Positions 1 to 64,000 of a stretch of 64,000 bases of DNA are shown here, in pieces; position 1 is the first letter of the stretch, and each line of letters starts with the position of its first letter. Origin of the DNA: an uncultured Dehalococcoidia bacterium (GTDB lineage Bacteria; Chloroflexota; Dehalococcoidia; Lucifugimonadales; UBA3495); contig OX638345.1 in the NCBI GenBank assembly GCA_951813535.1, positions 2,601,158 through 2,665,157 of the forward strand. The letters are read 5' to 3'. The notes beneath the pieces were generated by a model, which did not search any database, was not told the DNA's origin, and saw nothing but the letters and a program-made list of their open reading frames with translations. The position numbers and the translations under genes are program-made.

Positions 1-584
1 GCCAGCTCGTCTTCGGTGTATTCGTGGCGCTTCGGCACATCGGCGTATTTGCCCCGCTCGCGGGAGGCGCGCCGCTGGTGTCGCGTGCACCAGCCGACGA
101 CCCGGGCCACGACCTCGTCCCGCTGGTTGGAGTAAGTGGTTTCCACGTATTGGATAACCAGCCGCCCGGAGTAAGCGCTCTGCTTCTCCTGCACGTCCAG
201 CACCCGTTCCACGCAGTTCACCGCGTCGCCGGGCCGGAGCATGCGGAAAAACTCCCAGTCGTTCCCGGCGAAGAAACCGTGTACACCCGGCAGACCCCAA
301 CGGGTGCGGCCCGACCAGTGCCGCATGTACGGGGCGCACGGGTGACCCACCACGCTTCCATACTTGGAATATGCGGCATACTCCTGGTCCCGAAACAGCG
401 GATTGGCATCGCCGATCCCGTTGGCGAAATTCAGCATGGTGTCCAGCGTGGCCTGTCTCACGTACTGCTCGGTGCGCATCCTCACGCCGATCATGGCGCG
501 GGCGGCGGCCAGCGCTTCGTCAGAAATGCCGCCCTCCACCTCGGGCAATGTTTCGACAACCTGTTGCTGGGACTGCTGAGTCAT
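1..584 (-). CDS. MaoC/FAS1-like hotdog dehydratase, 3' end outside window
   Basis: An open minus-strand frame starts at ATG 584 and runs 194 codons off the left edge without a stop, so the gene is partial. A GAGG ribosome site lies about 8 bases before the ATG. The protein resembles the N-terminal FAS1-like dehydratase half of two-domain MaoC proteins: a MATxDT-like helix region (RQATLDTMLNFANGIGDANP), then PLFRDQEYA and the hotdog segment NDWEFFRMLRPGDAV, then an RRASRERGKYA stretch common in these hydratases. Such proteins hydrate or dehydrate enoyl-CoA esters. It follows the CoA-transferase at 617-1870 by 32 bases and is probably its co-transcribed partner: the transferase activates an acid and this enzyme acts on the CoA ester. 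The substrate is unknown. Confidence 0.75.
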   Translation of the reverse strand, partial: MTQQSQQQVVETLPEVEGGISDEALAAARAMIGVRMRTEQYVRQATLDTMLNFANGIGDANPLFRDQEYAAYSKYGSVVGHPCAPYMRHWSGRTRWGLPGVHGFFAGNDWEFFRMLRPGDAVNCVERVLDVQEKQSAYSGRLVIQYVETTYSNQRDEVVARVVGWCTRHQRRASRERGKYADVPKRHEYTEDEL

Positions 585-616
585 GGCGCGATCCTCGTCG
601 TTGGTTCCGTGTCGAA

Positions 617-1870
617 CTAATATACCACCCGCCGCTCTTCCAACTCGGCCAATTCGTCCTCGCCCAATCCGAGATAGCCGCACAGGACCTCGCGATTGTG
701 TTCCCCCAATAGCGGGGCATGGCGGCGCACCTGCGACGGTGTCTTGCTCAGGTTCCACATCAGGTTGAACACAGGCTCGGCTCCCAAAGCCGGGTGCTCC
801 GTATCGCTGTACAGACCTCTGGCCATAAAGTGCGGGTGGAAGAGCCGTTCCTCCGCCCCCAGCACCGGAGCCGCGGCCACACCATGAGATTGCAGGAGCT
901 CCGTTACGACGTCGGCCTCGTGTTCGGCCGTCCACCTGGATATGAGCGCATCCAGTTCCCGGCGATGGCGTTGACGCCGGTATTGGCTGCCGAACCGATC
1001 ATCGGCGGCCCACGCCGGCGAGCCCATGGCCCGCACCATTGACTGCCACTCCCCCTCCGATTTGACGGCAATGGACACCCATGTGTCGTCACCGGCGCAC
1101 GGGTAATTCCCGTAAGGCGCCATCGTGGGGTCGTAGTTGCCGCGCGGCTGGAGCGAACGCCCGGTCAGGGCCTGCTCCATGAGGCCCACACCCTGGGTAA
1201 CTACCGTCGCCCGGAGCATGGAGACGTCGATGTATTGTCCGTGGCCGGTGCGGTTCCGGTGCAAAAGAGCGGCCCCAATGGCGAAAACCGCATGAAGCGC
1301 GCCGCAGATGTCCCCGAAGGCATGCTTCAGACCCAGGGGGCCACCGCCTTCGTATCCCATGGTGCTGTCCAGTCCGGAAAGCGAACCTATCGACGGAGCG
1401 TATGCCCGCAGGTCCCGCAGCGGCCCGTCCTGCCCGGTGGAAGAAATGGACGCCATGACGATGTCGGGCTTGACCTGGCGCAGCGCCTCGTATCCCAGAC
1501 CCAATCGGTCCATAACTCCTGGCGAGAAGTTTTCGATCACCACGTCACAGCGAGCGATCAGACGTTTGGCCAACTCCACGGCGTCGGGTTCCGCGATGTT
1601 CAGCGTGACACTGAGTTTGCCCCGGTTCACGTTGTGAAACATGGGGTTCTGCTCGGGATCGGGCTGATCTCCCACGATGGGGCGGCCCATGCGCATGTAG
1701 TCCAGGCGCTGGCGGGTCTCGACCTTGATCACCTCCGCGCCCATATCGGCCAGCGCCATGCCGGGCAGTGCGCCGGCCAGCACCCAACCGAAGTCGAGGA
1801 CCCGATACCCGTTCAACACGCCCGGGCGTGCTTCCGCGCCGTTGTTGTTGGAATTCGACTGTTCAACCAT
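617..1870 (-). CDS. CaiB/BaiF family III CoA-transferase
   Basis: 417 aa, the normal length for family III CoA-transferases, which move CoA between carboxylic acids through an aspartyl-CoA thioester. It opens with the family signature (YRVLDFGWVLAGALPGM, then DMGAEVIKVE), has the NVNRGKLSVTLN and IENFSPGVMDRLGLGY segments, and carries the presumed catalytic aspartate in FGDICG, equivalent to Asp169 of formyl-CoA transferase. The C-terminal part (LLGEHNREVL) is also typical. The ATG at 1870 is the natural start. It sits second to last in a minus-strand operon with another CoA-transferase, a small membrane protein and a MaoC-type hydratase. Acid donor and acceptor cannot be read from sequence. 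Confidence 0.93.
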   Translation of the reverse strand: MVEQSNSNNNGAEARPGVLNGYRVLDFGWVLAGALPGMALADMGAEVIKVETRQRLDYMRMGRPIVGDQPDPEQNPMFHNVNRGKLSVTLNIAEPDAVELAKRLIARCDVVIENFSPGVMDRLGLGYEALRQVKPDIVMASISSTGQDGPLRDLRAYAPSIGSLSGLDSTMGYEGGGPLGLKHAFGDICGALHAVFAIGAALLHRNRTGHGQYIDVSMLRATVVTQGVGLMEQALTGRSLQPRGNYDPTMAPYGNYPCAGDDTWVSIAVKSEGEWQSMVRAMGSPAWAADDRFGSQYRRQRHRRELDALISRWTAEHEADVVTELLQSHGVAAAPVLGAEERLFHPHFMARGLYSDTEHPALGAEPVFNLMWNLSKTPSQVRRHAPLLGEHNREVLCGYLGLGEDELAELEERRVVY

Positions 1871-1879
1871 GTTGCACTC

Positions 1880-2140
1880 TTACTTTTGTTCGCGAGGCGG
1901 CACGATCCATGCCGCAACAGCCGGCATCACGGACAGGAGTGCCCCCGCAGCGACTTTCGTGTATCCGCCGCCGTAGACCAGGCTCAGTGTCCAGAGCAGT
2001 CCGAAGCAGATGGCGCCCACGATGATACCGGCGATGATTATGACTTCCGGGCGGTGGTTCTTCCGGATCGCGATCTGCCTGGCGATGAGGCAGCTCCCCA
2101 GGAAAACAACCACGCAGGCGATGACGACCCGGATCAACAT
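1880..2140 (-). CDS. Small integral membrane protein, function unknown
   Basis: About 86 aa with three hydrophobic segments: an N-terminal one (IRVVIACVVVFLGSCLI), one near residues 35-57 (VIIIAGIIVGAICFGLL) and one near 63-80, ending in a short polar tail. I take ATG 2140 as the start; a TTG two codons upstream (2146) is the alternative, and neither has a clear ribosome site. It ends 9 bases before the downstream CoA-transferase start, so it is probably co-transcribed with both CoA-transferases. I do not recognise a family. A role as a small transport accessory is possible but unsupported. Confidence 0.6.
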   Translation of the reverse strand: MLIRVVIACVVVFLGSCLIARQIAIRKNHRPEVIIIAGIIVGAICFGLLWTLSLVYGGGYTKVAAGALLSVMPAVAAWIVPPREQK

Positions 2141-2204
2141 GGGCAATTACAGGACAGGATTGAACGCGTGGCGGCGCGGGGAATCGCCATTCCAGCAAGG
2201 CAGT

Positions 2205-3410
2205 TCAGATAATCCCGGTCTGGTACAGTTTCACCAGGTCGGCGGCAGAGTAACCCAGTTCATCGCACAGGATGGCGCGGTTGTGCTGCCCCAGTGTGGG
2301 CGCCGGTTTGGCAGCCGATACTTCGGTTTCAGATAATCGATACGGAGGCCCCGGATAGGCGACCGGCCCCGTGTCATCCCGCTCGATGACCACGAACAGG
2401 TCATCCAGGGACGGATCAGAGCGCACTTCTTCATAGGTGCGCACCGGCGCCAGCGGGATGCGGTTCTCCAGGGCGATCTCAAGCAGTTCGGCCTTGGTGT
2501 AGTCAGCCAACCAGGCCTCCACGTATCCGTCCACCTCGTCAGCGTAGAGGTTGTTCATGGCGGTGCGGTTGCGGAACCGCTGTTCCTGGGACCAGTCCGG
2601 GTTGCCCATGATTTCCAGGAGCCGTCGCCACTGTCTGCCTTCCGGCGAACCCACGAAGATGTGGCCGTCCCTGCAGCGCAGGATGCAGTTGGGGTACGGG
2701 AAGTCCAGGGCGTGGTGGCCGGTCCGCCGGGTGACCCTCCACTCGTAAACAGCCATCAGGGCCTCCGGACCGTTGTAAAGCCCGGCCATCGTCTCCGCCT
2801 CGGCGATGTCGATATGCTGGCCTCCGTACGCATCCCGACCCAGCAGGGCCAGGACGATTGACGAAGCGGCGGCCATGCCGGCGAAGTATCCGACTTCGGG
2901 CGTACCGAACGTCAACGGCTCGCGGTCCGATGCACCGAGGCCCTCGCAAATGCCTCCCGCGGCCGCCAGGTTGATGTCGTACGCTTTGTAATCGCGCCAT
3001 GGACCGGAAAGGCCCCAGGGACTGATGCTGGCCATGACCAGCGCGGGATTATCGGCGGCGATTGCGTCATAATCGAGGCCCACCCGTTCCATCTCGTCCG
3101 GCGGGATATTGTGCACCACCACGTCGTATTTCGCCGCCAGTTGATTGAGTATTCCGCGACCGGTCGGGGTCTCCAGATTCGCGGTGATGCCCTCTTTGTT
3201 GGCGTTGAGGTACAGGTAAAGACCGGCGCGTTCGGGGTGGGGAACGTCGTCGGGCCATGGGCCATAGCGCCGTGCATCCTCGCCCACTCCTGGCGGCTCG
3301 ATCTTGACCACCTTGGCGCCGGCGTCGGCGAGCAACTTGCCGCAATAGGGTGCGGAAATCATCGAGCCGATTTCGAGAACGCGCAGGCCGGTCAACAGGG
3401 AATACGTCAT
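2205..3410 (-). CDS. CaiB/BaiF-family protein lacking the catalytic aspartate
   Basis: 401 aa from ATG 3410 (TYSLLTGLRVLEIGSMIS). The open frame extends upstream to 4070, but that extension overlaps another gene and is not protein-like. Family hallmarks are present: GAKVVKIEPPG, LNANKEGITANLETP, VVHNIPPDEMERVGLDYD and LGQHNRAILCDELG. However, where relatives have a GD(x)3 segment with the nucleophilic Asp, this protein reads PEVGYFAGMAAASS, with no Asp or Glu at the expected place. It may be a non-catalytic subunit, or use different chemistry. It leads the minus-strand operon that includes the second CoA-transferase and the MaoC-type protein. Confidence 0.88.
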   Translation of the reverse strand: MTYSLLTGLRVLEIGSMISAPYCGKLLADAGAKVVKIEPPGVGEDARRYGPWPDDVPHPERAGLYLYLNANKEGITANLETPTGRGILNQLAAKYDVVVHNIPPDEMERVGLDYDAIAADNPALVMASISPWGLSGPWRDYKAYDINLAAAGGICEGLGASDREPLTFGTPEVGYFAGMAAASSIVLALLGRDAYGGQHIDIAEAETMAGLYNGPEALMAVYEWRVTRRTGHHALDFPYPNCILRCRDGHIFVGSPEGRQWRRLLEIMGNPDWSQEQRFRNRTAMNNLYADEVDGYVEAWLADYTKAELLEIALENRIPLAPVRTYEEVRSDPSLDDLFVVIERDDTGPVAYPGPPYRLSETEVSAAKPAPTLGQHNRAILCDELGYSAADLVKLYQTGII

Positions 3411-3532
3411 GGCTTCAGAGAGCACCAGTGGGGTCGCCGCAATGTTATCACAGGGCAGCCCCGGCACCCGGCGGCATCCGGACAATTGCCCCCCGGAACG
3501 GGGTCGGCTTCCACATTTTCCCGCCGGCAGGC

Positions 3533-3553
3533 GCTCTGCCGGCGCGCCTGCTG
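3533..3553. other. Perfect hairpin in divergent intergenic region
   Basis: GCCGGCAG and CTGCCGGC form an 8-bp perfect stem around a 5-base GCGCT loop, in the 247-base gap between the divergent genes starting at 3410 (minus) and 3658 (plus). It could lie in the leader of the minus-strand operon. There is no T-run, so it is not a typical terminator. Confidence 0.4.
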
Positions 3554-3657
3554 TACGACTGCTGCCCAGCCGTATCAGGTTACAAATTGCCTTAGGTGCT
3601 ATGTTAGACTGACGGTCGAAACCCGTACTCACTAATCCGAGCTGGAGGAGACCCATT

Positions 3658-4317
3658 ATGCCTAAAAAGCGTGGCACCGGCCTGATGATGGTCTGGTGCG
3701 AAATTCCCGCTGAAGTCGAGGAAGAATTCAACCAGTGGTACAACACGGAGCATTTGCAGGAACTCCTTTCCGTGCCAGGGGTGCTGAACGCCGCCCGGTA
3801 TGAGGCCACGAGCAGCGGTCCCAAGCATCTCGCGATGTACGAGCTGGAATCGGCCGACGTGGTCAACACCGATGCGTTCAAGAACCGTCCACCGACGCCC
3901 TGGGGACAGAGGGTCGGCCCGCGCGCGGTGGCGACGACGGTCATCAACAACGTGTACCAGATGATCCACCCTGCCGGCCTGAGCGACGAGTTGGCGAACG
4001 CGGATATGTCGCCCGCGCTGCAGATTGGGCGGATGGATGTGCCCGAGGCGAACGATGCCGAGTGGAACAACTGGTACTCGACCGTCTACGTGCCCAACTA
4101 CGAAAAGGTTCCCGGTTGCATTCGCGGACGCCGTTGGAAGTCGGTGCGCGGAGAGCCAGCGTACGCCACGGTGTACGAGTTTGAGAACCCCGAGGTGTCT
4201 TCCACCGCCCCCTGGCTTGAGCAACGGGAGGCCCACCCGGATAACGGTCGGATGCGCGAAGTCATGACCCACGCTGCCGGCTCGCCGGGGATTTGGCGCA
4301 AGACATTCCAGCCGTAA
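3658..4317 (+). CDS. Tandem dimeric alpha-beta barrel (EthD/ABM-like) protein
   Basis: 219 aa, two ferredoxin-like barrel repeats. The first (residues about 8-105) has MMVWCEIPAEVEEEFNQWYN followed by a TEH motif; the second (about 122-215) has IGRMDVPEANDAEWNNWYST. The Wyn-x-EH pattern after a short strand is typical of EthD/antibiotic-monooxygenase-type dimeric barrels, some of which are small catabolic oxygenases or isomerases. A strong GGAGGAG site lies 7 bases before ATG 3658. A homologous two-repeat protein is encoded at 23176-23832, also with an aromatic-rich first strand. The actual reaction is unknown; association with degradative genes suggests a catabolic role. Confidence 0.75.
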   Translation: MPKKRGTGLMMVWCEIPAEVEEEFNQWYNTEHLQELLSVPGVLNAARYEATSSGPKHLAMYELESADVVNTDAFKNRPPTPWGQRVGPRAVATTVINNVYQMIHPAGLSDELANADMSPALQIGRMDVPEANDAEWNNWYSTVYVPNYEKVPGCIRGRRWKSVRGEPAYATVYEFENPEVSSTAPWLEQREAHPDNGRMREVMTHAAGSPGIWRKTFQP

Positions 4318-4342
4318 CGAGCGCGGACGAGCAGTAGCGTAA

Positions 4343-4376
4343 AATGGAGGAGCGGACCTTGGTTCGCTCCTCCATT
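4343..4376 (+). terminator. Long perfect hairpin after barrel gene
   Basis: AATGGAGGAGCG and CGCTCCTCCATT form a perfect 12-bp stem, extendable by two pairs, over a short loop. It begins 25 bases after the stop at 4317 and ends 12 bases before the next ATG at 4389. No T-run follows, so it could instead be a 5' leader or mRNA-stabilising element. Confidence 0.5.
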
Positions 4377-4388
4377 GCTAGGTGAATT

Positions 4389-4961
4389 ATGACCCTCATC
4401 CGCCAGTCGCTCCCCCCGACCCTTGCCATGTTCGCCGTATTGGGACTCTGGTGGTGGTTGGGGAGTGTCGCCTGGGGCCAGGACATCGTGGGACAGGATT
4501 CGCGACGCAGCGAATCGGTCACCGGGCCTTACACGGTGGTCGTCGACGCTCAGACGCTGCCCTCGCTGCAATCGGTGCAATTCTTCATTCGGGTTATGGA
4601 AACGTCCACCGGGAGTCCCTCGGAGGATCTCACGGTGACCATTCTGACCACATGGAGCGAAAGTGATAAAACCGGGGAGAACATCGCGTTGAGCCCAAAC
4701 GTTGCGGGGCTGTACACCGCCACACTGCGGTTCGAGCCCGGCAGGTGGGAAACCACCATCCTGATTGAACCGCCATCCGGAGGTTCTTACGGAGCCGACG
4801 GGTTTGTGTTTGACGTTCCGAAACCGACCACCGATTCCGCGGCAGGTTTCGTATTCATTGGCGTGGCGGTGGTGTTGATCGTCGGCGCCGGTTACCTGAC
4901 CTGGAGAATTCGCCAAAAACAGAAGGCCCGCACATTGCGGCGCGGGGACGCGTCGCAATGA
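4389..4961 (+). CDS. FixH/YtkA-like membrane-anchored protein
   Basis: 190 aa. An N-terminal hydrophobic segment (residues about 10-30, ending SVAWGQ) looks like a signal peptide. An extracytoplasmic beta-rich domain follows, with GPYTVVVDAQTLPSLQSVQF and a GLYTATLRFEPGRWETTILI ending, the pattern of YtkA/FixH-type domains. A C-terminal membrane helix (residues about 155-178) precedes a basic tail. It overlaps ctaG by ATGA (4958-4961), implying translational coupling. YtkA/FixH/CtaG proteins cooperate in cytochrome oxidase copper loading, so a role in respiratory oxidase assembly is a reasonable inference. Start chosen at ATG 4389 with an AGGTGA-type site upstream. Confidence 0.65.
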   Translation: MTLIRQSLPPTLAMFAVLGLWWWLGSVAWGQDIVGQDSRRSESVTGPYTVVVDAQTLPSLQSVQFFIRVMETSTGSPSEDLTVTILTTWSESDKTGENIALSPNVAGLYTATLRFEPGRWETTILIEPPSGGSYGADGFVFDVPKPTTDSAAGFVFIGVAVVLIVGAGYLTWRIRQKQKARTLRRGDASQ

Positions 4962-5971
4962 ACGCGCTTTTCACCCGCCGGCGGAGCCTCTGGGCCTTCG
5001 GCGCGCTGGCCGCCGTGATCGCCGGCGCGGCGCTGAACCTGGGCATAGCCTCGGCTCACCAGGGAATTCCGCCCGGTCAAACTCCGGCGACGGCGTGGGG
5101 CTTCATCACCAATCCGGTGCCGAGCCTTTTTCTGCTGGCCGCGGTCTACCTGTACGTCAACGGACTCAATAACTGGCCCAACCCGACTCATCGCGTCAAC
5201 GCGTGGCAAAAGGCGTGCTTTTTCGCTGGCATATTGGTGCTGTTCGCGGCGTTGCAGTCTCCGATAGAGCCGCTGGCGGAACACTATTTCTCGGTTCACC
5301 AGGTGCAGCACCTGCTGGTTCGCATGGTCGGTCCGCTGCTGATACTGCTCGGCGCGCCCCTGACGCCCATGCTGCGAGGAATGCCAACCTGGGTGCGCCA
5401 GAACATCGTCCGGCACCTGGTCCGCTCGCGTCTGGCCCGGTGGGTCTACGGCAAAGCCACGAACCCGGTGTTCACCACCGTCACATTTCTCGCCTTGCTT
5501 TTTTTCTGGCAGGCTCCGGGCCCGCACGATCTGGCCGTGCACAACGACTGGGTCCACGAGTTGATGCACGGGACGATGCTGACCAGCGGGTTCCTGTTCT
5601 GGTGGATCGTGATCGACCCCAAGCCGCACCGTTCCCGGCTGCACTATGGACTGCGGGTTCTCTACCTGGGCCTCATAGTGCTGCCCAACACCCTCCTGGG
5701 AGCGGGCATCACGTTCCAGGAAGGGCTGATCTACTCGGCGTACCAGGAACTCCCACGCCCGTGGGAAGGTTTCTCGCACCTGGACGATCAGCGTTTTGGC
5801 GGCCTCATCCTGTGGGTGCCGGGCGACATGATGAGCATCCTGTCCGCCGGGATCGTGATGTTCATGTGGTACCAGCGGGAAATGGAGGCGAACCCGAACC
5901 CGCCGATGCCGCAACCTGCGGTGAACGATGACGGCGAGGATATCTCAGGACCGGATCGCCCGGGCCGTTAG
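4958..5971 (+). CDS. ctaG: Cytochrome c oxidase assembly factor CtaG (caa3 type)
   Basis: 337-aa polytopic membrane protein with about seven helices. It has the histidine-rich signatures of the caa3_CtaG family: HYFSVHQVQHLLVRMVGPLL, the LGAPL turn, DWVHELMHGTMLTSGFLFWW, and the C-terminal DQRFGGLILWVPGDMM motif. CtaG helps insert copper (CuB) into caa3-type oxidase subunit I in Bacillus and relatives. It is coupled by a 4-base overlap to the FixH/YtkA-like gene upstream. No oxidase structural genes lie in the window. The hydrophilic C-terminal tail (about residues 310-337) is acidic and probably disordered. Confidence 0.9.
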   Translation: MNALFTRRRSLWAFGALAAVIAGAALNLGIASAHQGIPPGQTPATAWGFITNPVPSLFLLAAVYLYVNGLNNWPNPTHRVNAWQKACFFAGILVLFAALQSPIEPLAEHYFSVHQVQHLLVRMVGPLLILLGAPLTPMLRGMPTWVRQNIVRHLVRSRLARWVYGKATNPVFTTVTFLALLFFWQAPGPHDLAVHNDWVHELMHGTMLTSGFLFWWIVIDPKPHRSRLHYGLRVLYLGLIVLPNTLLGAGITFQEGLIYSAYQELPRPWEGFSHLDDQRFGGLILWVPGDMMSILSAGIVMFMWYQREMEANPNPPMPQPAVNDDGEDISGPDRPGR

Positions 5972-5993
5972 TCAACGGGTTCCGCCGTTCAAA

Positions 5994-6022
5994 TTGACCA
6001 TCCCCGAAGCGAATTGTAGGAT
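5994..6022 (+). promoter_or_regulatory. Sigma70-type promoter for SsuD-like gene
   Basis: TTGACC, a 17-base spacer, then TAGGAT, placed about 60 bases before ATG 6083 and after the ctaG stop. Confidence 0.55.
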
Positions 6023-6082
6023 GTGGGCCGTTGTTTAGCCCTGAATCAACTAACCCTGTCAACAAAATCCGACCGGTGAAGT

Positions 6083-7198
6083 ATGACCAATAGCAACGGA
6101 CATCGTCCGGAACCGCGTTTCGACTGGTTTATACCAATTGACGGAGATGGCGAGCGCGCCGGCACCGTCCGGGCGGACCGCCCTCCGACCTTCGAATATT
6201 TGAAGCAGGTGGCGCAAACGGCAGAGGAGTGCGGCTTCTACTCCATGCTCATTCCCACCCGTTTCGCCAACGGACTCTTCTCCGAGGATGCTCCATTGGC
6301 TGAAACCTGGACCACGGCCACAGCCTTGGCGGCGGTGACCTCGCAAATTCGCTTCCTGGTCGCGGTACGCCCCGGATTCATCGCCCTCGGTTTGTTCGCC
6401 CAGATGGCCGCCGCGTTGCACCAGATATCCGGCGGACGGCTGGACATCAACATCGTGCCCGGTGGCATCCAGAACGACTTTGAACGAGTAGGCGAGGTCA
6501 GTGACCACGCGACGCGCTACGAAAGGGCGGAGGAGTTCATCCAGGCCTGCCGCGCTCTCTGGCAGGACCCGCAGCCGGTAACGTACTCCGGCGATTTTTA
6601 CCAACTTGCCGGGGCCTACTGCGCTCCGGCCCCGGGCCAGGACGCACCAAAGTTCTATCTCGGCGGAGCATCGCCGCGCGCGTTTGGCCTTTCCGCCCGC
6701 CAGGCTGACGTGCACCTGGGCTGGATCGAGCCGCTGGAGGATACCGCCCAACGCGTGGCCGATCTCAAGCAGCAGTTTGCCGGCACCGGGCGGCCGCTCA
6801 CCCTTGGGCTCCGCACCCACCTGGTGGTGCGGGACGACGAGGGCGAGGCATGGCAGGCGGCCCGCCGACTCATCGCCGACGCCGCTCCAGAGGTCAAGGC
6901 GCAGCGGCAGTCCGCAATCGTCGGTACCCCCATGGTGGGGCAGCAGGCGCAGGCCCGGGAGGCCGAAGACCATCGCCTCGGGCGGCACCTGTGGAACGGC
7001 TTGTCCGAGGTTCGGGTCAACTGCGGCAGCGCGCTGGTCGGCACTCCGGAACAGGTCGCCGACGAGCTGATAGATTACTGGCGCCTGGGCATCGACGAGT
7101 TCATCCTCAGCGGCTTTCCTCACGTCGAGGAGTGCGAACGGGCGGCCAGCGATCTGCTGCCGCTGGTGCGGGAGCGGGTGGCGTCCGAAATCCGATGA
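6083..7198 (+). CDS. SsuD-like FMN-dependent (luciferase-fold) monooxygenase
   Basis: 371 aa, close to the usual 360-380 for alkanesulfonate monooxygenase. Motifs include FDWFIPIDGDG at the start, GGRLDINIVPGG, the RYERAEEF segment, KFYLGGASPRAFGLSARQAD, DVHLGWIEP and the C-terminal VGTPEQVADEL plus GIDEFILSGFPHVEE, all features of SsuD/NtaA-type TIM-barrel monooxygenases. These use FMNH2 supplied by a separate reductase to cleave C-S or similar bonds. No reductase or sulfonate transporter lies next to it, so the substrate could be another sulfonate, sulfone or organic compound. A good promoter precedes it. Confidence 0.88.
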   Translation: MTNSNGHRPEPRFDWFIPIDGDGERAGTVRADRPPTFEYLKQVAQTAEECGFYSMLIPTRFANGLFSEDAPLAETWTTATALAAVTSQIRFLVAVRPGFIALGLFAQMAAALHQISGGRLDINIVPGGIQNDFERVGEVSDHATRYERAEEFIQACRALWQDPQPVTYSGDFYQLAGAYCAPAPGQDAPKFYLGGASPRAFGLSARQADVHLGWIEPLEDTAQRVADLKQQFAGTGRPLTLGLRTHLVVRDDEGEAWQAARRLIADAAPEVKAQRQSAIVGTPMVGQQAQAREAEDHRLGRHLWNGLSEVRVNCGSALVGTPEQVADELIDYWRLGIDEFILSGFPHVEECERAASDLLPLVRERVASEIR

Positions 7199-7211
7199 CC
7201 ATTGATCCTCT

Positions 7212-10200
7212 TTGGCTTTGGCGATCCGGCCGCGAAACGACGCCTTGACACGTAACTTCGCCCTCCTGCTCTGGCTGCTGCCCAGGCGGATCCGGTCCGC
7301 GTGGGGACTGTTGGCCGTAACCGCCTTCGGCGTGTTGGCGGCGGTGACCATCATGGCGTTGGGCGCGATGTATTCGCAGGGGCTGGCCGAAGCCGGCCTG
7401 CGTCACTCCCTGGCAATCACATCTCCCACCGTCATCAACACGCAGATGGTCGTGCGCAACCGTCCGCTGGGCCCCGAGGACTACGCCTCGCTCCGCACCG
7501 ACATCGAGCAGATCATCGACGACGACGTTGGTTATTTGCGAAGGGGTCAGCAACGCTACGCCAAAATGTTGCCCACGCTGCCCTTCGTTCAGGTGGGCGC
7601 TCCATTCGGGATCTCCGATGTTCCGTTGGGCCGGCCCTTTTTCATCACGGAGTTCACCGAGCACTCCCGTCTGATTGAAGGACGATGGCCATCGCCTGGA
7701 GTTGCGCGTGACACCGGGTCCTGCGTCAACCTTTCCGACGGGTGTCCTCGGATCGAGGGCGTGCTGGGATTGGACACCTCACGACTCATGGGCTGGGGAG
7801 TTGGCAAGGCCGCCTGGCTGGTGGTGTACCCCGGCCGGGATGATGAGCCGGCCGAATACATCGGGATCGACATTGTGGGCATCGTCGAACCCATCGACCC
7901 CCGAGAAGAATACTGGATGGGTTCCGCCGACTACTTCCGCATGGGCGACTGGGAAGGTCGACCCGTGGCGCCCATCTACGTCCACGAGCAGGCGTTCTTC
8001 GACGGTATCGGCGAACCGTTTCCAACCATGGTCGGCGACTACGGCTGGTTCCTGTACATCAATCCGGATGTCATCACCGCCCCGACCGTGCAGCAGACCC
8101 GGGACGACCTGACCGCGCTGGAAACGGACATCAACAGCCGGTTCCCCAGGTCGTACGTCCTGACCGGTCTGGAAAACAGCCGCAATACCGGGCTGCTGGC
8201 CAAGTACCAACGGGAGCTTACCCTGGCGCGGGCTCCCCTGATCCTGTTCATCTCGTTGGTGGTGGTGGTCATCCTGTATTTCCTGGCCCTCGCCGTGGGG
8301 CTACTGGCCGGCGCTCGATCTGCGGAGTCGTCCATGTTGCGCAGCCGCGGCGCCAGCATTGGACAGGTGGGCGGACTGCTGGCCCTGGGCGAGGGTCTCA
8401 TTGTGGTCGCGGCTACGCTGATTGGGCCCCTCCTGGCCTGGGGTATCGGGAGCCTGCTGCTGGTGGAGACCATCAACCCGGCTTCCCGCGTTGGGGCTGG
8501 CGAGGCTCCGCTCGAGGTCTCCCTGTCGTGGGAGATGTACGCCATGGGCGCCATCGGTGGGCTGCTGAGCCTGGCCGTGCTGACCGTGGCCGGCGGCAGC
8601 CTCGCGCGCCTCGGAATACTGGATTTTCTCCGCGCCCGGGCGCGACCGCCGTCCGCGCCGTGGCTGCAGCGGTACTACATCGACGTGATAGCGGTGGTGG
8701 CCCTGGTCGTGTTGGTTTGGCAGATCCGGCAAAGGGGCGGCTTCGTGGAAGGCGAGCTGACCGGACGGGGCCCGGCGTTGGACCCTTCGCTGCTGTTGGC
8801 GCCCTCGGCGGCGTTGTTGACGCTGGCGTTCCTGTTATTGCGGGCGTTGCCGTGGTTGATGATGGGAACCGCCTGGGCGTCCCGGCAAATCGCGCCGGCC
8901 TGGGTTAGCCTTTCCCTGAAAAGAATGGCACGACACCCCCTGCCCTACGCCTCATTGACCGTGGTGGTGACGCTGGCCGCGGCCCTGGGCGTGTTCGCCG
9001 GCACATTCCAAACCACGTTGGCCCGCAGCGAAGCGGACCAGGCTAACCACCGGATTGGAGGCGACATTACTCTTGGCGGGACCAGTTTCATCGGACGAAG
9101 CGAGCAGCAACGGGTGGACCGGCTCAAATCCATCGACGGGGTTGAGGGCGTGTCTCCCGTCATCCGGGAGCCGGTGGGTTTCGTCGATGGGCCGTTCCAG
9201 CGGGGAACGGTACTGGGCGTTGATCCCCTCACCATCGGACAGGTGTCGTGGTGGCGCGACGACTTCGTCGACGGGGAGCCGACGCCGTTGGACACGCTGG
9301 TAGCGCCGTTGCGACGCACGCTTTCACCCGAGACCGCCGGTGTTGAGATTCCCAAGGGCTCCGAGGGAATCGGTGTCTGGGTGCGTCGCGACGACACGCC
9401 GAACGTCGGAGCATCGGTGCCCCTTCCCACTTACCGACTATGGATGCGCATCGGAAACGAACGCGGGTTTTATCGCAACCTCGAATTGGGTACCCTCAGC
9501 CAACACCAGAAGGGCTGGCATCACCTGGAATCGCTCATGCCCGAGGAAAGCTCCAGCGCAACCGCCGACGATCAATGGCGGGTGGTTGCGATCTACATCT
9601 CCGGCGACTCTTTTGCCCGAACCCCGCCCGGCGGTTTGTCGTTCGACGAGGTCACGGCCTATGGCGCAGATCTTCCACCCGGTGGCAAGGTGATCGAGGG
9701 CTTTGAGGACACCGGCGGGTGGGTGGCTTTGCCGCAAACGGGCAATGTACCCGATCACACCGAACGGACCGAGGACGCTGCCCGCGCCGGAGACACCGGC
9801 CTGTCCATAAAGTGGGAGGAGCCTCTGGGACGATCTCCCCGGGGAATCGTGATTCCCCCTGGACCGCTTCCGTTGCCGGCAATCACCGGGCCGGGGTTCA
9901 CCTCCGGCGAGACGGTGAGATTCACTGTTGACGGGTACGTGGTGCCCGCCCGGGTCACCAGCACCGTCAACCACTTCCCGACCCTGGACGCCAGGCGCTC
10001 GTTCGTGGTGATATCGGTGTACGAATTGCGAGCATGGCTGGCCCAGGCGCCGGGCGCCCAACCCATCACTCCCGACGAGTGGTGGTTCGATGTTGCCGAG
10101 GGCGCAGACCGCGAGCGCGTGGCCGACGAGATACTTGGCGTTGGATACCGCCTGTCTTTCCTCCGGGACCGCGACGCAGCCGTTGATTTGGCGACCCGAA

Positions 10201-10640
10201 ATCCGTTGGCCGGCGGGGCCTGGGACGCGCTGACCGGCATCGGGCTGGCGGCATTGGCCCTGGCCGTCGCGCTGGCCTTGTGCGCTCACGCGGCGGTAGC
10301 AGTGCGCGAGCAACGGGTCGACATGTCGGTGGGTGCAGCCCTGGGGATACCCCGGTGGCAGCGGATCGCCGGGCTGGCCCTGGAACGGGTGATCGTTGGC
10401 ATTCTCGGCATCGTGGTCGGCGGGCTTGCCGGATGGGGACTCGCGCGTTGGACGCTGGGAGAATTGGCCGGAAACGCGGCCGGAGGAGCCGTCACCCCAC
10501 CCATCATCTTTGTTGCGGAAGGGCCCTGGCTGGTCGCCACGTTCGTGTGCCTCGTCGTGGCCGCGGTGGCGGCAATCGGGCTGGCAAGCGCGGTGGCCAG
10601 GCGGCTCCGACCTCCAGAAGTGTTGCGAGAAGCGGAGTAG
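7212..10640 (+). CDS. Giant FtsX-family ABC transporter permease (first of pair)
   Basis: About 1142 aa. No in-frame ATG exists near the beginning; TTG at 7212 or TTG at 7245 (giving LTRNFALLLWLLPRR) are candidate starts. The layout is an N-terminal helix, a large extracytoplasmic region, a first FtsX block with the SMLRSRGASIGQVGGLLALG motif, a set of central helices, a second extracytoplasmic region (about residues 590-980) and a final three-helix FtsX block containing AALGIPRWQRIAGLALERV. The second outer region includes a jelly-roll-like stretch beginning VIEGFEDTGGWVALP. MacB/LolE-type permeases of this form export lipoproteins or peptides, or act mechanically, with a separate ATPase. 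None is encoded nearby. Six bases separate it from its paralogue. Confidence 0.85.
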   Translation: MALAIRPRNDALTRNFALLLWLLPRRIRSAWGLLAVTAFGVLAAVTIMALGAMYSQGLAEAGLRHSLAITSPTVINTQMVVRNRPLGPEDYASLRTDIEQIIDDDVGYLRRGQQRYAKMLPTLPFVQVGAPFGISDVPLGRPFFITEFTEHSRLIEGRWPSPGVARDTGSCVNLSDGCPRIEGVLGLDTSRLMGWGVGKAAWLVVYPGRDDEPAEYIGIDIVGIVEPIDPREEYWMGSADYFRMGDWEGRPVAPIYVHEQAFFDGIGEPFPTMVGDYGWFLYINPDVITAPTVQQTRDDLTALETDINSRFPRSYVLTGLENSRNTGLLAKYQRELTLARAPLILFISLVVVVILYFLALAVGLLAGARSAESSMLRSRGASIGQVGGLLALGEGLIVVAATLIGPLLAWGIGSLLLVETINPASRVGAGEAPLEVSLSWEMYAMGAIGGLLSLAVLTVAGGSLARLGILDFLRARARPPSAPWLQRYYIDVIAVVALVVLVWQIRQRGGFVEGELTGRGPALDPSLLLAPSAALLTLAFLLLRALPWLMMGTAWASRQIAPAWVSLSLKRMARHPLPYASLTVVVTLAAALGVFAGTFQTTLARSEADQANHRIGGDITLGGTSFIGRSEQQRVDRLKSIDGVEGVSPVIREPVGFVDGPFQRGTVLGVDPLTIGQVSWWRDDFVDGEPTPLDTLVAPLRRTLSPETAGVEIPKGSEGIGVWVRRDDTPNVGASVPLPTYRLWMRIGNERGFYRNLELGTLSQHQKGWHHLESLMPEESSSATADDQWRVVAIYISGDSFARTPPGGLSFDEVTAYGADLPPGGKVIEGFEDTGGWVALPQTGNVPDHTERTEDAARAGDTGLSIKWEEPLGRSPRGIVIPPGPLPLPAITGPGFTSGETVRFTVDGYVVPARVTSTVNHFPTLDARRSFVVISVYELRAWLAQAPGAQPITPDEWWFDVAEGADRERVADEILGVGYRLSFLRDRDAAVDLATRNPLAGGAWDALTGIGLAALALAVALALCAHAAVAVREQRVDMSVGAALGIPRWQRIAGLALERVIVGILGIVVGGLAGWGLARWTLGELAGNAAGGAVTPPIIFVAEGPWLVATFVCLVVAAVAAIGLASAVARRLRPPEVLREAE

Positions 10641-10646
10641 CCGCGG

Positions 10647-13600
10647 ATGACCGCCATCCTCAACTTGGGTTACGTGCTCGCGCGACGGCGGCTCATGTCG
10701 TCGTTCCGGATCGAGTTGACGGTCCTGCTGGGGGTTACGCTGGCGGTGGTCCTGCTTTCCAGCGCGGTGGTCTTCAACGACCTCCTGGCGGAAACTGCGC
10801 TGCGCCGGGCCCTGGCCGATGCCGAGTCGAGCAACGTCAACCTCTGGATACGGGTGTTCAACGACCTCGACGACCCTCGCACGGCCACTCCGGCCAGTGA
10901 CCGCTACCTGACCAGCCGGCAGTTCGTCGCCCAGCGCGTCCTGCCCCCATTGGGCGACGCGGTCGGGGCCGTGTCCTTCCAGGTGGAGACGGCGACTTTC
11001 TATTTCACCGGGCGCCCCAACCTCGATCTGCCCAACGACGTGCGTCCGCGCGGGCGCATGCAATATCTGTCCGGATTGCAGGACGGCAAAGCCAAACTGG
11101 TCCAGGGCCGCTGGCCCGAACTCACCGGCGACGGCGGGTACGACGACGACACCGGGCAAACCGACGGGATCGTTATCGAAATCATGGTGGATTCCCTCGG
11201 GTTCGAATTCCTGGACATTGAACTGGGAGAAGGTTTCGAAATAGTGCCCGCGACCGGCGGGGACGGGCAACCGTCGACCCGGGTAGTGTTGGTGGGCGTC
11301 ATCGAGCCAACTGACCTGGAAGATGAGTATTGGTACCGGCGACAAAAACTGCTCTCCTATCACGATGACGACTGGACCCTGGTACCACTGTTCACTTCCG
11401 AACAGGCGCTGCGCCAGCAGATAGGCCGCCGTTACCCCGGCATCTACACCAGCTCCGCGTGGTTTGTGCAGGTGGACCGGGAAGGTATTCCGGCCAAGCA
11501 GGCCGACGAATTGCAGTTGGCGCTGCACAGAGTGCGACGCGACGTCACGAATAATCTGCCCAACGGGAGCACATCCACCGGGTTGATACGAATCCTGGAG
11601 AACCATGAGGAGCAACTGCTGCTGGCGCGAATCCCGCTGTTCCTGATGGTGTTCCTGGTTACAGGCATCCTCGCCTATTACCTGACCATCACGGCCGGGA
11701 TGGTTATCCGAGCCCGCGCGGGCGAGATCGCCATGCTCAAGAGCCGTGGCGCGACCACCGTCCAGATCGGCATCCTGACGCTGGTGGAGGGCCTTCTCCT
11801 GGCCGGCCCGGCGCTGGTCGCCGGAGCGCTGCTTTCGCCGCTGCTCGCCAGGGGGTTGGGCGGACTGGTGTTCGACGCCGAATCGGCAGGCGCGCCGGTG
11901 TCCCTGTCCTGGCAGGCGTTCGGGATGGGCGCTGCGGGCGCCGGGTTGGCCGTAATCGTACTGTCGCTTGCCACGCTTGCCGCCGCGAACAAGGGGATCG
12001 TGGAATTTCGCCAATCGGGAGCCCGGCCGGCTCGAACCCCGTTCGTCCACCGCTATTACCTGGACCTGGTCGCTCTTGTGATCATCGCGTTCCTGTGGTG
12101 GCAGATTTCCAACCGCGGAACCGTTTTGACCCGGAGCCTGGGCGGTCGCGACCTGGAGATTGATTTCGCTTTGTTGCTGGGCCCAGCGCTGGGCCTGATC
12201 GCATTGGGCCTGCTGGTGATGCGTCTGTTTCCGTTGGCGCTGGGAATATCCGCCCGGATCGTGGGGCCGGTTGGGCCCGGCTGGCTGGTACAGGGTTTGC
12301 GACGCATTGCTCGCGATCCCATCGCGCCGGGCAGCCTCGTGGCGCTGCTTATGCTCGCCACGGCCCTCGGTGTCGTCGGAAGCGCATTCTCCGCAACCTT
12401 GAACCGAAGCTTGGACGACCGCGTTCGATATGACATGGGCGCGGACATCCGCATACAGCATGACAACGCACGCATACCCCGCGCCTTTGCCGGGCTTGCG
12501 GACGTGCTGCCCGATTCCGCCGAAGCGCTGCGGACCGAAGGCAGCCTGCTGACCGAAGGGTTCGGATCCCAGCGTGTTTCGGTCCTGGCGGTGGATTCGC
12601 CTCGCCTGGCTGACGTTGCCTGGTGGCGCGCCGATTTCGCGGACGGCGACGGTTTGGCCGACCTGATGACGCAGATCGGGCCGAACTCAGGTGGCCCGGA
12701 TGGTCTCCCGCTTCCCGACGGCACCTCCGAACTGTCGCTGTGGGCGATGACCACTCAAACCGGTCCATTTGCCCGGGAACCACTCGTCGGCGTGACCGCC
12801 CGGCTGCGGGACGGGGCCGGCCGTTACTACGACGTGCCACTGGGCGATGTGAGGGAGACCCGCCAGTGGCAATTGCTCCAGGGAAGCACCATGCTGCGCC
12901 TGGGCCGCGGAGGCAGGCCCACGAACGACCCTGACGCGCCTCGCCTCGACGTGCCGCCGCACACCCTTATCAACCTGCAAATCGCCGGACGGACCAGCGG
13001 AGATCGTCCCGGAGTACTCTTCGTCGACGGGTTGACCGCGCATACCGATGCCGGGGAGGTGGTCGTGGCCGACCTGAACACCGCCGACGGGTGGAGCGTG
13101 ATCGAGGATTATGTCCGGCCCGGTCTCTACTCCGTGGAAACCAGCCGCAACGTGGCCCGACCCGGCACGACCGGTTCGGCGGTTTTCAGCTGGGCGCCGG
13201 GCGGCATCGGCGCGCCGGGATTGTGGCCCGGTCAGGACGCTCCACCCGTGCGGGCTCTGGTCAGCCCGGGCATCCTGGAGGCAACCGGCTCGGAAGTCGG
13301 AGACCGGATCAGCCTCGGAATGTCGACCTTCGCCCTGCCCATCAAGATCGAGGGAGTGGCGGACTTTTTCCCGACCGTAGACCCGCGCGAGCAGCCGTTC
13401 GTCGTCACCGATCTCAGCGAATTCGTCGAATACGCCAACCGGCATAGCAGACGTATTTTCGGTGGTTCCGGCGAGGTCTGGCTGGACCGCGATATCGCGG
13501 TGGGCGATCTGGAACATGCGCTGGCAGAGAGCGAAATCGCGATGACCAGCATGAGCCAATTGAACCTGACCGCCGGGAAAGCCTTTGTCGCGGAAGAAGA

Positions 13601-14066
13601 GGCCGCCCTGCGCGGCAAGAAACCGTTGGCCAACGCGGGTTGGGGCGGGCTGCTGGTGATCATGTTCCTCGCCCTGGCGCTGGCCAGCGCAACGGGGATC
13701 GCGCTGTACTGTTGGCTGGACACCCGGGAGCGACAAACCGAGTTCGCCCTGTTGCGCACGCTGGGCAGCACCCGGGGCCAACTCAACGGCGTGGTCTGGT
13801 TCAACCTCGCCATCGTGGTGATCGCGGGCGTGGCCGTTGGAACCTGGGCCGGCGCCCAGATCGGCGCCGCGCTGCTGCCGGTCCTGGAGGTCGCAGAGGG
13901 CGGCGTCCGCGCCACCCCTCCGCTGACTTTCGAAACCGACTGGCGGATGCTGGCGTTGGCTTACGCGGTCTTGGCCACGGTGAGCGTGGTTACAGTGGTT
14001 TGGCTGGCCTTCGTTACCAGCCGCCTGGAGGTCCAGCGGGTGCTGCGCGCCGGCGAGGGCGGCTAG
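10647..14066 (+). CDS. Giant FtsX-family ABC transporter permease (second of pair)
   Basis: 1139 aa from ATG 10647, 6 bases after the preceding stop. It has the same architecture as its neighbour: N-terminal helix, outer domain, FtsX block with GEIAMLKSRGATTVQIGILT, central helices, a second outer domain with a VADLNTADGWSVIEDYVRPG jelly-roll-like stretch, and a C-terminal FtsX block with TEFALLRTLGSTRGQLNGVV. The pair probably forms a heterodimeric permease. The cognate LolD/MacB-type ATPase and any periplasmic adaptor are absent from the window. Substrate unknown; lipoprotein or cell-envelope remodelling are known roles of the superfamily. Confidence 0.85.
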   Translation: MTAILNLGYVLARRRLMSSFRIELTVLLGVTLAVVLLSSAVVFNDLLAETALRRALADAESSNVNLWIRVFNDLDDPRTATPASDRYLTSRQFVAQRVLPPLGDAVGAVSFQVETATFYFTGRPNLDLPNDVRPRGRMQYLSGLQDGKAKLVQGRWPELTGDGGYDDDTGQTDGIVIEIMVDSLGFEFLDIELGEGFEIVPATGGDGQPSTRVVLVGVIEPTDLEDEYWYRRQKLLSYHDDDWTLVPLFTSEQALRQQIGRRYPGIYTSSAWFVQVDREGIPAKQADELQLALHRVRRDVTNNLPNGSTSTGLIRILENHEEQLLLARIPLFLMVFLVTGILAYYLTITAGMVIRARAGEIAMLKSRGATTVQIGILTLVEGLLLAGPALVAGALLSPLLARGLGGLVFDAESAGAPVSLSWQAFGMGAAGAGLAVIVLSLATLAAANKGIVEFRQSGARPARTPFVHRYYLDLVALVIIAFLWWQISNRGTVLTRSLGGRDLEIDFALLLGPALGLIALGLLVMRLFPLALGISARIVGPVGPGWLVQGLRRIARDPIAPGSLVALLMLATALGVVGSAFSATLNRSLDDRVRYDMGADIRIQHDNARIPRAFAGLADVLPDSAEALRTEGSLLTEGFGSQRVSVLAVDSPRLADVAWWRADFADGDGLADLMTQIGPNSGGPDGLPLPDGTSELSLWAMTTQTGPFAREPLVGVTARLRDGAGRYYDVPLGDVRETRQWQLLQGSTMLRLGRGGRPTNDPDAPRLDVPPHTLINLQIAGRTSGDRPGVLFVDGLTAHTDAGEVVVADLNTADGWSVIEDYVRPGLYSVETSRNVARPGTTGSAVFSWAPGGIGAPGLWPGQDAPPVRALVSPGILEATGSEVGDRISLGMSTFALPIKIEGVADFFPTVDPREQPFVVTDLSEFVEYANRHSRRIFGGSGEVWLDRDIAVGDLEHALAESEIAMTSMSQLNLTAGKAFVAEEEAALRGKKPLANAGWGGLLVIMFLALALASATGIALYCWLDTRERQTEFALLRTLGSTRGQLNGVVWFNLAIVVIAGVAVGTWAGAQIGAALLPVLEVAEGGVRATPPLTFETDWRMLALAYAVLATVSVVTVVWLAFVTSRLEVQRVLRAGEGG

Positions 14067-14071
14067 GGAAT

Positions 14072-14974
14072 CTATTCCACCAGCCCGAGGCTGCGGCACA
14101 TTTCCAGCATGGCTTTGGCGGTTTCCTCGTGCGCCACGTCGACCATGTCGCCCGCATAGGTTACGGCCGCGGTGCCGCGACGTCGGCTTTCGTCCATCGC
14201 GTCCAGCAATCCCTGCCAGAAAGCGATCTCCTCGGGTGTCGGCGTGAATATTTCGTTCACGATCGGTACGTGCGAGGGATGGATCAGGTTCATTCCCGTG
14301 TATCCCAGGGCTTTCAGATTGTTGGCCCAGTAGCGCAGGCCCTCCAAATCCCGGATATCAAACCACCCGCCGCTGATCGGCCACTGGATCCCGGCGGCCC
14401 GGCTATCCATCAGCACCTTGCTGCGCAGATACAGGGTTTCCTTGCCCTCCAGGGTCCAGCGGTAGCCCACGCTGCGGGCGGTATCCCCTCCCTTGCCGCC
14501 GCTCCCGCCCATGTGCGCGACCCGGTCCGACGCCATGGCGATCTCGTAGGCCATGCGTATGCCGGACGCGGTTTCCAGTCCCGGGTCGATGCAGACGGTG
14601 TTCAGCTCTATGCCGGCCTTGCGCTCGAAATAGCGCAGCAGCACGTCCGCTTCAACCACGTCCGCCGGAGTCTCGACTTTGGGCAGCAGGATGCCGTACA
14701 GCCCGGGCCGGGTGACCGCTTCCAGGTCGAACCCGGTCAACCCGGTTTCCAGCCGGTTCACCCTCACGAAAAGGGTCTGCCCGCGTTCGGACAACTCATC
14801 GATCATCTTGGCGACCAGCGGGCGGGCCGCGTCCTTGTCGTACTCCGGAACCGAGTCCTCCAGATCGAGGATCAGCGCGTCCGGACCGTACTGGGGCGCC
14901 TTGCGCATCCAGTCTTCCTTGTTGCCGGGCACGAACATGACGGAGCGCAGGGGCTTGGTGGTAATTCGGGGCAT
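14072..14974 (-). CDS. HpcH/HpaI aldolase / citrate lyase beta-like (CitE) protein
   Basis: 300 aa, matching CitE-like lyases. It has the opening LRSVMFVPGNKEDWMRKA, DALILDLEDSVPEYDKD (acid residues and phosphate-site region), LFVRVNRLET with the substrate arginine, GILLPKVETPADV with the metal-binding glutamate, and GMNLIHPSHVPIVNEIF near the end. These enzymes cleave or form C-C bonds in acyl-CoA esters such as citramalyl-CoA, malyl-CoA or beta-methylmalyl-CoA. ATG 14974 follows an excellent AGGAGGAA site. It is convergent with the second FtsX permease (5-base gap) and stands alone, so the substrate remains open. Confidence 0.88.
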   Translation of the reverse strand: MPRITTKPLRSVMFVPGNKEDWMRKAPQYGPDALILDLEDSVPEYDKDAARPLVAKMIDELSERGQTLFVRVNRLETGLTGFDLEAVTRPGLYGILLPKVETPADVVEADVLLRYFERKAGIELNTVCIDPGLETASGIRMAYEIAMASDRVAHMGGSGGKGGDTARSVGYRWTLEGKETLYLRSKVLMDSRAAGIQWPISGGWFDIRDLEGLRYWANNLKALGYTGMNLIHPSHVPIVNEIFTPTPEEIAFWQGLLDAMDESRRRGTAAVTYAGDMVDVAHEETAKAMLEMCRSLGLVE

Positions 14975-15032
14975 GGGACGATTTCCTCCTGAACCTGATG
15001 AAGCGCCTCCAATCGTACCATCGACCGCTGGA

Positions 15033-15063
15033 TTGATATGACGCCAGGGTTCGCTGATACAAT
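15033..15063 (+). promoter_or_regulatory. Extended -10 promoter
   Basis: TTGATA, a 19-base spacer, then TGATACAAT (extended -10), ending about 20 bases before ATG 15085. The spacing is longer than ideal. Confidence 0.4.
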
Positions 15064-15084
15064 CAAACCTAGAGGGTAATCCAT

Positions 15085-15762
15085 ATGACCACAGTCAATA
15101 CAATCGAAGACTTGATCCGGATCTTGGACGAGCACCCGGAGTGGAACGAGGCTCTTCGCTCCAGGATGCTATCTCGGGAGCTGCTGGAACTTCCCCAGGC
15201 ATTCGCGGAGTTTGCCGAAAGTACGGACCGCCGGCTGGCTGCGTTGGAAACGACGCTGGCCGAGTTCGTGGCCAACACGGATCGCCGGCTCCTGGCTCTG
15301 GAAACCGGACAAACCCGCCTCGAATCTCGCTTGGCTCCCATCGCTGCGGCTCACGCTCGTAGCGGGGCGCTCAGAATAGCGGCGCGCATCGTCAGGGTCG
15401 TCGGCTGCCGGGAATACCGGATCCTCGAACTTGGCGACCTGCTGGACATCATCGATGATGCCGACACTGACGATATTCCGCCCAACGAATTGGCCAGCTT
15501 TGAAAACGCCGACCTCATAATCGAGGCGATACGTCGCGACGATGGCGACACCCATTACATCGCCGTAGAGGCATCGTACACGGGCAACTGGCGGGACGTT
15601 GACCGCGCCACTCGAAACGCCGGCTATCTAACCCGGTTCACCGGACGGACGGCCCACGCTGTAGTGGCGGCCCAACGCATCAGGCCGGGCATAGAGCGAT
15701 TGGTCGAACGAGGCGAGGTGCACTGGGCGCAGATTTTGCCGAGGGAGCTGGAGACAGAGTAG
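15085..15762 (+). CDS. Coiled-coil protein with PD-(D/E)XK-like C-terminal domain
   Basis: 225 aa. The N-terminal 40 residues (EDLIRILDEHPEWNEALRSR) match a helical start common in uncharacterised Chloroflexota and cyanobacterial proteins. Residues about 40-85 form a heptad-rich coiled coil with a repeated TDRRLxALE unit. The C-terminal half has a nuclease-like pattern: AARIVRVVGCREYR, NADLIIEAIRRDDGDTHYIA, then VEASYTGNWRDVDRATRNAG, where acidic residues followed by VEAS resemble a DUF3782/PD-(D/E)XK-like fold. The usual lysine is not obvious, so nuclease activity is uncertain. An AGAGGG site precedes ATG 15085. Such genes are often mobile or lineage-specific accessories. Confidence 0.7.
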   Translation: MTTVNTIEDLIRILDEHPEWNEALRSRMLSRELLELPQAFAEFAESTDRRLAALETTLAEFVANTDRRLLALETGQTRLESRLAPIAAAHARSGALRIAARIVRVVGCREYRILELGDLLDIIDDADTDDIPPNELASFENADLIIEAIRRDDGDTHYIAVEASYTGNWRDVDRATRNAGYLTRFTGRTAHAVVAAQRIRPGIERLVERGEVHWAQILPRELETE

Positions 15763-15798
15763 AAGAGACACTCGCCGATAAACGGGCAATTGCCGCCG

Positions 15799-17025
15799 CT
15801 AAATCACTCCATTTCCTCTTAGCTGCTCCAACTCCCTCTCGTCCACGCCGCAGAGTTCGCCCAACACCTCAGCGTTGTGCATCCCCAGGGACGGCGCGCC
15901 CGGAACATCGGGGAGCGGCTGGCCGTCAAACAACACTGGAAACCCGGCGACCACCTCGTCCACTTCACCGTTGTAGGCAGCGTTGCGCATCGGCCGCAAC
16001 GCCCCTCGGTCACGGAAATGATCGTCAGCCAGAATTTCGGGCACCGTGCGGACCGGGGCGCAGGGCACGTCGCCGGCCGACAGACATTCGAGCGCCTCGG
16101 CCCGGCTCATTTCGCCGATGCGGGCCTGGACTTCGGCTCGGGCTTCCGCGGCGTTCTCCGACCTGACCTGGTAGCGCGCAAACCGGTCGTCTTCGATGAG
16201 TTCGGGCGTTCCGATGGCGTTGCACAGGCGACGCCACTGGTCGTCGCTGGCCGCGGTGATGATGACGGCGCCGTCACTGGCCTGGTACTGACCCGTGGGA
16301 CCGCTGCGGCTGTTATTGCCGGTGCGCAGCGGGATGCCGGCCGCCATGTCCTCTTCCAGGTTTTCCATCAGCATCAGCGACGCCAGCGTGTCCATCATCG
16401 AAACGTCCAGGTAGCAACCCCGGCCGGTCTTGTCCTTCTCTCGCAACGCCGACAAGATGGCGGTGGACGCGAACATCGGCGTCACGAGGTCGCCGATGTA
16501 GAACCCCACCCGTGTCGGCGGCCCATCTGGTTCGCCGTTGATGTCCATCAGGCCGCTCATACCCTGGATCTGCGGGTCGTGGGCCGGCTGGTGGGCATAC
16601 GGCCCCGTCTGTCCGTAGCCGGAGATGCTGGCGTAGATTACTCCCGGGTTCACTGCAGCCACGTCCTGGTAACCGAGGCCCAATCGGGTCATGGAGCCGG
16701 GCGCCAGGTTCTCCAGGACCACGTCGGATTGGCGAGCCATTTCGAGGAACAGTTCCCGGCCACGCGGGTTTCTCAGGTCCAGGGTTACGCTCTTGACGCC
16801 CTGGCTGCGCTTCAAAAACCGTGTCGCGATGTGCTTCTCGGTTCGTTGCTCAGAATGGATCCCGTCGGGACCGGCGAATGGACCATTGCCGCGCACCGGA
16901 TCACCCCGGCCGGGTATCTCGATTTTGATCACCTCCGCGCCCAAACGCGCAAGCGTCATACTCAGGAACGGTCCGGCGAGGAACACGGTAACGGCCAAAA
17001 CCCGCAAGTCCGAAAGTGGCTGCAT
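15799..17025 (-). CDS. CaiB/BaiF family III CoA-transferase (third)
   Basis: 408 aa, beginning LSDLRVLAVTVFLAGPFLSM then ARLGAEVIKIEIPGRGDPVRG. It carries SVTLDLRNPRGRELFLEMAR, VVLENLAPGSMTRLGLGY, ASISGYGQTGP and the presumed catalytic Asp in FYIGDLVTPMFAS. The C-terminal LGMHNAEVLGELCG segment is typical. It is divergent from the FAD oxidase at 17194. ATG 17025 is preceded by GGAAGG. Substrate cannot be inferred, but with two more family members at 0.6-3.4 kb the genome clearly uses CoA transfer for several acids. Confidence 0.93.
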   Translation of the reverse strand: MQPLSDLRVLAVTVFLAGPFLSMTLARLGAEVIKIEIPGRGDPVRGNGPFAGPDGIHSEQRTEKHIATRFLKRSQGVKSVTLDLRNPRGRELFLEMARQSDVVLENLAPGSMTRLGLGYQDVAAVNPGVIYASISGYGQTGPYAHQPAHDPQIQGMSGLMDINGEPDGPPTRVGFYIGDLVTPMFASTAILSALREKDKTGRGCYLDVSMMDTLASLMLMENLEEDMAAGIPLRTGNNSRSGPTGQYQASDGAVIITAASDDQWRRLCNAIGTPELIEDDRFARYQVRSENAAEARAEVQARIGEMSRAEALECLSAGDVPCAPVRTVPEILADDHFRDRGALRPMRNAAYNGEVDEVVAGFPVLFDGQPLPDVPGAPSLGMHNAEVLGELCGVDERELEQLRGNGVI

Positions 17026-17193
17026 TCGTACCTTCCGCTTATTCTAGGGTGCCAGTTGGCGGATAGCAGGCGCCCCGTCCAACGCGACGGGAGTGTAACA
17101 CGGAGGCGCATCCGGGCGGGTTTCACGCCCGTAGGTACAGGCAGAACGCTGGACCCCGCGCCGGACCCCGCGAAGGAAGAAAAACTATTAACG

Positions 17194-18600
17194 ATGCAAA
17201 CACCAAAACCGTTAACGGTCGACGATATTCATTCGCAACTGAACGAAACCGAAGTGCGGGAAATCATGGCCCCTCATACTGTCTCGGAGGCCCGGCAGGC
17301 GGTAACCGCGGTTCGCAACGCCGGACAAAGCCTGAGCATCGCGGGCGGCTTTCATGCCATGGGCGGCCAGCAATTCCTGTCCGGCGGGGCGCTGCTGGAT
17401 ACACGACATCTGCGCCGCATCGTCGCGTTGGACGCGGAGAGAGGCATTGTCACCGCCGAGGCGGGGATCCTGTGGTCGGACCTGGTAACCGGACTCTGCG
17501 AACTGCAGCAAGACTCTCCACGCCGCTGGAGCGTCGTGCAGAAGCAGACCGGGGCGGACCGCCTCAGCGTCGGCGGCGCCCTGGCGGCCAACGGCCACGG
17601 CCGCGGTCTCACCTATCGACCCATTGTTCAGGATGTGGACGCGTTCGAGATGATTGACGCCGACGGCAACCTGATTCGATGCGGCCGAGACCAGAACTCT
17701 GACCTTTTCGGCCTCATCATCGGGGGTTACGGGCTGTTCGGCGTGATAACCAGTGTCGACCTGCGCCTCATGCCAGCCCATCGGGTGCGACGGGTGGTGG
17801 AAGTCACCACTATCGACCGGCTGGAATCCCGTTTCAAAGAGCGGATCGCGGACGGTTTCACCTACGGCGATTTCCAGTACCGCACCGACGAGGACTCGCC
17901 CGGGTTCTTGAGAGACGGCGTCCTGTCCTGCTATCAGCCGATTGGCGATAAGGAGGCCGAAACTACAACGCGGCCGCAAAACATGCTCACCGAGGCCGCC
18001 TGGCGGCAACTGCTCTATTGGTCCCATGCCGACAAGGCCCGCGCTTTCGACGAATATGCCGGCTTCTACCGGAGCACCGACGGACAGACCTACGACAGCG
18101 ACACCTTCCAGCTGAGCCAGTACATCGACCATTATCACCACGAACTCGACCAACGGCTTGGGCGCGGCGTCCCGGGCTCCGAGACGATTGCCGAGCTGTA
18201 CGTGCCGTTGCCGGATTCGCCCGGATTCATGGCAGCGGCGGCCTCTGAATTGCGGCGTCGGGAAGCCAATGTCATATACGGCACGATACGCCTCATCGAG
18301 CGCGACGACGAAACAGTCCTGAACTGGGCCAGGCAGCCCTATGCGTGCATCGTCGTCAATCTTCACGTGGACCACGATCCGTCCGGTATCCGGCGCGTGG
18401 GCGACACGCTGCGGGCCCTCATCGACCTGGCAATCGACCGCGACGGCAGCTATTTCCTCACCTACAATAAATTTGCTACTCCCGACCAGTTGGCCGCGTG
18501 CTATCCGCGGTTTGCGGAGTTCGTGTCCTGCAAGAAGCGATACGATCCGTACGGCGTGTTTTCCAGCGACTGGTTCCGGACGTATGCCGGGGAGAATTGA
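17194..18600 (+). CDS. FAD-binding oxidoreductase (VAO/PCMH type)
   Basis: 468 aa from ATG 17194 (QTPKPLTVDDIHSQLNETEV), preceded by GAAGGAAGA. The longer upstream frame overlaps the divergent CoA-transferase and is rejected. The PCMH-type FAD domain covers residues about 25-200, with SIAGGFHAMGGQQFLSGGA as the pyrophosphate loop, VTAEAGILWSDLV, and DRLSVGGALAANGHGRG; a GGYGLFGVITSVDLRLMP segment ends the domain. The C-terminal domain ends KKRYDPYGVFSSDWFR, as in related sugar or lignan oxidases. No histidine or cysteine for covalent FAD linkage is evident in the usual loop. Its stop overlaps the next start (TGATG), so it probably passes electrons to, or is expressed with, the membrane protein pair downstream. 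Confidence 0.85.
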   Translation: MQTPKPLTVDDIHSQLNETEVREIMAPHTVSEARQAVTAVRNAGQSLSIAGGFHAMGGQQFLSGGALLDTRHLRRIVALDAERGIVTAEAGILWSDLVTGLCELQQDSPRRWSVVQKQTGADRLSVGGALAANGHGRGLTYRPIVQDVDAFEMIDADGNLIRCGRDQNSDLFGLIIGGYGLFGVITSVDLRLMPAHRVRRVVEVTTIDRLESRFKERIADGFTYGDFQYRTDEDSPGFLRDGVLSCYQPIGDKEAETTTRPQNMLTEAAWRQLLYWSHADKARAFDEYAGFYRSTDGQTYDSDTFQLSQYIDHYHHELDQRLGRGVPGSETIAELYVPLPDSPGFMAAAASELRRREANVIYGTIRLIERDDETVLNWARQPYACIVVNLHVDHDPSGIRRVGDTLRALIDLAIDRDGSYFLTYNKFATPDQLAACYPRFAEFVSCKKRYDPYGVFSSDWFRTYAGEN

Positions 18601-19052
18601 TGCAAGCGACCACTCGCACCGAGCTGTGGTCCGTCGTCGCGGTCGCAGCGCTATCAGTTGCGTTCCTGGTCCGGGTGGCGGCACAGGCCGTACAGCGGTG
18701 GTACCCACAAGGATTTCTGCCCCCGTTCGACGCCTGGCAAGGCAGCGGTATGCCGTACCCGGCGCTGCTGGCGTGCCAGGTTGTGATCCTCGCCTTGTTG
18801 GCCGTGGCAATTTGCAGCATGGTGCATCGGGGGCGGTTGTTGAGCGCAAAGGGCAGCCGGTACGTGATTTTCATCGGATGCGCGTATTTCGCGCTTATGC
18901 TGGCGCGCTTGGCGCTCGGCTTGACCGTCCTCGGTGACTCTGCCTGGTTTACGGCCTGGATATCCGCGCTTCTGCACCTGGACCTGGCGGTCGTTGTCAT
19001 CCTTTGGGGCCGGGACCAGCATCGCCTCGCCCGAACCGCCAACACCCGATAA
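18600..19052 (+). CDS. Four-helix integral membrane protein
   Basis: 150 aa with four hydrophobic segments at residues about 10-28, 50-72, 85-105 and 115-135. The ATG at 18600 overlaps the previous stop (TGATG) and has a GGGGAGA site inside the upstream gene. A WYPQGFLPPFDAWQGS stretch lies between helices 1 and 2. Few histidines are available for heme (one in ICSMVHRG and one in ALLHLDLAV), so cytochrome function is uncertain. It lies between an FAD oxidase and a membrane-anchored molybdoenzyme with 3-base spacing, suggesting a membrane anchor or quinone-reacting subunit in one redox complex. I do not recognise the family. Confidence 0.72.
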   Translation: MQATTRTELWSVVAVAALSVAFLVRVAAQAVQRWYPQGFLPPFDAWQGSGMPYPALLACQVVILALLAVAICSMVHRGRLLSAKGSRYVIFIGCAYFALMLARLALGLTVLGDSAWFTAWISALLHLDLAVVVILWGRDQHRLARTANTR

Positions 19053-19055
19053 GCG

Positions 19056-20087
19056 ATGCGTTTTCCGTGGGCCAACATCGCGCTCATCGTCCTGGTCATC
19101 GCTGAGTTGCTGACCGGATACCTCGGCCTGACCCATTCCAATGCTGAGTGGATCGGCGCGATGCACCTGCACCGGATTTTCGGGTTCGCCATCCTGGCGC
19201 TCTTCGTATGGAAGTCCCGCAACATCCTCGGCTCACTAACAACTCGAAGCAACTGGCGCCGCTCGCTGAACTCCATGCTGGGGTCGATCGTTCTCTTGCT
19301 CGGCCTCCTGATCGTACTTGGCCTGGGACTGGCGTGGAGCCACCTCGGCGCCTACAGCTGGCTGGGTTTCTCCGGAACGACCATCCACATGAACCTGGCG
19401 TGGATGCTGATTCCCTTGCTGCTTTGGCATTCGTTCCGGCACCGGATCAGCCTGCGCTCGCGTTATCTGGTTGACCGCCGTCACGTACTCCGGGTGGTCG
19501 GCCTGGCCATGGCCGGGTTCCTGGCCTGGAGGACCGCGGAGTTGGCCGGGGTCTTGGCAACCGGTCCGGGCGCCGGCCGTCGGTTCACGGGCTCCTACCC
19601 CGAAAACGGTTCCGATTTCCCGGTCACCATGTGGCTGAATGACCGAGTGCCCGCCATCGACGCTTCGACCTGGAACCTCCGGGTCGAAGGCCATGTGGAA
19701 GCGCCGTATCGCATGGGACTTGGGGACCTCCAGGCGTGGGAAGAAAAACTCACCGCGACCCTTGACTGCACCGGCGGATGGCACACCACTCGGGAGTGGG
19801 AGGGCATACCGGTCGCCCATCTGCTGGCGCAAGCCAAACCCAAACCCGGAGCCGGCAGTATCACCATCCGATCGCGCACCGGATACTTCCGCAGGTATTC
19901 ACTGGCCGAAGCCAATCGCGCGCTGCTGGCCACCCGCGTGGGCGGCGAGCCGCTCTCCGCTGGACACGGTTTCCCGGCGCGAATGGTCGAGCCGCACAAG
20001 CGCGGCTACGATTGGGTGAAGTGGGTTGATTCGATCACGGTCAACCAGACGGGCAAGCTGTGGCAACCGCCACTGCCGCTTACCTGA
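19056..20087 (+). CDS. Membrane-anchored sulfite-oxidase-fold molybdenum oxidoreductase
   Basis: 343 aa with two parts. Residues about 1-165 contain four or five membrane helices with histidines suited to heme (AMHLHRIFGF, TTIHMNLAWM, LLLWHSFRHR), resembling a b561/NapC-like or ferric-reductase-like anchor. Residues about 185-340 are an oxidoreductase molybdopterin-binding domain, with WNLRVEGHVEAPYRMGLGDL, the Mo ligand Cys238 in ATLDCTGGWHTTREWEGIPV, and the C-terminal FPARMVEPHKRGYDWVKW. Substrate could be sulfite, a sulfoxide or another oxidised compound. Fusion of the anchor and catalytic domain in one chain is less common than the separate MsrP/MsrQ pair. It closes the three-gene operon begun by the FAD oxidase. 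Confidence 0.85.
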   Translation: MRFPWANIALIVLVIAELLTGYLGLTHSNAEWIGAMHLHRIFGFAILALFVWKSRNILGSLTTRSNWRRSLNSMLGSIVLLLGLLIVLGLGLAWSHLGAYSWLGFSGTTIHMNLAWMLIPLLLWHSFRHRISLRSRYLVDRRHVLRVVGLAMAGFLAWRTAELAGVLATGPGAGRRFTGSYPENGSDFPVTMWLNDRVPAIDASTWNLRVEGHVEAPYRMGLGDLQAWEEKLTATLDCTGGWHTTREWEGIPVAHLLAQAKPKPGAGSITIRSRTGYFRRYSLAEANRALLATRVGGEPLSAGHGFPARMVEPHKRGYDWVKWVDSITVNQTGKLWQPPLPLT

Positions 20088-20164
20088 ACGCGTCGTTGCA
20101 CCTCGCCGAAGTGCGCCGGGTCGCCGCGCATCCCGCCGATGCAAGGTGCGTCTGCTTCTCAGGG

Positions 20165-20194
20165 TTGGGACGGGAGCGGGGGCTGTGCTAAAAT
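20165..20194 (+). promoter_or_regulatory. Sigma70-type extended -10 promoter
   Basis: TTGGGA, an 18-base spacer, and TAAAAT preceded by TGC (extended -10), 35 bases before ATG 20229. Confidence 0.5.
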
Positions 20195-20228
20195 CGGGCC
20201 GCAAGTACTACCAGCAGCGAGGCGACTT

Positions 20229-22493
20229 ATGACCAACATCGTGCTCTCAAACACCAACTATAATGTCGTCGGCACGCGGCCTGTTCGCCACGACGGCGCC
20301 GACAAGGTAACCGGGCGGGCCAAATACGGCGCGGACTTCGAGATGAGCGGGATGCTCTTCGGCAAAGTGCTGCGCAGTCCCCACGCCCACGCGAGAATTA
20401 AGTCCATCGACACCTCGGCCGCTGAGGCGCTCTCCGGCGTCCGCAGCGTTGTGACGGGCGCCGACTTGCCCATCGCCGGCAAGGAGAACCCGCCAATGTC
20501 GGCGCGCGCGGCCAGCAACAACATTTTGGCTGCCGACAAAGCCCTGTTCCGCGGGCACCCCATCGCGGCCGTTGCTGCCGACTCCGCACACGTCGCCGAA
20601 GAGGCGGTCAACCTCATCAAGATCGAGTACGAGATCCTGAAGGCCAGCACCAATGTCCTGGACGCCATGAAGGACGACGCCGATCTGCTCCACGAGGACA
20701 TGACCACCACCGAGTTCGGAGAGGAAAGCGACAAGCACAGCAACGTCTCCAACCGTTTCGTTTACGAACAAGGCGACGTGGAAGCTGCCTTCGCCGGGGC
20801 CGACTTCGTCATCGAGCGGGAATTCAACACGCGCACCGTGCATCAGGGCTACATCGAGCCGCAGAACGCCTCCGCGTTCTGGAATGCGGACGGGTACCTC
20901 ACGGTATGGACCAGCACACAGGGCGCATTCGTCGCGCGCGACGCCTTGTCAGGCGTGCTCGATCTGCCAGTGTCCCGCATCAAGGTCGTGCCCATGGAGA
21001 TCGGCGGCGGATTCGGCGGAAAAATCCCGCTGTACCTGGAGCCGGTGGCGGCGCTGCTTTCGAAGAAGACCGGCCGTCCCGTCAAAATGCAGATGAGCCG
21101 CACCGAGACTTTCGAGGCAACCGGCCCCACCGCCGGCGCGTACGTCAAGATCAAGATGGGCGCCAAGAACGACGGCACGCTCGTCGCTGCCGACGCGGTG
21201 CTGATGTACGAAGCCGGGGCATTTCCCGGATCCTCGCCGGTGACCGCCGGCGCCCAATGCGTCTTCGCCCCCTACGCCCTGGAAAACCAGCGAGTTGAAG
21301 GCTACGACGTGGTCACCAACAAACCACGCTCCTTCGCCTACCGCGCTCCGGGAGCCCCAATCTCCGCCTTCGGTGGTGAGCAGGTGGTGGACGAACTGGC
21401 CGCCAAATGCGGCATGGACCCGCTGGAGTTTCGCCTGAAGAACGCCAGCAAGGAGGGCAACCGGAGGGTCGACGGGCCCCAGTTCCGCGTCATCGGCAAC
21501 ATCGAAACCCTCGAAGCGGCCAAAGACACCGACCACTACAAGTCCGAGCTCTCCGGCCCCAACCGCGGTCGCGGAGTAGCGAGCGGATACTGGATGAACA
21601 TTGGGTTGGCCTCCAGCGCCAGCATCAGCGTCAATGCCGATGGCACCATCGGTCTGGTGGAGGGATCCACCGACATTGGCGGCTCCCGGGCGTCCATCGC
21701 CATGCAGGCTGCCGAGGTGCTTGGGATACCCGCCGAAGACGTCCGGCCCAGTGTCGGCGACACGGACGCGGTGGGTTACACCTTCCTGACCGGCGGCAGC
21801 CGCACGACCTTCGCCACCGGCTGGGCGGCCTACGAGTGCGCCGAGGAAATCAAGCGCAAGATGATCGATCGCGCCGGCCAGATCTGGGAAAAGGACTCTT
21901 CGGAGATTGACCTGGCCGACGGCATCTTCAAGCACAACTCCGACGAGGACCTGCAAATGTCCTTCAAGGAACTGTCCTCGCAACTGGCGCGGACCGGCGG
22001 CCCCATTTCCGCGCAAGTCAGCGTGAGCCCTGGCGGCGAAGGAGGAGCCTTCGGCACCCACCTGGTGGACGTCGAAGTCGACCCCGACACCGGCAAGGTA
22101 GAAGTCCTGCGGTACACCGTGGTGCAGGACGCCGGAAAGGCCATCCACCCCAGCTACGTCGAAGGCCAGATGCAGGGCGGCGCGGTGCAGGGAATCGGCT
22201 GGGCGCTCAACGAAGAGTACTTCATGAACGACTCCGGCGACATGGTGAACTCCAGCTTCCTGGACTACCGGATGCCGACCAGCCTCGACCTGCCCATGAT
22301 CGATACGGTCATCGTGGAGAAGGCCAACCCGGGACACCCCTACGGTGTGCGTGGCGTGGGCGAGGTGCCGATCGTTCCTCCCATGGCCGCCGTGGCCAAT
22401 GCCATTCACGACGCAATCGGTGTTCGCATGGACAACCTGCCCATGTCCCCCGGTGCGATCCTGGAACGGCTCTGGGACACCAACGGCGGCTAA
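20229..22493 (+). CDS. Xanthine dehydrogenase/CoxL-family molybdenum subunit (orphan)
   Basis: 754 aa from ATG 20229 (TNIVLSNTNYNVVGTRPVR). Family features: RPVRHDGADKVTGRAKYGAD, LRSPHAHARIKSIDTSAAEA, the MEIGGGFGGKIPLYLEPVAA Moco segment, and VRGVGEVPIVPPMAAVANAI carrying the base-catalyst glutamate. It lacks the CODH form-I active-site loop (AYRCSFR); it reads FAYRAPGAPISAF instead, so CO oxidation is unlikely. Large subunits normally need FeS (CoxS) and FAD (CoxM) partners, but none is next to it. A related subunit lies at 35955-38246. It is followed by a CMD-family and a barrel protein that may share its pathway. Probable reaction: hydroxylation of a heterocycle or aldehyde. Confidence 0.9.
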   Translation: MTNIVLSNTNYNVVGTRPVRHDGADKVTGRAKYGADFEMSGMLFGKVLRSPHAHARIKSIDTSAAEALSGVRSVVTGADLPIAGKENPPMSARAASNNILAADKALFRGHPIAAVAADSAHVAEEAVNLIKIEYEILKASTNVLDAMKDDADLLHEDMTTTEFGEESDKHSNVSNRFVYEQGDVEAAFAGADFVIEREFNTRTVHQGYIEPQNASAFWNADGYLTVWTSTQGAFVARDALSGVLDLPVSRIKVVPMEIGGGFGGKIPLYLEPVAALLSKKTGRPVKMQMSRTETFEATGPTAGAYVKIKMGAKNDGTLVAADAVLMYEAGAFPGSSPVTAGAQCVFAPYALENQRVEGYDVVTNKPRSFAYRAPGAPISAFGGEQVVDELAAKCGMDPLEFRLKNASKEGNRRVDGPQFRVIGNIETLEAAKDTDHYKSELSGPNRGRGVASGYWMNIGLASSASISVNADGTIGLVEGSTDIGGSRASIAMQAAEVLGIPAEDVRPSVGDTDAVGYTFLTGGSRTTFATGWAAYECAEEIKRKMIDRAGQIWEKDSSEIDLADGIFKHNSDEDLQMSFKELSSQLARTGGPISAQVSVSPGGEGGAFGTHLVDVEVDPDTGKVEVLRYTVVQDAGKAIHPSYVEGQMQGGAVQGIGWALNEEYFMNDSGDMVNSSFLDYRMPTSLDLPMIDTVIVEKANPGHPYGVRGVGEVPIVPPMAAVANAIHDAIGVRMDNLPMSPGAILERLWDTNGG

Positions 22494-22586
22494 CTTGCAC
22501 GGACACGACCAGGTCATTCACCCGGCGGCGGTTGCCAATCGCCGCCGGTATTCGTAAGCAACAAGCCCATCAGGAGGCCACGAACC

Positions 22587-23135
22587 ATGGCTCGCGTACC
22601 CTTCGCCACCAGGGAAACAATGGACGCCGCCGGACAGGCGGTCTGGGATGAAATCGAGACCTCACGCGGTGGGGTGCAGCGCAACTACGCTGCGATCCTG
22701 AACAACCCGCAAGCGGCGAGCAATTTCGCCCATCTGGGCGGTTACGTCCGCTTCCAGACGCCGCTGGACCCACGGGTCAAGGCAGTCGCCGTGCTGACCG
22801 CTGCCCGCGAGGCCTCCGGCCACTACGTCTGGACAGTGAACCAACCCGCCGCGCGCAACGCCGGCCTGACCGACGCCGAAATCTCGGCCATCCACGAATA
22901 CCGCGCCCCCAACGGCCTCGCCGGCGACGATGCCGCAGTATCCGGTTTTGTGATCGAACTGCTGCGCCAGCACCGCATATCCGACGCCACTTTCGCCGCG
23001 GTCCAAGGCATCATCGGCGACGCCGGCATCGTCGACCTGCTGGTCGTAGTTTCCTACTACCACGGCCTCGCCCACACGCTCCAGGCCCTGGCCGTGGAAC
23101 TACCCGACGGCACCGCTGACGCGCTGACCTATTGA
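22587..23135 (+). CDS. Carboxymuconolactone decarboxylase (CMD)-family protein
   Basis: 182 aa, all-helical. It has the CMD core VKAVAVLTAAREASGHYVWT followed by HxxxAxxAGL-like NQPAARNAGLTDAEISAI. There is no CxxC, so it is not an AhpD-type peroxidase; it belongs with gamma-carboxymuconolactone decarboxylase-like proteins. ATG 22587 follows an AGGAGG site (22571-22576). A paralogue with a similar start (MAR, then SSRGSVRGPYGVLLHSP versus TSRGGVQRNYAAILNNP) is encoded at 62267-62812. Position after the molybdenum subunit suggests a shared catabolic route; the actual reaction is unknown. Confidence 0.82.
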   Translation: MARVPFATRETMDAAGQAVWDEIETSRGGVQRNYAAILNNPQAASNFAHLGGYVRFQTPLDPRVKAVAVLTAAREASGHYVWTVNQPAARNAGLTDAEISAIHEYRAPNGLAGDDAAVSGFVIELLRQHRISDATFAAVQGIIGDAGIVDLLVVVSYYHGLAHTLQALAVELPDGTADALTY

Positions 23136-23175
23136 TTTGACGCGCTTCACTAATCTGGAACACGGAGGTCACAAA

Positions 23176-23832
23176 ATGCCAGCCGATTACGCGTACTTCG
23201 TCCAGATGGACATTCCCGCTGAGCACGAAGCCGACTTCAACCGCGTCTACGACACCGAGCACGCCAAATACCTGTGCCAGGCGCCCGGCGTCCACACCTG
23301 CAACCGGTACCAGCTGGAGTCCACCAACGCGGCGCAGTTCGCGCGCTATGCCGCCCTTTACGCCATCGACGCACCCGACGTTCCTTACTCGGAGGGCTGG
23401 CGCATCGAGGGCGAGAAGGGCGATTGGGCGACCAAGATTCGTCCGCACGCCACCAATCGCACCCACACCATGTTGAATCGCATCGCCGATGCCGGCGACG
23501 AGACCGCCGAGGCGCCCTACATCTTCGTGGTGCGCACCGACATCCCCGCCGACGTCGAGGACGAGTTCAATCACCTGTATAACACCGTCCACCTTCCCGG
23601 CCTGTGCGCGGTGGACGGGGTGCTGGGCGCCCGTCGGTATCGGGTGGAGGCCACCAACGCGGAGGGTTTCCCCAAGTACGTCGCCGCGTACCAGATCGAA
23701 AGCCCGTCGGTCCTCGAATCCGACCCGTGGAAAGCTGCGGCACAGGACGAATGGGCTGCCAAAATCAGCCACCAGTGCATCGGGCTGACCCGCGCCGTCA
23801 TGCGGCAAGTGGCTCGGCACCCGGCAGCCTGA
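23176..23832 (+). CDS. Tandem dimeric alpha-beta barrel (EthD/ABM-like) protein
   Basis: 218 aa from ATG 23176, with a GGAGGT site 7 bases upstream; the longer frame from 23137 is less likely. Two repeats: residues about 3-100 (AYFVQMDIPAEHEADFNRVY then TEHAKYL) and about 113-215 (YIFVVRTDIPADVEDEFNHL then YNTVHLPGL). The x-x-E/V-H pattern after the second helix matches EthD/ABM barrels. It is a homologue of the protein at 3658-4317. It follows the CMD-family gene by 40 bases. These barrels often act on aromatic or lactone intermediates, so a catabolic role is inferred. Confidence 0.75.
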   Translation: MPADYAYFVQMDIPAEHEADFNRVYDTEHAKYLCQAPGVHTCNRYQLESTNAAQFARYAALYAIDAPDVPYSEGWRIEGEKGDWATKIRPHATNRTHTMLNRIADAGDETAEAPYIFVVRTDIPADVEDEFNHLYNTVHLPGLCAVDGVLGARRYRVEATNAEGFPKYVAAYQIESPSVLESDPWKAAAQDEWAAKISHQCIGLTRAVMRQVARHPAA

Positions 23833-23837
23833 ACCCG

Positions 23838-24320
23838 GTGGCGACCGAGGTCACTATCCACACCGACGGCGCCTGCCTGGGCAACCCGGGTCCGGGCGGT
23901 TACGGCGTGATCCTGGACCACCGTGGCCGCCGCAAAGAACTCTCGGGTGGATATTCGCTGACCACCAACAATCGGATGGAACTCCTGGCGGCGATAGTCG
24001 GCCTGGAAACCCTGACCCGTCCCTGTCAGGTCACGCTCTACTCCGACTCCCGGTATGTGGTGGACGCCGTCTCCAAGGGATGGGCCGCCAAATGGCGCGA
24101 CAACGGCTGGATGCGCAACAAACGGGAGGCGGCGGTTAACCCTGACCTCTGGGCGCGCCTGCTGGATTTGCTGGAACGGTACCCCACAGACTTCAGGTGG
24201 GTGCGCGGGCACAGTGGCAACCCTGAGAACGAACGCTGCGACCAATTGGCGAGCACTGCCGCGCGAGAAGCCAGGCTTCCACCCGACCCTGGCTATCCAC
24301 CGGCAGATTGGCGTCGATAG
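23838..24320 (+). CDS. rnhA: Ribonuclease HI
   Basis: 160 aa from GTG 23838, 6 bases after the preceding stop; the longer frame from 23604 overlaps that gene. Catalytic residues can be placed with E. coli numbering: D10 in TIHTDGACLGNPGPGGYG, E48 in NNRMELLAA, D70 in YSDSRYVVDA, and the last aspartate in NPENERCDQLAS. It also has the KGWAAKWRDNGWMRNKREAA handle region. It degrades the RNA of RNA:DNA hybrids in the cytoplasm. Confidence 0.95.
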   Translation: MATEVTIHTDGACLGNPGPGGYGVILDHRGRRKELSGGYSLTTNNRMELLAAIVGLETLTRPCQVTLYSDSRYVVDAVSKGWAAKWRDNGWMRNKREAAVNPDLWARLLDLLERYPTDFRWVRGHSGNPENERCDQLASTAAREARLPPDPGYPPADWRR

Positions 24321-24327
24321 GCACTCT

Positions 24328-24362
24328 GACCGGCCCGGACGGACAAAAAGGAGCGGCCGGTC
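24328..24362 (+). terminator. Hairpin between rnhA and EF-G, weak terminator candidate
   Basis: GACCGGC and GCCGGTC can pair across a 21-base loop just after the rnhA stop. The long loop and absence of a T-run make a terminator only possible. Confidence 0.3.
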
Positions 24363-24436
24363 CAAAAGGAGGGAGTCGCTGGAGAGCGGCTCACTACCGG
24401 TCGCTGGGCTCCTATTTTATCCTTGTCATCGTTCGG

Positions 24437-24466
24437 TTGCAACGGGCAACACAATTTCGCTACAAT
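24437..24466 (+). promoter_or_regulatory. Sigma70 promoter for EF-G gene
   Basis: TTGCAA, 18-base spacer, TACAAT, about 44 bases upstream of ATG 24510. Confidence 0.6.
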
Positions 24467-24509
24467 CCGCTAATTGCAACCTGTTTCAGGAACACAAAGG
24501 GGAACCAAC

Positions 24510-26537
24510 ATGGCCGTATCCGCCAGCACCATCCGTAACGTCGCTTTGATCTCCCATAGCGGCGCGGGCAAGACTACCCTCGCCGAAAACCTGCTGTTCA
24601 ACGCCAAAGTGATTAATCGCATCGGGAGAGTGGAAGACGGCAATACCGTTTCCGACTACGAGCCGGAGGAAACCAGGCGGTCTTCCAGCGTCCAGACCAG
24701 CCTGCTGCGAATCGGGGATGGCGACGACAAGATCAACATGCTGGACACCCCCGGCTACGACGAGTTTCTCGGCGAGGCCGTCGCCGCGATGCGCGTCGTC
24801 GAGTCTGCCGTGGTCCTGGTGGCCGCTCCCACCGGCGTCGACGTCGGCACCGAACGGGCGTGGGCCATGGCTCAGGAACGCGGACTCTCGGTCGCCTTCG
24901 TGCTCAACAAGATGGACCGGGAGAATGCCAGCTTTGAGCGCAACGTTCAGGAGCTGCAGGATATATTCGGCAGCCGCTGCGTGCCGTTCCAACTGCCCGT
25001 CGGCGAGGCCCAGGACTTCACGGGCCTGGTGAGCGTGATTGACCCGCCTGCGGACCTGCCGGCCGGCGTCATCGGCGACTTCGACGGCGCTCGCGAGCGT
25101 CTGATCGAAGCGGTCGCCGAATCGGACGATGCCCTCGCCGATAAGTATCTGGAAGGCGAGGAGATCACCGCGGCAGAGGTGACCGCCGGCGCGCGCGAAG
25201 CCATTCGCAACGGCGACCTCATACCAATCCTGGTCACATCCGCCACGCAGAATATCGGCCTGGACGAACTGGCCCAGGTTATTCGCGACTTTCTGCCGTC
25301 CCCGGCCGACACTCCTCAAACCTCCGGCGACGATGACATCTCTGCGGACAGCGACGGCCCGGTTGCGGCTGTGGTATTCAAGACCACTTCAGACCCGTTT
25401 GTGGGCAAGCTGTCGATGTTCCGCGTATTCCGCGGGTCCATGAAGTCCAACGGCGAAGCCTACAACGTGAATCGCAACCAATCCGAACGGCTGGGCCAAC
25501 TCTATTTGCCCCAGGGCAACAGCCAGGACAACGTGACCGAGGTGGTGGCGGGCGATATCGGCGCCATCGGCAAGCTGGGCTCTACCCTGACCGGTGACAC
25601 CCTCTGCGCCAGCGATGCCCGGGTCACGCTCCCCGGTATCGAGTTCCCCAGGGGGTTTTACTCGCTCGCGGTGGTGCCGGCTACCCAGGCCGACCTGGAC
25701 AAAATGTCCACTTCGTTGGCCAGGATTGTCGAAGACGACCCCAGCCTGCAGTTCACCCGCAATCCTGAAACCAGCGAAAGCCTTCTGACCGGTCTCGGCG
25801 AGGTGCAGATTGAGGTGGCGCTTGATCGCATCAAGAGGAAGTTCGGCGCCAACCTGAATACCAAACTCCCGGTTGTACCCTACCGCGAGACCATCACCCA
25901 GATCACAAACTCCGAGTACCGGCACAAGAAGCAGACCGGCGGCAGCGGACAGTATGGCCACGTGCTACTCCGGCTGGAGCCCAAGACGCGCGATGAAGGC
26001 TTCGAATTCGGCAACGAAGTCACTGGAGGTCGGGTACCGCGGGAACTCATTCCCGCGGTGGAGAAAGGCGTAGTCAACACCTTGAAGGAAGGCGTGCTGG
26101 CCGGTTTCCCCGTCGTCGACCTGAAAGCGGTGATCTACGACGGCAGCACACACCCGGTGGACGGCAAGCCCATCGCCTTTGAGATAGCCGGCAGCCAGGC
26201 TCTGCGGCAGGGAATGACCAAGGCGTCTCCGGTTCTGCTGGAACCCATCGTCAAGCTGTACGTCACGGTTCCCGAAACCTACACCGGCGACATCATCAGC
26301 GACATCAACAGCAAGCGCGGTCGGATCCTGGGCATGGTCCCCGAGACCCGTTACACCGTGATCGAGGCCGAGGTGCCGCAGTCGGAGGTGCTGAGGTACT
26401 CCCAGGACCTGCGCTCCATGACCGGCGGGCGCGGCTCCTACCGCTTCGAATTCGGCCACTACGAACAGGTGCCGCAGAATATCGAGCAACGGGTGATCGA
26501 CACCGCTAAGCAGGCCAAGGAGGGAGCGACGGCGTAG
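24510..26537 (+). CDS. fusA: Elongation factor G (EF-G-like GTPase)
   Basis: 675 aa from ATG 24510 with AAAGGGGAA upstream. GTPase motifs: G1 HSGAGKTT (residues 16-23), the switch region with SSSVQTSLL, DTPGYDEF and NKMDRENASF. Domains II-V follow, with KQTGGSGQYGHVLLRLEP of domain IV and YSQDLRSMTGGRGSYRFEF of domain V. EF-G drives ribosome translocation. The G1 and switch wording (SHSGAGKTT rather than AHIDAGKTT) place it in the divergent EF-G group often present as a second copy, so it may be an EF-G paralogue rather than the sole factor. Its 3' end is partly duplicated downstream at 26990-27140. Confidence 0.9.
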   Translation: MAVSASTIRNVALISHSGAGKTTLAENLLFNAKVINRIGRVEDGNTVSDYEPEETRRSSSVQTSLLRIGDGDDKINMLDTPGYDEFLGEAVAAMRVVESAVVLVAAPTGVDVGTERAWAMAQERGLSVAFVLNKMDRENASFERNVQELQDIFGSRCVPFQLPVGEAQDFTGLVSVIDPPADLPAGVIGDFDGARERLIEAVAESDDALADKYLEGEEITAAEVTAGAREAIRNGDLIPILVTSATQNIGLDELAQVIRDFLPSPADTPQTSGDDDISADSDGPVAAVVFKTTSDPFVGKLSMFRVFRGSMKSNGEAYNVNRNQSERLGQLYLPQGNSQDNVTEVVAGDIGAIGKLGSTLTGDTLCASDARVTLPGIEFPRGFYSLAVVPATQADLDKMSTSLARIVEDDPSLQFTRNPETSESLLTGLGEVQIEVALDRIKRKFGANLNTKLPVVPYRETITQITNSEYRHKKQTGGSGQYGHVLLRLEPKTRDEGFEFGNEVTGGRVPRELIPAVEKGVVNTLKEGVLAGFPVVDLKAVIYDGSTHPVDGKPIAFEIAGSQALRQGMTKASPVLLEPIVKLYVTVPETYTGDIISDINSKRGRILGMVPETRYTVIEAEVPQSEVLRYSQDLRSMTGGRGSYRFEFGHYEQVPQNIEQRVIDTAKQAKEGATA

Positions 26538-26618
26538 GCGGTGCAGCAGTTTGCTGTCCTGCTAACCGTAAAGAGGAAGGGACTGTAAACCCGGCTTACG
26601 GGATACTCCAAGGATAGT

Positions 26619-26915
26619 ATGACAACGCAAGCAGCAGCTCCGCTACCAGGCGTAGAACAACGCCTGGCGGGCATCGAATCCCGGCTGGCCGCACTGGAAG
26701 CCACGATGGCATTGTTCATTGAGGAACAGCGGCAGTACCGGGAGGAACAGCGACATTACCGGGAGGAACAGCGCGCCGAACAGCGCGAGTTCCGACAGGA
26801 GAACAACGCCCGGCTGGGCCGCGTAGAAGCTAACCTCACCCGAATTTACCTCACTATCATCGGATTGATGGGCACCATTATCGTTGGCGGCATCATCCTC
26901 AGGGTGCTTGGCTGA
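26619..26915 (+). CDS. Small coiled-coil protein with C-terminal membrane anchor
   Basis: 98 aa. Residues about 10-70 are strongly heptad-like, with short internal repeats of YREEQR (QYREEQRHYREEQRAEQRE). Residues about 75-97 (IYLTIIGLMGTIIVGGIILR) form one C-terminal membrane helix. Start ATG 26619 with AAGG 8 bases upstream. Tail-anchored coiled-coil proteins of this kind are common and poorly characterised in Chloroflexota. It lies between EF-G and the decayed EF-G fragment. No function is assigned. Confidence 0.7.
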   Translation: MTTQAAAPLPGVEQRLAGIESRLAALEATMALFIEEQRQYREEQRHYREEQRAEQREFRQENNARLGRVEANLTRIYLTIIGLMGTIIVGGIILRVLG

Positions 26916-26989
26916 CAAGACTCTTATCTATGCGCAAGCTACGCATCATGGCTCGTGAGCATTTCCTGGAGGATGAATTTTCTCGGATC

Positions 26990-27140
26990 GAGGTGCAGCG
27001 CAACTCCCGGGACTTGCGCTCGATGACGGGCGGACGCGGCTCGCACCGGTTCGAGTTCGACCATCATGAGCAGGTGCCGCGGAACATTGCACAGCGGGTG
27101 AGACACCGCGAAGCGGGCTAAAGAGGGAGCTACCACTTAG
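26990..27140 (+). pseudogene. Decayed second copy of the EF-G 3' end
   Basis: These 151 bases align with the last 153 bases of the EF-G gene (26385-26537), including the stop codon. The translated match is DLRSMTGGRGSxRFEFxHxE followed by QVPxNIxQRV. A 2-base deletion after the QRV codons breaks the frame. By hand alignment, about eighteen codon differences are synonymous and about ten are replacements, so the piece looks like the end of a formerly functional, separately evolved EF-G gene rather than a fresh copy. No similarity is seen upstream of 26990. Confidence 0.75.
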
Positions 27141-27157
27141 CCACAGGAGCGTTTAGC

Positions 27158-27697
27158 ATGGCAAGACGAGCAGAGCCCTTTGTGTGCGAAGGAAAGGGCG
27201 GCGATATAGTAGAGTTGAACAACGGACGCGTGACGATTCGGCGTCCCCATGGGTTCCGGGCCCTTTTGTCACCCTTGCATGGCAGGGGTGACAAAGATAT
27301 TCCTGTATCGTCTATCACGGCAGTTCAACTGAAGCCCGTTGGATGGGCAACCTCTGGGTATATCCAGTTCGCCTATCCCGGTAGCACGGAAAACAGGGGA
27401 GGTGTGCTCGACGCCGCGAAAGATGAGAACACCGTCATGTTCACCAAAGAGCAACAGCCTCGGTTTGTAGAGTTGAAAAACCGCATTCTCGATGCCCAGA
27501 ACGCAGGCAATAATGCTGCGGTTCCAGTTCCGACGAAAGCACAGGCAGGGCGTAGCACGGGCCGGCGTAACCTACGAAATGCCGCGGCTCCAGTCCCGAC
27601 GAAAGCACAGGAGATCCGGGAGTTGTCGAAGTTGCTGGAGGACGGCATCATTTCAGAAGACGAGTTCGCCTCCGCCAAGCGGCGGCTACTCTCTTGA
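27158..27697 (+). CDS. DUF4429/SHOCT-domain protein
   Basis: 179 aa. Residues about 5-110 are a PH-like DUF4429-type domain (VELNNGRVTIRRPHGFRALL, DKDIPVSSITAVQLKPVGWA, then GYIQFAYPG). Two copies of NAAxPVPTKAQ follow in the linker. Residues about 150-179 are a SHOCT domain (EIRELSKLLEDGIISEDEFA, ending KRRLL), a short C-terminal helix pair found in many bacterial proteins. AGGAG lies 8 bases before ATG 27158. It may help oligomerisation or membrane-related binding, but the function is unknown. Base composition looks lower in GC than the flanking housekeeping genes. Confidence 0.75.
   Translation: MARRAEPFVCEGKGGDIVELNNGRVTIRRPHGFRALLSPLHGRGDKDIPVSSITAVQLKPVGWATSGYIQFAYPGSTENRGGVLDAAKDENTVMFTKEQQPRFVELKNRILDAQNAGNNAAVPVPTKAQAGRSTGRRNLRNAAAPVPTKAQEIRELSKLLEDGIISEDEFASAKRRLLS
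27512..27611 (+). repeat. Intragenic 66-base-period repeat
   Basis: Two 34-base copies (27512-27545 and 27578-27611) encode NAAVPVPTKAQ and NAAAPVPTKAQ inside the SHOCT gene linker. They differ at a few positions, mostly silent. Confidence 0.8.
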
Positions 27698-27732
27698 GGC
27701 GAAAATAAACAGAGTGGCATTAGTTGGCTCCA

Positions 27733-27756
27733 GCAGGTTTACAAACCTGCCCTTTT
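27733..27756 (+). terminator. Rho-independent terminator candidate
   Basis: GCAGGTTT and AAACCTGC form an inverted repeat around two bases, followed by CCTTTTG, 36 bases after the SHOCT gene stop. Confidence 0.5.
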
Positions 27757-27773
27757 GATAGAGGAACATTACG

Positions 27774-28094
27774 ATGACAATAACCCTGCCGTGGACTCGT
27801 GAGCAGGATTTGGCCGTGCTGTACGCCAAGCTGGAGTACAGCTTGCAACGGTTTCGGACTCATCCAAACGTCGGAAGGATGGCCGCTGCCATGGAGCGTA
27901 CGGAAGCCGCGGTGGTCATGCGCATAGGGAATTTCAATTCGTTGGATTCTTCAGTCCCTACCGGAGGGTTGCCCAACGCTGCGCGGCTAACTAGGGAGAT
28001 TTGGGATGAATATCAGCGCTATCCAGAGCAGGTTTTTGCAGAAGCTCGCGAGGCTTACGACAAGCTGCTAAACGGTGGCTATCGAGATGCATAA
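27774..28094 (+). CDS. Small protein resembling HNH-endonuclease N-terminal domain
   Basis: 106 aa. The pattern WTREQDLAVLYAKLEYS, then HPNVGRMAAAMERTEAAVVM and RIGNFNSLDS, then GLPNAARLTREIWDEYQRYP closely follows the DNA-recognition-like N-terminal region seen in many HNH restriction-type proteins (KLGNFASLDP and KLDREVWEEF in those). Here it stands alone: no HNH motif is present and the gene ends cleanly at 28094, 3 bases before the next gene. It may bind DNA or be a remnant of a larger protein. The family assignment is from memory of the pattern, not from a search. Confidence 0.6.
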   Translation: MTITLPWTREQDLAVLYAKLEYSLQRFRTHPNVGRMAAAMERTEAAVVMRIGNFNSLDSSVPTGGLPNAARLTREIWDEYQRYPEQVFAEAREAYDKLLNGGYRDA

Positions 28095-28097
28095 ACC

Positions 28098-28733
28098 ATG
28101 CAGCGGACGGCAATATTCGCATTATGGATAGTTGCGCTTGCCACCATCGCCTGCTCGACGGATCGCCAATCTGGGCAGACTATCTATGGCGGCAATTGTA
28201 GTCTGAATGGACAATCTGTCTCCTGCCTGGTATTCCAAGACCATATTACGACCGAGTCGATTGCCGACTTTACTGGGCTTGACTGTCGCGCTATGGCAAA
28301 CATCGCGAACCTCCGGACAGAAGGGTGGGCACAGGCGGAAGCTGCGGGCAAAGCATCGAACGACGAAAGGCTCCATGCCTGGCGTGGTATCGATGGCGCC
28401 GTCAAGCAACTGGGATGTGGAAAAGCCACTCCCACGCCCCCAGCTAGGCAAACCAGTATGAGCGATTGCAGCCTGAACGGACGTGCGGTGTCCTGCAAAG
28501 TATTCCAAGACCACATTATGGCTGAGTCGGTTGCCGATTTTACCGGGCTTGACTGCGATGATATGGCGAAAGTGGCTGGCCTCCGCATAGAAGGGTGGGC
28601 GCTGGCCGAAGCCACCGGGAAAATATCCACAAACGAAGGATACCACGCCGGGCGCGCCATCAGTTCCGCCGTAAATCAATTGAGATGCGGTAACAACAGC
28701 ACTTGGCAAGCGTATCTGAAAAGCTTGCCCTGA
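28098..28733 (+). CDS. Secreted or lipoprotein with two near-identical Cys-rich repeats
   Basis: 211 aa. A signal-like N-terminus ends LATIAC, so Cys19 may be lipidated, though position -3 is not the classic leucine. Two 75-residue repeats follow, starting at Cys34 and Cys124. Each begins CSLNG, has VFQDHI then ESxADFTGLDC, and ends in xCG; each carries four cysteines, suggesting two disulfides per unit. A proline-rich linker (TPTPPARQTS) joins them. No family is recognised. It starts 3 bases after the previous gene, so the two are co-transcribed. An extracytoplasmic binding role is a guess. Confidence 0.7.
   Translation: MQRTAIFALWIVALATIACSTDRQSGQTIYGGNCSLNGQSVSCLVFQDHITTESIADFTGLDCRAMANIANLRTEGWAQAEAAGKASNDERLHAWRGIDGAVKQLGCGKATPTPPARQTSMSDCSLNGRAVSCKVFQDHIMAESVADFTGLDCDDMAKVAGLRIEGWALAEATGKISTNEGYHAGRAISSAVNQLRCGNNSTWQAYLKSLP
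28197..28702 (+). repeat. Intragenic tandem duplication, 270-base period
   Basis: The two coding repeats start at 28197 and 28467. They retain shared stretches such as the codons for VFQDHI and ADFTGLDC, indicating a fairly recent duplication within the gene. Confidence 0.7.
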
Positions 28734-28863
28734 ATGGTGTTCATGCGCTTAGGCAAGGACGCAGCCAGCGGTGTCTCCTTGTCAGACCGCATGCTCATTC
28801 CGTTTGCGCAACAGTTGGACTTGGTACAGCGCTATCGCAGCGAAGACTGCTTCTTCATACGAG

Positions 28864-29442
28864 TTACCACGGCTCAGCGAAAATATCCGCCACAGCGACC
28901 GGCAGGCCGGGAATTGTGGCGATGGTGAGCACATCACCACGGCGATACAGCCTTTCCGACCTATAGGCACCCTCCCCTGCGCTAGTAACCGGATCGGCCA
29001 GTGCCAGTACAGTCTCTTCATTCGGCTCCAGGATTAAGTACTCCGGTACGTCGTGACGAGCGTATAACTCCCGTTTGCGTTCCAAGTCATGGCTCGGATT
29101 GGATGGCGACGGGATTTCCACCACCATATCCGGAGGCCCTTCACATGCCCGTTCGGTGACAATATGTCGTCGCTCTGCGGTAACGAACAGCAAGTCCGGC
29201 TCAACCGCCGATTCACCGGGCAGCATCACGGCAAAAGGCGCGCTGTACAGTAGGCCCAACCGTCGGGGCCGGATGTGACCGCTGGCCAGAAAGTACAGGT
29301 TGCCCGAGATAGTTTGATGCTTGCGATTGGGCGCAGCGGCCATGTGGTATAAAACTCCGTCAATGAGCTCCCAGCGCTCGCCTTCCGGTGTAGAGAAATA
29401 GTCGACGTAGGTGTATTTGCCCTTCGGCCTCGCGCTAACCAT
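28864..29442 (-). CDS. Uma2-family (DUF820) PD-(D/E)XK nuclease-like protein
   Basis: 192 aa from ATG 29442, with an AAGGAGA site 7 bases upstream; the upstream extension to 29499 is less likely. Motifs of the Uma2/DUF820 family: GERWELIDGVLYHMAAAP, the acidic SAVEPDLLFV, and MVVEIPSPSNPSHDLERKRE followed by LYARHDVPEYLILEP. The D in EPDL, the E in VEIPS and the downstream lysine make up the PD-(D/E)XK-like site. These proteins are widespread in cyanobacteria and Chloroflexota, often in many copies, and their substrate is not established. The 130 bases between this gene and the lipoprotein gene at 28733 show no supported gene. Confidence 0.85.
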   Translation of the reverse strand: MVSARPKGKYTYVDYFSTPEGERWELIDGVLYHMAAAPNRKHQTISGNLYFLASGHIRPRRLGLLYSAPFAVMLPGESAVEPDLLFVTAERRHIVTERACEGPPDMVVEIPSPSNPSHDLERKRELYARHDVPEYLILEPNEETVLALADPVTSAGEGAYRSERLYRRGDVLTIATIPGLPVAVADIFAEPW

Positions 29443-29486
29443 GACAGTCTCCTTGACGATGACGATCGGGGAACCACTTTGCAATC

Positions 29487-31163
<1,677 letters not shown>

Positions 31164-31377
31164 TGGAAGCTCCTGGTTTGGCGGGGCCGCTCCGTGTTCA
31201 GGTCCCTGCGTACGTCGGTACGGAACCCCGCGGAAGCGGCGGGTAACAACCTTTGTCAGGTAGTATATAGCACCGACACATCAGGGCCCCAACCGGGCCA
31301 GCCATCGCCACTCTGGAGTTGTGTGGTCCGCTGACCACCGTGCCCCTGCAATAAAAGTGTGCTACGGTACCAAGCAG

Positions 31378-32121
31378 ATGAACCGGGCGACACCCATAAT
31401 GATCACAGCTATAGGCAAAACGCCCCGCCAATGCCTCCGGCGCGTTTTGCTCTCTCTCATCGTCCTCGCCCTGTGCGCCGCGGTGACGGGTTGCAACCAG
31501 ACCCCCGCTGAACCTCGCGGAAGCGATTACGGCGCCACCGTCGAAGCGCTGTTGCCCACTGCGGAGCCCACGGCGCCACCGACGCCCGATCCAACGTTTA
31601 CGCCCATTCCGCCCACCGACACGCCGGCGCCAACGTATACTCCCCGACCGCAGCCCACCTACACGCCGTGGCCCACACCAACCAGGGCTACGACTGAGGA
31701 CCGGCAACGGGCAATACCCTTCAACGCGCAGATGCTGGACGGGTCGGAATTTTCGCTGCCCGAGGCTTACGGTTCACCCACCCTTCTGGCATTCTGGGCG
31801 CCCTGGTGACCCCACTGTGGGCGGGAGTTGCCCGCCGTTGCATCCCTCTACCGGGAGAAACTGGACGACGCCGGCGTCGACGTCATCGGAGTTTCCCAGT
31901 TCAACACCACCGAGGCGGCCACCATAGAGTTTGTGGAGCGCAACCAACTCTCTTTTCCTAATGTGTATGACGAACGCGCGCAACTGGCTGGCGTGTACGA
32001 CATCAGGGGCGTCCCCAGCTACGTGTTCATCGACAAACAGGGCCGCATCGCCCATGTCAGTGCCGGCGCTCGCGGGGTCGCTTTAATCGAGGCCTGGTTG
32101 GACCAATTGTTGGCGGAGTAA
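31378..32121 (+). CDS. TlpA-like thioredoxin lipoprotein, candidate selenoprotein (Sec at UGA 31807)
   Basis: 247 residues if TGA 31807-31809 is read as selenocysteine (residue 144). Before the TGA: signal peptide, lipobox VTGC (Cys39), a Pro/Thr-rich spacer (residues about 60-105), and LDGSEFSLPEAYGSPTLLAF then WAPW. After it, in the same frame: PHCGRELPAVASLYREKL, ASYTV-free core, RGVPSYVFIDKQGRI and the stop at 32121. This aligns with TlpA/ResA-type LLxFWAxWCxxCxxELP, with the TGA exactly at the first cysteine, giving WUPHC. The cis-proline region (GVPSYVF) is intact. A hairpin follows the TGA. ATG 31378 has only a weak ribosome site; ATG 31399 is an alternative. A cell-surface thiol-disulfide or peroxide role is inferred. 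Confidence 0.8.
31816..31842 (+). promoter_or_regulatory. Candidate bacterial SECIS hairpin
   Basis: GGCGGG (31820-31825) and CCCGCC (31831-31836) form a perfect 6-bp stem with the 5-base loop AGTTG. TGT (31816-31818) may pair with GCA (31840-31842) across a small internal loop. The loop starts 16 bases after the TGA and has a G at position 2, within the range described for bacterial SECIS elements. Confidence 0.6.
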
Positions 32122-32149
32122 TCTGCGCCCACAACCCGACCGTGGCTGG

Positions 32150-32195
32150 TTGCGCTGACGGTTTGCAGACCGTACAATTGTTCGTAATCCGAACA
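32150..32195 (+). promoter_or_regulatory. Sigma70 promoter with two inverted repeats (possible operator)
   Basis: TTGCGC (32150-32155), 17-base spacer, TACAAT (32173-32178). ACGGT and ACCGT form an inverted repeat inside the spacer and -10 (32159-32174). TGTTCG and CGAACA form another around TAATC at 32179-32195, over the expected start site. It lies upstream of ATG 32208. Confidence 0.5.
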
Positions 32196-32207
32196 TGAGG
32201 TCGAACA

Positions 32208-32447
32208 ATGGGCGTAAACTCTCCAGTGCCGATCAATGCAAACTACGAAACGCCAGCCGATGCCCAGCGGATGATCGCCAGATGGGAGCGATTGGGCCGC
32301 CCCGCCATCGAGCTCGAGCCCGGCGTTATCGTCAGCAACCTGGAACGATGGCTGTACAACAACCCACCGGCGTCGGGGCCAACCCTCGGAAGAATCCGGG
32401 AATATCTGTACATTGACACTTTCGGCATCAGCGAGAAGGCAGCCTGA
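32208..32447 (+). CDS. Small hypothetical protein
   Basis: 79 aa, soluble and mixed in charge (PADAQRMIARWERLGRPAIE, then LERWLYNNPPASGPTLGRIR). I do not recognise a family and see no membrane segment or metal motif. The start at ATG 32208 sits about 30 bases after a good promoter. The following methyltransferase starts 8 bases after its stop, so the two are likely co-transcribed. Confidence 0.6.
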   Translation: MGVNSPVPINANYETPADAQRMIARWERLGRPAIELEPGVIVSNLERWLYNNPPASGPTLGRIREYLYIDTFGISEKAA

Positions 32448-32454
32448 ACGCGCC

Positions 32455-33213
32455 GTGACCTTGCGCCTCTACCACGACCTGGCCCACCTTTGGCCGATCA
32501 TCAGTCCGCCGGGAGAATACGCGGTCGAAGCGGCGGAGTGGCGCGACTTGATCTGGACCAGTTTCGGGTGGACCGGAAACCAGCCAGCGTGGGACCCGCG
32601 AGCCAGGATGTTGGATCTGGGCTGCGGCGGCGGCCACCTGTTGTCCCACTTCACGCGCCATTTCGCCACGGAAGCCGTCGACATATCCCCGCAGATGCTG
32701 GAAATTTCGCAGGGCCTGAACCCCAACACCATTCACCACCTCGGGGACATGCGCACCATCCGCCTGGGGCGCACGTTCGACGTGGTCACCATTCACGATG
32801 CAGTCAACTACATGGTAACCGAAGCGGACCTGCGCGCGGCCATCGAAACGGCCCACGCGCACCTGGATCCCGGTGGACTGGTACTGCTGGCTCCGGACTG
32901 CCTGCTCGATACATTCGCCGGCTCAAGGGTGGTGGACTGGACGCGCGAAACGGATGACAGCAACGTGACATTCATCGAATATATTGCGCAGCCGACACCC
33001 GAAGCGACCACGCTCGAATCGGTGTTCGTGTTCATCATCAACCGCGACGGCGAGATTCAGGTGGAGGTGGACCGCCATGTCAGCGGGCTGTTCCCTAAAT
33101 CCCTGTGGTTGGAAGCGCTGACCGAGGTCGGGCTGGAAGCGGAATACGTGCAGACCAACGCGTACGAGGGCGGCTTCGGGGGCAATCTTTTCGTGGGGCG
33201 GATGCCCAGTTAG
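32455..33213 (+). CDS. Class I SAM-dependent methyltransferase
   Basis: 252 aa from GTG 32455; the 266-aa longer frame from 32413 overlaps the previous gene. SAM motif I is ARMLDLGCGGGHLLSHF, motif II is EAVDISPQMLEISQ, and FDVVTIHDAVNYMV is the motif IV/post-IV region. The rest is typical of methyltransferase-11/25-type enzymes with a beta-rich C-terminal cap. Substrate unknown. It shares a promoter with the small hypothetical gene upstream. Confidence 0.82.
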   Translation: MTLRLYHDLAHLWPIISPPGEYAVEAAEWRDLIWTSFGWTGNQPAWDPRARMLDLGCGGGHLLSHFTRHFATEAVDISPQMLEISQGLNPNTIHHLGDMRTIRLGRTFDVVTIHDAVNYMVTEADLRAAIETAHAHLDPGGLVLLAPDCLLDTFAGSRVVDWTRETDDSNVTFIEYIAQPTPEATTLESVFVFIINRDGEIQVEVDRHVSGLFPKSLWLEALTEVGLEAEYVQTNAYEGGFGGNLFVGRMPS

Positions 33214-33263
33214 GCCCCAACGATTTCTGATCTGCCCCCTGGGGACACGCTGCCGCGGCGGGT

Positions 33264-33269
33264 TATAAT
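33264..33269 (+). promoter_or_regulatory. Candidate -10 box for MaoC gene
   Basis: TATAAT, 28 bases before ATG 33297. No convincing -35 box is seen. Confidence 0.35.
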
Positions 33270-33296
33270 TTCCGCAACATCCAGGAGGCAGCTACC

Positions 33297-34301
33297 ATGA
33301 CCCAACCGAACGCTACCGCCACTGAGCGCTTGTGGACGTACGACACCGTCCGTGTCGGCCAGGCCGGGGCGGAAACGCGGGTGACGCTCTCGGCCGAGGA
33401 CATCGCCGAATACGCGGCCTGCGCTCAAAATCCTGACCAAAGATACTCCATGCCGGCGTTGGGACAAGACACCGGACCGATCATCGCAATGCCCACCATG
33501 GCGCTGACCTATGCCCCGTTGCTTCGGGACGAGATCGCCGAGGCCAACGGTTTCGTCGCGCAGGAACGGTCGGAAGTCAGCCGCCGTCAGACCCCGTTCG
33601 CCAAGTGCGAGATGCGGTGGTATCGGCCGGTGCGTTCCGGCGAAACCCTCACCGGGACGCGGCGGGTGTACCAGAAATACGAGCGCCGCGGCAGCAAGTT
33701 CGTAACCTTCCGGGTTTCCGCTTTTGACGAGGCCGGCGCCGTCGTTTCCAGTTACGACTATACCTGCATATTCGAGTACTCAGCGGGGCAACGATCCGTG
33801 CCCGAGGCATCCGCCGGCGCCGCTCCAACTGCCGATGCGACGGCCGTGCCGGACCCCGCGCAATTCCTGACCTGGCAAAACGCCCTGGCCGGCGCTCCGT
33901 TGCCACGCACCCTCGCGGTCGGAGAGACCACCGAGAACATTCTCCGCAAAAACGCGCACCGCCTGGCCGGCCGTCCCAGCGAAAGCAACATCCACACGGA
34001 CGAGGAGTTCGCCCGACAGAACATATTCGGCGGAGCGGTCAACGCCGGCCCGGCGACCATGTCATACGTTGACCGGTTCCTTGGCCTTAACGTCCCGCCC
34101 GAAGCCCTGTACAACGGCGGCAACCTGGTGATGCGGGCCATCACCCCCTTCCGCGCCGGCGACGTGGTGACTTTCGCGGGCGAAATAACCGGAACCGGCG
34201 GCAACTTGTACGGGCAACGCAAGGTGCAGTGCCGCATACGGGGCGTCAACCAGCGCGACGAACTGGTATGCCTGTCGGACGCAACGCTGAGTTTCGGATA
34301 A
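33297..34301 (+). CDS. Two-domain MaoC-like dehydratase (FAS1-like N-terminal + MaoC)
   Basis: 334 aa. Residues about 10-165 form the FAS1-like hotdog (LWTYDTVRVGQAGAETRVTL, EYAACAQNPDQRYS, RQTPFAKCEMRWYRPVRSGE). An Ala/Thr/Pro-rich linker follows (about 168-195). Residues about 200-334 are the MaoC domain, with PSESNIHTDEEFARQNIFGG carrying the catalytic histidine and the preceding acidic/polar residue, and the GGNLYGQRKVQCRIRG strand. MaoC hydratases add water to enoyl-CoA. It is related to the partial protein at 1-584. ATG 33297 has an AGGAGG site (33283-33288). Its stop is 5 bases before the next start. Confidence 0.85.
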   Translation: MTQPNATATERLWTYDTVRVGQAGAETRVTLSAEDIAEYAACAQNPDQRYSMPALGQDTGPIIAMPTMALTYAPLLRDEIAEANGFVAQERSEVSRRQTPFAKCEMRWYRPVRSGETLTGTRRVYQKYERRGSKFVTFRVSAFDEAGAVVSSYDYTCIFEYSAGQRSVPEASAGAAPTADATAVPDPAQFLTWQNALAGAPLPRTLAVGETTENILRKNAHRLAGRPSESNIHTDEEFARQNIFGGAVNAGPATMSYVDRFLGLNVPPEALYNGGNLVMRAITPFRAGDVVTFAGEITGTGGNLYGQRKVQCRIRGVNQRDELVCLSDATLSFG

Positions 34302-34306
34302 ACGCC

Positions 34307-34819
34307 ATGACTGCACACGACGACAGCGACGTTCTGGAAACCCAGGTCCGATCCGCCCTCAGCGACCTGGCCATCGCCGATTGGGAATGGATCTCCATCG
34401 ATCCCCAGTACGGGGACACAGCCGACTTTTGCGCACAGTATGGTTACGACCTGCCCCATTCCGCCAACACCATCATCGTTGCCAGCAAGCGCGGCGCGGC
34501 CGCCTACTGCGCGTGCGTCGTGCGGGCCTGCGATCGCCTGGACGTCAACCGGCGAGTACGCGGGTTGATGGGAGTGTCCCGGGCCTCGTTTGCGACCGCA
34601 GAGGAGACCCGCGAGTTGACCGGCATGATGATCGGCGGCGTTACCATTCTGGCCTTGCCGGACGACCTGGCCATCTACGCCGACCAGCGGCTGCTGGACA
34701 TGGACTACATCATCCTGGGGGCGGGCAGCCGTTCTGCCAAGGTGAAAATGCCACCCCAGGAACTGAGCAAACTACCGGGCCTTGAGTTCATCGACGGACT
34801 GTCCCAGCCGGCAGGCTGA
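34307..34819 (+). CDS. YbaK/EbsC-type aminoacyl-tRNA deacylase-like protein
   Basis: 170 aa from ATG 34307, 5 bases after the MaoC stop. It follows YbaK-family architecture: ANTIIVASKRGAAAYCACVV with the active-site lysine, the SRASFATAEETRELTGMMIG helix-turn, GGVTILALPDD (for GGVSPFGxP) and YIILGAGSRSAKVKMPPQEL. YbaK proteins hydrolyse mischarged tRNA, such as Cys-tRNAPro, acting in trans. Substrate in this case is unknown; the FxxP loop is altered, so another tRNA or non-tRNA substrate is possible. Confidence 0.75.
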   Translation: MTAHDDSDVLETQVRSALSDLAIADWEWISIDPQYGDTADFCAQYGYDLPHSANTIIVASKRGAAAYCACVVRACDRLDVNRRVRGLMGVSRASFATAEETRELTGMMIGGVTILALPDDLAIYADQRLLDMDYIILGAGSRSAKVKMPPQELSKLPGLEFIDGLSQPAG

Positions 34820-34846
34820 CCGCCGGCAACACGGCGCGAGACTCGC

Positions 34847-34852
34847 TATAAT
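34847..34852 (+). promoter_or_regulatory. Candidate -10 box before DUF3467-like gene
   Basis: TATAAT located 60 bases before ATG 34912. No clear -35 box. Confidence 0.35.
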
Positions 34853-34911
34853 GGCGGAGAATTGCCCAATCGACCTGCCGCGTCCTTGTCGCGGGCAGGG
34901 ACGGAGGTACC

Positions 34912-35316
34912 ATGCCCATCATCCAACGTCCTTACGTGCCGCCCGAAGATAAGCCACCCCAGGAGGAGAGTTACGTCAACCCGGGTGACGTGCCGGCATT
35001 GAACGTCAATACCGCGCCGGCCCCGGCCGCAGCGCCGGCTGAAGTTCCCAGCTTGCTGGATCCCATCACCTTCTACAGCGACTCCTTCCACATCTTCAGC
35101 AGCCTTTACTCGGCCGTCCTGTTTTTCGGCGAGCAGGTTGAAGAGCGAGAGCCCATCCTGAGGGCGCGGATCAAGGTCAGCCCCCAGATGATGAAAGCCA
35201 TCGCGGTCCTTTCCGCGAAGCACGTTCGCGAGTACGAGGATGCGGTGGGCCCCATCACCCTTCCCGAGCAGGTGTATGCTGCCTGGGAAATTGACACCGA
35301 CGGTCACGCTCACTGA
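34912..35316 (+). CDS. DUF3467-like protein
   Basis: 134 aa. A Pro/Ala-rich N-terminus (residues about 1-50) precedes a compact domain, DPITFYSDSFHIFSSLYSAV followed by REPILRARIKVSPQMMKAIA and EYEDAVGPITLPEQV. This resembles DUF3467, a small family of unknown function in which a strand pair and a helix with VxxSPxxAK is typical. GGAGGT lies 6 bases before ATG 34912. It is 18 bases before the next start, and the pair ends at a strong terminator, so they form a two-gene unit. Confidence 0.65.
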   Translation: MPIIQRPYVPPEDKPPQEESYVNPGDVPALNVNTAPAPAAAPAEVPSLLDPITFYSDSFHIFSSLYSAVLFFGEQVEEREPILRARIKVSPQMMKAIAVLSAKHVREYEDAVGPITLPEQVYAAWEIDTDGHAH

Positions 35317-35334
35317 TCCCCGCGGAGATGCCGG

Positions 35335-35880
35335 ATGACCACTCCCGAGCAACCGGAAAACGCTGCCGAACCTCGCCACGGGTTGCGAGACCCTTCTGAC
35401 GTGGGCGGTGACGGCCGGCCATTGGCGGAAGACATCGCCCTGCCCGTCAGCGTCATGCCGAACTACAACACCGCACTGCCCGACGCTTGGGCATGGCAGC
35501 ACACCTCGACCAGCCAACCCAACGCCGCTACATTCCACATCAACCACAGCGACGTTACCCGCGCATTTGCGGATGTCCTGACCGCCGCCGACAGTCCTCC
35601 CGAAGCGCCCTTTGTGGTCACCAAAGATATCCCGGTGGTCATCATCGACAGCTTGGACCAATACTGGTGTGGCGAGTCACGCGCCGCGCTCCCGCTGCAT
35701 GGATTGAGGGTACCCATCGCGGCCGACACGGTGGCCGAAGCCAAGCGCAAGCTTGCTGCGGATCTCGCGGCCCAGGTGCGATTGCTGTTGCTCCTGTCGC
35801 GCGGCGGGACGACCCTGGCTCCTGAGCTTCAGGCCAACTTCCTCATGCTCACCGAGGTGCTGACCCCGCGCGAGCAGTAA
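35335..35880 (+). CDS. Hypothetical protein paired with DUF3467-like gene
   Basis: 181 aa, with an acidic, disordered N-terminal 35 residues, then FHINHSDVTRAFADVLTAAD, PVVIIDSLDQYWCGESRAAL and AKRKLAADLAAQVRLLLLLS. It ends in a leucine-rich helix. No signal peptide, membrane helix or known catalytic motif is visible. It is probably a partner of the DUF3467-like protein. Function unknown. Confidence 0.6.
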   Translation: MTTPEQPENAAEPRHGLRDPSDVGGDGRPLAEDIALPVSVMPNYNTALPDAWAWQHTSTSQPNAATFHINHSDVTRAFADVLTAADSPPEAPFVVTKDIPVVIIDSLDQYWCGESRAALPLHGLRVPIAADTVAEAKRKLAADLAAQVRLLLLLSRGGTTLAPELQANFLMLTEVLTPREQ

Positions 35881-35900
35881 AGTCGCCAGTCGTTAAAATT

Positions 35901-35935
35901 GCGAGGGGCCGGTTTCGCACCGGCCCCGCGTTTTT
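35901..35935. terminator. Strong bidirectional rho-independent terminator
   Basis: GGGGCCGGT and ACCGGCCCC form a perfect 9-bp stem around TTCGC, followed by GCG and five T on the plus strand. On the minus strand the hairpin is followed by a weaker T-containing tail, so it may also serve the convergent gene ending at 35955. Confidence 0.85.
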
Positions 35936-35954
35936 GCGCAAACGTCACCAACGC

Positions 35955-38246
35955 CTACTGCCCGTTGGCCTCCTGCAACGCCTCCAATACCGCCGTGGGC
36001 GACATCGGAAGCTTGTTCACCCGGACTCCGACCGCGTGGTAAATCGCGTTGTGCAGTGCGGCCAGAGGGGGAATGATCGGGGCTTCGCCCACGCCGCGCA
36101 ATCCGTAGGGGTGACGCGGGTTGGGAACTTCCACCACCACGGTTTCGATCATGGGCAGGTCCAGCGCCGTCGGCATGCGGTAGTCCAGGAAGCTGGAGTT
36201 GAGCATGTGTCCGTCATCCGCATAGTTGTAGTCTTCCGACAACGCCCAACCCAACCCTTGCACGGTGCCACCCTGCATCTGGCCCTCGACGTAGCTGGGG
36301 TGGACCGAGGTCCCGGAGTCGATGAACGCCGTGCAGCGCAGAATATCCACCTTGCCGGTGTCGGGATCGACCTCCACGTCGATGATGTTGCCGGCGAAGA
36401 TTGGGCCAACGCCGGTTGACGTGGCTGAAGCGGAAGCGGTGAGGGGACCGCCGGTGCGCATCATGCGGCCAGCAGCCTCGGCGAATGTCATGCTTTCCTC
36501 GGTGCTGGTGCACGTGAACACGCCGTCGGCGAACGTGACGTTTTGCGGGTCTACCTCCCACACCAGGGCGCAACGCTGGGCCATTTGGTCACGCAGATCT
36601 TCGGCGGCAGCGATGGCGGCCAGGCCGGTGTCGAAGGCAATGCGGCTGCCGCCGGTGGATGCCGTCCAGCCCACGGTATCGGTGTCGACCACCGTCGGCG
36701 CGATCTGGTCGATTTCGATGCCCAGGGTTTCTGCCACTTGCATGGCGACCGCAGTACGCGTGCCGCCAATGTCGACGGAGCCGGTGATCAGGTTCAGCGT
36801 GCCGTCAGCGTTGATATTTATCGTGGCGGAGGAAGCCTGTCCGGCCTGCCAGCGGAACCCTACGGCTACGCCGCGACCTCGATTGGGTCCTCCTACGGGC
36901 GTCTGGTTGTGATCGCAGTTGATCATCGCCTCTTCCATTTCACGACAGCCAAACACGCGGTGCGGGACGCCGTTGGGCATCCGATCGCCTTCCTGGACGG
37001 CGTTCTGGAGGCGGAGATCCATGGGGTCCCGACCGAGCATTTCGGCCAGTTCGTCGACCACCGCTTCCACGGCAAACGCTACCTGCGGTTGACCCGGAGC
37101 CCGGTATGCCTGGACTTTCTGCTTATTGCATACGACATCCAGGCCGTCCACCAGCATGTGGTCCATCTTGTACGGGCCAAAACCGGAGAGCGCGCCGCCG
37201 CCCACCGGCGAGCCGGGGTAGGCGCCGGCTTCGTACACCATATAGAGCTGGCCGGCGACCATGGTCCCGTCGTTCTTGACCCCCATTTTGCAACGCATGA
37301 ATGTTGCTGACGCGGGGCCGCTGCCCACGAAGACCTCGGTGCGGTCCATGGTCACCTTGACTGGTCGGCCGGCCTTGCGAGACAGGGCGGCGGCAACCGG
37401 GTCCAGATAGGTGATGCCTTTCGCGCCGAACCCGCCACCGATTTCCATGGGAACGACTGTGACCTGTGATTCGGGGACGCCGATGATAGCGGCGGTCTGG
37501 GCGCGGATATTGAACGATCCTTGTGTGCTGGTCCACACGGTCACGCGGCCGTCGGCCGACCACATGGCCGTAGAAACGTGGGGCTCGATGTAACCCTGGT
37601 GCACGGTCTGGGTTTCAAACTCCCGCTCGATGACGATGTCAGATTCGGCGAACCCCTGCTCAACATCGCCGACATTATGCTGGATGTGGCCAGCCACGTT
37701 GCTCTTGACGCCGGTATCGTCGCCGCGGGCGAAACGTTCCTGCCGGAAATAGGTGGTCATGTCGTCGTGGAGCAGCGTGGCGCCTTCGGCCATGGCATCG
37801 CGCCAGGAGAGCACGGTGGGCAGCATTTCGTAGTCGACTTCCACTAGATTCAGCGCCTCTTGCGCGATATGCCCACTGGTCGCGCAAACGGCGGCTACCG
37901 CGTGGCCGGCGTACAGGGCTTTGTCCTTTGCCATGAGGTTTTCGGCGATCATGCGGGCGTTGCCTTGAACTTCCGCGAAGTCCAGGAGCCGGTCGTCGAT
38001 GATTGGAAAGTCCGCCGAAGTGACCACCGCAACGACGCCCGGCAGGGCCTCGGCTTTGCTGGTGTCGATACTGCGGATGCGCGCGTGAGAGTGCGGGCTG
38101 CGGAGCACCCTGGCATACAACATGCCGGGCAGGTTGATATCGGCGCCGTACCGGGCCGCGCCGGTCACCTTGTCCACGCCGTCGTGCCGGACCGGACGGG
38201 TGCCGATGACGCGGTATTTCTGAGCTGGCTGCGCGGTTGTGGTCAT
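35955..38246 (-). CDS. Xanthine dehydrogenase/CoxL-family molybdenum subunit (orphan, second)
   Basis: 763 aa from ATG 38246, with GGAGGAA upstream. It shares YRVIGTRPVRHDGVDKVTGA, LRSPHSHARIRSIDTSKAEA, the MEIGGGFGAKGITYLDPVAA Moco segment and GLRGVGEAPIIPPLAALHNA with the base-catalyst glutamate. In place of the CODH loop it reads QAYRAPGQPQVAFA. It is a paralogue of the protein at 20229-22493; no CoxM or CoxS partner is adjacent. A hydroxylase or aldehyde oxidase role is expected, substrate unknown. It converges on the terminator at 35901-35935. Confidence 0.9.
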   Translation of the reverse strand: MTTTAQPAQKYRVIGTRPVRHDGVDKVTGAARYGADINLPGMLYARVLRSPHSHARIRSIDTSKAEALPGVVAVVTSADFPIIDDRLLDFAEVQGNARMIAENLMAKDKALYAGHAVAAVCATSGHIAQEALNLVEVDYEMLPTVLSWRDAMAEGATLLHDDMTTYFRQERFARGDDTGVKSNVAGHIQHNVGDVEQGFAESDIVIEREFETQTVHQGYIEPHVSTAMWSADGRVTVWTSTQGSFNIRAQTAAIIGVPESQVTVVPMEIGGGFGAKGITYLDPVAAALSRKAGRPVKVTMDRTEVFVGSGPASATFMRCKMGVKNDGTMVAGQLYMVYEAGAYPGSPVGGGALSGFGPYKMDHMLVDGLDVVCNKQKVQAYRAPGQPQVAFAVEAVVDELAEMLGRDPMDLRLQNAVQEGDRMPNGVPHRVFGCREMEEAMINCDHNQTPVGGPNRGRGVAVGFRWQAGQASSATININADGTLNLITGSVDIGGTRTAVAMQVAETLGIEIDQIAPTVVDTDTVGWTASTGGSRIAFDTGLAAIAAAEDLRDQMAQRCALVWEVDPQNVTFADGVFTCTSTEESMTFAEAAGRMMRTGGPLTASASATSTGVGPIFAGNIIDVEVDPDTGKVDILRCTAFIDSGTSVHPSYVEGQMQGGTVQGLGWALSEDYNYADDGHMLNSSFLDYRMPTALDLPMIETVVVEVPNPRHPYGLRGVGEAPIIPPLAALHNAIYHAVGVRVNKLPMSPTAVLEALQEANGQ

Positions 38247-38335
38247 GGGATTCCTCCAGTGTCTCGGCGACTGAGCGGCTGCATACCGGTTTGCGGTCGC
38301 GCTCGCGGGCGCGTGTTACAGGTGAACGTTTCGTG

Positions 38336-39100
38336 TCACTTGATGAAATTGGGCAGAAAATATTCCCGCGTGGGATCATGGGGCATGCCGGGCATGTCCG
38401 CGCGAACAACCCCATCACTTTCCAGCGCGGATCGAACGATGCCCTTGTTGAAGGGACTGATGTCGTCGTCAGCCATGAAGTCCTTGACAGGCATCCAGAG
38501 ACATTCCTCGATCTCTTTTTCGCCCATCTTGATTTGCTCGGTCAGCGCTTTCAGACGGCAAACAAAGTAAATGTCCGACTTGCCGTAACGATATCCGTGC
38601 CAGTGCCGGAAGCAGGCCAGCGCCTGGAATTCCGCCTCGACCCCTGTTTCCTCAAAGACCTCGCGGACGATGGAATCGGTGATGTTCTCTCCCGGTTCCA
38701 GGGCTCCACCAGGAAGCTTGTAGAAGGGCGGGCGATTGTCGATACGGTACCGTTCGCAAACCACCAGCAATTCGTCCCGGTCGTTCACCACCACTCCTCC
38801 GGCCCCCACGTAGTGGGTCGCGTATGGCGGGATGAACGAACCGGGTACCAGTGTCAGGGTTGCCGTGATGCCGTCGTCGTCCGCATGGTGGTAACCAAAC
38901 CCGCGCTGAACGGCGATCGGAACGTGAGAGGCGAGGGCAATGGGAATGTCTACCCAGGCAACCTCGTAGCCCGCACCCCGCCACTCCGCTATTGAGGCGT
39001 CCAACCGCGCGGCAAATTCTCCTGTGTCGGCTGGCAGTTCGGCCGTATTGACCACCACTCCACGGAACGGGTTTGGCGTAGCGATGAGGGGCGAAACCAT
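38336..39100 (-). CDS. Nudix hydrolase with pre-Nudix domain (NUDT6-like)
   Basis: 254 aa from ATG 39100 (VSPLIATPNPFRGVVVNTAE); the 302-aa longer frame runs into the promoter region. The N-terminal part (residues about 10-105) follows the pre-Nudix domain of NUDT6-type proteins: FAARLDASIAEWRGAGYEVA, WVDIPIALASHVPIAVQRGF. The Nudix box is GGALEPGENITDSIVREVFE followed by ETGVEAE, complete for the GX5EX7REUXEEXGU motif. These enzymes cleave nucleoside diphosphates linked to another group. It is 89 bases upstream of the Mo subunit gene on the same strand. Exact substrate unknown. Confidence 0.85.
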   Translation of the reverse strand: MVSPLIATPNPFRGVVVNTAELPADTGEFAARLDASIAEWRGAGYEVAWVDIPIALASHVPIAVQRGFGYHHADDDGITATLTLVPGSFIPPYATHYVGAGGVVVNDRDELLVVCERYRIDNRPPFYKLPGGALEPGENITDSIVREVFEETGVEAEFQALACFRHWHGYRYGKSDIYFVCRLKALTEQIKMGEKEIEECLWMPVKDFMADDDISPFNKGIVRSALESDGVVRADMPGMPHDPTREYFLPNFIK

Positions 39101-39406
39101 GGGACGACTCCCTATGAATCCGGTCATATCGGGCAACGGCGGCAGTATAGCACAAGGCTGCGCGAGGACTGTCCCAAGACTATTTTTGATTGAAACTAGA
39201 GGCGAGTATTGACAACGATAATAATGAGCCATAAAATCCGGCACGCCGTATAGGGAACGACATTTTCAAATTCGATCTCTGCCGAAATTCGTCACTATCA
39301 TCATCAAATATACTATCCGTTAGTCAATATCCGACTGGACGTTCCGCCGGTTTTGAATCGCGAAACGCCTATCCCATATAGGACAATCACCAACAGGAGT
39401 TCACGT
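39101..39406. other. 306-base intergenic region, AT-richer, promoter-bearing
   Basis: This gap between the divergent Nudix gene and the peptide-binding protein gene has no supported gene. It is clearly richer in A and T than its surroundings. It holds a near-consensus promoter at 39209-39237 reading toward the transporter, leaving a leader of about 160 bases, with room for regulation. Confidence 0.7.
39209..39237 (+). promoter_or_regulatory. Near-consensus sigma70 promoter for peptide ABC operon
   Basis: TTGACA, exact 17-base spacer, TAAAAT. This is the best promoter match in the window. The leader to ATG 39407 is about 160 bases. Confidence 0.75.
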
Positions 39407-41209
39407 ATGAAGCGTCGTTTTGCCTTTTCGCCGATCCCGGTCACTGCCGCGGTTGTGGCGATCACCATGCTGGTCGCCATCGCTTGCGGCGGCGCCGAAG
39501 AGCCCGAGACCACCGCTCCGGCCGGCAATCAGACCGGGGGTAGCCAGCCGGTTCAGCAGCCCGCGGCATCCGAACCGGAAGCTACTCCTACCCCGCTGCC
39601 GGCTTCGCTACCCACCGAGGTGGTGGAAAACGCAGTCACCAAAGACGCGTACCCCGATGCCGAGTACGGAGGCATCCTCCGGCGCGGCGGCTACGGCGAC
39701 CCGTCGCACTATGATCTGATGCAGGTCTCCAGCGTGTCCAACTCCTTCAAGCAGATGATGCTTGTGAACGGGTTGCTGCGCTACAACCCGCTGGACGCCG
39801 GCAAAACCATCATCGCCGACCTCGCGACCACCTGGGACGTTTCCGACGACGGCACCGTCTGGACGTTCCCGCTGCGGGAGGGCATCCAATTCCACGACGG
39901 CACGATCATGACCGCTGACGACGTGGCCGCGTCCTGGTCCCGAGTCCTCGATCCTCCGGCCGGCGTGGTCAGCGCCCGCAAGGGTTTGTATGATCCGTTC
40001 GGGCCCACCGCGGAAGTCGTGGATCCCCAGACCGTCCAATTCACTTTCACCAAGGCCCCGCCGTTGAACTATGGGCTGAACGCTTTCGCCCTGGAATGGC
40101 ACGGGGTTTATCCCAAGGCGTTCCTTGAAGCGAACTCCTACGACCTGAAGCTCAACGGGCAGAACGCTCCCGGCACCGGCGCCTTCAGGTTCCTGGACCA
40201 TCAGGAAGGCGAGGTCTGGAAGAACGAGCGGTTCCCCGATTATTGGAACGAAGGCCTGCCGTACCTCGACGAGGTTTGGACCTTCCCGCTGGGTTCTCCC
40301 ACCAACCGCTCTGCGGCGCTGCTCGCCGGCAACGTGGACTTCGCCCAAACCGTGGACCCGGCAGCCTACGAGTTGATGCAGACGGACGACAGCTTCAAGG
40401 ACAAGTTTGAGGGCCAACCCTTCTCGTCCTACTCCTACTTCGCCATCTGGTTCAACATGGACCGCGAGCCTTGGAACGATGCTCGGGTACGGCGCGCGAT
40501 GTGGCTCGCCATCGACCGTACCGCCCTTCACGAAATCGGCGGCGAGTGGCTGTTTGGCTACAAGGGCGGAACCGGTTGGACCTTCCCTGAACAGGCATTC
40601 CAGCTTCCGCAGGAAGATGTTGACGCCCGGCTGATCTTCGACCGCCCGGCCGCGGAAAAAGAGGCCAAGCGTCTGATGGAAGAAGCCGGATACGCCGACG
40701 GCATCCAGAACGTTGACCTGCTCTGGCGCGCCGGTCCATTCCGCGAAGCGGCTGCCCAGGTGGCCCAGCTGGAATTCAACCGGATACTTGGCATCGAGTC
40801 CGAACTGCGCGCTGCCCCCTTCGCGGTGTGGTTCGAAGAGTTGGCCAACCGCAACTTTGACATCACCGTGGGCGCCATCGCCTCACCGTTCATCGACCCG
40901 TCGGCTTACCTGAACAGCTGGTACCGGTGCGGCGGCGGCGAAAACCACTCCAACTACTGCAACGCCGAATTCGACGCCGTCATGGACCAGGTCGACGTGG
41001 AAGCAGACCCGGAGAAACGCTACGAGTTGGTGCAGCAGGCGGCCAGAATCCTGGACAACGATCCGCCGACCATCGAATTCTGGTACAACCGGACCCTCGC
41101 CGCCTGGCGCACCTGCGTCCACGGCATCGAGGGCAAGAACGGCGCTCTCGTCCACAACCTTGACCGCATGGACACGGTCTGGCTGGACGCCGAGTGCCAG
41201 GCCCGGTAA
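39407..41209 (+). CDS. Peptide/nickel-type ABC transporter substrate-binding lipoprotein
   Basis: 600 aa from ATG 39407, with CAGGAG 8 bases upstream; the longer frame from 39353 includes the leader. A signal peptide ends LVAIAC, suggesting lipidation, followed by a Pro/Thr/Ala-rich linker. The mature part is an SBP_bac_5/OppA fold: LATTWDVSDDGTVWTFPLRE, GIQFHDGTIMTADDVAASWS, NAPGTGAFRFLDHQEGEVWK and VRRAMWLAIDRTALHE. It collects peptides or other small molecules outside the cell and passes them to the permeases downstream. The paired ATPases are not in the window. Confidence 0.92.
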   Translation: MKRRFAFSPIPVTAAVVAITMLVAIACGGAEEPETTAPAGNQTGGSQPVQQPAASEPEATPTPLPASLPTEVVENAVTKDAYPDAEYGGILRRGGYGDPSHYDLMQVSSVSNSFKQMMLVNGLLRYNPLDAGKTIIADLATTWDVSDDGTVWTFPLREGIQFHDGTIMTADDVAASWSRVLDPPAGVVSARKGLYDPFGPTAEVVDPQTVQFTFTKAPPLNYGLNAFALEWHGVYPKAFLEANSYDLKLNGQNAPGTGAFRFLDHQEGEVWKNERFPDYWNEGLPYLDEVWTFPLGSPTNRSAALLAGNVDFAQTVDPAAYELMQTDDSFKDKFEGQPFSSYSYFAIWFNMDREPWNDARVRRAMWLAIDRTALHEIGGEWLFGYKGGTGWTFPEQAFQLPQEDVDARLIFDRPAAEKEAKRLMEEAGYADGIQNVDLLWRAGPFREAAAQVAQLEFNRILGIESELRAAPFAVWFEELANRNFDITVGAIASPFIDPSAYLNSWYRCGGGENHSNYCNAEFDAVMDQVDVEADPEKRYELVQQAARILDNDPPTIEFWYNRTLAAWRTCVHGIEGKNGALVHNLDRMDTVWLDAECQAR

Positions 41210-41230
41210 CACCGCAACGGAGTATCATGT

Positions 41231-41253
41231 CGGGGCGGCATCACACCGCCCCG
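41231..41253 (+). terminator. Hairpin between binding protein and permease genes
   Basis: CGGGGCGG and CCGCCCCG form an 8-bp stem with a 7-base loop, 22 bases after the binding protein stop. No T-run follows, so it may act as a partial terminator or RNA-processing site that lowers permease expression relative to the binding protein. Confidence 0.5.
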
Positions 41254-41306
41254 GCAACGTTTAGCAACTGATCTCGCCGCCCAGTGCGCCCTCGAGGCCA
41301 AACTCA

Positions 41307-42263
41307 ATGCACAAGTACATCCTTCGCCGAGTGTTGCTGGCCATTCCCGCGTTGATCGGGTTGACTATCATCATTTTCCTCGTCATGCGCATTCTGCCGG
41401 GCGATGTGCTCACGGTGATGTTCGGCGAAGAGGGCACGCTGCAACTCAGCGAGGAAGACCGGACCCGCATCATCGCCAGCCTGGGCCTCGACAAGCCTAT
41501 CCACCTGCAGTACGTGGATTGGCTGCAGGACATCGTCACGCTCAAGCTCGGCCAGTCTTTCTGGCGGTCCAGCTCCGTGATGGACCTGATCATAAGCCGT
41601 GGCCCCATCACGCTTGAAATCGCCATCGTTTCCGTGATCCTGTCCTGGGTCGTCGGTCTCCCGGTGGGCATTGTTGCCGCGATGAAAAGGAACAGCGCCC
41701 TCGACTACGCCGGGCGTTTCTTCTCCATCCTGTTTCTGGCGATTCCCAACTTCTGGTTGGGTACTTTGATCGTCCTGGTGCTCGTGCTCAGCTTCCAGTG
41801 GAAAGCTCCGTTGGAGGTGATCAACATCTGGGAGAATCCCTGGCAAAACTTGCAGATCGTATGGGGTCCCGCGCTGGTACTGGGCATCGGCCAAGCCGCC
41901 TACGTGTCGCGCATGGCCCGGTCCGCCCTCCTCGAAACCATCCACGAAGACTACATCCGGACCGCCCGGGCCAAGGGGCTGGCGGAACGGATGGTCATTG
42001 CCCGCCATGCTCTCCGCAACGCCATCATGCCCGTCATAACCCTGTCGGGCGTTCTGCTCGGCTTCCTGATCGGAGGATCGGTAGCGGTGGAACAGGCCTT
42101 CGGCGTTCCCGGGTTGGGCCGCACGCTGGTGTTCGCTTTCCTCGAACGTGACTATGTTGTGATCCAGAATTTGGTGCTGCTCTACGGGATCATTTTCGTC
42201 GTCACCAACCTGCTGGTCGACATCTCTTACGCCTGGATCGACCCTCGCATCCGCTACAGCTAA
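41307..42263 (+). CDS. ABC transporter permease, DppB/OppB type
   Basis: 318 aa, six membrane helices. It begins MHKYILRRVLLAIPALIGLT, typical of DppB, and has the cytoplasmic EAA loop YIRTARAKGLAERMVIARHA followed by LRNAIMPVITLSG. ATG 41307. It pairs with the next gene to form the membrane channel for the binding protein at 39407. Confidence 0.92.
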   Translation: MHKYILRRVLLAIPALIGLTIIIFLVMRILPGDVLTVMFGEEGTLQLSEEDRTRIIASLGLDKPIHLQYVDWLQDIVTLKLGQSFWRSSSVMDLIISRGPITLEIAIVSVILSWVVGLPVGIVAAMKRNSALDYAGRFFSILFLAIPNFWLGTLIVLVLVLSFQWKAPLEVINIWENPWQNLQIVWGPALVLGIGQAAYVSRMARSALLETIHEDYIRTARAKGLAERMVIARHALRNAIMPVITLSGVLLGFLIGGSVAVEQAFGVPGLGRTLVFAFLERDYVVIQNLVLLYGIIFVVTNLLVDISYAWIDPRIRYS

Positions 42264-42290
42264 TACCCAAGCACGTTCAGGAGCAGATCC

Positions 42291-43217
42291 GTGGCACAGG
42301 CAGACCGACCAACCCTCGCCGAACCAACCGGCGCAATCCTCGACCCGCAGGCCGAGCCCCGCCGGGATGGCTGGCTGGTGGGCATAGCGCGTTTCTCCCG
42401 GCGGAATCCAGTTGGAGCGATCAGTGGGATGCTGATCATCGTGATCCTGGCCATTGCTATTTTCGCTCCCGCCATCGCCACCCATGACCCCATTCTCGAG
42501 GCCGATTTCCGCGCGTTGCGCGAGGCTCCGTCCGGGAGCCACTGGCTGGGAACCGACGACATCGGGCGGGACCTGTACAGCCGGATCATCCACGGCGCCC
42601 GCGTTTCGCTCTTCGTTGCCTTCATAGCCGTCATGGTTGGCGACCTGCTGGGTGCGGCCTGGGGCGTCGCCACCGGATACATCAGCGGCCGGTTTGACAT
42701 GTACAGCCAGCGGTTCCTCGAACTGTTGATGTCTTTCCCAACGCTCATCCTGGCCATGCTGCTGGTGCTGGCGATGGGCGCCGGCGTTTGGACGGTGATC
42801 GTGGCCATCAGCATCACCCGCATCCCGTTATCAGTGCGGGTGGTCCGCTCCGTCACGTTGAGCGTGAAAGAAAACGCCTACGTCGATGCCGCCCAGGCCA
42901 TCGGAGCGTCGGGAACTCGCGTGATGGTGCGCCACATCGCTCCACAGTGCGTGGCTCCCTGGTTGGTCCTGGCCACTGCCCACCTGGGTTCGGTGATCAT
43001 CCTCGAAGCATCCCTGGGGTTCCTGGGTGTGGGCGTGCCATTGCCAACCGCAACCTGGGGCAACATGCTCGGCGGCACCGTTTCGGCCGGTCTGTTTCCC
43101 CGCTGGTGGATGGTCCTGTTCCCCGGGTTGGCCATCACCTTCACCGTGCTGGCCTTCAACCTGTTTGGCGATTCGATCCGAGACGTGCTGGACCCGAAAC
43201 TGCGCGGACGCACCTGA
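42291..43217 (+). CDS. ABC transporter permease, DppC/OppC type
   Basis: 308 aa from GTG 42291 with AGGAG 8 bases upstream. It has the OppC_N region (RFSRRNPVGAISGMLIIVIL), LGTDDIGRDLYSRIIHGARV and the EAA loop YVDAAQAIGASGTRVMVRHI. About six membrane helices. It starts 27 bases after the DppB-type gene and forms its heterodimer partner. No DppD/DppF ATPases follow; the next gene is a propeller protein. Confidence 0.92.
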   Translation: MAQADRPTLAEPTGAILDPQAEPRRDGWLVGIARFSRRNPVGAISGMLIIVILAIAIFAPAIATHDPILEADFRALREAPSGSHWLGTDDIGRDLYSRIIHGARVSLFVAFIAVMVGDLLGAAWGVATGYISGRFDMYSQRFLELLMSFPTLILAMLLVLAMGAGVWTVIVAISITRIPLSVRVVRSVTLSVKENAYVDAAQAIGASGTRVMVRHIAPQCVAPWLVLATAHLGSVIILEASLGFLGVGVPLPTATWGNMLGGTVSAGLFPRWWMVLFPGLAITFTVLAFNLFGDSIRDVLDPKLRGRT

Positions 43218-43249
43218 TCCGTCCCGCGTTCCAGGTCTAACGGCCCACG

Positions 43250-44563
43250 GTGCGTCGTCGCGCCCGGTATGGAGAAACCGTCAGCCGTCGCGGCTGGCGG
43301 TTTCGTGACGTCAGGATTTGGCTGGCAATTTCGTTTGTCGTCACAGTCCTGCTGGCGCTTTGGACCGTGCAAGCGTTTCAGCTGATGCCGCTGTTGATCC
43401 CTCCGCCGCAAACCGTTTCCACGTTCAACTCCTCGGAACATCCTCATGATTGGGCTTCGGTGCGAGGGAACGCCGGCGGAACCGGATGGTCGCCAGGGTC
43501 GGCTCTGGAGCCGCCGTTCTCCACCCGCTGGCAGATATCCACTCCGGGGAAGGTGCTGGCCACGCCGGCCGTGGTCGACGACCGGCTGTTCATTGCCACG
43601 GAAGGCGGTCTCGCGATCTCACTGGACGCTGACACCGGCGAAACGGTGTGGACGTACGACGTCGGTTCGCCGTCCGACAGCGCCCCGGCAATTGCGGGAG
43701 ATTTCGTATACCTCGGCACCCGCGATCACCGCGTGCTGGCGCTGGACCGGATCACGGGCCAACTGCGCTGGGAGCGCGACCTGGAAAACATCGTGCTGGG
43801 CTCGCCCATCGTGTCGGACGGCACGTTGTACATTGGATCGACCAACGGGAAACTCGAAGCCCTGGACGCTTCCACTGGCGAGCCGCGTTGGTCCGCCGAC
43901 GCCAATGGCTGGGTGGTCGCCCATCCGGCTACGGACGGCGCAATCGTGGCCGCCACCTCACTGGGAGAGCGTTTCGTGACCGTCGACCCTGACACCGGGC
44001 GGCGGCGCCTCGTTTTCCACTCGGGAACCCCGGTGGCCGGCGGACCGGTGATCGCCGACGGGAGCGCCTTCTTCGTCACCAACCGGGGAGGGGTCTGGGC
44101 GGTGGACCCCGCGGCCATCAGCCGGCCGTTCAGTCGCTTCGCCTATGTCGCCAAGTTCAACTTTTTCGCGTGGCGCCTGCGTTCCGACGCGCCGCGCCAG
44201 ACGGGAGTCCGGTGGGTTGGCTCCGCGCGTGGCAGGGTCAAGTACAGTCCCGCCTATGCTGGCGGAAATCTGTTGGTGGTCAACGAGTCATCCGGGGTTA
44301 CCGCCTTCGGCGGCGCCAACGGATCGGTTGGCTGGGAAGCACAACTCGACGGTGAAGTCATCACGGAACCCGTGGTCGCCGGCGGGACGTTGATACTGGG
44401 CACGGCTGACGGTCGCCTCCACGGATTGAACGTCACTACGGGGTCTACCGAATGGATACACGACACGGGCGGCCCGGCGCTATCTGCGGCGCCATCAGTG
44501 TCCCATCGCACTATGTACCTGCCCAGCACAGACGGCAGGCTTGTGGCGCTGGAGGGTCGATAG
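43250..44563 (+). CDS. Membrane-anchored PQQ-like beta-propeller protein
   Basis: 437 aa from GTG 43250. One N-terminal membrane helix (about residues 22-45) precedes a propeller with repeated blades such as ALDRITGQLRWERDLENIVL, ALDASTGEPRWSADANGWVV and GLNVTTGSTEWIHDTGGPAL, the BamB/PQQ-like pattern. Each blade has the A-L-D-x-x-T-G-x-x-x-W signature. Residues for PQQ or metal binding are not evident, so it is probably a structural or scaffold protein. It starts 32 bases after the permease gene and may be co-transcribed. Confidence 0.82.
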   Translation: MRRRARYGETVSRRGWRFRDVRIWLAISFVVTVLLALWTVQAFQLMPLLIPPPQTVSTFNSSEHPHDWASVRGNAGGTGWSPGSALEPPFSTRWQISTPGKVLATPAVVDDRLFIATEGGLAISLDADTGETVWTYDVGSPSDSAPAIAGDFVYLGTRDHRVLALDRITGQLRWERDLENIVLGSPIVSDGTLYIGSTNGKLEALDASTGEPRWSADANGWVVAHPATDGAIVAATSLGERFVTVDPDTGRRRLVFHSGTPVAGGPVIADGSAFFVTNRGGVWAVDPAAISRPFSRFAYVAKFNFFAWRLRSDAPRQTGVRWVGSARGRVKYSPAYAGGNLLVVNESSGVTAFGGANGSVGWEAQLDGEVITEPVVAGGTLILGTADGRLHGLNVTTGSTEWIHDTGGPALSAAPSVSHRTMYLPSTDGRLVALEGR

Positions 44564-44602
44564 GGCCTGCGCTCGGGCGAGCCGGTGACGGCCTGATCGC
44601 GG

Positions 44603-44631
44603 TTGACGCTCGATTCTCCCGTGCCTATACT
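44603..44631 (+). promoter_or_regulatory. Sigma70 promoter for Tam-like gene
   Basis: TTGACG, exact 17-base spacer, TATACT, about 42 bases before ATG 44673. Confidence 0.65.
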
Positions 44632-44672
44632 CGCCGCACACCCAACAGCCCCGTGAGAGCGCGCACTCCAAG

Positions 44673-45512
44673 ATGACTCAAGCAACGCCCCACCAACGCG
44701 ATCTGGCCGGAGAATCCTGGGACCCGGGTCAGTACCTGAAATTCGCGGACCACCGACTGCGTCCGGCCCTCGACCTGATGGGGCGCATCCCGTTGGAGCG
44801 CCCGGGAGTCATTTACGACCTCGGCTGCGGCAGCGGCAACGTGACCCGCCTGCTCGCCGACCGTTGGCCCGATGCCGACGTCATCGGCATGGACAACTCC
44901 CCCGAGATGCTGGCGCAGGCTGCGGGCTCCGACGGCGCCAGCGGACCGACCAGCGTCCGTTGGGAGGAGGGAGACCTCGCAGACTGGCGACCGGGCGAAA
45001 CGCCGTCGGTGTTCTTCTCCAACGCCGTGATCCAGTGGGTACCCGACCACCATGAGTTGGTGCCGCGCCTGTGGGCCATGCTGCCCTCCGGCGGCTGCCT
45101 GGCGATCCAGGCCCCTCTGAGTTGGGACATGCGCTCCCACCAGATTATGCGCGAGACCCTGGAAAACGGTGGCGCCCACGGGCAGCCCATCGGCTCAACC
45201 GAACTGCGTTCCGCCGTCGGCAACCGTTGGGTTCAGGATCCCGACTTCTACTACGACCTGCTGGCTCCCGAAGCGGGCCATCTGGACGTCTGGACCACGG
45301 AATACCAGCACGTGCTGACCGGTGATGACGCCGTTCTCGAATGGGTCACCGGCACGGGACTGCGACCTATCCTGAACGGCCTTGAAGACGGTGAACGCGA
45401 AACCTATCTGGCCGAATATCGCCGCCGGTTGAACGTCGAGTACCCGCGGCGGCTGGACGGTTTCACCCTGTATCCATTCCGGCGGCTATTTTTCGTCGCG
45501 GTACGCCGGTAG
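44673..45512 (+). CDS. tam: Trans-aconitate 2-methyltransferase-like protein
   Basis: 279 aa. It matches Tam: ESWDPGQYLKFADHRLRPAL at the start, SAM motif VIYDLGCGSGNVTRLLADRW, VIGMDNSPEML, SVFFSNAVIQWVPDHHEL and the C-terminal DGFTLYPFRRLFFVAVRR. Tam methylates trans-aconitate, an aconitase inhibitor formed spontaneously from cis-aconitate. ATG 44673 follows a good promoter. Confidence 0.85.
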   Translation: MTQATPHQRDLAGESWDPGQYLKFADHRLRPALDLMGRIPLERPGVIYDLGCGSGNVTRLLADRWPDADVIGMDNSPEMLAQAAGSDGASGPTSVRWEEGDLADWRPGETPSVFFSNAVIQWVPDHHELVPRLWAMLPSGGCLAIQAPLSWDMRSHQIMRETLENGGAHGQPIGSTELRSAVGNRWVQDPDFYYDLLAPEAGHLDVWTTEYQHVLTGDDAVLEWVTGTGLRPILNGLEDGERETYLAEYRRRLNVEYPRRLDGFTLYPFRRLFFVAVRR

Positions 45513-45602
45513 CTTGCCGCCGCCGTACGAAACAATCGCGGTCGGCAACGCCTGCGGCATCCTCAAATCACCTATGACTATCCGGCATCTGGAGGTGCAG
45601 AA

Positions 45603-46538
45603 ATGACGGTACTGGTCTTGGGAGCTTCCGGTTTCATCGGGCCTCGCGTGGTCCGCAAGTTGGTGGAGCGCGGCGAGGACGTCTACGCCACCGACATCAA
45701 CCCGCTGCCTGACATTCCCGGCGTGGATGCCGGAGCCGTGCGCAGCTCAAGGGTCGATATCACCGATTTCGAACAGGTCAACCGTGCCATCGTCGAATCG
45801 CAGCCCGACCGCATCATCAACCTCGCCTACCTGCTGGGCGGCGGAGAGGGCAACCCCCACCATCAGATGCGCCTGAACATCCTCGGGATGGACAACTGCT
45901 TCGAGGCGGGCCGGCTGCTCGGCGTGAACCGCATCGTCTACGCCAGCTCCGTTGCCGTGAGCGGACAACAGTCCAATTTCGGCGACCGCGAGGCCAATGA
46001 GGACGACGGAACTTTCGGCACCAGCCAGTACGCGGTGCATAAGATCTTCAACGAGTTCCAGGCCAAGATGTTCAACGAGAACTACGGCATGTCCATCACC
46101 GGTATCCGGCCGGCCAATGTCACCGGCCCGGACAAGGTGCGCGGCTCCGTGGACCACGTCCGCTGCGTCACCCTGCCTTCCCGCGGCGAACCCGTCAGCT
46201 TCCCGTACCAGGAAATGATGCGGCTGCCCATTCACGTGGAGGACATCGCTGAGGCCTTCGTGCGAGTGTCCCTGGTGGATAGCAGCGAGCAGCAGGTGTA
46301 CAACTCTGGCGGCACTCCCATCAGCCTGGGCGATCTCGCCGAAATCGTGCGCGGCTACCTGCCGGACGCCCAGATCTCCTTCGACAACCCGGGTGGCCGG
46401 GAGCACTCCGGCAACTACCTGGTCGACAACAGCCGCCTGCTCACCGAGTTCGAGCTATCCTACCCGCCCCTGCAGCAACGGGTCCTCGAGATCATCAACG
46501 CGGTCCGTGAGGACGAGGGGTTGCCGTTGGTGGGTTAG
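45603..46538 (+). CDS. NAD(P)-dependent epimerase/dehydratase (extended SDR)
   Basis: 311 aa. Rossmann motif TVLVLGASGFIGPRVVRKLV, DITDFEQVNRAIV, the SDR serine in RIVYASSVAVSG and the catalytic YxxxK in QYAVHKIFNEFQAK. C-terminal EISYPPLQQRVLEIINAVRE-like end is typical for extended SDRs. Sugar-nucleotide epimerase or another dehydratase/reductase role is possible. ATG 45603 has GGAGGT 8 bases upstream. Confidence 0.88.
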   Translation: MTVLVLGASGFIGPRVVRKLVERGEDVYATDINPLPDIPGVDAGAVRSSRVDITDFEQVNRAIVESQPDRIINLAYLLGGGEGNPHHQMRLNILGMDNCFEAGRLLGVNRIVYASSVAVSGQQSNFGDREANEDDGTFGTSQYAVHKIFNEFQAKMFNENYGMSITGIRPANVTGPDKVRGSVDHVRCVTLPSRGEPVSFPYQEMMRLPIHVEDIAEAFVRVSLVDSSEQQVYNSGGTPISLGDLAEIVRGYLPDAQISFDNPGGREHSGNYLVDNSRLLTEFELSYPPLQQRVLEIINAVREDEGLPLVG

Positions 46539-46592
46539 AGAACCAAGGCCAGGACTCCTTTAACAGGACTCCTTACAATAGTGGAACTGCGC

Positions 46593-46619
46593 GGGGCCGC
46601 CTACGGGCGGCCCCCTTTG
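46593..46619 (+). terminator. Rho-independent terminator after epimerase
   Basis: GGGGCCGCC and GGCGGCCCC form a perfect 9-bp stem with a TACG tetraloop (UNCG type), followed by CTTTGT, 54 bases after the epimerase stop. Confidence 0.75.
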
Positions 46620-46631
46620 TCATGCACTATG

Positions 46632-48197
46632 TCAGGAGCGGCTCGTAGCGTAGGGCAGGTGTTCGCCAATGTAGCCGACGATGAAGGTCTCGGTGACATC
46701 GTCGCGATCGAAGTAAATTTGGAGACCACCGCTCGACCCCTGATAGGTGAGATGCCGGGTGATGGTTACCAGACGGCCATTGTCCTGGTCACTGAATGAA
46801 CGCTTTTCCCCGTATCGGGACATCGTGTGGTCGGATTCATCGTCGGCATGTTTCCAACCAGGCAGGTCAACAAAGTACATATTCCAGGTCCCGATATGCC
46901 CGGACGGTGTGTTGTACCAGGCTTGAGCGAGGTTGTTGATGGCGTCCAGGGCCCTCAATATTTCCACGCCATTGGGCCGCGGTTTGCCGTAATCTGCCAG
47001 CGGCTTGAGGCAGTTGGTAAGGAAACGCAGTTTGGGAAATCGCTTGTCAATGTCAATGGCGCTCATCACCGTGAGCGCGCGGTTGACATCCAGGTCCCCG
47101 GGAACGCCGTTGTCGGAGGTATCATCCGGAATTTGGTCCGACTCGTTCGGATAGTGCGCTTCATGCTGTGCCAGGCGCTCCTTCAGTTCTGAGATGGTCT
47201 TCTCGGCCTCGCTGAGCTGGTCTTCCAAAAGGTAGATACGTTGCTGTGATGCCGAATCGTCCGTGGAGAAGGTTTCCTCAAGTGACGGCTCCGTGGCGGA
47301 CACCGTCGATACATCTGCACCGGACTTGGCATCCGTTAGCATCGAATCGTTGAGCATTGAGGAAACGGACTCCAGCATTCGCATCAGAGCCAGGGAATTG
47401 CGATTGGCGATATCGTTGACCGCGCGATCGTGTGCTTCGTCCAGGAACGCAGACGCTTGCTCGCAGTCGGTTGCCGCCAAGCCCAGACGGATGCCATCGG
47501 AGTCGGCGTGACGGGAAAAAACGGCGATCTTGGCCTGCACCCAGGCCCGCAGTTGGTGGTCGGGCAGTTCACCGCTAATCGCCAGTTGTTCCGAAGCAGT
47601 GATATTCACGACGGATGCCCAATCATCATGTCGCTCGGCCAATTTGCGGAACTCGTCGCTCGTTTGCCCTTGCTCGGTCAGCACGACTGCGGAATCGTAG
47701 GTGGCAAACAGGTCAGCCATGGTTTTCACTGGCTGCGATCTGCCTTCCGCAACGGAGGGCTGCGAGCGATCAGCGCCGATGGATTCGAATAACCTGTCCA
47801 GGTTCGCCGGCCCCGCTTTGTCATCCCACGGCGACTGTGCCGCCAGCATCGCATCAGGCTCCGCAGACACCGCCATGCAATGCCCGCCCGCTCGATCTGT
47901 TTCGGACGACACGTACGTCATGATGTAAGCGGAATAAGGCTCGTATTCGGGCGAATGCTGGTACCGGACGCTGCACAGCTGCGCTTGTTTCCAGGGATCG
48001 ATCATCAGCTCAACGATACGAATGGTCAGGTTGTCGTTGCGCCATTCACGAAATGGACCCGAACCGCCCAGGGCGCTTCGAGCCTGGTCCTGAAATGCGC
48101 CGGCGTGGGCGATAGCCCATTCACGGGCGAGACTGTCCGCGTTGCGGATCTGATTCTGACTGCCCAGCACGATGGCCCGTTGAGTAATGGTGGCCAT
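46632..48197 (-). CDS. Orphan 521-aa protein with central coiled coil
   Basis: 521 aa from ATG 48197 (ATITQRAIVLGSQNQIRNAD), with GAGGAA 8 bases upstream; the ATG at 48215 lacks a site. No signal peptide or membrane helix. Residues about 320-345 (QRIYLLEDQLSEAEKTISEL) form a short coiled coil. The last 80 residues are a compact domain ending LQIYFDRDDVTETFIVGYIG then EHLP, a pattern I have seen at the end of some defence- or toxin-like proteins but cannot assign. It is alone between convergent and divergent genes. Function unknown. Confidence 0.72.
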   Translation of the reverse strand: MATITQRAIVLGSQNQIRNADSLAREWAIAHAGAFQDQARSALGGSGPFREWRNDNLTIRIVELMIDPWKQAQLCSVRYQHSPEYEPYSAYIMTYVSSETDRAGGHCMAVSAEPDAMLAAQSPWDDKAGPANLDRLFESIGADRSQPSVAEGRSQPVKTMADLFATYDSAVVLTEQGQTSDEFRKLAERHDDWASVVNITASEQLAISGELPDHQLRAWVQAKIAVFSRHADSDGIRLGLAATDCEQASAFLDEAHDRAVNDIANRNSLALMRMLESVSSMLNDSMLTDAKSGADVSTVSATEPSLEETFSTDDSASQQRIYLLEDQLSEAEKTISELKERLAQHEAHYPNESDQIPDDTSDNGVPGDLDVNRALTVMSAIDIDKRFPKLRFLTNCLKPLADYGKPRPNGVEILRALDAINNLAQAWYNTPSGHIGTWNMYFVDLPGWKHADDESDHTMSRYGEKRSFSDQDNGRLVTITRHLTYQGSSGGLQIYFDRDDVTETFIVGYIGEHLPYATSRS

Positions 48198-48268
48198 GCA
48201 ATTGTTCCTCGTCATTGGCGGTGAAATGGTGGCAGATCAATTATAGCCCCGCCCGGTTCGGGCGTCGC

Positions 48269-48297
48269 TTGCCGCCGCCGGCTGCGGCCAATATAAT
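48269..48297 (+). promoter_or_regulatory. Sigma70 promoter for LLM monooxygenase gene
   Basis: TTGCCG, exact 17-base spacer, TATAAT, about 120 bases before ATG 48420. Confidence 0.65.
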
Positions 48298-48419
48298 GCG
48301 GCCAGCACTTTCACCCTGCGGGTTCTGCGAAGCGTCAATGGTCCGCCGATCTTAATCGCGCTCGTGCATCGGCCTTTCGTGATGTATCCGCTGGCAGCGG
48401 ACGAGAAGGAGACCTCCCC

Positions 48420-49592
48420 ATGGCATTACCCGACCGTATGAAGTTTGGCATCTTTATGGGCCCGTTCCACCGCGCCGGCGAGAACCCCACCCTGGCCCTG
48501 GAACGCGACCTCGAACTGGTGCAATGGCTGGACTACCTAGGATTCGACGAAGCGTGGATCGGTGAGCATCACAGCGCCGGTTGGGAGATCATCTCCTCGC
48601 CGGAGATATTTATCGGAGTTGCCGCCGACCGCACCAAGCACATCAAGCTGGGGACGGGCGTCGTCAGCCTTCCGTATCACCATCCGTTCATGGTCGCCAA
48701 CTGGATGACCCAGCTCGACCACATGACCCGCGGTCGCGTGATGCTGGGCGTCGGTCCCGGCGCCTTGCCTGGCGACGCCTACATGATGGGCATCGACCCC
48801 ACCAAGCAGCGCCTGCGCATGGACGAAGCCCTGGGCGTCATCATGCGGCTGTTCACCGAAAAGGAACCCATCACCCACAAGAGCGACTGGTTCGAGCTGA
48901 ACGAGGCCATGCTCCAGTTGCGTCCGTACCAGACGCCGCACATGCCAATCTCGGTGGCCTCGGTCCAGACCCCATCCGGAGTCGCCCTTGCCGGCAAGCA
49001 CGGGGCGTCCGTGCTGACGATCACGACGCCGCGAGATCCGGCCGCGCCCCAGGGGATCGACCTGAGCGAACTGTGGGACATCTGCGAAGAATCGGCCGCC
49101 GAACACAACCAGACCGTCGACCGTTTCGACTGGCGGCTGGTCTTGCCGGTTCACCTGGCCGACACGCGCAAGGATGCCTTCGAGCAGGCGCGCATCGGGG
49201 CCGGCCGGTACCAGCGGGAATACTTCGAGCACACCATGGGGCGGCCGGCGGTGGTGGACGGGCCACCCGAAAAGATCATCGACGTCTTGGCCGAAAGAGG
49301 CGCGTGGATCATCGGCACGCCGGACGACTGCATCGAGGGGATCAAGCGGCTCGAGGAACGGAGCGGCGGGTTCGGTTCATTCATGGTGCAGACGGTGGAC
49401 TGGGCCGCGAGGGAGCATATGCTCCACAGCTACGAGTTGATGGCCCGCCATGTGATGCCGCACTTCCAGGGCTCGGCCGAAGCGACAATCGCGTCCAACC
49501 AGTGGGCCTACGAGCGCAACGAGCAGTTGATGGCTGGCCGGTCTCGGGCATTGGATCGGGCGAGAGAGGACTACGTCAACCGGAGCGCGTAA
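48420..49592 (+). CDS. LLM-class flavin-dependent monooxygenase
   Basis: 390 aa, luciferase-fold TIM barrel. Motifs: KFGIFMGPFHRAGENPTLAL, GFDEAWIGEHHSAGWEIISS (E and HH near FMN), KLGTGVVSLPYHHPFMVANW, RGRVMLGVGPGALPGDAYMM and RLRMDEALGVIMRLF. The C-terminal IIGTPDDCIEGIKRLEERSG is also typical. It oxidises organic substrates with FMNH2 from a partner reductase, limonene- or alkane-type being examples in this subclass. A ribosome site (AGAAGGAGA) precedes ATG 48420. Confidence 0.92.
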   Translation: MALPDRMKFGIFMGPFHRAGENPTLALERDLELVQWLDYLGFDEAWIGEHHSAGWEIISSPEIFIGVAADRTKHIKLGTGVVSLPYHHPFMVANWMTQLDHMTRGRVMLGVGPGALPGDAYMMGIDPTKQRLRMDEALGVIMRLFTEKEPITHKSDWFELNEAMLQLRPYQTPHMPISVASVQTPSGVALAGKHGASVLTITTPRDPAAPQGIDLSELWDICEESAAEHNQTVDRFDWRLVLPVHLADTRKDAFEQARIGAGRYQREYFEHTMGRPAVVDGPPEKIIDVLAERGAWIIGTPDDCIEGIKRLEERSGGFGSFMVQTVDWAAREHMLHSYELMARHVMPHFQGSAEATIASNQWAYERNEQLMAGRSRALDRAREDYVNRSA

Positions 49593-49686
49593 CCAAAGAA
49601 CGGAACTCACACGGGCCGCCGGATCACGCTGAAAACGCGCCCCGGCGGCTCTAACTATAGCAGCCCTATTCAGGTGGAGGCCGAAC

Positions 49687-51651
49687 ATGCCACTGCATCC
49701 GCAAGCGCAAGAGGTTATTGACGCAACTCGCGCTTTGGGTTTACCGCCCAACTACACCGTCACACCGCAGGAAGCGCGGGCCAACGCCGCCATGCGTCCC
49801 CGCGGAGCGGGACCCGAAGTCGGCAAAGTGCAGGACCGCAGCGTCCCCGGGCCCGCCGGAGACGTGCCGGTGCGCATCTACACGCCCGAGGGTGACGGAC
49901 CGTTCCCGATCCTCGTGTGGTACCACGGCGGCGGCTGGGTGGTGGGCAACCTGGACTCTGCGGACGGCACGGCTCGCCAACTCTGCGCCGGTTCCCGTTG
50001 CGTGGTCGTTTCCGTGGACTACCGCCTCTCTCCGGAAGCCAAGTTCCCCGAACCCTTCGACGACTGCTACTACGCGACCGTGTGGGCCAGCGACCACGCC
50101 GATGAACTCGGCGGCGTGCCCGGCGTAGTCGCCGTGGGCGGCGACAGCGCCGGCGGCAACCTGGCGGCGGCAGTGAATATCAAGGCCGCCGAGACGGGAG
50201 ATTTCCGCGTTAGCCAGCAACTGCTGGTCTATCCGGTTACCGACGTCAATTTCGACACCGGCTCCTATATCGACAACGGCACCGGGTACAACCTGGAACG
50301 CGAGGGCATGATCTGGTTCTGGGACCAATACCTGGCCGATCCGTCCCAGGCGGAGGATCCGCTGGCGGCCCCGCTTCGGCTCGGCGCCGATTTCGACGCC
50401 GTTGACGAGTTGGCGCCGGCTCTGATAATCACCGCTGAATACGATCCCCTGCGCGACGAAGGGGAGGCCTATGGCCGGCTGCTCAACGAACTCGGCGTCC
50501 CGGCGGAGAGCAACCGCTACGACGGGATGATCCACGGCTTCTTCAGCATGGCCAGCATCATGGACACCGCCCGCGTGGCCATGGACGACGCCTGTCGGTT
50601 CCTGCGCGGCGCGGTGGATGACATGACCGAGGAGTACCACCGCCGCCACGAGGGCGACCCCTCGGCCATGCGCAAGCTGCTCGATCCACAGGCCGCTTAC
50701 GTCCTGGAATTGTTCGACTCCATGGGCATAAAACCCTTCCAGGAAATGGACGTGAACGAGTGCCGCGAGATCATGAACAACCGCCCCCGGCCCGAAGGTC
50801 CGGCCGTGGGAAAGGTCGAGGACCGGATCATCCAGAATCAGCACGGGAAGGAACCGGGCGACGTGCCGGTCCGCATCTACACGCCGGCAACCGAGGGCCC
50901 GTGGGGCACTCTGGTCTGGTTCCACGGCGGCGGTTGGGTGATCGGCAACGTCGAAACCGCCGACGCCACTGCCCGTGAACTCTGTGTCGGTGGCAATTGC
51001 GTCGTAATCTCGGTGGACTATCGCCTGGCCCCCGAGTACAAGTTCCCCACGCCTTTCGAAGACTGCCTCACGGCGACCATGTGGGCGATGGCCAACGCGG
51101 ACGCCCTGGGGAGCCGCGCCGACCTCATCGCGGTGGGTGGAGACAGCGCCGGCGGCAACCTGGCCGCCGCCGTCTCCTTGGCGCAGGACGACTTCCCGCA
51201 ACCGTTGGCGTTCCAGTTGCTGGTCTATCCGGCCACCGACTACGCCTACGATACGCGCTCCTACAACGTCAATGGCCAGGGCATGTTCCTTGAGACCTCG
51301 AGCATGCGCTGGTTCTGGGACCACTACATCGACAACACCGACCTGTCCGGTTACAACATCTTCGCGTCGCCGGGAAGGGCGCGGCTCTCGGCAGACCTGC
51401 CGCCCGCCCTGGTGATCACGGCGGAGTTCGACCCGCTGCGCGACGAAGGCGAGGCCTACGCCGCCGCTTTGGAAGATGCCGGCGTCCAAACCACCCTCAT
51501 CCGGTACGACGGGGTAATTCACGGATTCTTTGGGCTGCCCCACGTCATCGACAAGGGCAAGCAGGCCGTCGATGCCGCCAGCGCCCAACTGTCCGCAGCT
51601 TTCGGCGCAGCGCTGGGCGAGCCCGAGGTCCTGGCCGCCGCAGACAACTGA
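49687..51651 (+). CDS. Double alpha/beta hydrolase (two HSL-family esterase domains)
   Basis: 654 aa, two fused hormone-sensitive-lipase-type domains. Domain 1 has HGGGW (residues 80-84), GDSAGGN with Ser154, the acid in DPLRDEGE and His in DGMIHGFF. Domain 2 has HGGGW (413-417), GDSAGGN with Ser487, DPLRDEGE and DGVIHGFF. Both triads and oxyanion holes look intact. Single-domain family members are about 310 aa, so this is an in-frame tandem duplication. Each half has an N-terminal cap starting near PRGAGPEVGKV and PRPEGPAVGKV. Likely carboxylesterase. GTGGAGG precedes ATG 49687. Confidence 0.92.
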   Translation: MPLHPQAQEVIDATRALGLPPNYTVTPQEARANAAMRPRGAGPEVGKVQDRSVPGPAGDVPVRIYTPEGDGPFPILVWYHGGGWVVGNLDSADGTARQLCAGSRCVVVSVDYRLSPEAKFPEPFDDCYYATVWASDHADELGGVPGVVAVGGDSAGGNLAAAVNIKAAETGDFRVSQQLLVYPVTDVNFDTGSYIDNGTGYNLEREGMIWFWDQYLADPSQAEDPLAAPLRLGADFDAVDELAPALIITAEYDPLRDEGEAYGRLLNELGVPAESNRYDGMIHGFFSMASIMDTARVAMDDACRFLRGAVDDMTEEYHRRHEGDPSAMRKLLDPQAAYVLELFDSMGIKPFQEMDVNECREIMNNRPRPEGPAVGKVEDRIIQNQHGKEPGDVPVRIYTPATEGPWGTLVWFHGGGWVIGNVETADATARELCVGGNCVVISVDYRLAPEYKFPTPFEDCLTATMWAMANADALGSRADLIAVGGDSAGGNLAAAVSLAQDDFPQPLAFQLLVYPATDYAYDTRSYNVNGQGMFLETSSMRWFWDHYIDNTDLSGYNIFASPGRARLSADLPPALVITAEFDPLRDEGEAYAAALEDAGVQTTLIRYDGVIHGFFGLPHVIDKGKQAVDAASAQLSAAFGAALGEPEVLAAADN

Positions 51652-51680
51652 CCCGCGACACAGCAGCAGGAGTTACTACC

Positions 51681-53021
51681 ATGGCTGAAACCATCCAGGA
51701 ACAGTACATCCGCATGAACCCCCGTTCGCGGGAATTGCAGCCGAGCTACCAGGCCCGGTTCCCCTCGGGCAGCGCGGGGCACGACGGCTACACCTCCGAC
51801 CCGTTCCCGGTGGTGATCGCGCGCGGCAGCGGCCCCCGCAAGTGGGATATTGACGGCAACGAATATGTTGACTACGGAATGGGATCCGCGTCGCTGCTGT
51901 TGGGACACGCCCATCCCGAGGTGGTCGCCGCGCTGTCCGGCGTCCTCGCCGACGGCTCGCACTTCGGCGCTCCCACTGAATCCATGCTGGAGTGGGGCGA
52001 ACGCGTCTGCACCCTGGTGCCCTGCGTCGACAAGGTGCGCTTTGTGGGATCCGGCGCCGAAGCCACCATGCTTGCCATGCGCGTTGCCCGCGCTTATTCC
52101 GGCAAGGAGAAGATCATCCGTTGGGAGTCGCACTACCACGGCTGGCATGACTATGTAATGCCCGGCAACCTGCCGCCCTTTGACGTTCCGGCCTCTATCG
52201 GCATTCCCCAGGGCGCGATCGACTCGATCATCGTTTTGCCCACGGATCTGGCAGCGCTGGAAAACGCCCTGAACAGCGACGACAACATCGCCGGCGTCAT
52301 CACCGAGGCCTCCGGAGCGTCCTACGGCACGGTCCCCCTGCCCGACGGCTTTTTGGACGGCGTCCGCCGCCTGACCCGCGAGCACGGCGTGGTGATGATC
52401 CTCGACGAAGTGATCACCGGGTTCCGGTGGGCGCCTGGCGGAGCGCAGGAGCGGCTGGGCATCGACACCGACCTCTGCACCATGGCCAAGATCGTTACCG
52501 GTGGTCTGCCCGGCGGCGCGGTCGGTGGCCGGGACGAGGTCATGGCCGTCATGCACCAGACAGGCGACAGCCACCACGACCGGTACGAGCGCGTCCTCCA
52601 CGGCGGCACCTTCAACGCCAATCCCTACGCCGCAGCTTCCGGCAACGCCGCCCTGCGCTTGGTTGCCACCGGCGACTACAACGCCCAGGCTGACCTGATG
52701 GCGGAACGCCTGCGGGTGGGCCTGCGCGAGGTGGTAGACCGGCGCGAGGTCAACGCAACGGTCTACGGAGAGGCTTCAACCTTCCACCTGTTCTTCGGGG
52801 CCCGTAGCATTGACGGCCTGGACGCATCCCAACTGAAAAACCAGCCGGCACAGATTCAGCGCAGCCTGCGCCAGGCTCTGCAGGTGCGTGGCGTGGACCT
52901 GATGTCGCGTACCAGCGGCGTCCTGTCCGGCACTCACACCGAGGTCGATATCGACTTCACCATCGAGGCGTTCGACGGCGCCATCGCCGCCATGATGGAA
53001 GAGGGAATGGTGCAGCACTGA
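51681..53021 (+). CDS. Class III aminotransferase, glutamate-1-semialdehyde aminomutase-like
   Basis: 446 aa. PLP family features: ARGSGPRKWDIDGNEYVDYG, LLLGHAHPEVVAAL, VRFVGSGAEATMLAMRVARA, LILDEVITGFRWAPGGAQER-like region (MILDEVITGFRW), and the PLP lysine in CTMAKIVTGGLPGGAVGG. It resembles HemL but lies among catabolic genes with a tandem esterase and flavin monooxygenase, not heme genes, so it may act on another amino-acid semialdehyde or amine. CAGGAG precedes ATG 51681, 29 bases after the esterase stop. Confidence 0.88.
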   Translation: MAETIQEQYIRMNPRSRELQPSYQARFPSGSAGHDGYTSDPFPVVIARGSGPRKWDIDGNEYVDYGMGSASLLLGHAHPEVVAALSGVLADGSHFGAPTESMLEWGERVCTLVPCVDKVRFVGSGAEATMLAMRVARAYSGKEKIIRWESHYHGWHDYVMPGNLPPFDVPASIGIPQGAIDSIIVLPTDLAALENALNSDDNIAGVITEASGASYGTVPLPDGFLDGVRRLTREHGVVMILDEVITGFRWAPGGAQERLGIDTDLCTMAKIVTGGLPGGAVGGRDEVMAVMHQTGDSHHDRYERVLHGGTFNANPYAAASGNAALRLVATGDYNAQADLMAERLRVGLREVVDRREVNATVYGEASTFHLFFGARSIDGLDASQLKNQPAQIQRSLRQALQVRGVDLMSRTSGVLSGTHTEVDIDFTIEAFDGAIAAMMEEGMVQH

Positions 53022-53087
53022 TCCGCTGAACACACCCAACCCCGGGCGCATATCGGAGGCCTATCGACTGTTCGTCGGTGGGCCTCC

Positions 53088-53861
53088 TTAGTTTCGCAGT
53101 TGGACCGTCACTTCGTCGCCAACCCGCACGACCCCGGGCTTCTCCACGATCCCATACACGCCGAAATACGCCGCCATCGCATTGGGCCGGTAGCCCAGTA
53201 TCGATTTCACCGCGTCGGTGTCGGTTTCGCCGGTGACCGGGTGCTGATCGATGATCGCGCAGCGCGGGTCCGGGGCCAGGACGCGCACCACGGCATCCCC
53301 GATGGACAGGGTCTGGTTCATCCAGCCATCTTCCTGGTGCTCCTCGCACCCGTCCAGCAGCAGGGTCGGGCGGAACCGGTCCGTCGCCAGGCACTCGTCC
53401 TCTGACATGCCCATCTGGCTGGAGAGGCGCTCCACGGATGCGCGGGACAGTACCGAAACCGGAAACTCGTCGAACACCTGGCCGGGCAGGTCCGACATCA
53501 TCAGCATCGCCGGCTGGCCGCAGAATTCGCTGATGGCACGCATCCAGTCTCCCATCAACGCCCGACTGCGCACCCGACGACCCCATATGATCGTCCAGAC
53601 TGGTCGGTCCAGTTCGGGTGTCCCCTCCAACACGCTGCCGTCCGGAAACTCAATGCGCAGCACCTCGGAAGACGGGTCCCACGAAGTCACCAACTGCGCC
53701 AGCTTGCCCACGTTTCGACGTGATAGTAAACGACCCTGGCTGTTCACCAGGTAGAACCTGCGGTCGACCAGGATGCCGCCGAGGTCCAGCCTCGTCTCAG
53801 TGAGCGGCGCCAGCGCCATGGACTTGACCGGCGCAATGTTGATTTCGGCAACGGTAATCAC
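53088..53861 (-). CDS. MOSC-domain protein (mARC/YcbX type)
   Basis: 257 aa from GTG 53861, with GGAG 8 bases upstream in the previous gene; a GTGA overlap start at 53870 is an alternative. The N-terminal beta-barrel has INIAPVKSMALAPLTETRLD and GGILVDRRFYLVNSQGRLLS; the MOSC domain has DECLATDRFRPTLLLDG and the conserved cysteine in LAPDPRCAIIDQHPVTGETD. MOSC proteins bind sulfurated Moco or transfer sulfur; mARC members reduce N-hydroxylated compounds. It follows an HpaB-type gene with a tight junction. Confidence 0.88.
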   Translation of the reverse strand: MITVAEINIAPVKSMALAPLTETRLDLGGILVDRRFYLVNSQGRLLSRRNVGKLAQLVTSWDPSSEVLRIEFPDGSVLEGTPELDRPVWTIIWGRRVRSRALMGDWMRAISEFCGQPAMLMMSDLPGQVFDEFPVSVLSRASVERLSSQMGMSEDECLATDRFRPTLLLDGCEEHQEDGWMNQTLSIGDAVVRVLAPDPRCAIIDQHPVTGETDTDAVKSILGYRPNAMAAYFGVYGIVEKPGVVRVGDEVTVQLRN

Positions 53862-53866
53862 GGGCG

Positions 53867-55321
53867 TCACTCCAGGGACAGAAACTCGTCGACCATGTTC
53901 CGCGCGTCGGTGCAGTCGTAAATCTGGTACAGCAGCGCGGCATTGCGGGCAGAGTCCCCGCCGAAGTAACGCTCGTACAGCGTCTGCCGACCGCCGAACG
54001 CGCTGCACGACACGTCCCACGCCAGCCGGAAAAGACGGATGCGCTCCTCGGCGGTCGCGGTGTCCGTGTCCAGGTAGCGGTGAATGTCCTCGGCCAGCGG
54101 CCCGTTCAGGTCGGCCTCGGCCGGCAGCGCCATCAGGCTGCTGGAGCCCAGCAGGTGCAGGATTTCCGCCATGCGCGGATACATGGTGATCATCTGCTTG
54201 CGCGCCACCAGCAGCGGCCGGTAGTCCGGGCAGAAGATCCCCCATTCGTCGGTGGCAGCCTGGGCCTCGGAGGCTGCCAGCAACGCTTTCGTGATCTCCA
54301 GGTTTTCGATCAGCTCGGCGACCAGGTGCTGCGTCTGCGGCAGGTCCCCCGAACCCAGCGTGTTCACCATCAGCGAGGCCAGGCCCAGCATGAACTCGCA
54401 CTTGACCACGTTCTTGGTGACCACCTGGTGCCCGGTGTGCGCGTTGCGGTTGGTGCGCTCGCCCCACTGGTTGCACAGCGCCACGTCGTTGTACAGGAAC
54501 ACCCGCTCCCAGGGAACCAGCACGTCATCAAAGAAAACGATGGCGTCCATCTCTTCGAAACGGCTGCCGGCGGGGTGGTCGAAGTGAGACCTGCCCAGGT
54601 CCACAGTATCGCGGCACTGAAATTTGAGACCGGCAGTGTCACAGGGAATCGCAAAGCCGAACGCGAATTTCCCCTCCTCTCCCGTGGGTACCCGCCGCGT
54701 GCGCGCCGGATACACCGCGATCTCGTCCGACAGCGGCCCGAGCGTCGCCAACACCCGCGCCCCGCGAACCACGATGCCGGCATCCGTTTCCTTGAACACC
54801 GACAGCGCCACCTCAGTGCGATCATCGAAGGGCGTCTGGCCCACGGAGCGGCTGCGCTGCAGGTTCACCAGCGTATGGGTCATGACGATGTCGTTTTCGC
54901 GGATGTACTCATAGTAGTCGAGGATGTTCTGCTTGAACTCGGGTCGGTTCTGGCCGCAGTAGTCGGCGGCCGCCGCCATGGACATCACCGCCACGTTCAG
55001 GAAGTCGGGCGTGCGCCCCATCATGCCGCACGATGCCAAAGCCCAGTTGGACATCATCTTGCGCCGCCGTTTCAGGTCTTCCCCGTCTCGCGGCATGATG
55101 AAGGAGAGGCCAACCGGATCCCCGGTGGACGGCGACTCGTAGACCATATCGTCGCGCACGGACGCATCATGTTGCATGTCCAGGAGCCCGGCCACGGTAC
55201 GCAGCCCACCGGCAAAGGCGGGATGAGCCGTCACATCCTTGACGCGCTGACCGCCGATATAGACCTCGGCGGCGCGTTCCCGTATTCCGTCGATGTATTG
55301 GGCTCCGGTGCGCGCCGGCAT
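53867..55321 (-). CDS. 4-hydroxyphenylacetate 3-monooxygenase (HpaB)-family oxygenase
   Basis: 484 aa, the normal HpaB length. It starts ARTGAQYIDGIRERAAEVYI and has TLVNLQRSRSVGQ, the flavin region DAIVFFDDVLVPWERVFLYN and HTGHQVVTKNVVKCEFMLGL. HpaB enzymes hydroxylate phenolic acids with FADH2 from an HpaC-type reductase. No HpaC is adjacent. ATG 55321 follows GGAGG. The gene ends within a few bases of the MOSC gene start, so both are co-expressed. The related 4-hydroxybutyryl-CoA dehydratase fold is excluded by the lack of its Cys-rich iron-sulfur motif. Confidence 0.88.
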   Translation of the reverse strand: MPARTGAQYIDGIRERAAEVYIGGQRVKDVTAHPAFAGGLRTVAGLLDMQHDASVRDDMVYESPSTGDPVGLSFIMPRDGEDLKRRRKMMSNWALASCGMMGRTPDFLNVAVMSMAAAADYCGQNRPEFKQNILDYYEYIRENDIVMTHTLVNLQRSRSVGQTPFDDRTEVALSVFKETDAGIVVRGARVLATLGPLSDEIAVYPARTRRVPTGEEGKFAFGFAIPCDTAGLKFQCRDTVDLGRSHFDHPAGSRFEEMDAIVFFDDVLVPWERVFLYNDVALCNQWGERTNRNAHTGHQVVTKNVVKCEFMLGLASLMVNTLGSGDLPQTQHLVAELIENLEITKALLAASEAQAATDEWGIFCPDYRPLLVARKQMITMYPRMAEILHLLGSSSLMALPAEADLNGPLAEDIHRYLDTDTATAEERIRLFRLAWDVSCSAFGGRQTLYERYFGGDSARNAALLYQIYDCTDARNMVDEFLSLE

Positions 55322-55331
55322 CGCCTGCCTC

Positions 55332-55341
55332 CGTTTAGCCT
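55332..55341 (+). repeat. Left flank of 10-base direct repeat (target-site duplication)
   Basis: CGTTTAGCCT directly abuts the left end of the MITE-like element; CGTTTCGCCT abuts the right end (9 of 10 match). Confidence 0.65.
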
Positions 55342-55508
55342 CTCATGCGTACCCAATTTCGCAAATCGTCAGCAGCAGGATTTGCGGGATTTTATGATTT
55401 GGCAGGATTGGGAGAGCTCCATCACAGAACGGTTCCAATCCTGATAATCCCCAAGTCTTGAAAATCCTGATTCTGACGTTTCTCCGCCGCAAACTGGGTA
55501 CGCATGAG
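55342..55508. mobile_element. 167-bp MITE-like element with terminal inverted repeats
   Basis: The left end CTCATGCGTACCCAATTT (55342-55359) and right end AAACTGGGTACGCATGAG (55491-55508) are inverted repeats with 17 of 18 matching. The two arms continue to match with gaps (GTCAG, CAGGATTT, CAGGATTGG), so the whole element can fold as one long imperfect hairpin. Near-identical 10-base direct repeats flank it. No coding capacity is present. It sits between the HpaB-type gene start and the promoter of the hydrolase gene. Confidence 0.75.
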
Positions 55509-55518
55509 CGTTTCGCCT
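55509..55518 (+). repeat. Right flank of 10-base direct repeat (target-site duplication)
   Basis: CGTTTCGCCT, matching the left flank CGTTTAGCCT at 9 of 10 positions, directly after the inverted repeat. Confidence 0.65.
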
Positions 55519-55521
55519 GTG

Positions 55522-55550
55522 TTGCTAGTGCGGCAAGGGTATGGTATACG
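55522..55550 (+). promoter_or_regulatory. Sigma70 promoter for hydrolase gene
   Basis: TTGCTA, exact 17-base spacer, TATACG, about 30 bases before GTG 55579. Confidence 0.5.
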
Positions 55551-55578
55551 AGCGAAAACCGCAATCGGGAGACGAACC

Positions 55579-56394
55579 GTGCCCACCATCCAGCGTGGCG
55601 ACGCCAAACTGCACTATTACCTGGACGATTTCACCGATCCCTGGCGGTCGGCTCCCAACGCTGTTGTCCTGCAACATGGTTTCTCGCGCAGTGGCAAGTT
55701 CTGGTACAACTGGCCGCCACTGCTCAGCCGCGAGTATCGGGTCATCCGGCCCGACATGCGCGGCATGGGCCAGTCTGCTATCGATCCCGCCCGCTACGAG
55801 CCCACGCTGGACACGCTCATGGGAGACCTGTTATCCATCCTGGACGACGCCGGAGTGGATCGCGTGGTCTATGTCGGAGAGTCATTTGGCGGCATCATGG
55901 GCATGCAGTTCGCTCACGATTATCCGGATCGGTGCCGTGCGCTGGTGCTGTGCAACTCGCCGTGTCGCCTGACCCGCCGGGAAAACTCGACGCCCGGAGG
56001 CAGTTGGCTCGCGACCATGGAGCAAGGCGGCATCGGCGCGTGGAGCGCGGCGACCATCAACTTCCGTCTGGATATGCGGCACGCCGCTGAGGGACTGAAA
56101 GACTGGTACATCGCCGAGATGGACAAGACGCCGGCGGGGATTGGCCAGGCCCTCCACAGCTACCTTGACAGCCTGGATTTCGGCCCGCACCTGAAGAACA
56201 TCAAAGTCCCCACCCTGCTGCTGACCGGCGACGAATCGCTGACCACAAATATGGAACAGCAGGAGTTCATGGCCTCCGAAATCCCCAACAGCCGCCTGGA
56301 CGTATGGCCCGGATTGGGTCACGGCGTCAACGTAATCTACCCCGAATGGTGCGTGCAGCGCATGCGGGACTTCCTCGGCGAGCGGGGAGCCTGA
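55579..56394 (+). CDS. Alpha/beta hydrolase
   Basis: 271 aa from GTG 55579, with GGGAG about 8 bases upstream; the longer frame from 55504 starts in the mobile element. Motifs: LQHGFSRSGKFWYNWPPLLS (oxyanion HGF), nucleophile GESFGG, acid in LLTGDESL and the histidine in GLGHGVN. Single-domain family of haloalkane-dehalogenase/esterase-like enzymes. Substrate unknown. Confidence 0.88.
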   Translation: MPTIQRGDAKLHYYLDDFTDPWRSAPNAVVLQHGFSRSGKFWYNWPPLLSREYRVIRPDMRGMGQSAIDPARYEPTLDTLMGDLLSILDDAGVDRVVYVGESFGGIMGMQFAHDYPDRCRALVLCNSPCRLTRRENSTPGGSWLATMEQGGIGAWSAATINFRLDMRHAAEGLKDWYIAEMDKTPAGIGQALHSYLDSLDFGPHLKNIKVPTLLLTGDESLTTNMEQQEFMASEIPNSRLDVWPGLGHGVNVIYPEWCVQRMRDFLGERGA

Positions 56395-56477
56395 CGACTC
56401 CGGTCGCACCGGCAGCGTGCGGTTTCTAATCAGCGGTGATATTCTGAACTTATCAGGTCAGCGGTACGATCTTCGTT

Positions 56478-57098
56478 ATGAATTCCGTCGACAAAACAGC
56501 AATTACCGCCGTAATCCTGGCCGGTGGCCGGAGTCGCCGGCTGGGACGCGACAAGGCCGTCGAACCCTTCGCCGGCGAGCCGTTGATACGGCGCATCATA
56601 CGACGGGCATCCGAAGCTGTTTCCGCCCGCCACGTGGTGGTTGTCGTAGCCGACTCGGAGCGCGCCGCCGCCCTGCCACTGGACGGTGACCACCTGACTG
56701 CGGTCGATGTATTTCCCGATTGCGGTTCGCTAGGCGGTATCTATACCGGACTGGACGCCTCGCCGGCCGAATGGGCCCTGGTAACCGCCTGCGACATGCC
56801 CTTCCTGTCTGCGCCCCTCCTGGCACACATGGCCGGACTGCGCGACGGCGTCGACGCTGTGGTACCCGTGATCGATGGACGGCCGGAACCCACCCACGCC
56901 CTGTACGCGCGGCGTTGCCTGCCAGCGATTGAGACCAGACTCCGCGCAGGAGAGTTGAAGATTTCCGGTTTCTTCGACGATGTTGCCGTCCGGTACGTAC
57001 CAGAGAGCGACCTCCGGAACTTCGACCCCGATCTCCTCAGCTTCTTCAACATCAACCGGCCTGAGGACCTTTCACGCGCGGTGGAACTGGCGCAATGA
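56478..57098 (+). CDS. mobA: Molybdenum cofactor guanylyltransferase MobA
   Basis: 206 aa. The nucleotide-binding start AVILAGGRSRRLGRDKAVEP, DVFPDCGSLGGIYTGLDASP, VTACDMPFL (metal aspartate) and INRPEDLSRA near the end are diagnostic. MobA attaches GMP to molybdopterin to form the bis-MGD or MGD cofactor. It overlaps the MoaD-like gene by ATGA (57095-57098). An extended -10 box (TGATATTCT) lies about 33 bases upstream. Confidence 0.93.
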   Translation: MNSVDKTAITAVILAGGRSRRLGRDKAVEPFAGEPLIRRIIRRASEAVSARHVVVVVADSERAAALPLDGDHLTAVDVFPDCGSLGGIYTGLDASPAEWALVTACDMPFLSAPLLAHMAGLRDGVDAVVPVIDGRPEPTHALYARRCLPAIETRLRAGELKISGFFDDVAVRYVPESDLRNFDPDLLSFFNINRPEDLSRAVELAQ

Positions 57099-57421
57099 AC
57101 TCCGCCTTCACCGCCGGCGATACCGTGGTCGTCACCGTAGAGCTATTCGGCATGGCGCGCATCCAGGCCGGCGTAGGCAGCGTCGCCCTGGCAGTCCACC
57201 CACGCGCTCCCGTCGGGGAGATGATCGATTCTCTCGCTCGAGAATGTCCTGAACTCATCGGAAACGCGCTGCACTTCGCCGAGAACGGCGCCGTAGCCGT
57301 AGCCGATGGGTACGCTTTGAACCGCAACGGTCTCGCTTTTTTGTCGCCCGAGGCCGATGCAGCGCTGCCTTGGGTGCCGGGCGATTCCCTGCTCCTGTTG
57401 TCCAACCAGGCCGGCGGATGA
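57095..57421 (+). CDS. MoaD/ThiS-like sulfur-carrier protein
   Basis: 108 aa with a ubiquitin-like fold pattern (VVVTVELFGMARIQAGVGSV, VGEMIDSLARECPELIG, NGLAFLSPEADAALPWVPGD) and a C-terminal Gly-Gly (NQAGG), as needed for adenylation and thiocarboxylate formation in molybdopterin synthesis. The start overlaps mobA and its stop overlaps the next start (ATGA both times). It probably supplies the pterin dithiolene of the downstream oxidoreductase. Confidence 0.85.
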   Translation: MNSAFTAGDTVVVTVELFGMARIQAGVGSVALAVHPRAPVGEMIDSLARECPELIGNALHFAENGAVAVADGYALNRNGLAFLSPEADAALPWVPGDSLLLLSNQAGG

Positions 57422-59349
57422 GCGCCGTGGATGCCCTCTATGGCTATCGCGGATACGCCACGGTCGTTGACCTGACCACCGGCGAATACCGACGCGACCC
57501 GATACCTCAAGAGGCGCTCCGGTCGACCATCGGGGGCATCGGGCTGGGTACCTGGCTGCTGCACCGTTACGCCGGCCCGCCCGTTGATTACGACGGCGAA
57601 CTCCTTTCCCATGCGGACAAAACGCGACTGCTCGACTCCGCACTGGATCCTGAGAATCCGCTGATTTTCGTCACCAGCCCGCTGGTAGGCACCCGACTTA
57701 CGACCTCCAGCAAGTTCGCCGTGATGACCCGTTCCCCGCTGACCGGTTTTATCGCCGATGGGCTGTCCTCCAGCCACCTGGCTGTCGAATTGAAACGGGC
57801 CTGCGGCGACGCCCTGGTGATCACCGGACGCTCGAAGCATCCGGCAATGCTCCACATCGACACCGACGGTGTTCCGCGCGTGAGACCGGCCGACCATCTG
57901 CTGGGCATGTCCACCATGGACACCGAAGCAGCGGTCAAAATGGAGATGGACGACGGCAGCCGCCGCCCGGTGCGCGTGGCCTGCATCGGCCCGGCGGGGG
58001 AGAACCTTGTCCGGTTCGCCAGCATCGCCAACGACGGAGGGCGGCAGGCTGGCCGCTGCGGACCCGGGGCGGTCATGGGCAGTAAGAACCTCAAGGCCAT
58101 CGCGGTCCGCGGAAATCCGGAGGCGGACCCGCCGGTGGCCCATTCCCAAGACCTGCGCGGTTACGCCCGCGACCTCAGCCGGCGCAGCCTGGGCGCAGCC
58201 ACCGCCAAGTACCGCGAGCTGGGAACCATCGCCAACGTCTCCGTGTTCAACCGCCTGGGCACGCTGCCCACGCGCAATTTCCAACAATCGACCTTCGAAA
58301 GCGCGGAGGCCGTGAGCGGCGAGGCGCTGCACCAAACCAGGACCACCCGCTCCGCCCACTGCGCCAACTGCACCATCGGATGCGAAAAAATCGTCACGGT
58401 CGGCAACAAGTCTAACCGCGGCCAGCCAACCGCCGAGCTCAGCGCCCGCCTGGAATATGAGAGCCTCTTCGCCCTGGGTCCGCTGGTCGGCGTCGGCGAT
58501 CCCGATGCGGTGATCCGCGCCGTGCGCCGATGCGACGAATTGGGCCTCGACACGATCTCCGCCGGCGGGGTCATCGCCTGGGCCATCGAAACGGCAGAGC
58601 GGGGACTGCTGCGCAACATGGAATTTGGCAATGGCGACGATGTCTCCAACACTGCGCTGAACTTCGGCGACGGAACAGTCGTAATCGACCTGCTGGACGA
58701 CATCGGACACCGTCGCGGCGTTTTGGGCAACCTGCTGGCCGAGGGCAGCCGCCTGGCCGCCGAACGCATTGGCCGCGGATCCGAATCCTGGGCAATGCAG
58801 GTCAAGGGACTCGAGATGCCCGGCTACGAACCCCGCAGCCTGAAAACGCTGGCGCTGGGGCTGGCTACAACACCCCGAGGCGCTTGCCACAATCGCACGT
58901 CGGCGTACGATGCCGACTTCTCACCCGAAGTGGATCGGCTGACCATCGACGACCGTCGGGGCCGGATCGCCGCCGATAGCGAGGATTTCGCCGCGGCGCT
59001 GGACTCGCTCATCTGGTGCAAATTCCTGCGCCGAGCCTTCGATGATTTCTGGGAAGAATCGGCGGCGGTGTACCGCATGGTAACGGGCTGGGAGGATTTC
59101 GACGCCGTCGAGTTGCGCCGGGCCGCAGCGCACATCGCCGACCTCAAAAAGGCTTTCAATCAGCGTTGGGGGTGGCGACGTTCCGACGACACCCTCCCGG
59201 GCCGGACGCTCACCGAGCCGCTGGCGGACGGAGTCGCTGCCGGCGTGGGCCTCACTGCGCCCGAACTGGATTCGATGATCGCCGACTACTACGTCGCCAG
59301 GGGCTGGGACGGGGGTGGCCGCGTCGACTTGCCCGCGACCGGCTTATAG
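57418..59349 (+). CDS. Aldehyde ferredoxin oxidoreductase (tungsten/molybdenum-pterin)
   Basis: 643 aa from ATG 57418 inside the ATGA overlap; the longer frame from 57370 is not supported. N-terminal AOR fold: RGYATVVDLTTGEYRRDPIP, GGIGLGTWLLHRYAG and NPLIFVTSPLVGTRLTTSSK. The 4Fe-4S ligands are Cys315, Cys318 and Cys322 in CANCTIGC and Cys534 in LIWCKF. The family uses a bis-pterin W or Mo cofactor to oxidise aldehydes or reduce acids with ferredoxin. Coupling with mobA and a MoaD-like gene is notable. It overlaps the rsmG stop region by 6 bases, convergently. Confidence 0.92.
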   Translation: MSAVDALYGYRGYATVVDLTTGEYRRDPIPQEALRSTIGGIGLGTWLLHRYAGPPVDYDGELLSHADKTRLLDSALDPENPLIFVTSPLVGTRLTTSSKFAVMTRSPLTGFIADGLSSSHLAVELKRACGDALVITGRSKHPAMLHIDTDGVPRVRPADHLLGMSTMDTEAAVKMEMDDGSRRPVRVACIGPAGENLVRFASIANDGGRQAGRCGPGAVMGSKNLKAIAVRGNPEADPPVAHSQDLRGYARDLSRRSLGAATAKYRELGTIANVSVFNRLGTLPTRNFQQSTFESAEAVSGEALHQTRTTRSAHCANCTIGCEKIVTVGNKSNRGQPTAELSARLEYESLFALGPLVGVGDPDAVIRAVRRCDELGLDTISAGGVIAWAIETAERGLLRNMEFGNGDDVSNTALNFGDGTVVIDLLDDIGHRRGVLGNLLAEGSRLAAERIGRGSESWAMQVKGLEMPGYEPRSLKTLALGLATTPRGACHNRTSAYDADFSPEVDRLTIDDRRGRIAADSEDFAAALDSLIWCKFLRRAFDDFWEESAAVYRMVTGWEDFDAVELRRAAAHIADLKKAFNQRWGWRRSDDTLPGRTLTEPLADGVAAGVGLTAPELDSMIADYYVARGWDGGGRVDLPATGL

Positions 59350-60084
59350 CGGCTGCTTGGCAGGCACACCGATCCGTCGCGGGTACTTGCCCGGCGTTCG
59401 GCGCACCTTTTCCACGGCTACGAGCCAACGGTCCGGGGGCAGCGGCGGCGACAGATCCTTCATGGAATGGACCCCCGTAACCTTCCCGCCCAATTCCACC
59501 AGCGCGTTGTCAGCCGCCTGCGCTTCCGCGGGACCATCCTTGCCCTTCCAAGCCACCAGCGTACCGTGCCCCTTGCACAACGGCAACGCATACTCCACAA
59601 GCACGGGCATCGCGCCTACCCCACGGGCGAGCGCGACGTCGAACTGCCCTCGATAGCCTTCCGTTCGACCCAATTCCTCGGCGCGCATGGTGACCACGTC
59701 TACATCATGCAACCCCAAACCCGCCACCAGCGTGTCCAGAAATGTGGTCTTCTTGGCCACCGATTCCACCAGGGTCAATCGGATGCTGGGAACGGCAATC
59801 TTGAGTGGCACGCCGGGAAACCCGGCCCCGGCGCCCAGGTCAACCACCCGCAAGCCATCCCGCCAATCGGTCACCGCCTTCACCGCGGTCAGAGAGTCGA
59901 AGAAATGGCGCACCTGGACGGCCTCAGATCCAGTGATCGCGGTCAGGTTCGCACGCTTATTCCCGTCCTCCAGCAGCCGGTGGTACTCGGCGAACTGGGC
60001 CAGTTGGTCAGCTGACAAATCCAGACCCAGGCGCGCCGCCTGTTCGTTGAGAATCTCCATTCCCAACCCAGCCGCGGTTGTCAT
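59344..60084 (-). CDS. rsmG: 16S rRNA (guanine(527)-N7)-methyltransferase RsmG
   Basis: 246 aa. It has EILNEQAARLGLDLSADQLA, SAM motif RVVDLGAGAGFPGVPLKIAV, ESVAKKTTFLDTLV and DVALARGVG. RsmG methylates G527 of 16S rRNA near the streptomycin site. Its start overlaps the enolase stop by 4 bases (60081-60084), so the two are translationally coupled. Its 3' end overlaps that of the aldehyde oxidoreductase gene, reading in the opposite direction. Confidence 0.94.
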   Translation of the reverse strand: MTTAAGLGMEILNEQAARLGLDLSADQLAQFAEYHRLLEDGNKRANLTAITGSEAVQVRHFFDSLTAVKAVTDWRDGLRVVDLGAGAGFPGVPLKIAVPSIRLTLVESVAKKTTFLDTLVAGLGLHDVDVVTMRAEELGRTEGYRGQFDVALARGVGAMPVLVEYALPLCKGHGTLVAWKGKDGPAEAQAADNALVELGGKVTGVHSMKDLSPPLPPDRWLVAVEKVRRTPGKYPRRIGVPAKQPL

Positions 60085-61394
60085 GACGTCAAGAACCGCG
60101 CGAAAACGTCCCGACCCGCGAAGCTGGCACGGTCACCCAACTCTTCCTCGATACGCAGTAGCCGGTTGTACTTCGCCAGTCTTTCGGAACGTGTGATTGA
60201 ACCGATCTTGATCTGCCCGGCTCCGGTTGCAACCGCCAGATCGGCGATGGTGGTGTCCTCGGTCTCTCCCGAGCGCGCCGAAATCACCGGAAGATAACCC
60301 CGCTCCTGGGCCAACTTCACGGTCTCCAGGGTCTCGGTCAGGGTCCCGATCTGGTTGGGTTTTACCAGCACGGCGTTGGCGATGCCTTCGTCAGCCCCCC
60401 GCGTCAGGCGACCCGGGTTCGTGGTGAACAGGTCGTCTCCGATCAGCTGGGTCGACCCGCCAAGCTTTTTGCTCAGGTAGTCCCAGCCGTCCCAGTCGTC
60501 CTCGGCCAACCCGTCCTCAATTGAAATGATCGGGTAGGTTTTGCTCCAGTGGTCGAGAAGGTCGACCAACTCCCCGGGGCTGAACGTGCGCCCCTCGGCG
60601 TGCAGCACGTACTGTCCGACATCGCCGGCAAACTCCGTCGCCGCCACGTCCAGTCCGATGGCGATATCGCCATCACGCGCACACCGGTAACCCGCCAGGC
60701 GGGTGGCGTCGTAGAGCAGGCCCAATGCGTCTTCATGGCACGGCAGTGGCGGCCCGTAACCTCCTTCATCCACGACACCATACGCGTAGGGTCCGGTCTG
60801 GGACAGGACGCGACCCAGCGCACGGTACACCGCCACCACCATCTGCAACGCCTCACTGTAGGTTTCGGCGCCGATGGGAATCGCCAGGAAATCCTGCATG
60901 TCCAGGCCCCCGGCGGCGTGCCTGCCGCCGCTGATGATATTCACCATGGGCATCGGGATAACGCCGGCATCCGGTCCGCCTAGGTACCGGTACAGCGGCT
61001 GGCCCACCGCGTTGGCGGCGGCATGAGCGGCGGCCAGGGAAACGCCCAGGATCGCGTTGGCCCCGAGGTTCGCTTTGTTTGCCGTACCGTCCAGCTCGCG
61101 TAGCCGGGCGTCCAGCGTGGGCTGATCGGCGGCGTCGGAAATTTCACAAATCGCGGGCCCGATGACGTCGTTCACCGCCGCAACCGCCCGCAGCACGCCT
61201 TTGCCTTCATACCGGGTCGGATCGCCGTCCCGCAGTTCCACTGCCTCGTGCCGACCGGTCGACGCTCCGGACGGCACGATCGCGCGTCCAAAAGCGCCGC
61301 CACCCAGCGTTACGTCAACCTCCACAGTGGGATTCCCACGGGAGTCGAGCACCTCTCGGCCGCGTACCGAGTGAATGACGGTGGATTCAGCCAT
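60081..61394 (-). CDS. eno: Enolase
   Basis: 437 aa from ATG 61394; a TTG two codons upstream is an alternative. It begins IHSVRGREVLDSRGNPTVEV and contains PSGASTGRHEAVELRDGDPT, ISIEDGLAEDDWDGW, LVKPNQIGTLTETLETVKLA and ISARSGETEDTTIADLAVAT. It interconverts 2-phosphoglycerate and phosphoenolpyruvate in glycolysis. Metal ligands (Asp/Glu/Asp) are intact. Confidence 0.97.
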   Translation of the reverse strand: MAESTVIHSVRGREVLDSRGNPTVEVDVTLGGGAFGRAIVPSGASTGRHEAVELRDGDPTRYEGKGVLRAVAAVNDVIGPAICEISDAADQPTLDARLRELDGTANKANLGANAILGVSLAAAHAAANAVGQPLYRYLGGPDAGVIPMPMVNIISGGRHAAGGLDMQDFLAIPIGAETYSEALQMVVAVYRALGRVLSQTGPYAYGVVDEGGYGPPLPCHEDALGLLYDATRLAGYRCARDGDIAIGLDVAATEFAGDVGQYVLHAEGRTFSPGELVDLLDHWSKTYPIISIEDGLAEDDWDGWDYLSKKLGGSTQLIGDDLFTTNPGRLTRGADEGIANAVLVKPNQIGTLTETLETVKLAQERGYLPVISARSGETEDTTIADLAVATGAGQIKIGSITRSERLAKYNRLLRIEEELGDRASFAGRDVFARFLTS

Positions 61395-61489
61395 ATGCAA
61401 CTGGTTCCAGTGCAGTGGGAAGCAAACGAGGCAACCGCGTCGTCGTCGTCCGCGGTCGCCTCGTCCCGGCTAAAGTCACGTGCCCTGGG

Positions 61490-62197
61490 CTAACCGTGGC
61501 CTTCTGATTTGATGTCGTTGAATGTGACCCGCAGCATCGGCGCGTCGGACTCGTTTTTCCACTGGTGATGCTCAACCGGCGGTACCAGGATGGCGTCGCC
61601 GGCGGAGACGGTGTATTCCTTGCCGGATACCACCAGGGTACCGGTGCCCTCCAGGACGAACACCGTATGCTCCCACTCGTGGTTGTGTCCGCCCGTTTCC
61701 GGATGGCTGACCGCCCCTGGCTGCATCGCGCCGTTGTAGAGCATCAGGTAATTGGGGCACCCGTCCCGTCCGCCCAACATGGTGTGCCCGGTGTCGGCGT
61801 TCAGGTCCGCGTGGTTGCGGATCACCGGCGGCGTGCCGGCGCCGGGTTCCGACCCACCGGGGCGGGCGTTGCCGCTGGCCGCGGCGATGGGATTGATTTC
61901 GATACGTCTGATGTTGCCGTCACCGCCGTCGTTGCGCGTGACGTGGTCCACCATGGGAGGGATGAACATCGCATCGCCGGCTTTGACCGGGTAGTCCTTG
62001 CCGTCGGCCACCAGCGTGCCGCTTCCCTCGACAATGTAGACCTCGTGCTCCCACTCGTGGATGTGATGGGCACTGGTTCCGCCCGGCTCGATGACGGAAT
62101 AGGCCAGGGTCACCAGGGGCGGGTTGTCGTCGGCGCTGATCAGGCGTGCCGGGGCGCCGGGAGCGAAATCTTTGATGTTGCGAATCAGGGGTTCCAT
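61490..62197 (-). CDS. Bicupin protein
   Basis: 235 aa with two cupin_2 domains. Each has the metal-binding pattern: first SAHHIHEWEHEVYIVEGSGT then KAGDAMFIPPMVDHV; second SHPETGGHNHEWEHTVFVLE then VSAGDAILVPPVEHHQW. Both have three histidines and a glutamate for metal. GGAG precedes ATG 62197. It may be a dioxygenase, isomerase or decarboxylase; the reaction is unknown. Confidence 0.88.
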   Translation of the reverse strand: MEPLIRNIKDFAPGAPARLISADDNPPLVTLAYSVIEPGGTSAHHIHEWEHEVYIVEGSGTLVADGKDYPVKAGDAMFIPPMVDHVTRNDGGDGNIRRIEINPIAAASGNARPGGSEPGAGTPPVIRNHADLNADTGHTMLGGRDGCPNYLMLYNGAMQPGAVSHPETGGHNHEWEHTVFVLEGTGTLVVSGKEYTVSAGDAILVPPVEHHQWKNESDAPMLRVTFNDIKSEGHG

Positions 62198-62266
62198 GGT
62201 CGGCTCTCCTCAGGCGGGGCGTCTGTTGCTGTGATTTGGCGCTGAGTTGGTGAAACCAACCGTCGA

Positions 62267-62812
62267 CTAGGTTATCTCCGGCTGCACACCCTCGGGAAGG
62301 TCTACCTCGAAGGCCGAGAGGACCTGGCCCACCAGCAGGTAGTGGCCCATGAGTACGGTGATCTCCAACGTCTTCTGAATGCCGAAATGGCCGGAAACGG
62401 CGCCGAAAGTCTCGTCACTTACCTTGTGGTTGCGGAATAATTCCTGAACGTACTTGACCAGCGAGGCCTCGATGCCGGTCAGGCCCTCTGGCGCCTTGCC
62501 GGTGGCTATGGCATTGACCACGTCCTCCGATACTCCAGCCTGCCGCGCCAGGCGGGCGTGGGCGGAGAACTCGTACTGCTGGCGGATCTCCCGGGCCGTC
62601 GCGCAGATGACGATCTCGCGGTGGGCTTCGGAAATATCCAGGTCGAACCGAGCGTAGGCGCCCGTGTGCGCTACTCTGGCCGCCAGGTCGGGGCTGTGCA
62701 GCAGCACGCCGTACGGGCCGCGGACACTGCCGCGACTGCTCGCGATGGAGTCGAAAAATTCCTGGTGTTCAGGGGCGAGTTGATCACGTGTTACGTCACT
62801 CAAACGGGCCAT
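62267..62812 (-). CDS. Carboxymuconolactone decarboxylase (CMD)-family protein (second)
   Basis: 181 aa, paralogue of 22587-23135. Core: HREIVICATAREIRQQYEFS followed by AHARLARQAGVSEDVVNAI. No CxxC. It is 69 bases upstream of the bicupin gene on the same strand, which suggests a small shared pathway. ATG 62812 has GGAG upstream. Confidence 0.82.
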   Translation of the reverse strand: MARLSDVTRDQLAPEHQEFFDSIASSRGSVRGPYGVLLHSPDLAARVAHTGAYARFDLDISEAHREIVICATAREIRQQYEFSAHARLARQAGVSEDVVNAIATGKAPEGLTGIEASLVKYVQELFRNHKVSDETFGAVSGHFGIQKTLEITVLMGHYLLVGQVLSAFEVDLPEGVQPEIT

Positions 62813-62911
62813 TGGAGAATGCTCCTTGCTCTTGGATTGTTGGGACTGGCACCGGCAATATACCGCCGCGCGCTACCCGCGTTCAAGCCGGGCGGTCGGC
62901 GGAAGCGGATG

Positions 62912-63772
62912 CTAGTCGGGGAACTCCAGGTCCAGCGAGATGTCCAGCGCGTCGGTGGAATGGGTCAGGCCGCCGATGCTGATCAGGTCCACTCCGGTCT
63001 GAGCCACGTCGCGCACGGTTGCCAGCGTGATCCCGCCCGAAGCCTCGATGGACGCCCGCCCACCGATGATACCCACGGCCTCGCGCATCATCTCCACCGG
63101 CATGTTGTCCAGCATGATGATATGCGCTCCGGCGTCCACCGCCTCCCGCACCTGTTCCAGCGACTCCACTTCCACCTCGACTCGGATCGTGTGGGATGAT
63201 TGCGCGATGGCGTGGCGCACCACCGCCGCCAGCGGCTCTTCCAGCGACGCCCGCGCCGCCAGGTGGTTGTCTTTGATCAGGATGCCGTCGGCCAGGTTGA
63301 AGCGATGGTTGTACCCCCCGCCCATGCGCACGCTGTACTTGTCCAGGTACCGGTGTCCCGGCGCCGTCTTGCGGGTATCCACGATGCGGGCCGCCGTACC
63401 TTCCACCGCCCGCACGTAGCGGTTGGTGGCGGTGGCGATGCCGCTCATCCGCTGCATGAAGTTCAGGGCGGTACGTTCGGCGCGCAGGATCGCCGCCGCC
63501 GATCCCACGACGCTGGCGATGTCTGTGCCGGGCTCCAGTTCTGCTCCATCGTCCAGCATCAATTCGACCTCGAGGTCCGGGTTGATCCGTCTGAACACAG
63601 CCTCCGCGACCGCGCCCCCGGCAAGTACCCCGTCAGCCTTGGCTCGCAGCATCCCGTTGCCCGTCACGCCGTCCGGAATCAACGTCTGGGTGGTCGGATC
63701 ATTGAACGCCTGGTCTTCGCTGAGGGCGGCGTCGATCAGGTTGAGGACTTCTGGCGGAAGTTGCTGACTCAT
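62912..63772 (-). CDS. nadC: Nicotinate-nucleotide pyrophosphorylase (carboxylating)
   Basis: 286 aa from ATG 63772; the 333-aa longer frame is not needed, since NadC is about 280 aa. Motifs: SEDQAFNDPTTQTLIP, ERTALNFMQRMSGIATATNR, DTRKTAPGHRYLDKYSVRMG then GGYNHRFNLADGILIKDNHL, and VEVEVESLEQVREAVDAGAH. It converts quinolinate and PRPP to nicotinate mononucleotide in NAD synthesis. GAGGCG precedes the ATG. Confidence 0.95.
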   Translation of the reverse strand: MSQQLPPEVLNLIDAALSEDQAFNDPTTQTLIPDGVTGNGMLRAKADGVLAGGAVAEAVFRRINPDLEVELMLDDGAELEPGTDIASVVGSAAAILRAERTALNFMQRMSGIATATNRYVRAVEGTAARIVDTRKTAPGHRYLDKYSVRMGGGYNHRFNLADGILIKDNHLAARASLEEPLAAVVRHAIAQSSHTIRVEVEVESLEQVREAVDAGAHIIMLDNMPVEMMREAVGIIGGRASIEASGGITLATVRDVAQTGVDLISIGGLTHSTDALDISLDLEFPD

Positions 63773-63895
63773 GTGCGCCTCGTCATTCGCGGAAATCGCT
63801 GGATGACCAGAGTGTGCCACGTCAATTGCCGGCCGGCAAATCGTGGACTCCTCAAACCCCGGCAAATATATCAACGGGGAATGGAAAACCCGCTG

Positions 63896-63904
63896 TGATA
63901 TACT
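63896..63904 (+). promoter_or_regulatory. Extended -10 element
   Basis: TGATATACT, 33 bases before ATG 63938. No -35 box is clear. Confidence 0.4.
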
Positions 63905-63937
63905 CGCGCTCACTACTCATTTGATAACAATTTTGGC

Positions 63938-64000
63938 ATGACATCGCTTTTCACCACGTTGCAAGGTACCGATTTGCGTCAGGCTATGCTCGGCGCGGTC
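63938..64000 (+). CDS. Start of a protein, cut by window end
   Basis: An ATG at 63938 opens 21 codons to the edge (TSLFTTLQGTDLRQAMLGAV) without a stop. No strong ribosome site is visible, but an extended -10 box lies just upstream. Too short to assign. Confidence 0.4.
   Translation, partial: MTSLFTTLQGTDLRQAMLGAV

Follow-up and report, generated by a model that had tools for sequence, protein, structure and literature searches.

Gene and protein architecture

The analysed window (64,000 nucleotides, 63% G+C, from an uncultured Dehalococcoidia bacterium) contains a plus-strand frame that runs from ATG to TAA and is interrupted once, by a TGA at codon 144 (Table 1). Both the sequence and the coordinates of this frame were re-checked. 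Reading through the TGA gives ...LLAFWAPWUPHCGRELPAV..., in which the N-terminal half of the domain ends in FWAPW, and PHCGREL, the GVP loop and a normal C-terminus follow. The read-through protein yields a single Pfam match spanning the TGA, to AhpC-TSA (PF00578, 8e-22, 77.9 bits against a cut-off of 26), and it also matches Redoxin across the same codon (PF08534, 1e-16, 61.2 bits against a cut-off of 26.6). The protein has both a WCxxC-type motif, with selenocysteine (Sec) for the first Cys, and a cis-Pro loop.

The nearest solved structures are StoA (3erw) and ResA (3c71). Scores against curated NCBIfam models fall under their cut-offs for ResA proper (NF002854, 86.1 bits versus 170), for StoA (78 bits versus 210) and for the ResA-like WAxxUGC selenoprotein (NF041054, 53.5 bits versus 300), the motif here being UPHC and not UGC. 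An AlphaFold2 model built from 5 close sequences (pLDDT 42.8) was too poor for use.

Table 1. Features of the candidate selenoprotein gene, in window coordinates, and the selD gene, in genome coordinates
Feature	Position	Strand	Details and basis
Whole candidate selenoprotein gene	31378..32121	+	247 residues including one Sec (U144); ATG 31378-31380, TAA 32119-32121
Lipoprotein-type signal peptide (predicted)	31378..31491	+	Hydrophobic LLSLIVLALCAA; sequence read by eye; orthologue leaders equivalent
Putative lipobox VTGC, Cys39 as lipidated residue	31483..31494	+	Sequence read by eye
Thr/Pro-rich linker	31534..31692	+	Sequence; length differs among orthologues
TlpA/ResA-type thioredoxin domain	31705..32118	+	Pfam; NCBIfam ResA below cut-off; PDB relatives
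TGA as predicted Sec codon, at first Cys of WCxxC	31807..31809	+	Invariant in 14/14 orthologues; Cys in other genera
Resolving Cys147 of UxxC motif (predicted), codon TGT	31816..31818	+	Sequence and codon alignment
SECIS-like hairpin, stem GGCGGG/CCCGCC, loop AGUUG with loop G	31820..31836	+	Pairing, covariation, frozen codons
Cis-Pro loop proline, GVP, P213	32014..32016	+	Sequence; almost invariant in family alignment
selD selenoprotein gene	G000:C1:1105770-1106690 (L082 1501-2421)	minus	HCAGUAAK

A preliminary description of this locus had placed the TGA exactly at the first catalytic Cys (WUPHC) of a frame that is intact on both sides, and the coordinates and the Pfam match agree with this placement. 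The Thr/Pro spacer, cis-Pro loop and intact C-terminus that it listed were found again by sequence reading, as were a putative signal peptide and lipobox. At the lipobox position the orthologues show IGC, LGC, AGC or LAC, followed by a linker of the same kind. With such a lipobox and linker, the domain would be anchored and mobile.

Upstream, on the opposite strand, lie genes for a methylmalonyl-CoA mutase and a Uma2 protein, and a methyltransferase and a MaoC-type protein are encoded downstream. This neighbourhood gives no clue to a redox partner or reaction. Elsewhere in the window, positions 28098-28733 encode a small protein of secreted or lipoprotein-like type (LATIAC), which carries an internal duplication (SCxVFQDHI...ADFTGLDC, twice) and has no Pfam match.

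Selenocysteine machinery and related genes

The selenocysteine reading given in the preliminary description calls for the bacterial Sec machinery, and the whole of it is present in the genome that contains the window (G000; 4.38 Mb, single contig): a tRNA-Sec gene (66 bits, anticodon tca), selA (542 bits), selB (355 bits) and selD (370 bits). The selD gene has an in-frame TGA of its own and therefore serves as an internal control that the organism reads UGA as Sec. The tRNA-Sec gene (L001 1497-1593) adjoins what by eye is an apparent Cys-type thioredoxin gene with the motif WCGPC (about 1600-1935, minus strand).

Elsewhere in the window TGA is an ordinary stop that ends 16 of the 41 long non-overlapping open reading frames, so the code is otherwise unchanged. 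Genetic codes in which UGA specifies Trp do exist, and a suppressor or an altered code might place Trp or Cys at codon 144. However, this normal use of TGA as a stop, the catalytic Cys rather than Trp that homologues have at this site, and the dedicated tRNA-Sec and SelB make such a reading very unlikely. A Cys-tRNA may read this UGA at a low level.

A paralogue in the same genome (G000:C1:1144254-1144823, minus strand; L072 1207-1623 corresponds to G000:C1:1144206-1144622) has a TGA at the same site, within WUPHC, and is predicted to be a second Sec-type lipoprotein of the family. Five other genomes of the genus also have paralogues with TGA at this site. One further locus (L077, G008:C144:41300-44300) is a tandem pair of Sec-type lipoprotein genes with the motifs WUERC and WUGYC, both with G, not C, after the UGA.

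Among 294 genomes of the class Dehalococcoidia surveyed with the family profile, Cys forms predominate. Outside the genus, the TGA-interrupted matches examined by reading comprise 11 copies in 9 genomes, all with the TGA at the first catalytic Cys; it follows W in 10 of them and T in one (L105). The alignment with homologues that the preliminary description had proposed places Cys (TGC or TGT) at this codon in 16 homologues of other genera and in no orthologue within the genus. In a tree of 47 proteins, whose Cys rows are few and were picked by similarity, which bears on any count of Sec gains, the 18 genus sequences group in a single all-Sec clade (100/100) whose branch is long; a second all-Sec clade holds ten sequences, mostly from other families. 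Recoding of UAG was considered for three TAG-bearing homologues (L106-L108) and rejected, the TAG being an ordinary terminal or upstream stop.

The distant all-Sec UxxC proteins (L096-L101, L104, L078 and L079) are spread across Dehalococcoidia families. Their cis-Pro loop is mostly replaced (QPSK, QSSK, QSTK and similar), which brings them near the description of Prx-like selenoproteins.

Conservation of the TGA and its hairpin

The open frame around the TGA is by itself little proof of read-through, because 49 TGAs in this 63% G+C window have at least 100 open codons before them and at least 80 after. What raises the case above chance is the family match across the TGA together with the same codon in 13 congeneric orthologues. 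The orthologue search covered 99 whole genomes, of which 14 represent the genus (the window's own and 13 others). Each of the 13 others carries an orthologue (53-79% identity) in which the codon matching 144 is the only in-frame TGA; Cys stands there in none of the 13. Thirteen complete copies align without gaps over 140 codons around an invariant TGA column; in the fourteenth (G005), which a contig end truncates, the TGA is retained.

The candidate SECIS hairpin (GGCGGG-AGUUG-CCCGCC) lies between 11 and 27 bases downstream of the TGA. Bacterial SECIS elements are described as stem-loops immediately 3' of the UGA with a small apical loop containing G (PMC1088965), and the hairpin fits this description. 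Its upper stem and loop coincide with codons +5 to +8 (CGG GAG TTG CCC), which are synonymously frozen in the 13 orthologues apart from one TTT, whereas nearby codons show up to seven variants.

Covariation was scored in 17 sequences, a set made up of the orthologues, a pair of close paralogues and a pair of distant Sec proteins. Every stem pair forms in 17 of 17 sequences (100%), and compensatory changes occur in five of the six pairs, with 16 double-change cells, many of which stem from the two distant sequences only. None of 500 shuffles matched this covariation, and shifting the stem partner by one to three bases abolishes pairing. The two distant stems are entirely rewritten (GCUCCG/CGGAGC in L078 and GCGCCG/CGGCGC in L079), with the distance from the UGA and the loop GUU kept. 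Other paralogues (CGGCAGUUGCCG) pair in another register with a four-base loop, as does the second gene in the window's own genome.

Folding energy was dropped as evidence for a SECIS element; the 42-nt hairpin of the window folds no more stably than composition-matched shuffles (z -0.21). The predicted element is supported instead by covariation and by the frozen codons. The hairpin has no match in Rfam, which to our knowledge has no general model for bacterial SECIS elements. A SECIS model searched against the bacterium's own genome recovers the window gene at 5e-16, and since the remaining matches are only marginal, the search is no listing of the selenoproteome. Two of these marginal matches (G000:C1:1935113-1935160 and G000:C1:3704438-3704482) have E 0.05, the level of the true paralogue, and may be further selenoprotein genes or chance.

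The hairpin also bears on whether the locus encodes two products, a truncated signal and linker lipoprotein and a separate downstream half starting at TTG 31828. A TTG-started frame of 97 amino acids does occupy 31828-32121, and partial termination at a Sec UGA is normal. Against this arrangement, the downstream product would have half of the thioredoxin fold and no catalytic motif, a single Pfam match covers the domain on both sides of the TGA, and the TTG lies inside the hairpin, which accounts for its conservation. We consider two separate products, or a regulated short form, to have a very slight chance of being correct.

The ratio pN/pS within the domain is 0.35 over the 36 codons before the TGA and 0.31 over the 103 codons after it, which indicates that purifying selection is equally strong on both sides. 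An in-frame TGA is a stop by default, and this genome does use it as one, so the gene might be a nonsense-mutated pseudogene whose remainder is debris. That reading is refuted by a downstream half that is conserved and under selection as strong as that upstream; the same TGA, and no other codon, in 14 of 14 orthologues and the covarying hairpin also count against it, and we give it hardly any credence. Relatives with a stop and decayed downstream sequence, which the preliminary description had named as contrary evidence, were not what the genus showed: the TGA is retained with an intact, selected downstream half. An error for TGC or TGT, each one base from TGA, has a negligible probability, being refuted by the recurrence of the TGA in independent metagenome-assembled genomes (MAGs) of different projects, and the TGA is also present in paralogues. 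The nearest named records are SAR202 and Dehalococcoidia MAGs, including bin87 of the sponge Aplysina aerophoba.

By all available computational tests, then, TGA 31807-31809 is almost certainly a selenocysteine codon.

Proposed function and relation to known selenoproteins

The Sec codon, the hairpin, the decoding machinery and selection on both halves of the gene are computationally established. It is very probable that SelB and tRNA-Sec decode this UGA as Sec with the hairpin just 3' of it serving as the bacterial SECIS element, and that the product is an exported TlpA/ResA-like protein, lipidated at Cys39, with a U144/Cys147 active site. Export and lipidation are predicted from family knowledge, and the Thr/Pro-rich linker would hold the domain away from the membrane. 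In the motif U144-P-H-C147, U144 would be the reactive selenol and C147 the resolving thiol. Proteins of the TlpA/ResA type carry out dithiol exchange outside the membrane, and Sec at the attacking position is a more reactive nucleophile. The product is most likely an exported, lipid-anchored Sec thiol-disulfide oxidoreductase, and its role outside the membrane is somewhat more likely that of a reductase acting on disulfides or similar oxidised substrates than that of an oxidase or peroxidase.

The usual reductant and partner of ResA/TlpA-type proteins is DsbD/CcdA. This genome encodes several exported thioredoxin-like proteins, yet it has no match to DsbD/CcdA (PF02683), which matches in 10 of 14 control genomes, or to VKOR (PF07884). 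A possible, distinctly tentative, interpretation is that the SAR202-type lineage relies on a lipid-anchored thioredoxin that is obligately Sec and receives electrons from a source other than DsbD/CcdA, such as a donor linked to quinones or cytochromes, or that the protein acts at the cell surface as a peroxidase or methionine-sulfoxide reductase dependent on selenium.

Several known groups resemble the protein. Thiol-disulfide isomerase-like UxxC selenoproteins (cd02966, TlpA-like), described from the Sargasso Sea and later, share the TlpA-like fold, Sec as the first residue of UxxC and a downstream bacterial SECIS element; they come from metagenome reads and other lineages, and it is by description that they are set apart from the window protein (PMC1088965, PMC13188914). 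Surveys and reviews also list Prx-like UxxC (PF00578), Redoxin UxxC (PF08534) and a UGC TlpA-family selenoprotein. The Prx-like and Redoxin selenoproteins share the Pfam domains and UxxC, but the window group retains the GVP cis-Pro loop that the distant Sec clade (L096-L101, L104) mostly does without. NF041054 is likewise ResA-like and has its Sec in the equivalent place after WAxx, but its motif is UGC rather than UxxC. ResA, StoA, TlpA and CcmG have the same fold and motif; they use Cys where the window protein would have Sec, and the CcdA/DsbD partner is absent here.

The preliminary description called this a candidate new selenoprotein, of a form that looked unusual. It is new as an orthologous group, and less unusual than proposed, UxxC families of TlpA fold and Prx-like type being already listed. 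What is new is a genus-wide, Sec-only, predicted lipid-anchored orthologous group within a known kind of selenoprotein. Our literature search found no paper that pairs SAR202 with 'selenoprotein', and the sole relevant one for SAR202 and 'selenocysteine' does not report this protein; its finding is that sponge-symbiont bins are enriched in SelA and SelB (PMC5649159).

Standard annotation is expected to split or truncate this gene. With no recognisable membrane electron shuttle, the finding raises the question of how an extracytoplasmic selenol is recycled. It would also mean that exported thiol-redox proteins of SAR202-type sponge associates are selenium-dependent, which is consistent with that SelA and SelB enrichment (PMC5649159).

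Follow-up and report, generated by a model that had tools for sequence, protein, structure and literature searches.

Background

The C-terminal winged helices of SelB bind the SECIS element, and SelB brings Sec-tRNA-Sec to the UGA codon. The diversity of bacterial SECIS elements makes them hard to recognise, and as a result selenoprotein genes are often annotated as truncated. The constraints given for bacterial SECIS (bSECIS) elements are a stem of 4-16 bp, a loop of 3-9 nt, a spacing of 16-37 nt, a G as the first or second loop base, commonly with G or U after it, and a minimum free energy of -7.5 kcal/mol or lower (bSECIS passages of PMC13188914). For the SECIS of Escherichia coli fdhF, U17, G23 and U24 are reported to matter (PMC8659212, in its text on this hairpin). 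On the protein side, UxxC selenoproteins of PF00578 and PF08534 are already included in a 2026 inventory (PMC13188914, family entries).

The window, which is the whole stretch of 64,000 nucleotides analysed here, comes from an uncultured marine Dehalococcoidia bacterium. The hairpin at 31820-31836 is, on comparative grounds, very probably the bacterial SECIS element of a UGA-encoded Sec lipoprotein gene. A literature search, with subscription papers mostly outside it, returned no title or abstract describing this element.

The gene and its predicted product

The coding sequence at 31378..32121 on the + strand, with UGA taken as Sec, is predicted to encode a ResA/TlpA-like (AhpC-TSA, thioredoxin fold) selenocysteine lipoprotein. 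The basis for this is readthrough of the TGA, matches to Pfam and PDB, and homologues that share both the TGA and the C-terminal end. The ATG start at 31378 is presumed and the stop is the TAA at 32119-32121. The TGA splits the frame into 181 open codons upstream and 103 downstream, up to that TAA. When the TGA is read through, the translation contains a signal sequence, then a Pro/Thr-rich linker, and then a thioredoxin-fold domain with FWAPW-U-PHC. Our reading of the translation places the probable lipidated Cys at 31492..31494 (+), next to the linker, in a V-T-G-C that we take, from the lipobox rule as commonly understood, to be a lipobox; the product would thus be lipid-anchored. The UGA at 31807..31809 (+) is position 1 of the U-P-H-C active site and aligns with the Cys of CxxC homologues. 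The codon for the resolving Cys, at 31816..31818 (+), is TGT or TGC in all 21 aligned Sec homologues.

The readthrough product scores above the gathering thresholds of both AhpC-TSA (PF00578, 77.9 bits against 26) and Redoxin (PF08534, 61.2 bits against 26.6). The closest PDB chains are StoA and ResA, at E 1.6e-17 and weaker. On the NCBIfam ResA model (NF002854) the score is 86.1 bits, below the cut-off of 170, and by these matches the selenoprotein appears to be a relative of ResA and not a named member. Its likeliest role, with redox direction and substrate both presumed, is that of a Sec-based extracytoplasmic thiol-disulfide reductase or isomerase.

From 29487 to 34301 the gene order is methylmalonyl-CoA mutase (-), the selenoprotein, a 79-aa ORF, a methyltransferase and a MaoC-like gene, and this order is kept in the four closest named relatives. 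The 79-aa ORF (32208-32447, +) between the selenoprotein and the methyltransferase is conserved at 72-82% identity in four relatives; a Pfam search with it matched no family.

Predicted reading of the UGA as selenocysteine

Homologues were found at E 1e-10 in 47 of 50 genomes of the family. Within the genus, every one of the 14 genomes has at least one homologue holding the TGA, and in the 21 distinct TGA homologues that were aligned it stands at the active-site position. There are 102-105 open codons after the UGA in 20 of these 21, all of them full-length, and the remaining one (L068) is cut by a contig end. The TGA is also present in four named relatives at 73-78% identity (Dehalococcoidia, SAR202 cluster and Chloroflexota MAGs); four genus genomes with element sequences identical to those of the named relatives are taken to be the same records and were counted once. 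At E 1e-20, the TGA form of the ResA/TlpA-like branch was found only in this genus.

The genome itself, one contig that is 99.8% complete, encodes SelA (542 bits), SelB (354.8 bits, a 621-aa product with SelB-wing_2 and SelB-wing_3), SelD (370 bits, with a TGA of its own inside) and a tRNA-Sec with anticodon TCA. The full Sec set of SelA, SelB, SelD and tRNA-Sec(UCA) is therefore present in the genome that carries the in-frame UGA, and that UGA aligns with the conserved redox Cys.

These observations bear on whether the UGA could instead be a real stop, through a pseudogene or a sequencing error, or be read through without selenium, the hairpin then being incidental. Such a reading is scarcely credible. 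It can appeal to the fact that Sec insertion is here predicted from sequence alone, but it has to account for a UGA that recurs at one position in homologues from all 14 genus genomes, for 102-105 open codons beyond it in 20 full-length Sec homologues, and for a complete Sec machinery in a genome where the UGA occupies the position of the catalytic Cys.

The present gene is not the only candidate of its kind in the genome. Two family searches predict eight selenoprotein genes, seven of AhpC-TSA and SelD; 7 of the 12 AhpC-TSA matches hold one TGA, each on inspection at the redox-active Cys position. The further ones are a TxxU peroxiredoxin at G000:C1:1324958 (L101), genes at G000:C1:1144272 (L104) and G000:C1:2556795 (L107), a thioredoxin protein with UVNC and a long C-terminal part that contains repeats at G000:C1:3209870 (L108), two neighbouring UPxC genes with lipoprotein-like products at G000:C1:2363996 (L110) and 2363152 (L111), and SelD at G000:C1:1105770 (L112).

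Homologues with Cys in place of Sec are distant, at roughly 27-36% identity, and are not strict orthologues. AGTT is found at the place of the loop in 21 of 21 Sec homologues against 0 of 41 counted Cys homologues, and a hairpin of at least 5 bp at spacing 16-18 is likewise found in 0 of these 41. L001, L024, L034, L036 and L043-L047 were excluded before the Cys count, being either spurious frames or thioredoxin proper. That the Cys forms outside the genus result from loss of the Sec machinery was considered and rejected, SelA being present in 43 of the 50 family genomes.

The hairpin in a single sequence

The original prediction gave the TGA at 31807-31809 and a perfect stem around an AGTTG loop, and its coordinates are exact: the 5' arm GGCGGG lies at 31820..31825, the apical loop AGUUG, of which AGUU is invariant, at 31826..31830, and the 3' arm CCCGCC at 31831..31836, all on the + strand. 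The loop does begin 16 nt after the UGA as claimed (31810..31825, +, 5' arm included), which is the lower bound of the published 16-37 nt. The claimed agreement with the published bSECIS rules is likewise borne out for spacing, loop size, stem length, loop G and energy, as these rules appear in the bSECIS passages of PMC13188914.

The hairpin core folds at -12.9 kcal/mol and none of 200 shuffles did equally well, in a test on a stretch that was picked because it is the hairpin. For the 50-nt stretch from the UGA the energy is ordinary (z -0.48), with 65 of 200 shuffles as good. Under a rule asking for a Watson-Crick stem of at least 6 bp, a spacing of 16-37, a loop of 3-9 and a loop G, 60 of the 1594 TGA triplets in the window, on both strands and in all frames, have a fitting hairpin; with the spacing restricted to 16-18 this falls to 9 of 1594. 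Among 20,000 synonymous recodings of the same peptide, 2.9% make a rule-fitting hairpin of equal length and 23% fold as well as the native sequence, on a codon usage that is crude because it was taken from window open segments of at least 300 codons with antisense shadow frames included. A scan for AGTT loops downstream of a TGA, with stems of 4 bp or more, picked out three places in the window, of which only 31807 is in a frame with long open stretches on either side.

With chance hairpins at 60 of 1594 TGA triplets and in 2.9% of recodings, the hairpin from one sequence alone is weak evidence, and only suggestive. It is conservation in relatives that makes it firm. An Rfam scan of the window at gathering thresholds gave no matches, so no curated RNA family covers the element.

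Conservation and compensation of the stem

Conservation of the stem among UGA orthologues was the point on which the original prediction had made its SECIS depend. In a gap-free alignment of 16 distinct UGA orthologues, the 6-bp stem has standard pairs in 96 of 96 cells. The compensatory changes that it had proposed looking for are also present, with two-sided changes in 9 stem cells. The outer pair, 31820-31836, is GC in 8 orthologues, AU in 5, CG in 2 and UA in 1, and the pair 31821-31835 has one two-sided change and one G-U.

None of 500 shuffles equalled the stem in pairing, in its count of double-change cells or in covariation score; the weaker measures are the number of double-change pairs, reached by 57 of the 500, and of pair types, reached by 28. 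When the partner was slid by 1-3 columns the covariation signal was destroyed. On a tree built without the element, and leaving out L068 and both L089 copies, columns 17 and 33 change 5 times each and the pair also changes 5 times, so every change of the outer pair is double. Only 5 of the 15 inner branches are well supported, which makes the number of independent double changes approximate, and the sign test on independent pairs, with 2 pairs only, has no power.

Across all Sec homologues, 17 of 21 have a stem of at least 5 bp at spacing 16-18. The four without a strict 5-bp stem were inspected: L066 has a G-U pair in the stem; in L087 and L088 a 1-nt bulge in the 3' arm divides six pairs into three and three; and in one L089 copy (L089:1723-1770, genome G404) the UGA and the AGUU are kept with only about 2 bp beside the loop. 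It is possible that this nearly stemless copy is a decaying or relaxed SECIS. Tandem UGA paralogues, with the motifs UERC and UGYC, are found in that genome at L089:815-1770 (-).

A lower stem, TGT with GCA, had been suggested as an extension of the hairpin. These pairs do form in the minimum-energy fold of the window sequence, which favours a longer functional element that includes them. Among the homologues, however, 66.7% of the lower-stem cells are paired and there is no two-sided change; pair 13-39 is unpaired in 10 of 16, and RNAalifold leaves the lower stem out. A longer element is therefore very unlikely. Of the original prediction, the SECIS hairpin stands, being conserved and compensated, and the lower stem does not, since it is not conserved.

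Constraint on codons

The outer 5' base of the stem is the second position of codon +4, where the residue varies between Gly, Leu, Gln and Ala, and the outer 3' base is the wobble position of codon +9 (Ala or Val). In all 16 orthologues and in 19 of the 21 Sec homologues these two bases are complementary, and the codons that achieve this include GCA (8% of Ala codons) and GCT (14%). Protein constraint does not explain such complementarity. Codons +5 to +8 are free of synonymous differences. Of 121 six-codon windows, the one covering codons +4 to +9 is under the strongest constraint, with synonymous change at 0.16 of expectation compared with 0.89 upstream and 0.79 over codons +41 to +98. Codon +7 is Leu TTG, a codon that makes up 14% of Leu codons, in 20 of 21; the remaining homologue has Phe TTT, with the AGUU kept.

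It is against this background that the stem has to be considered as a possible by-product of coding C-x-R-E-L-P-A in a GC-rich genome, with the UGA still read as Sec and the true signal elsewhere. The recodings lend this something, in that a rule-fitting hairpin of this length arises in 2.9% and an equally good fold in 23%. A by-product would not, though, be expected where synonymous sites are most strongly frozen, which is at the hairpin, nor would it have the codon +9 wobble base follow the second position of codon +4 so that each of the four Watson-Crick pairs occurs. This explanation is judged highly improbable.

Low synonymous ratios, of about 0.35-0.38, were also seen for the six-codon windows starting at codons +19 to +22. 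Codons +19 to +24 (about 31864-31881) are the second-lowest synonymous stretch in the examined part of the gene. No convincing consensus structure was found at codons +19 to +24, and GCC/GGC codon preference probably accounts for the low change.

With the hairpin taken as the SECIS element, it would sit in the mRNA 16 nt after the in-frame UGA. SelB, carrying Sec-tRNA-Sec(UCA), would bind the AGUU loop and the stem with its C-terminal winged helices and deliver Sec to the UGA in the ribosomal A site, replacing termination by a release factor. The product would be a membrane-anchored ResA/TlpA-like thiol-disulfide oxidoreductase with Sec (U-P-H-C) as the attacking residue. The locus is a clean natural experiment on an RNA signal that holds synonymous codons fixed and ties the residue chosen at codon +4 to the codon +9 wobble base.

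An element shared across the order

A covariance model, R1, has 36 positions and was trained on 15 sequences. The training took in 4 of the 5 own-genome matches (E up to 0.05), and those 4 are thus recovered by construction. R1 matched 14 of 14 genus genomes at E 0.05 and 34 of the 147 genomes of the order at E 0.001. There were 28 matches outside the genus, of which 23 had loci and were examined; all 23 look genuine: the UGA has an open frame on either side, the motif is UxxC, and the AGTT lies at spacing 16. Most of these loci are members of a Prx-like family (FYRGxW-U-PYC). In a different protein family, then, Sec homologues form the same hairpin from other codons, which again argues against a stem produced by coding alone. 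Within the Prx-like family, which gave 19 distinct sequences, 11 have G-C at pair 15-29 and 7 have U-A.

The combined set has 36 distinct sequences and includes 21 of the 23 examined loci, L163 and L164 (bulged type) being left out. It has two-sided changes at all six pairs and 98.1% of cells paired, and 0 of 500 shuffles reach any of the five measures. The 23 loci were outside the training set yet were found by a structure model, so that these pair counts lean towards structure.

Of the eight predicted selenoprotein genes of the genome, 6 carry AGTT within the loop of a hairpin, with a spacing of 16 in five and of 25 in one, partly on inspection. For L110 the minimum-energy fold differs from the inferred 3+3 pairing. 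The TxxU peroxiredoxin has no AGUU loop at the usual place. SelD has no AGUU loop either and has a GG-type G-rich loop on a 7-8-bp stem further downstream.

The less expected part is the uniformity of the element across an order and several families. It is possible, and is suggested here tentatively, that the order uses a SECIS code that is specific to its lineage and fixed in sequence; several selenoprotein families would share this code, and a co-adapted SelB would read it. The content of such a code would be a stem of about 6 bp with no 5' bulged U, an invariant AGUU and usually a 16-nt spacing. If this is true, the RNA requirement would dictate the choice of codon, and even of residue, at codons +4 to +9. 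A strict version is opposed by SelD, with its GG-type hairpin, and by the TxxU peroxiredoxin, with no AGUU. One lineage in any case offers a uniform element, which a single covariance model matched in 34 of the 147 genomes of the order.

In one marine sponge, SelA and SelB are reported to co-occur in most symbiont bins (PMC5649159, in its account of those bins). That report is in keeping with a thiol-disulfide system that uses selenium in relatives of SAR202 bin87, which is sponge-associated.

Comparison with known systems

The protein shares its Pfam families and UxxC with the Prx-like thiol:disulfide oxidoreductase and Redoxin-family selenoproteins, and differs from those listed in being a probable lipoprotein with a long Pro/Thr linker, of the ResA/TlpA-like branch. 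It resembles ResA and StoA, which are Cys forms, in its best PDB and NCBIfam matches and in the CxxC thioredoxin fold. It is unlike them in that Sec replaces the first Cys and in scoring well below their models, that for ResA as given above and that for StoA at 77.6 of 210 bits. The usual electron donor of ResA is a CcdA/DsbD-type membrane protein (PF02683), and here the comparison again departs from ResA/StoA, as a search of this genome for a DsbD_TM/CcdA-type membrane reductase (PF02683) found none, despite several ResA/TlpA-like, probably extracytoplasmic redox proteins. NF041054 (WAxxUGC_long) is also a ResA-like selenoprotein; against it the present protein scores 53.5 of 300 bits and has UPHC, not UGC.

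Like the SECIS of E. coli fdhF, the element is a short hairpin whose apical loop contains a G-U dinucleotide. Unlike it, the bulged U17 is absent and the 5' arm is uninterrupted in 16 of 16 orthologues. The loop G-U is at 21-22, with the U of UGA as 1, and at 23-24 in fdhF in what we take to be the fdhF numbering. Set against the bSECIS constraints, the 6-bp stem, the 5-nt loop AGUUG with G then U, and the -12.9 kcal/mol all fall within range; the hairpin lies directly after an in-frame UGA inside the coding region, with its spacing of 16 at the lower bound, and its structure is kept by compensatory changes together with the UGA. The protein and hairpin are a further case of a known kind, the hairpin having standard bSECIS geometry.
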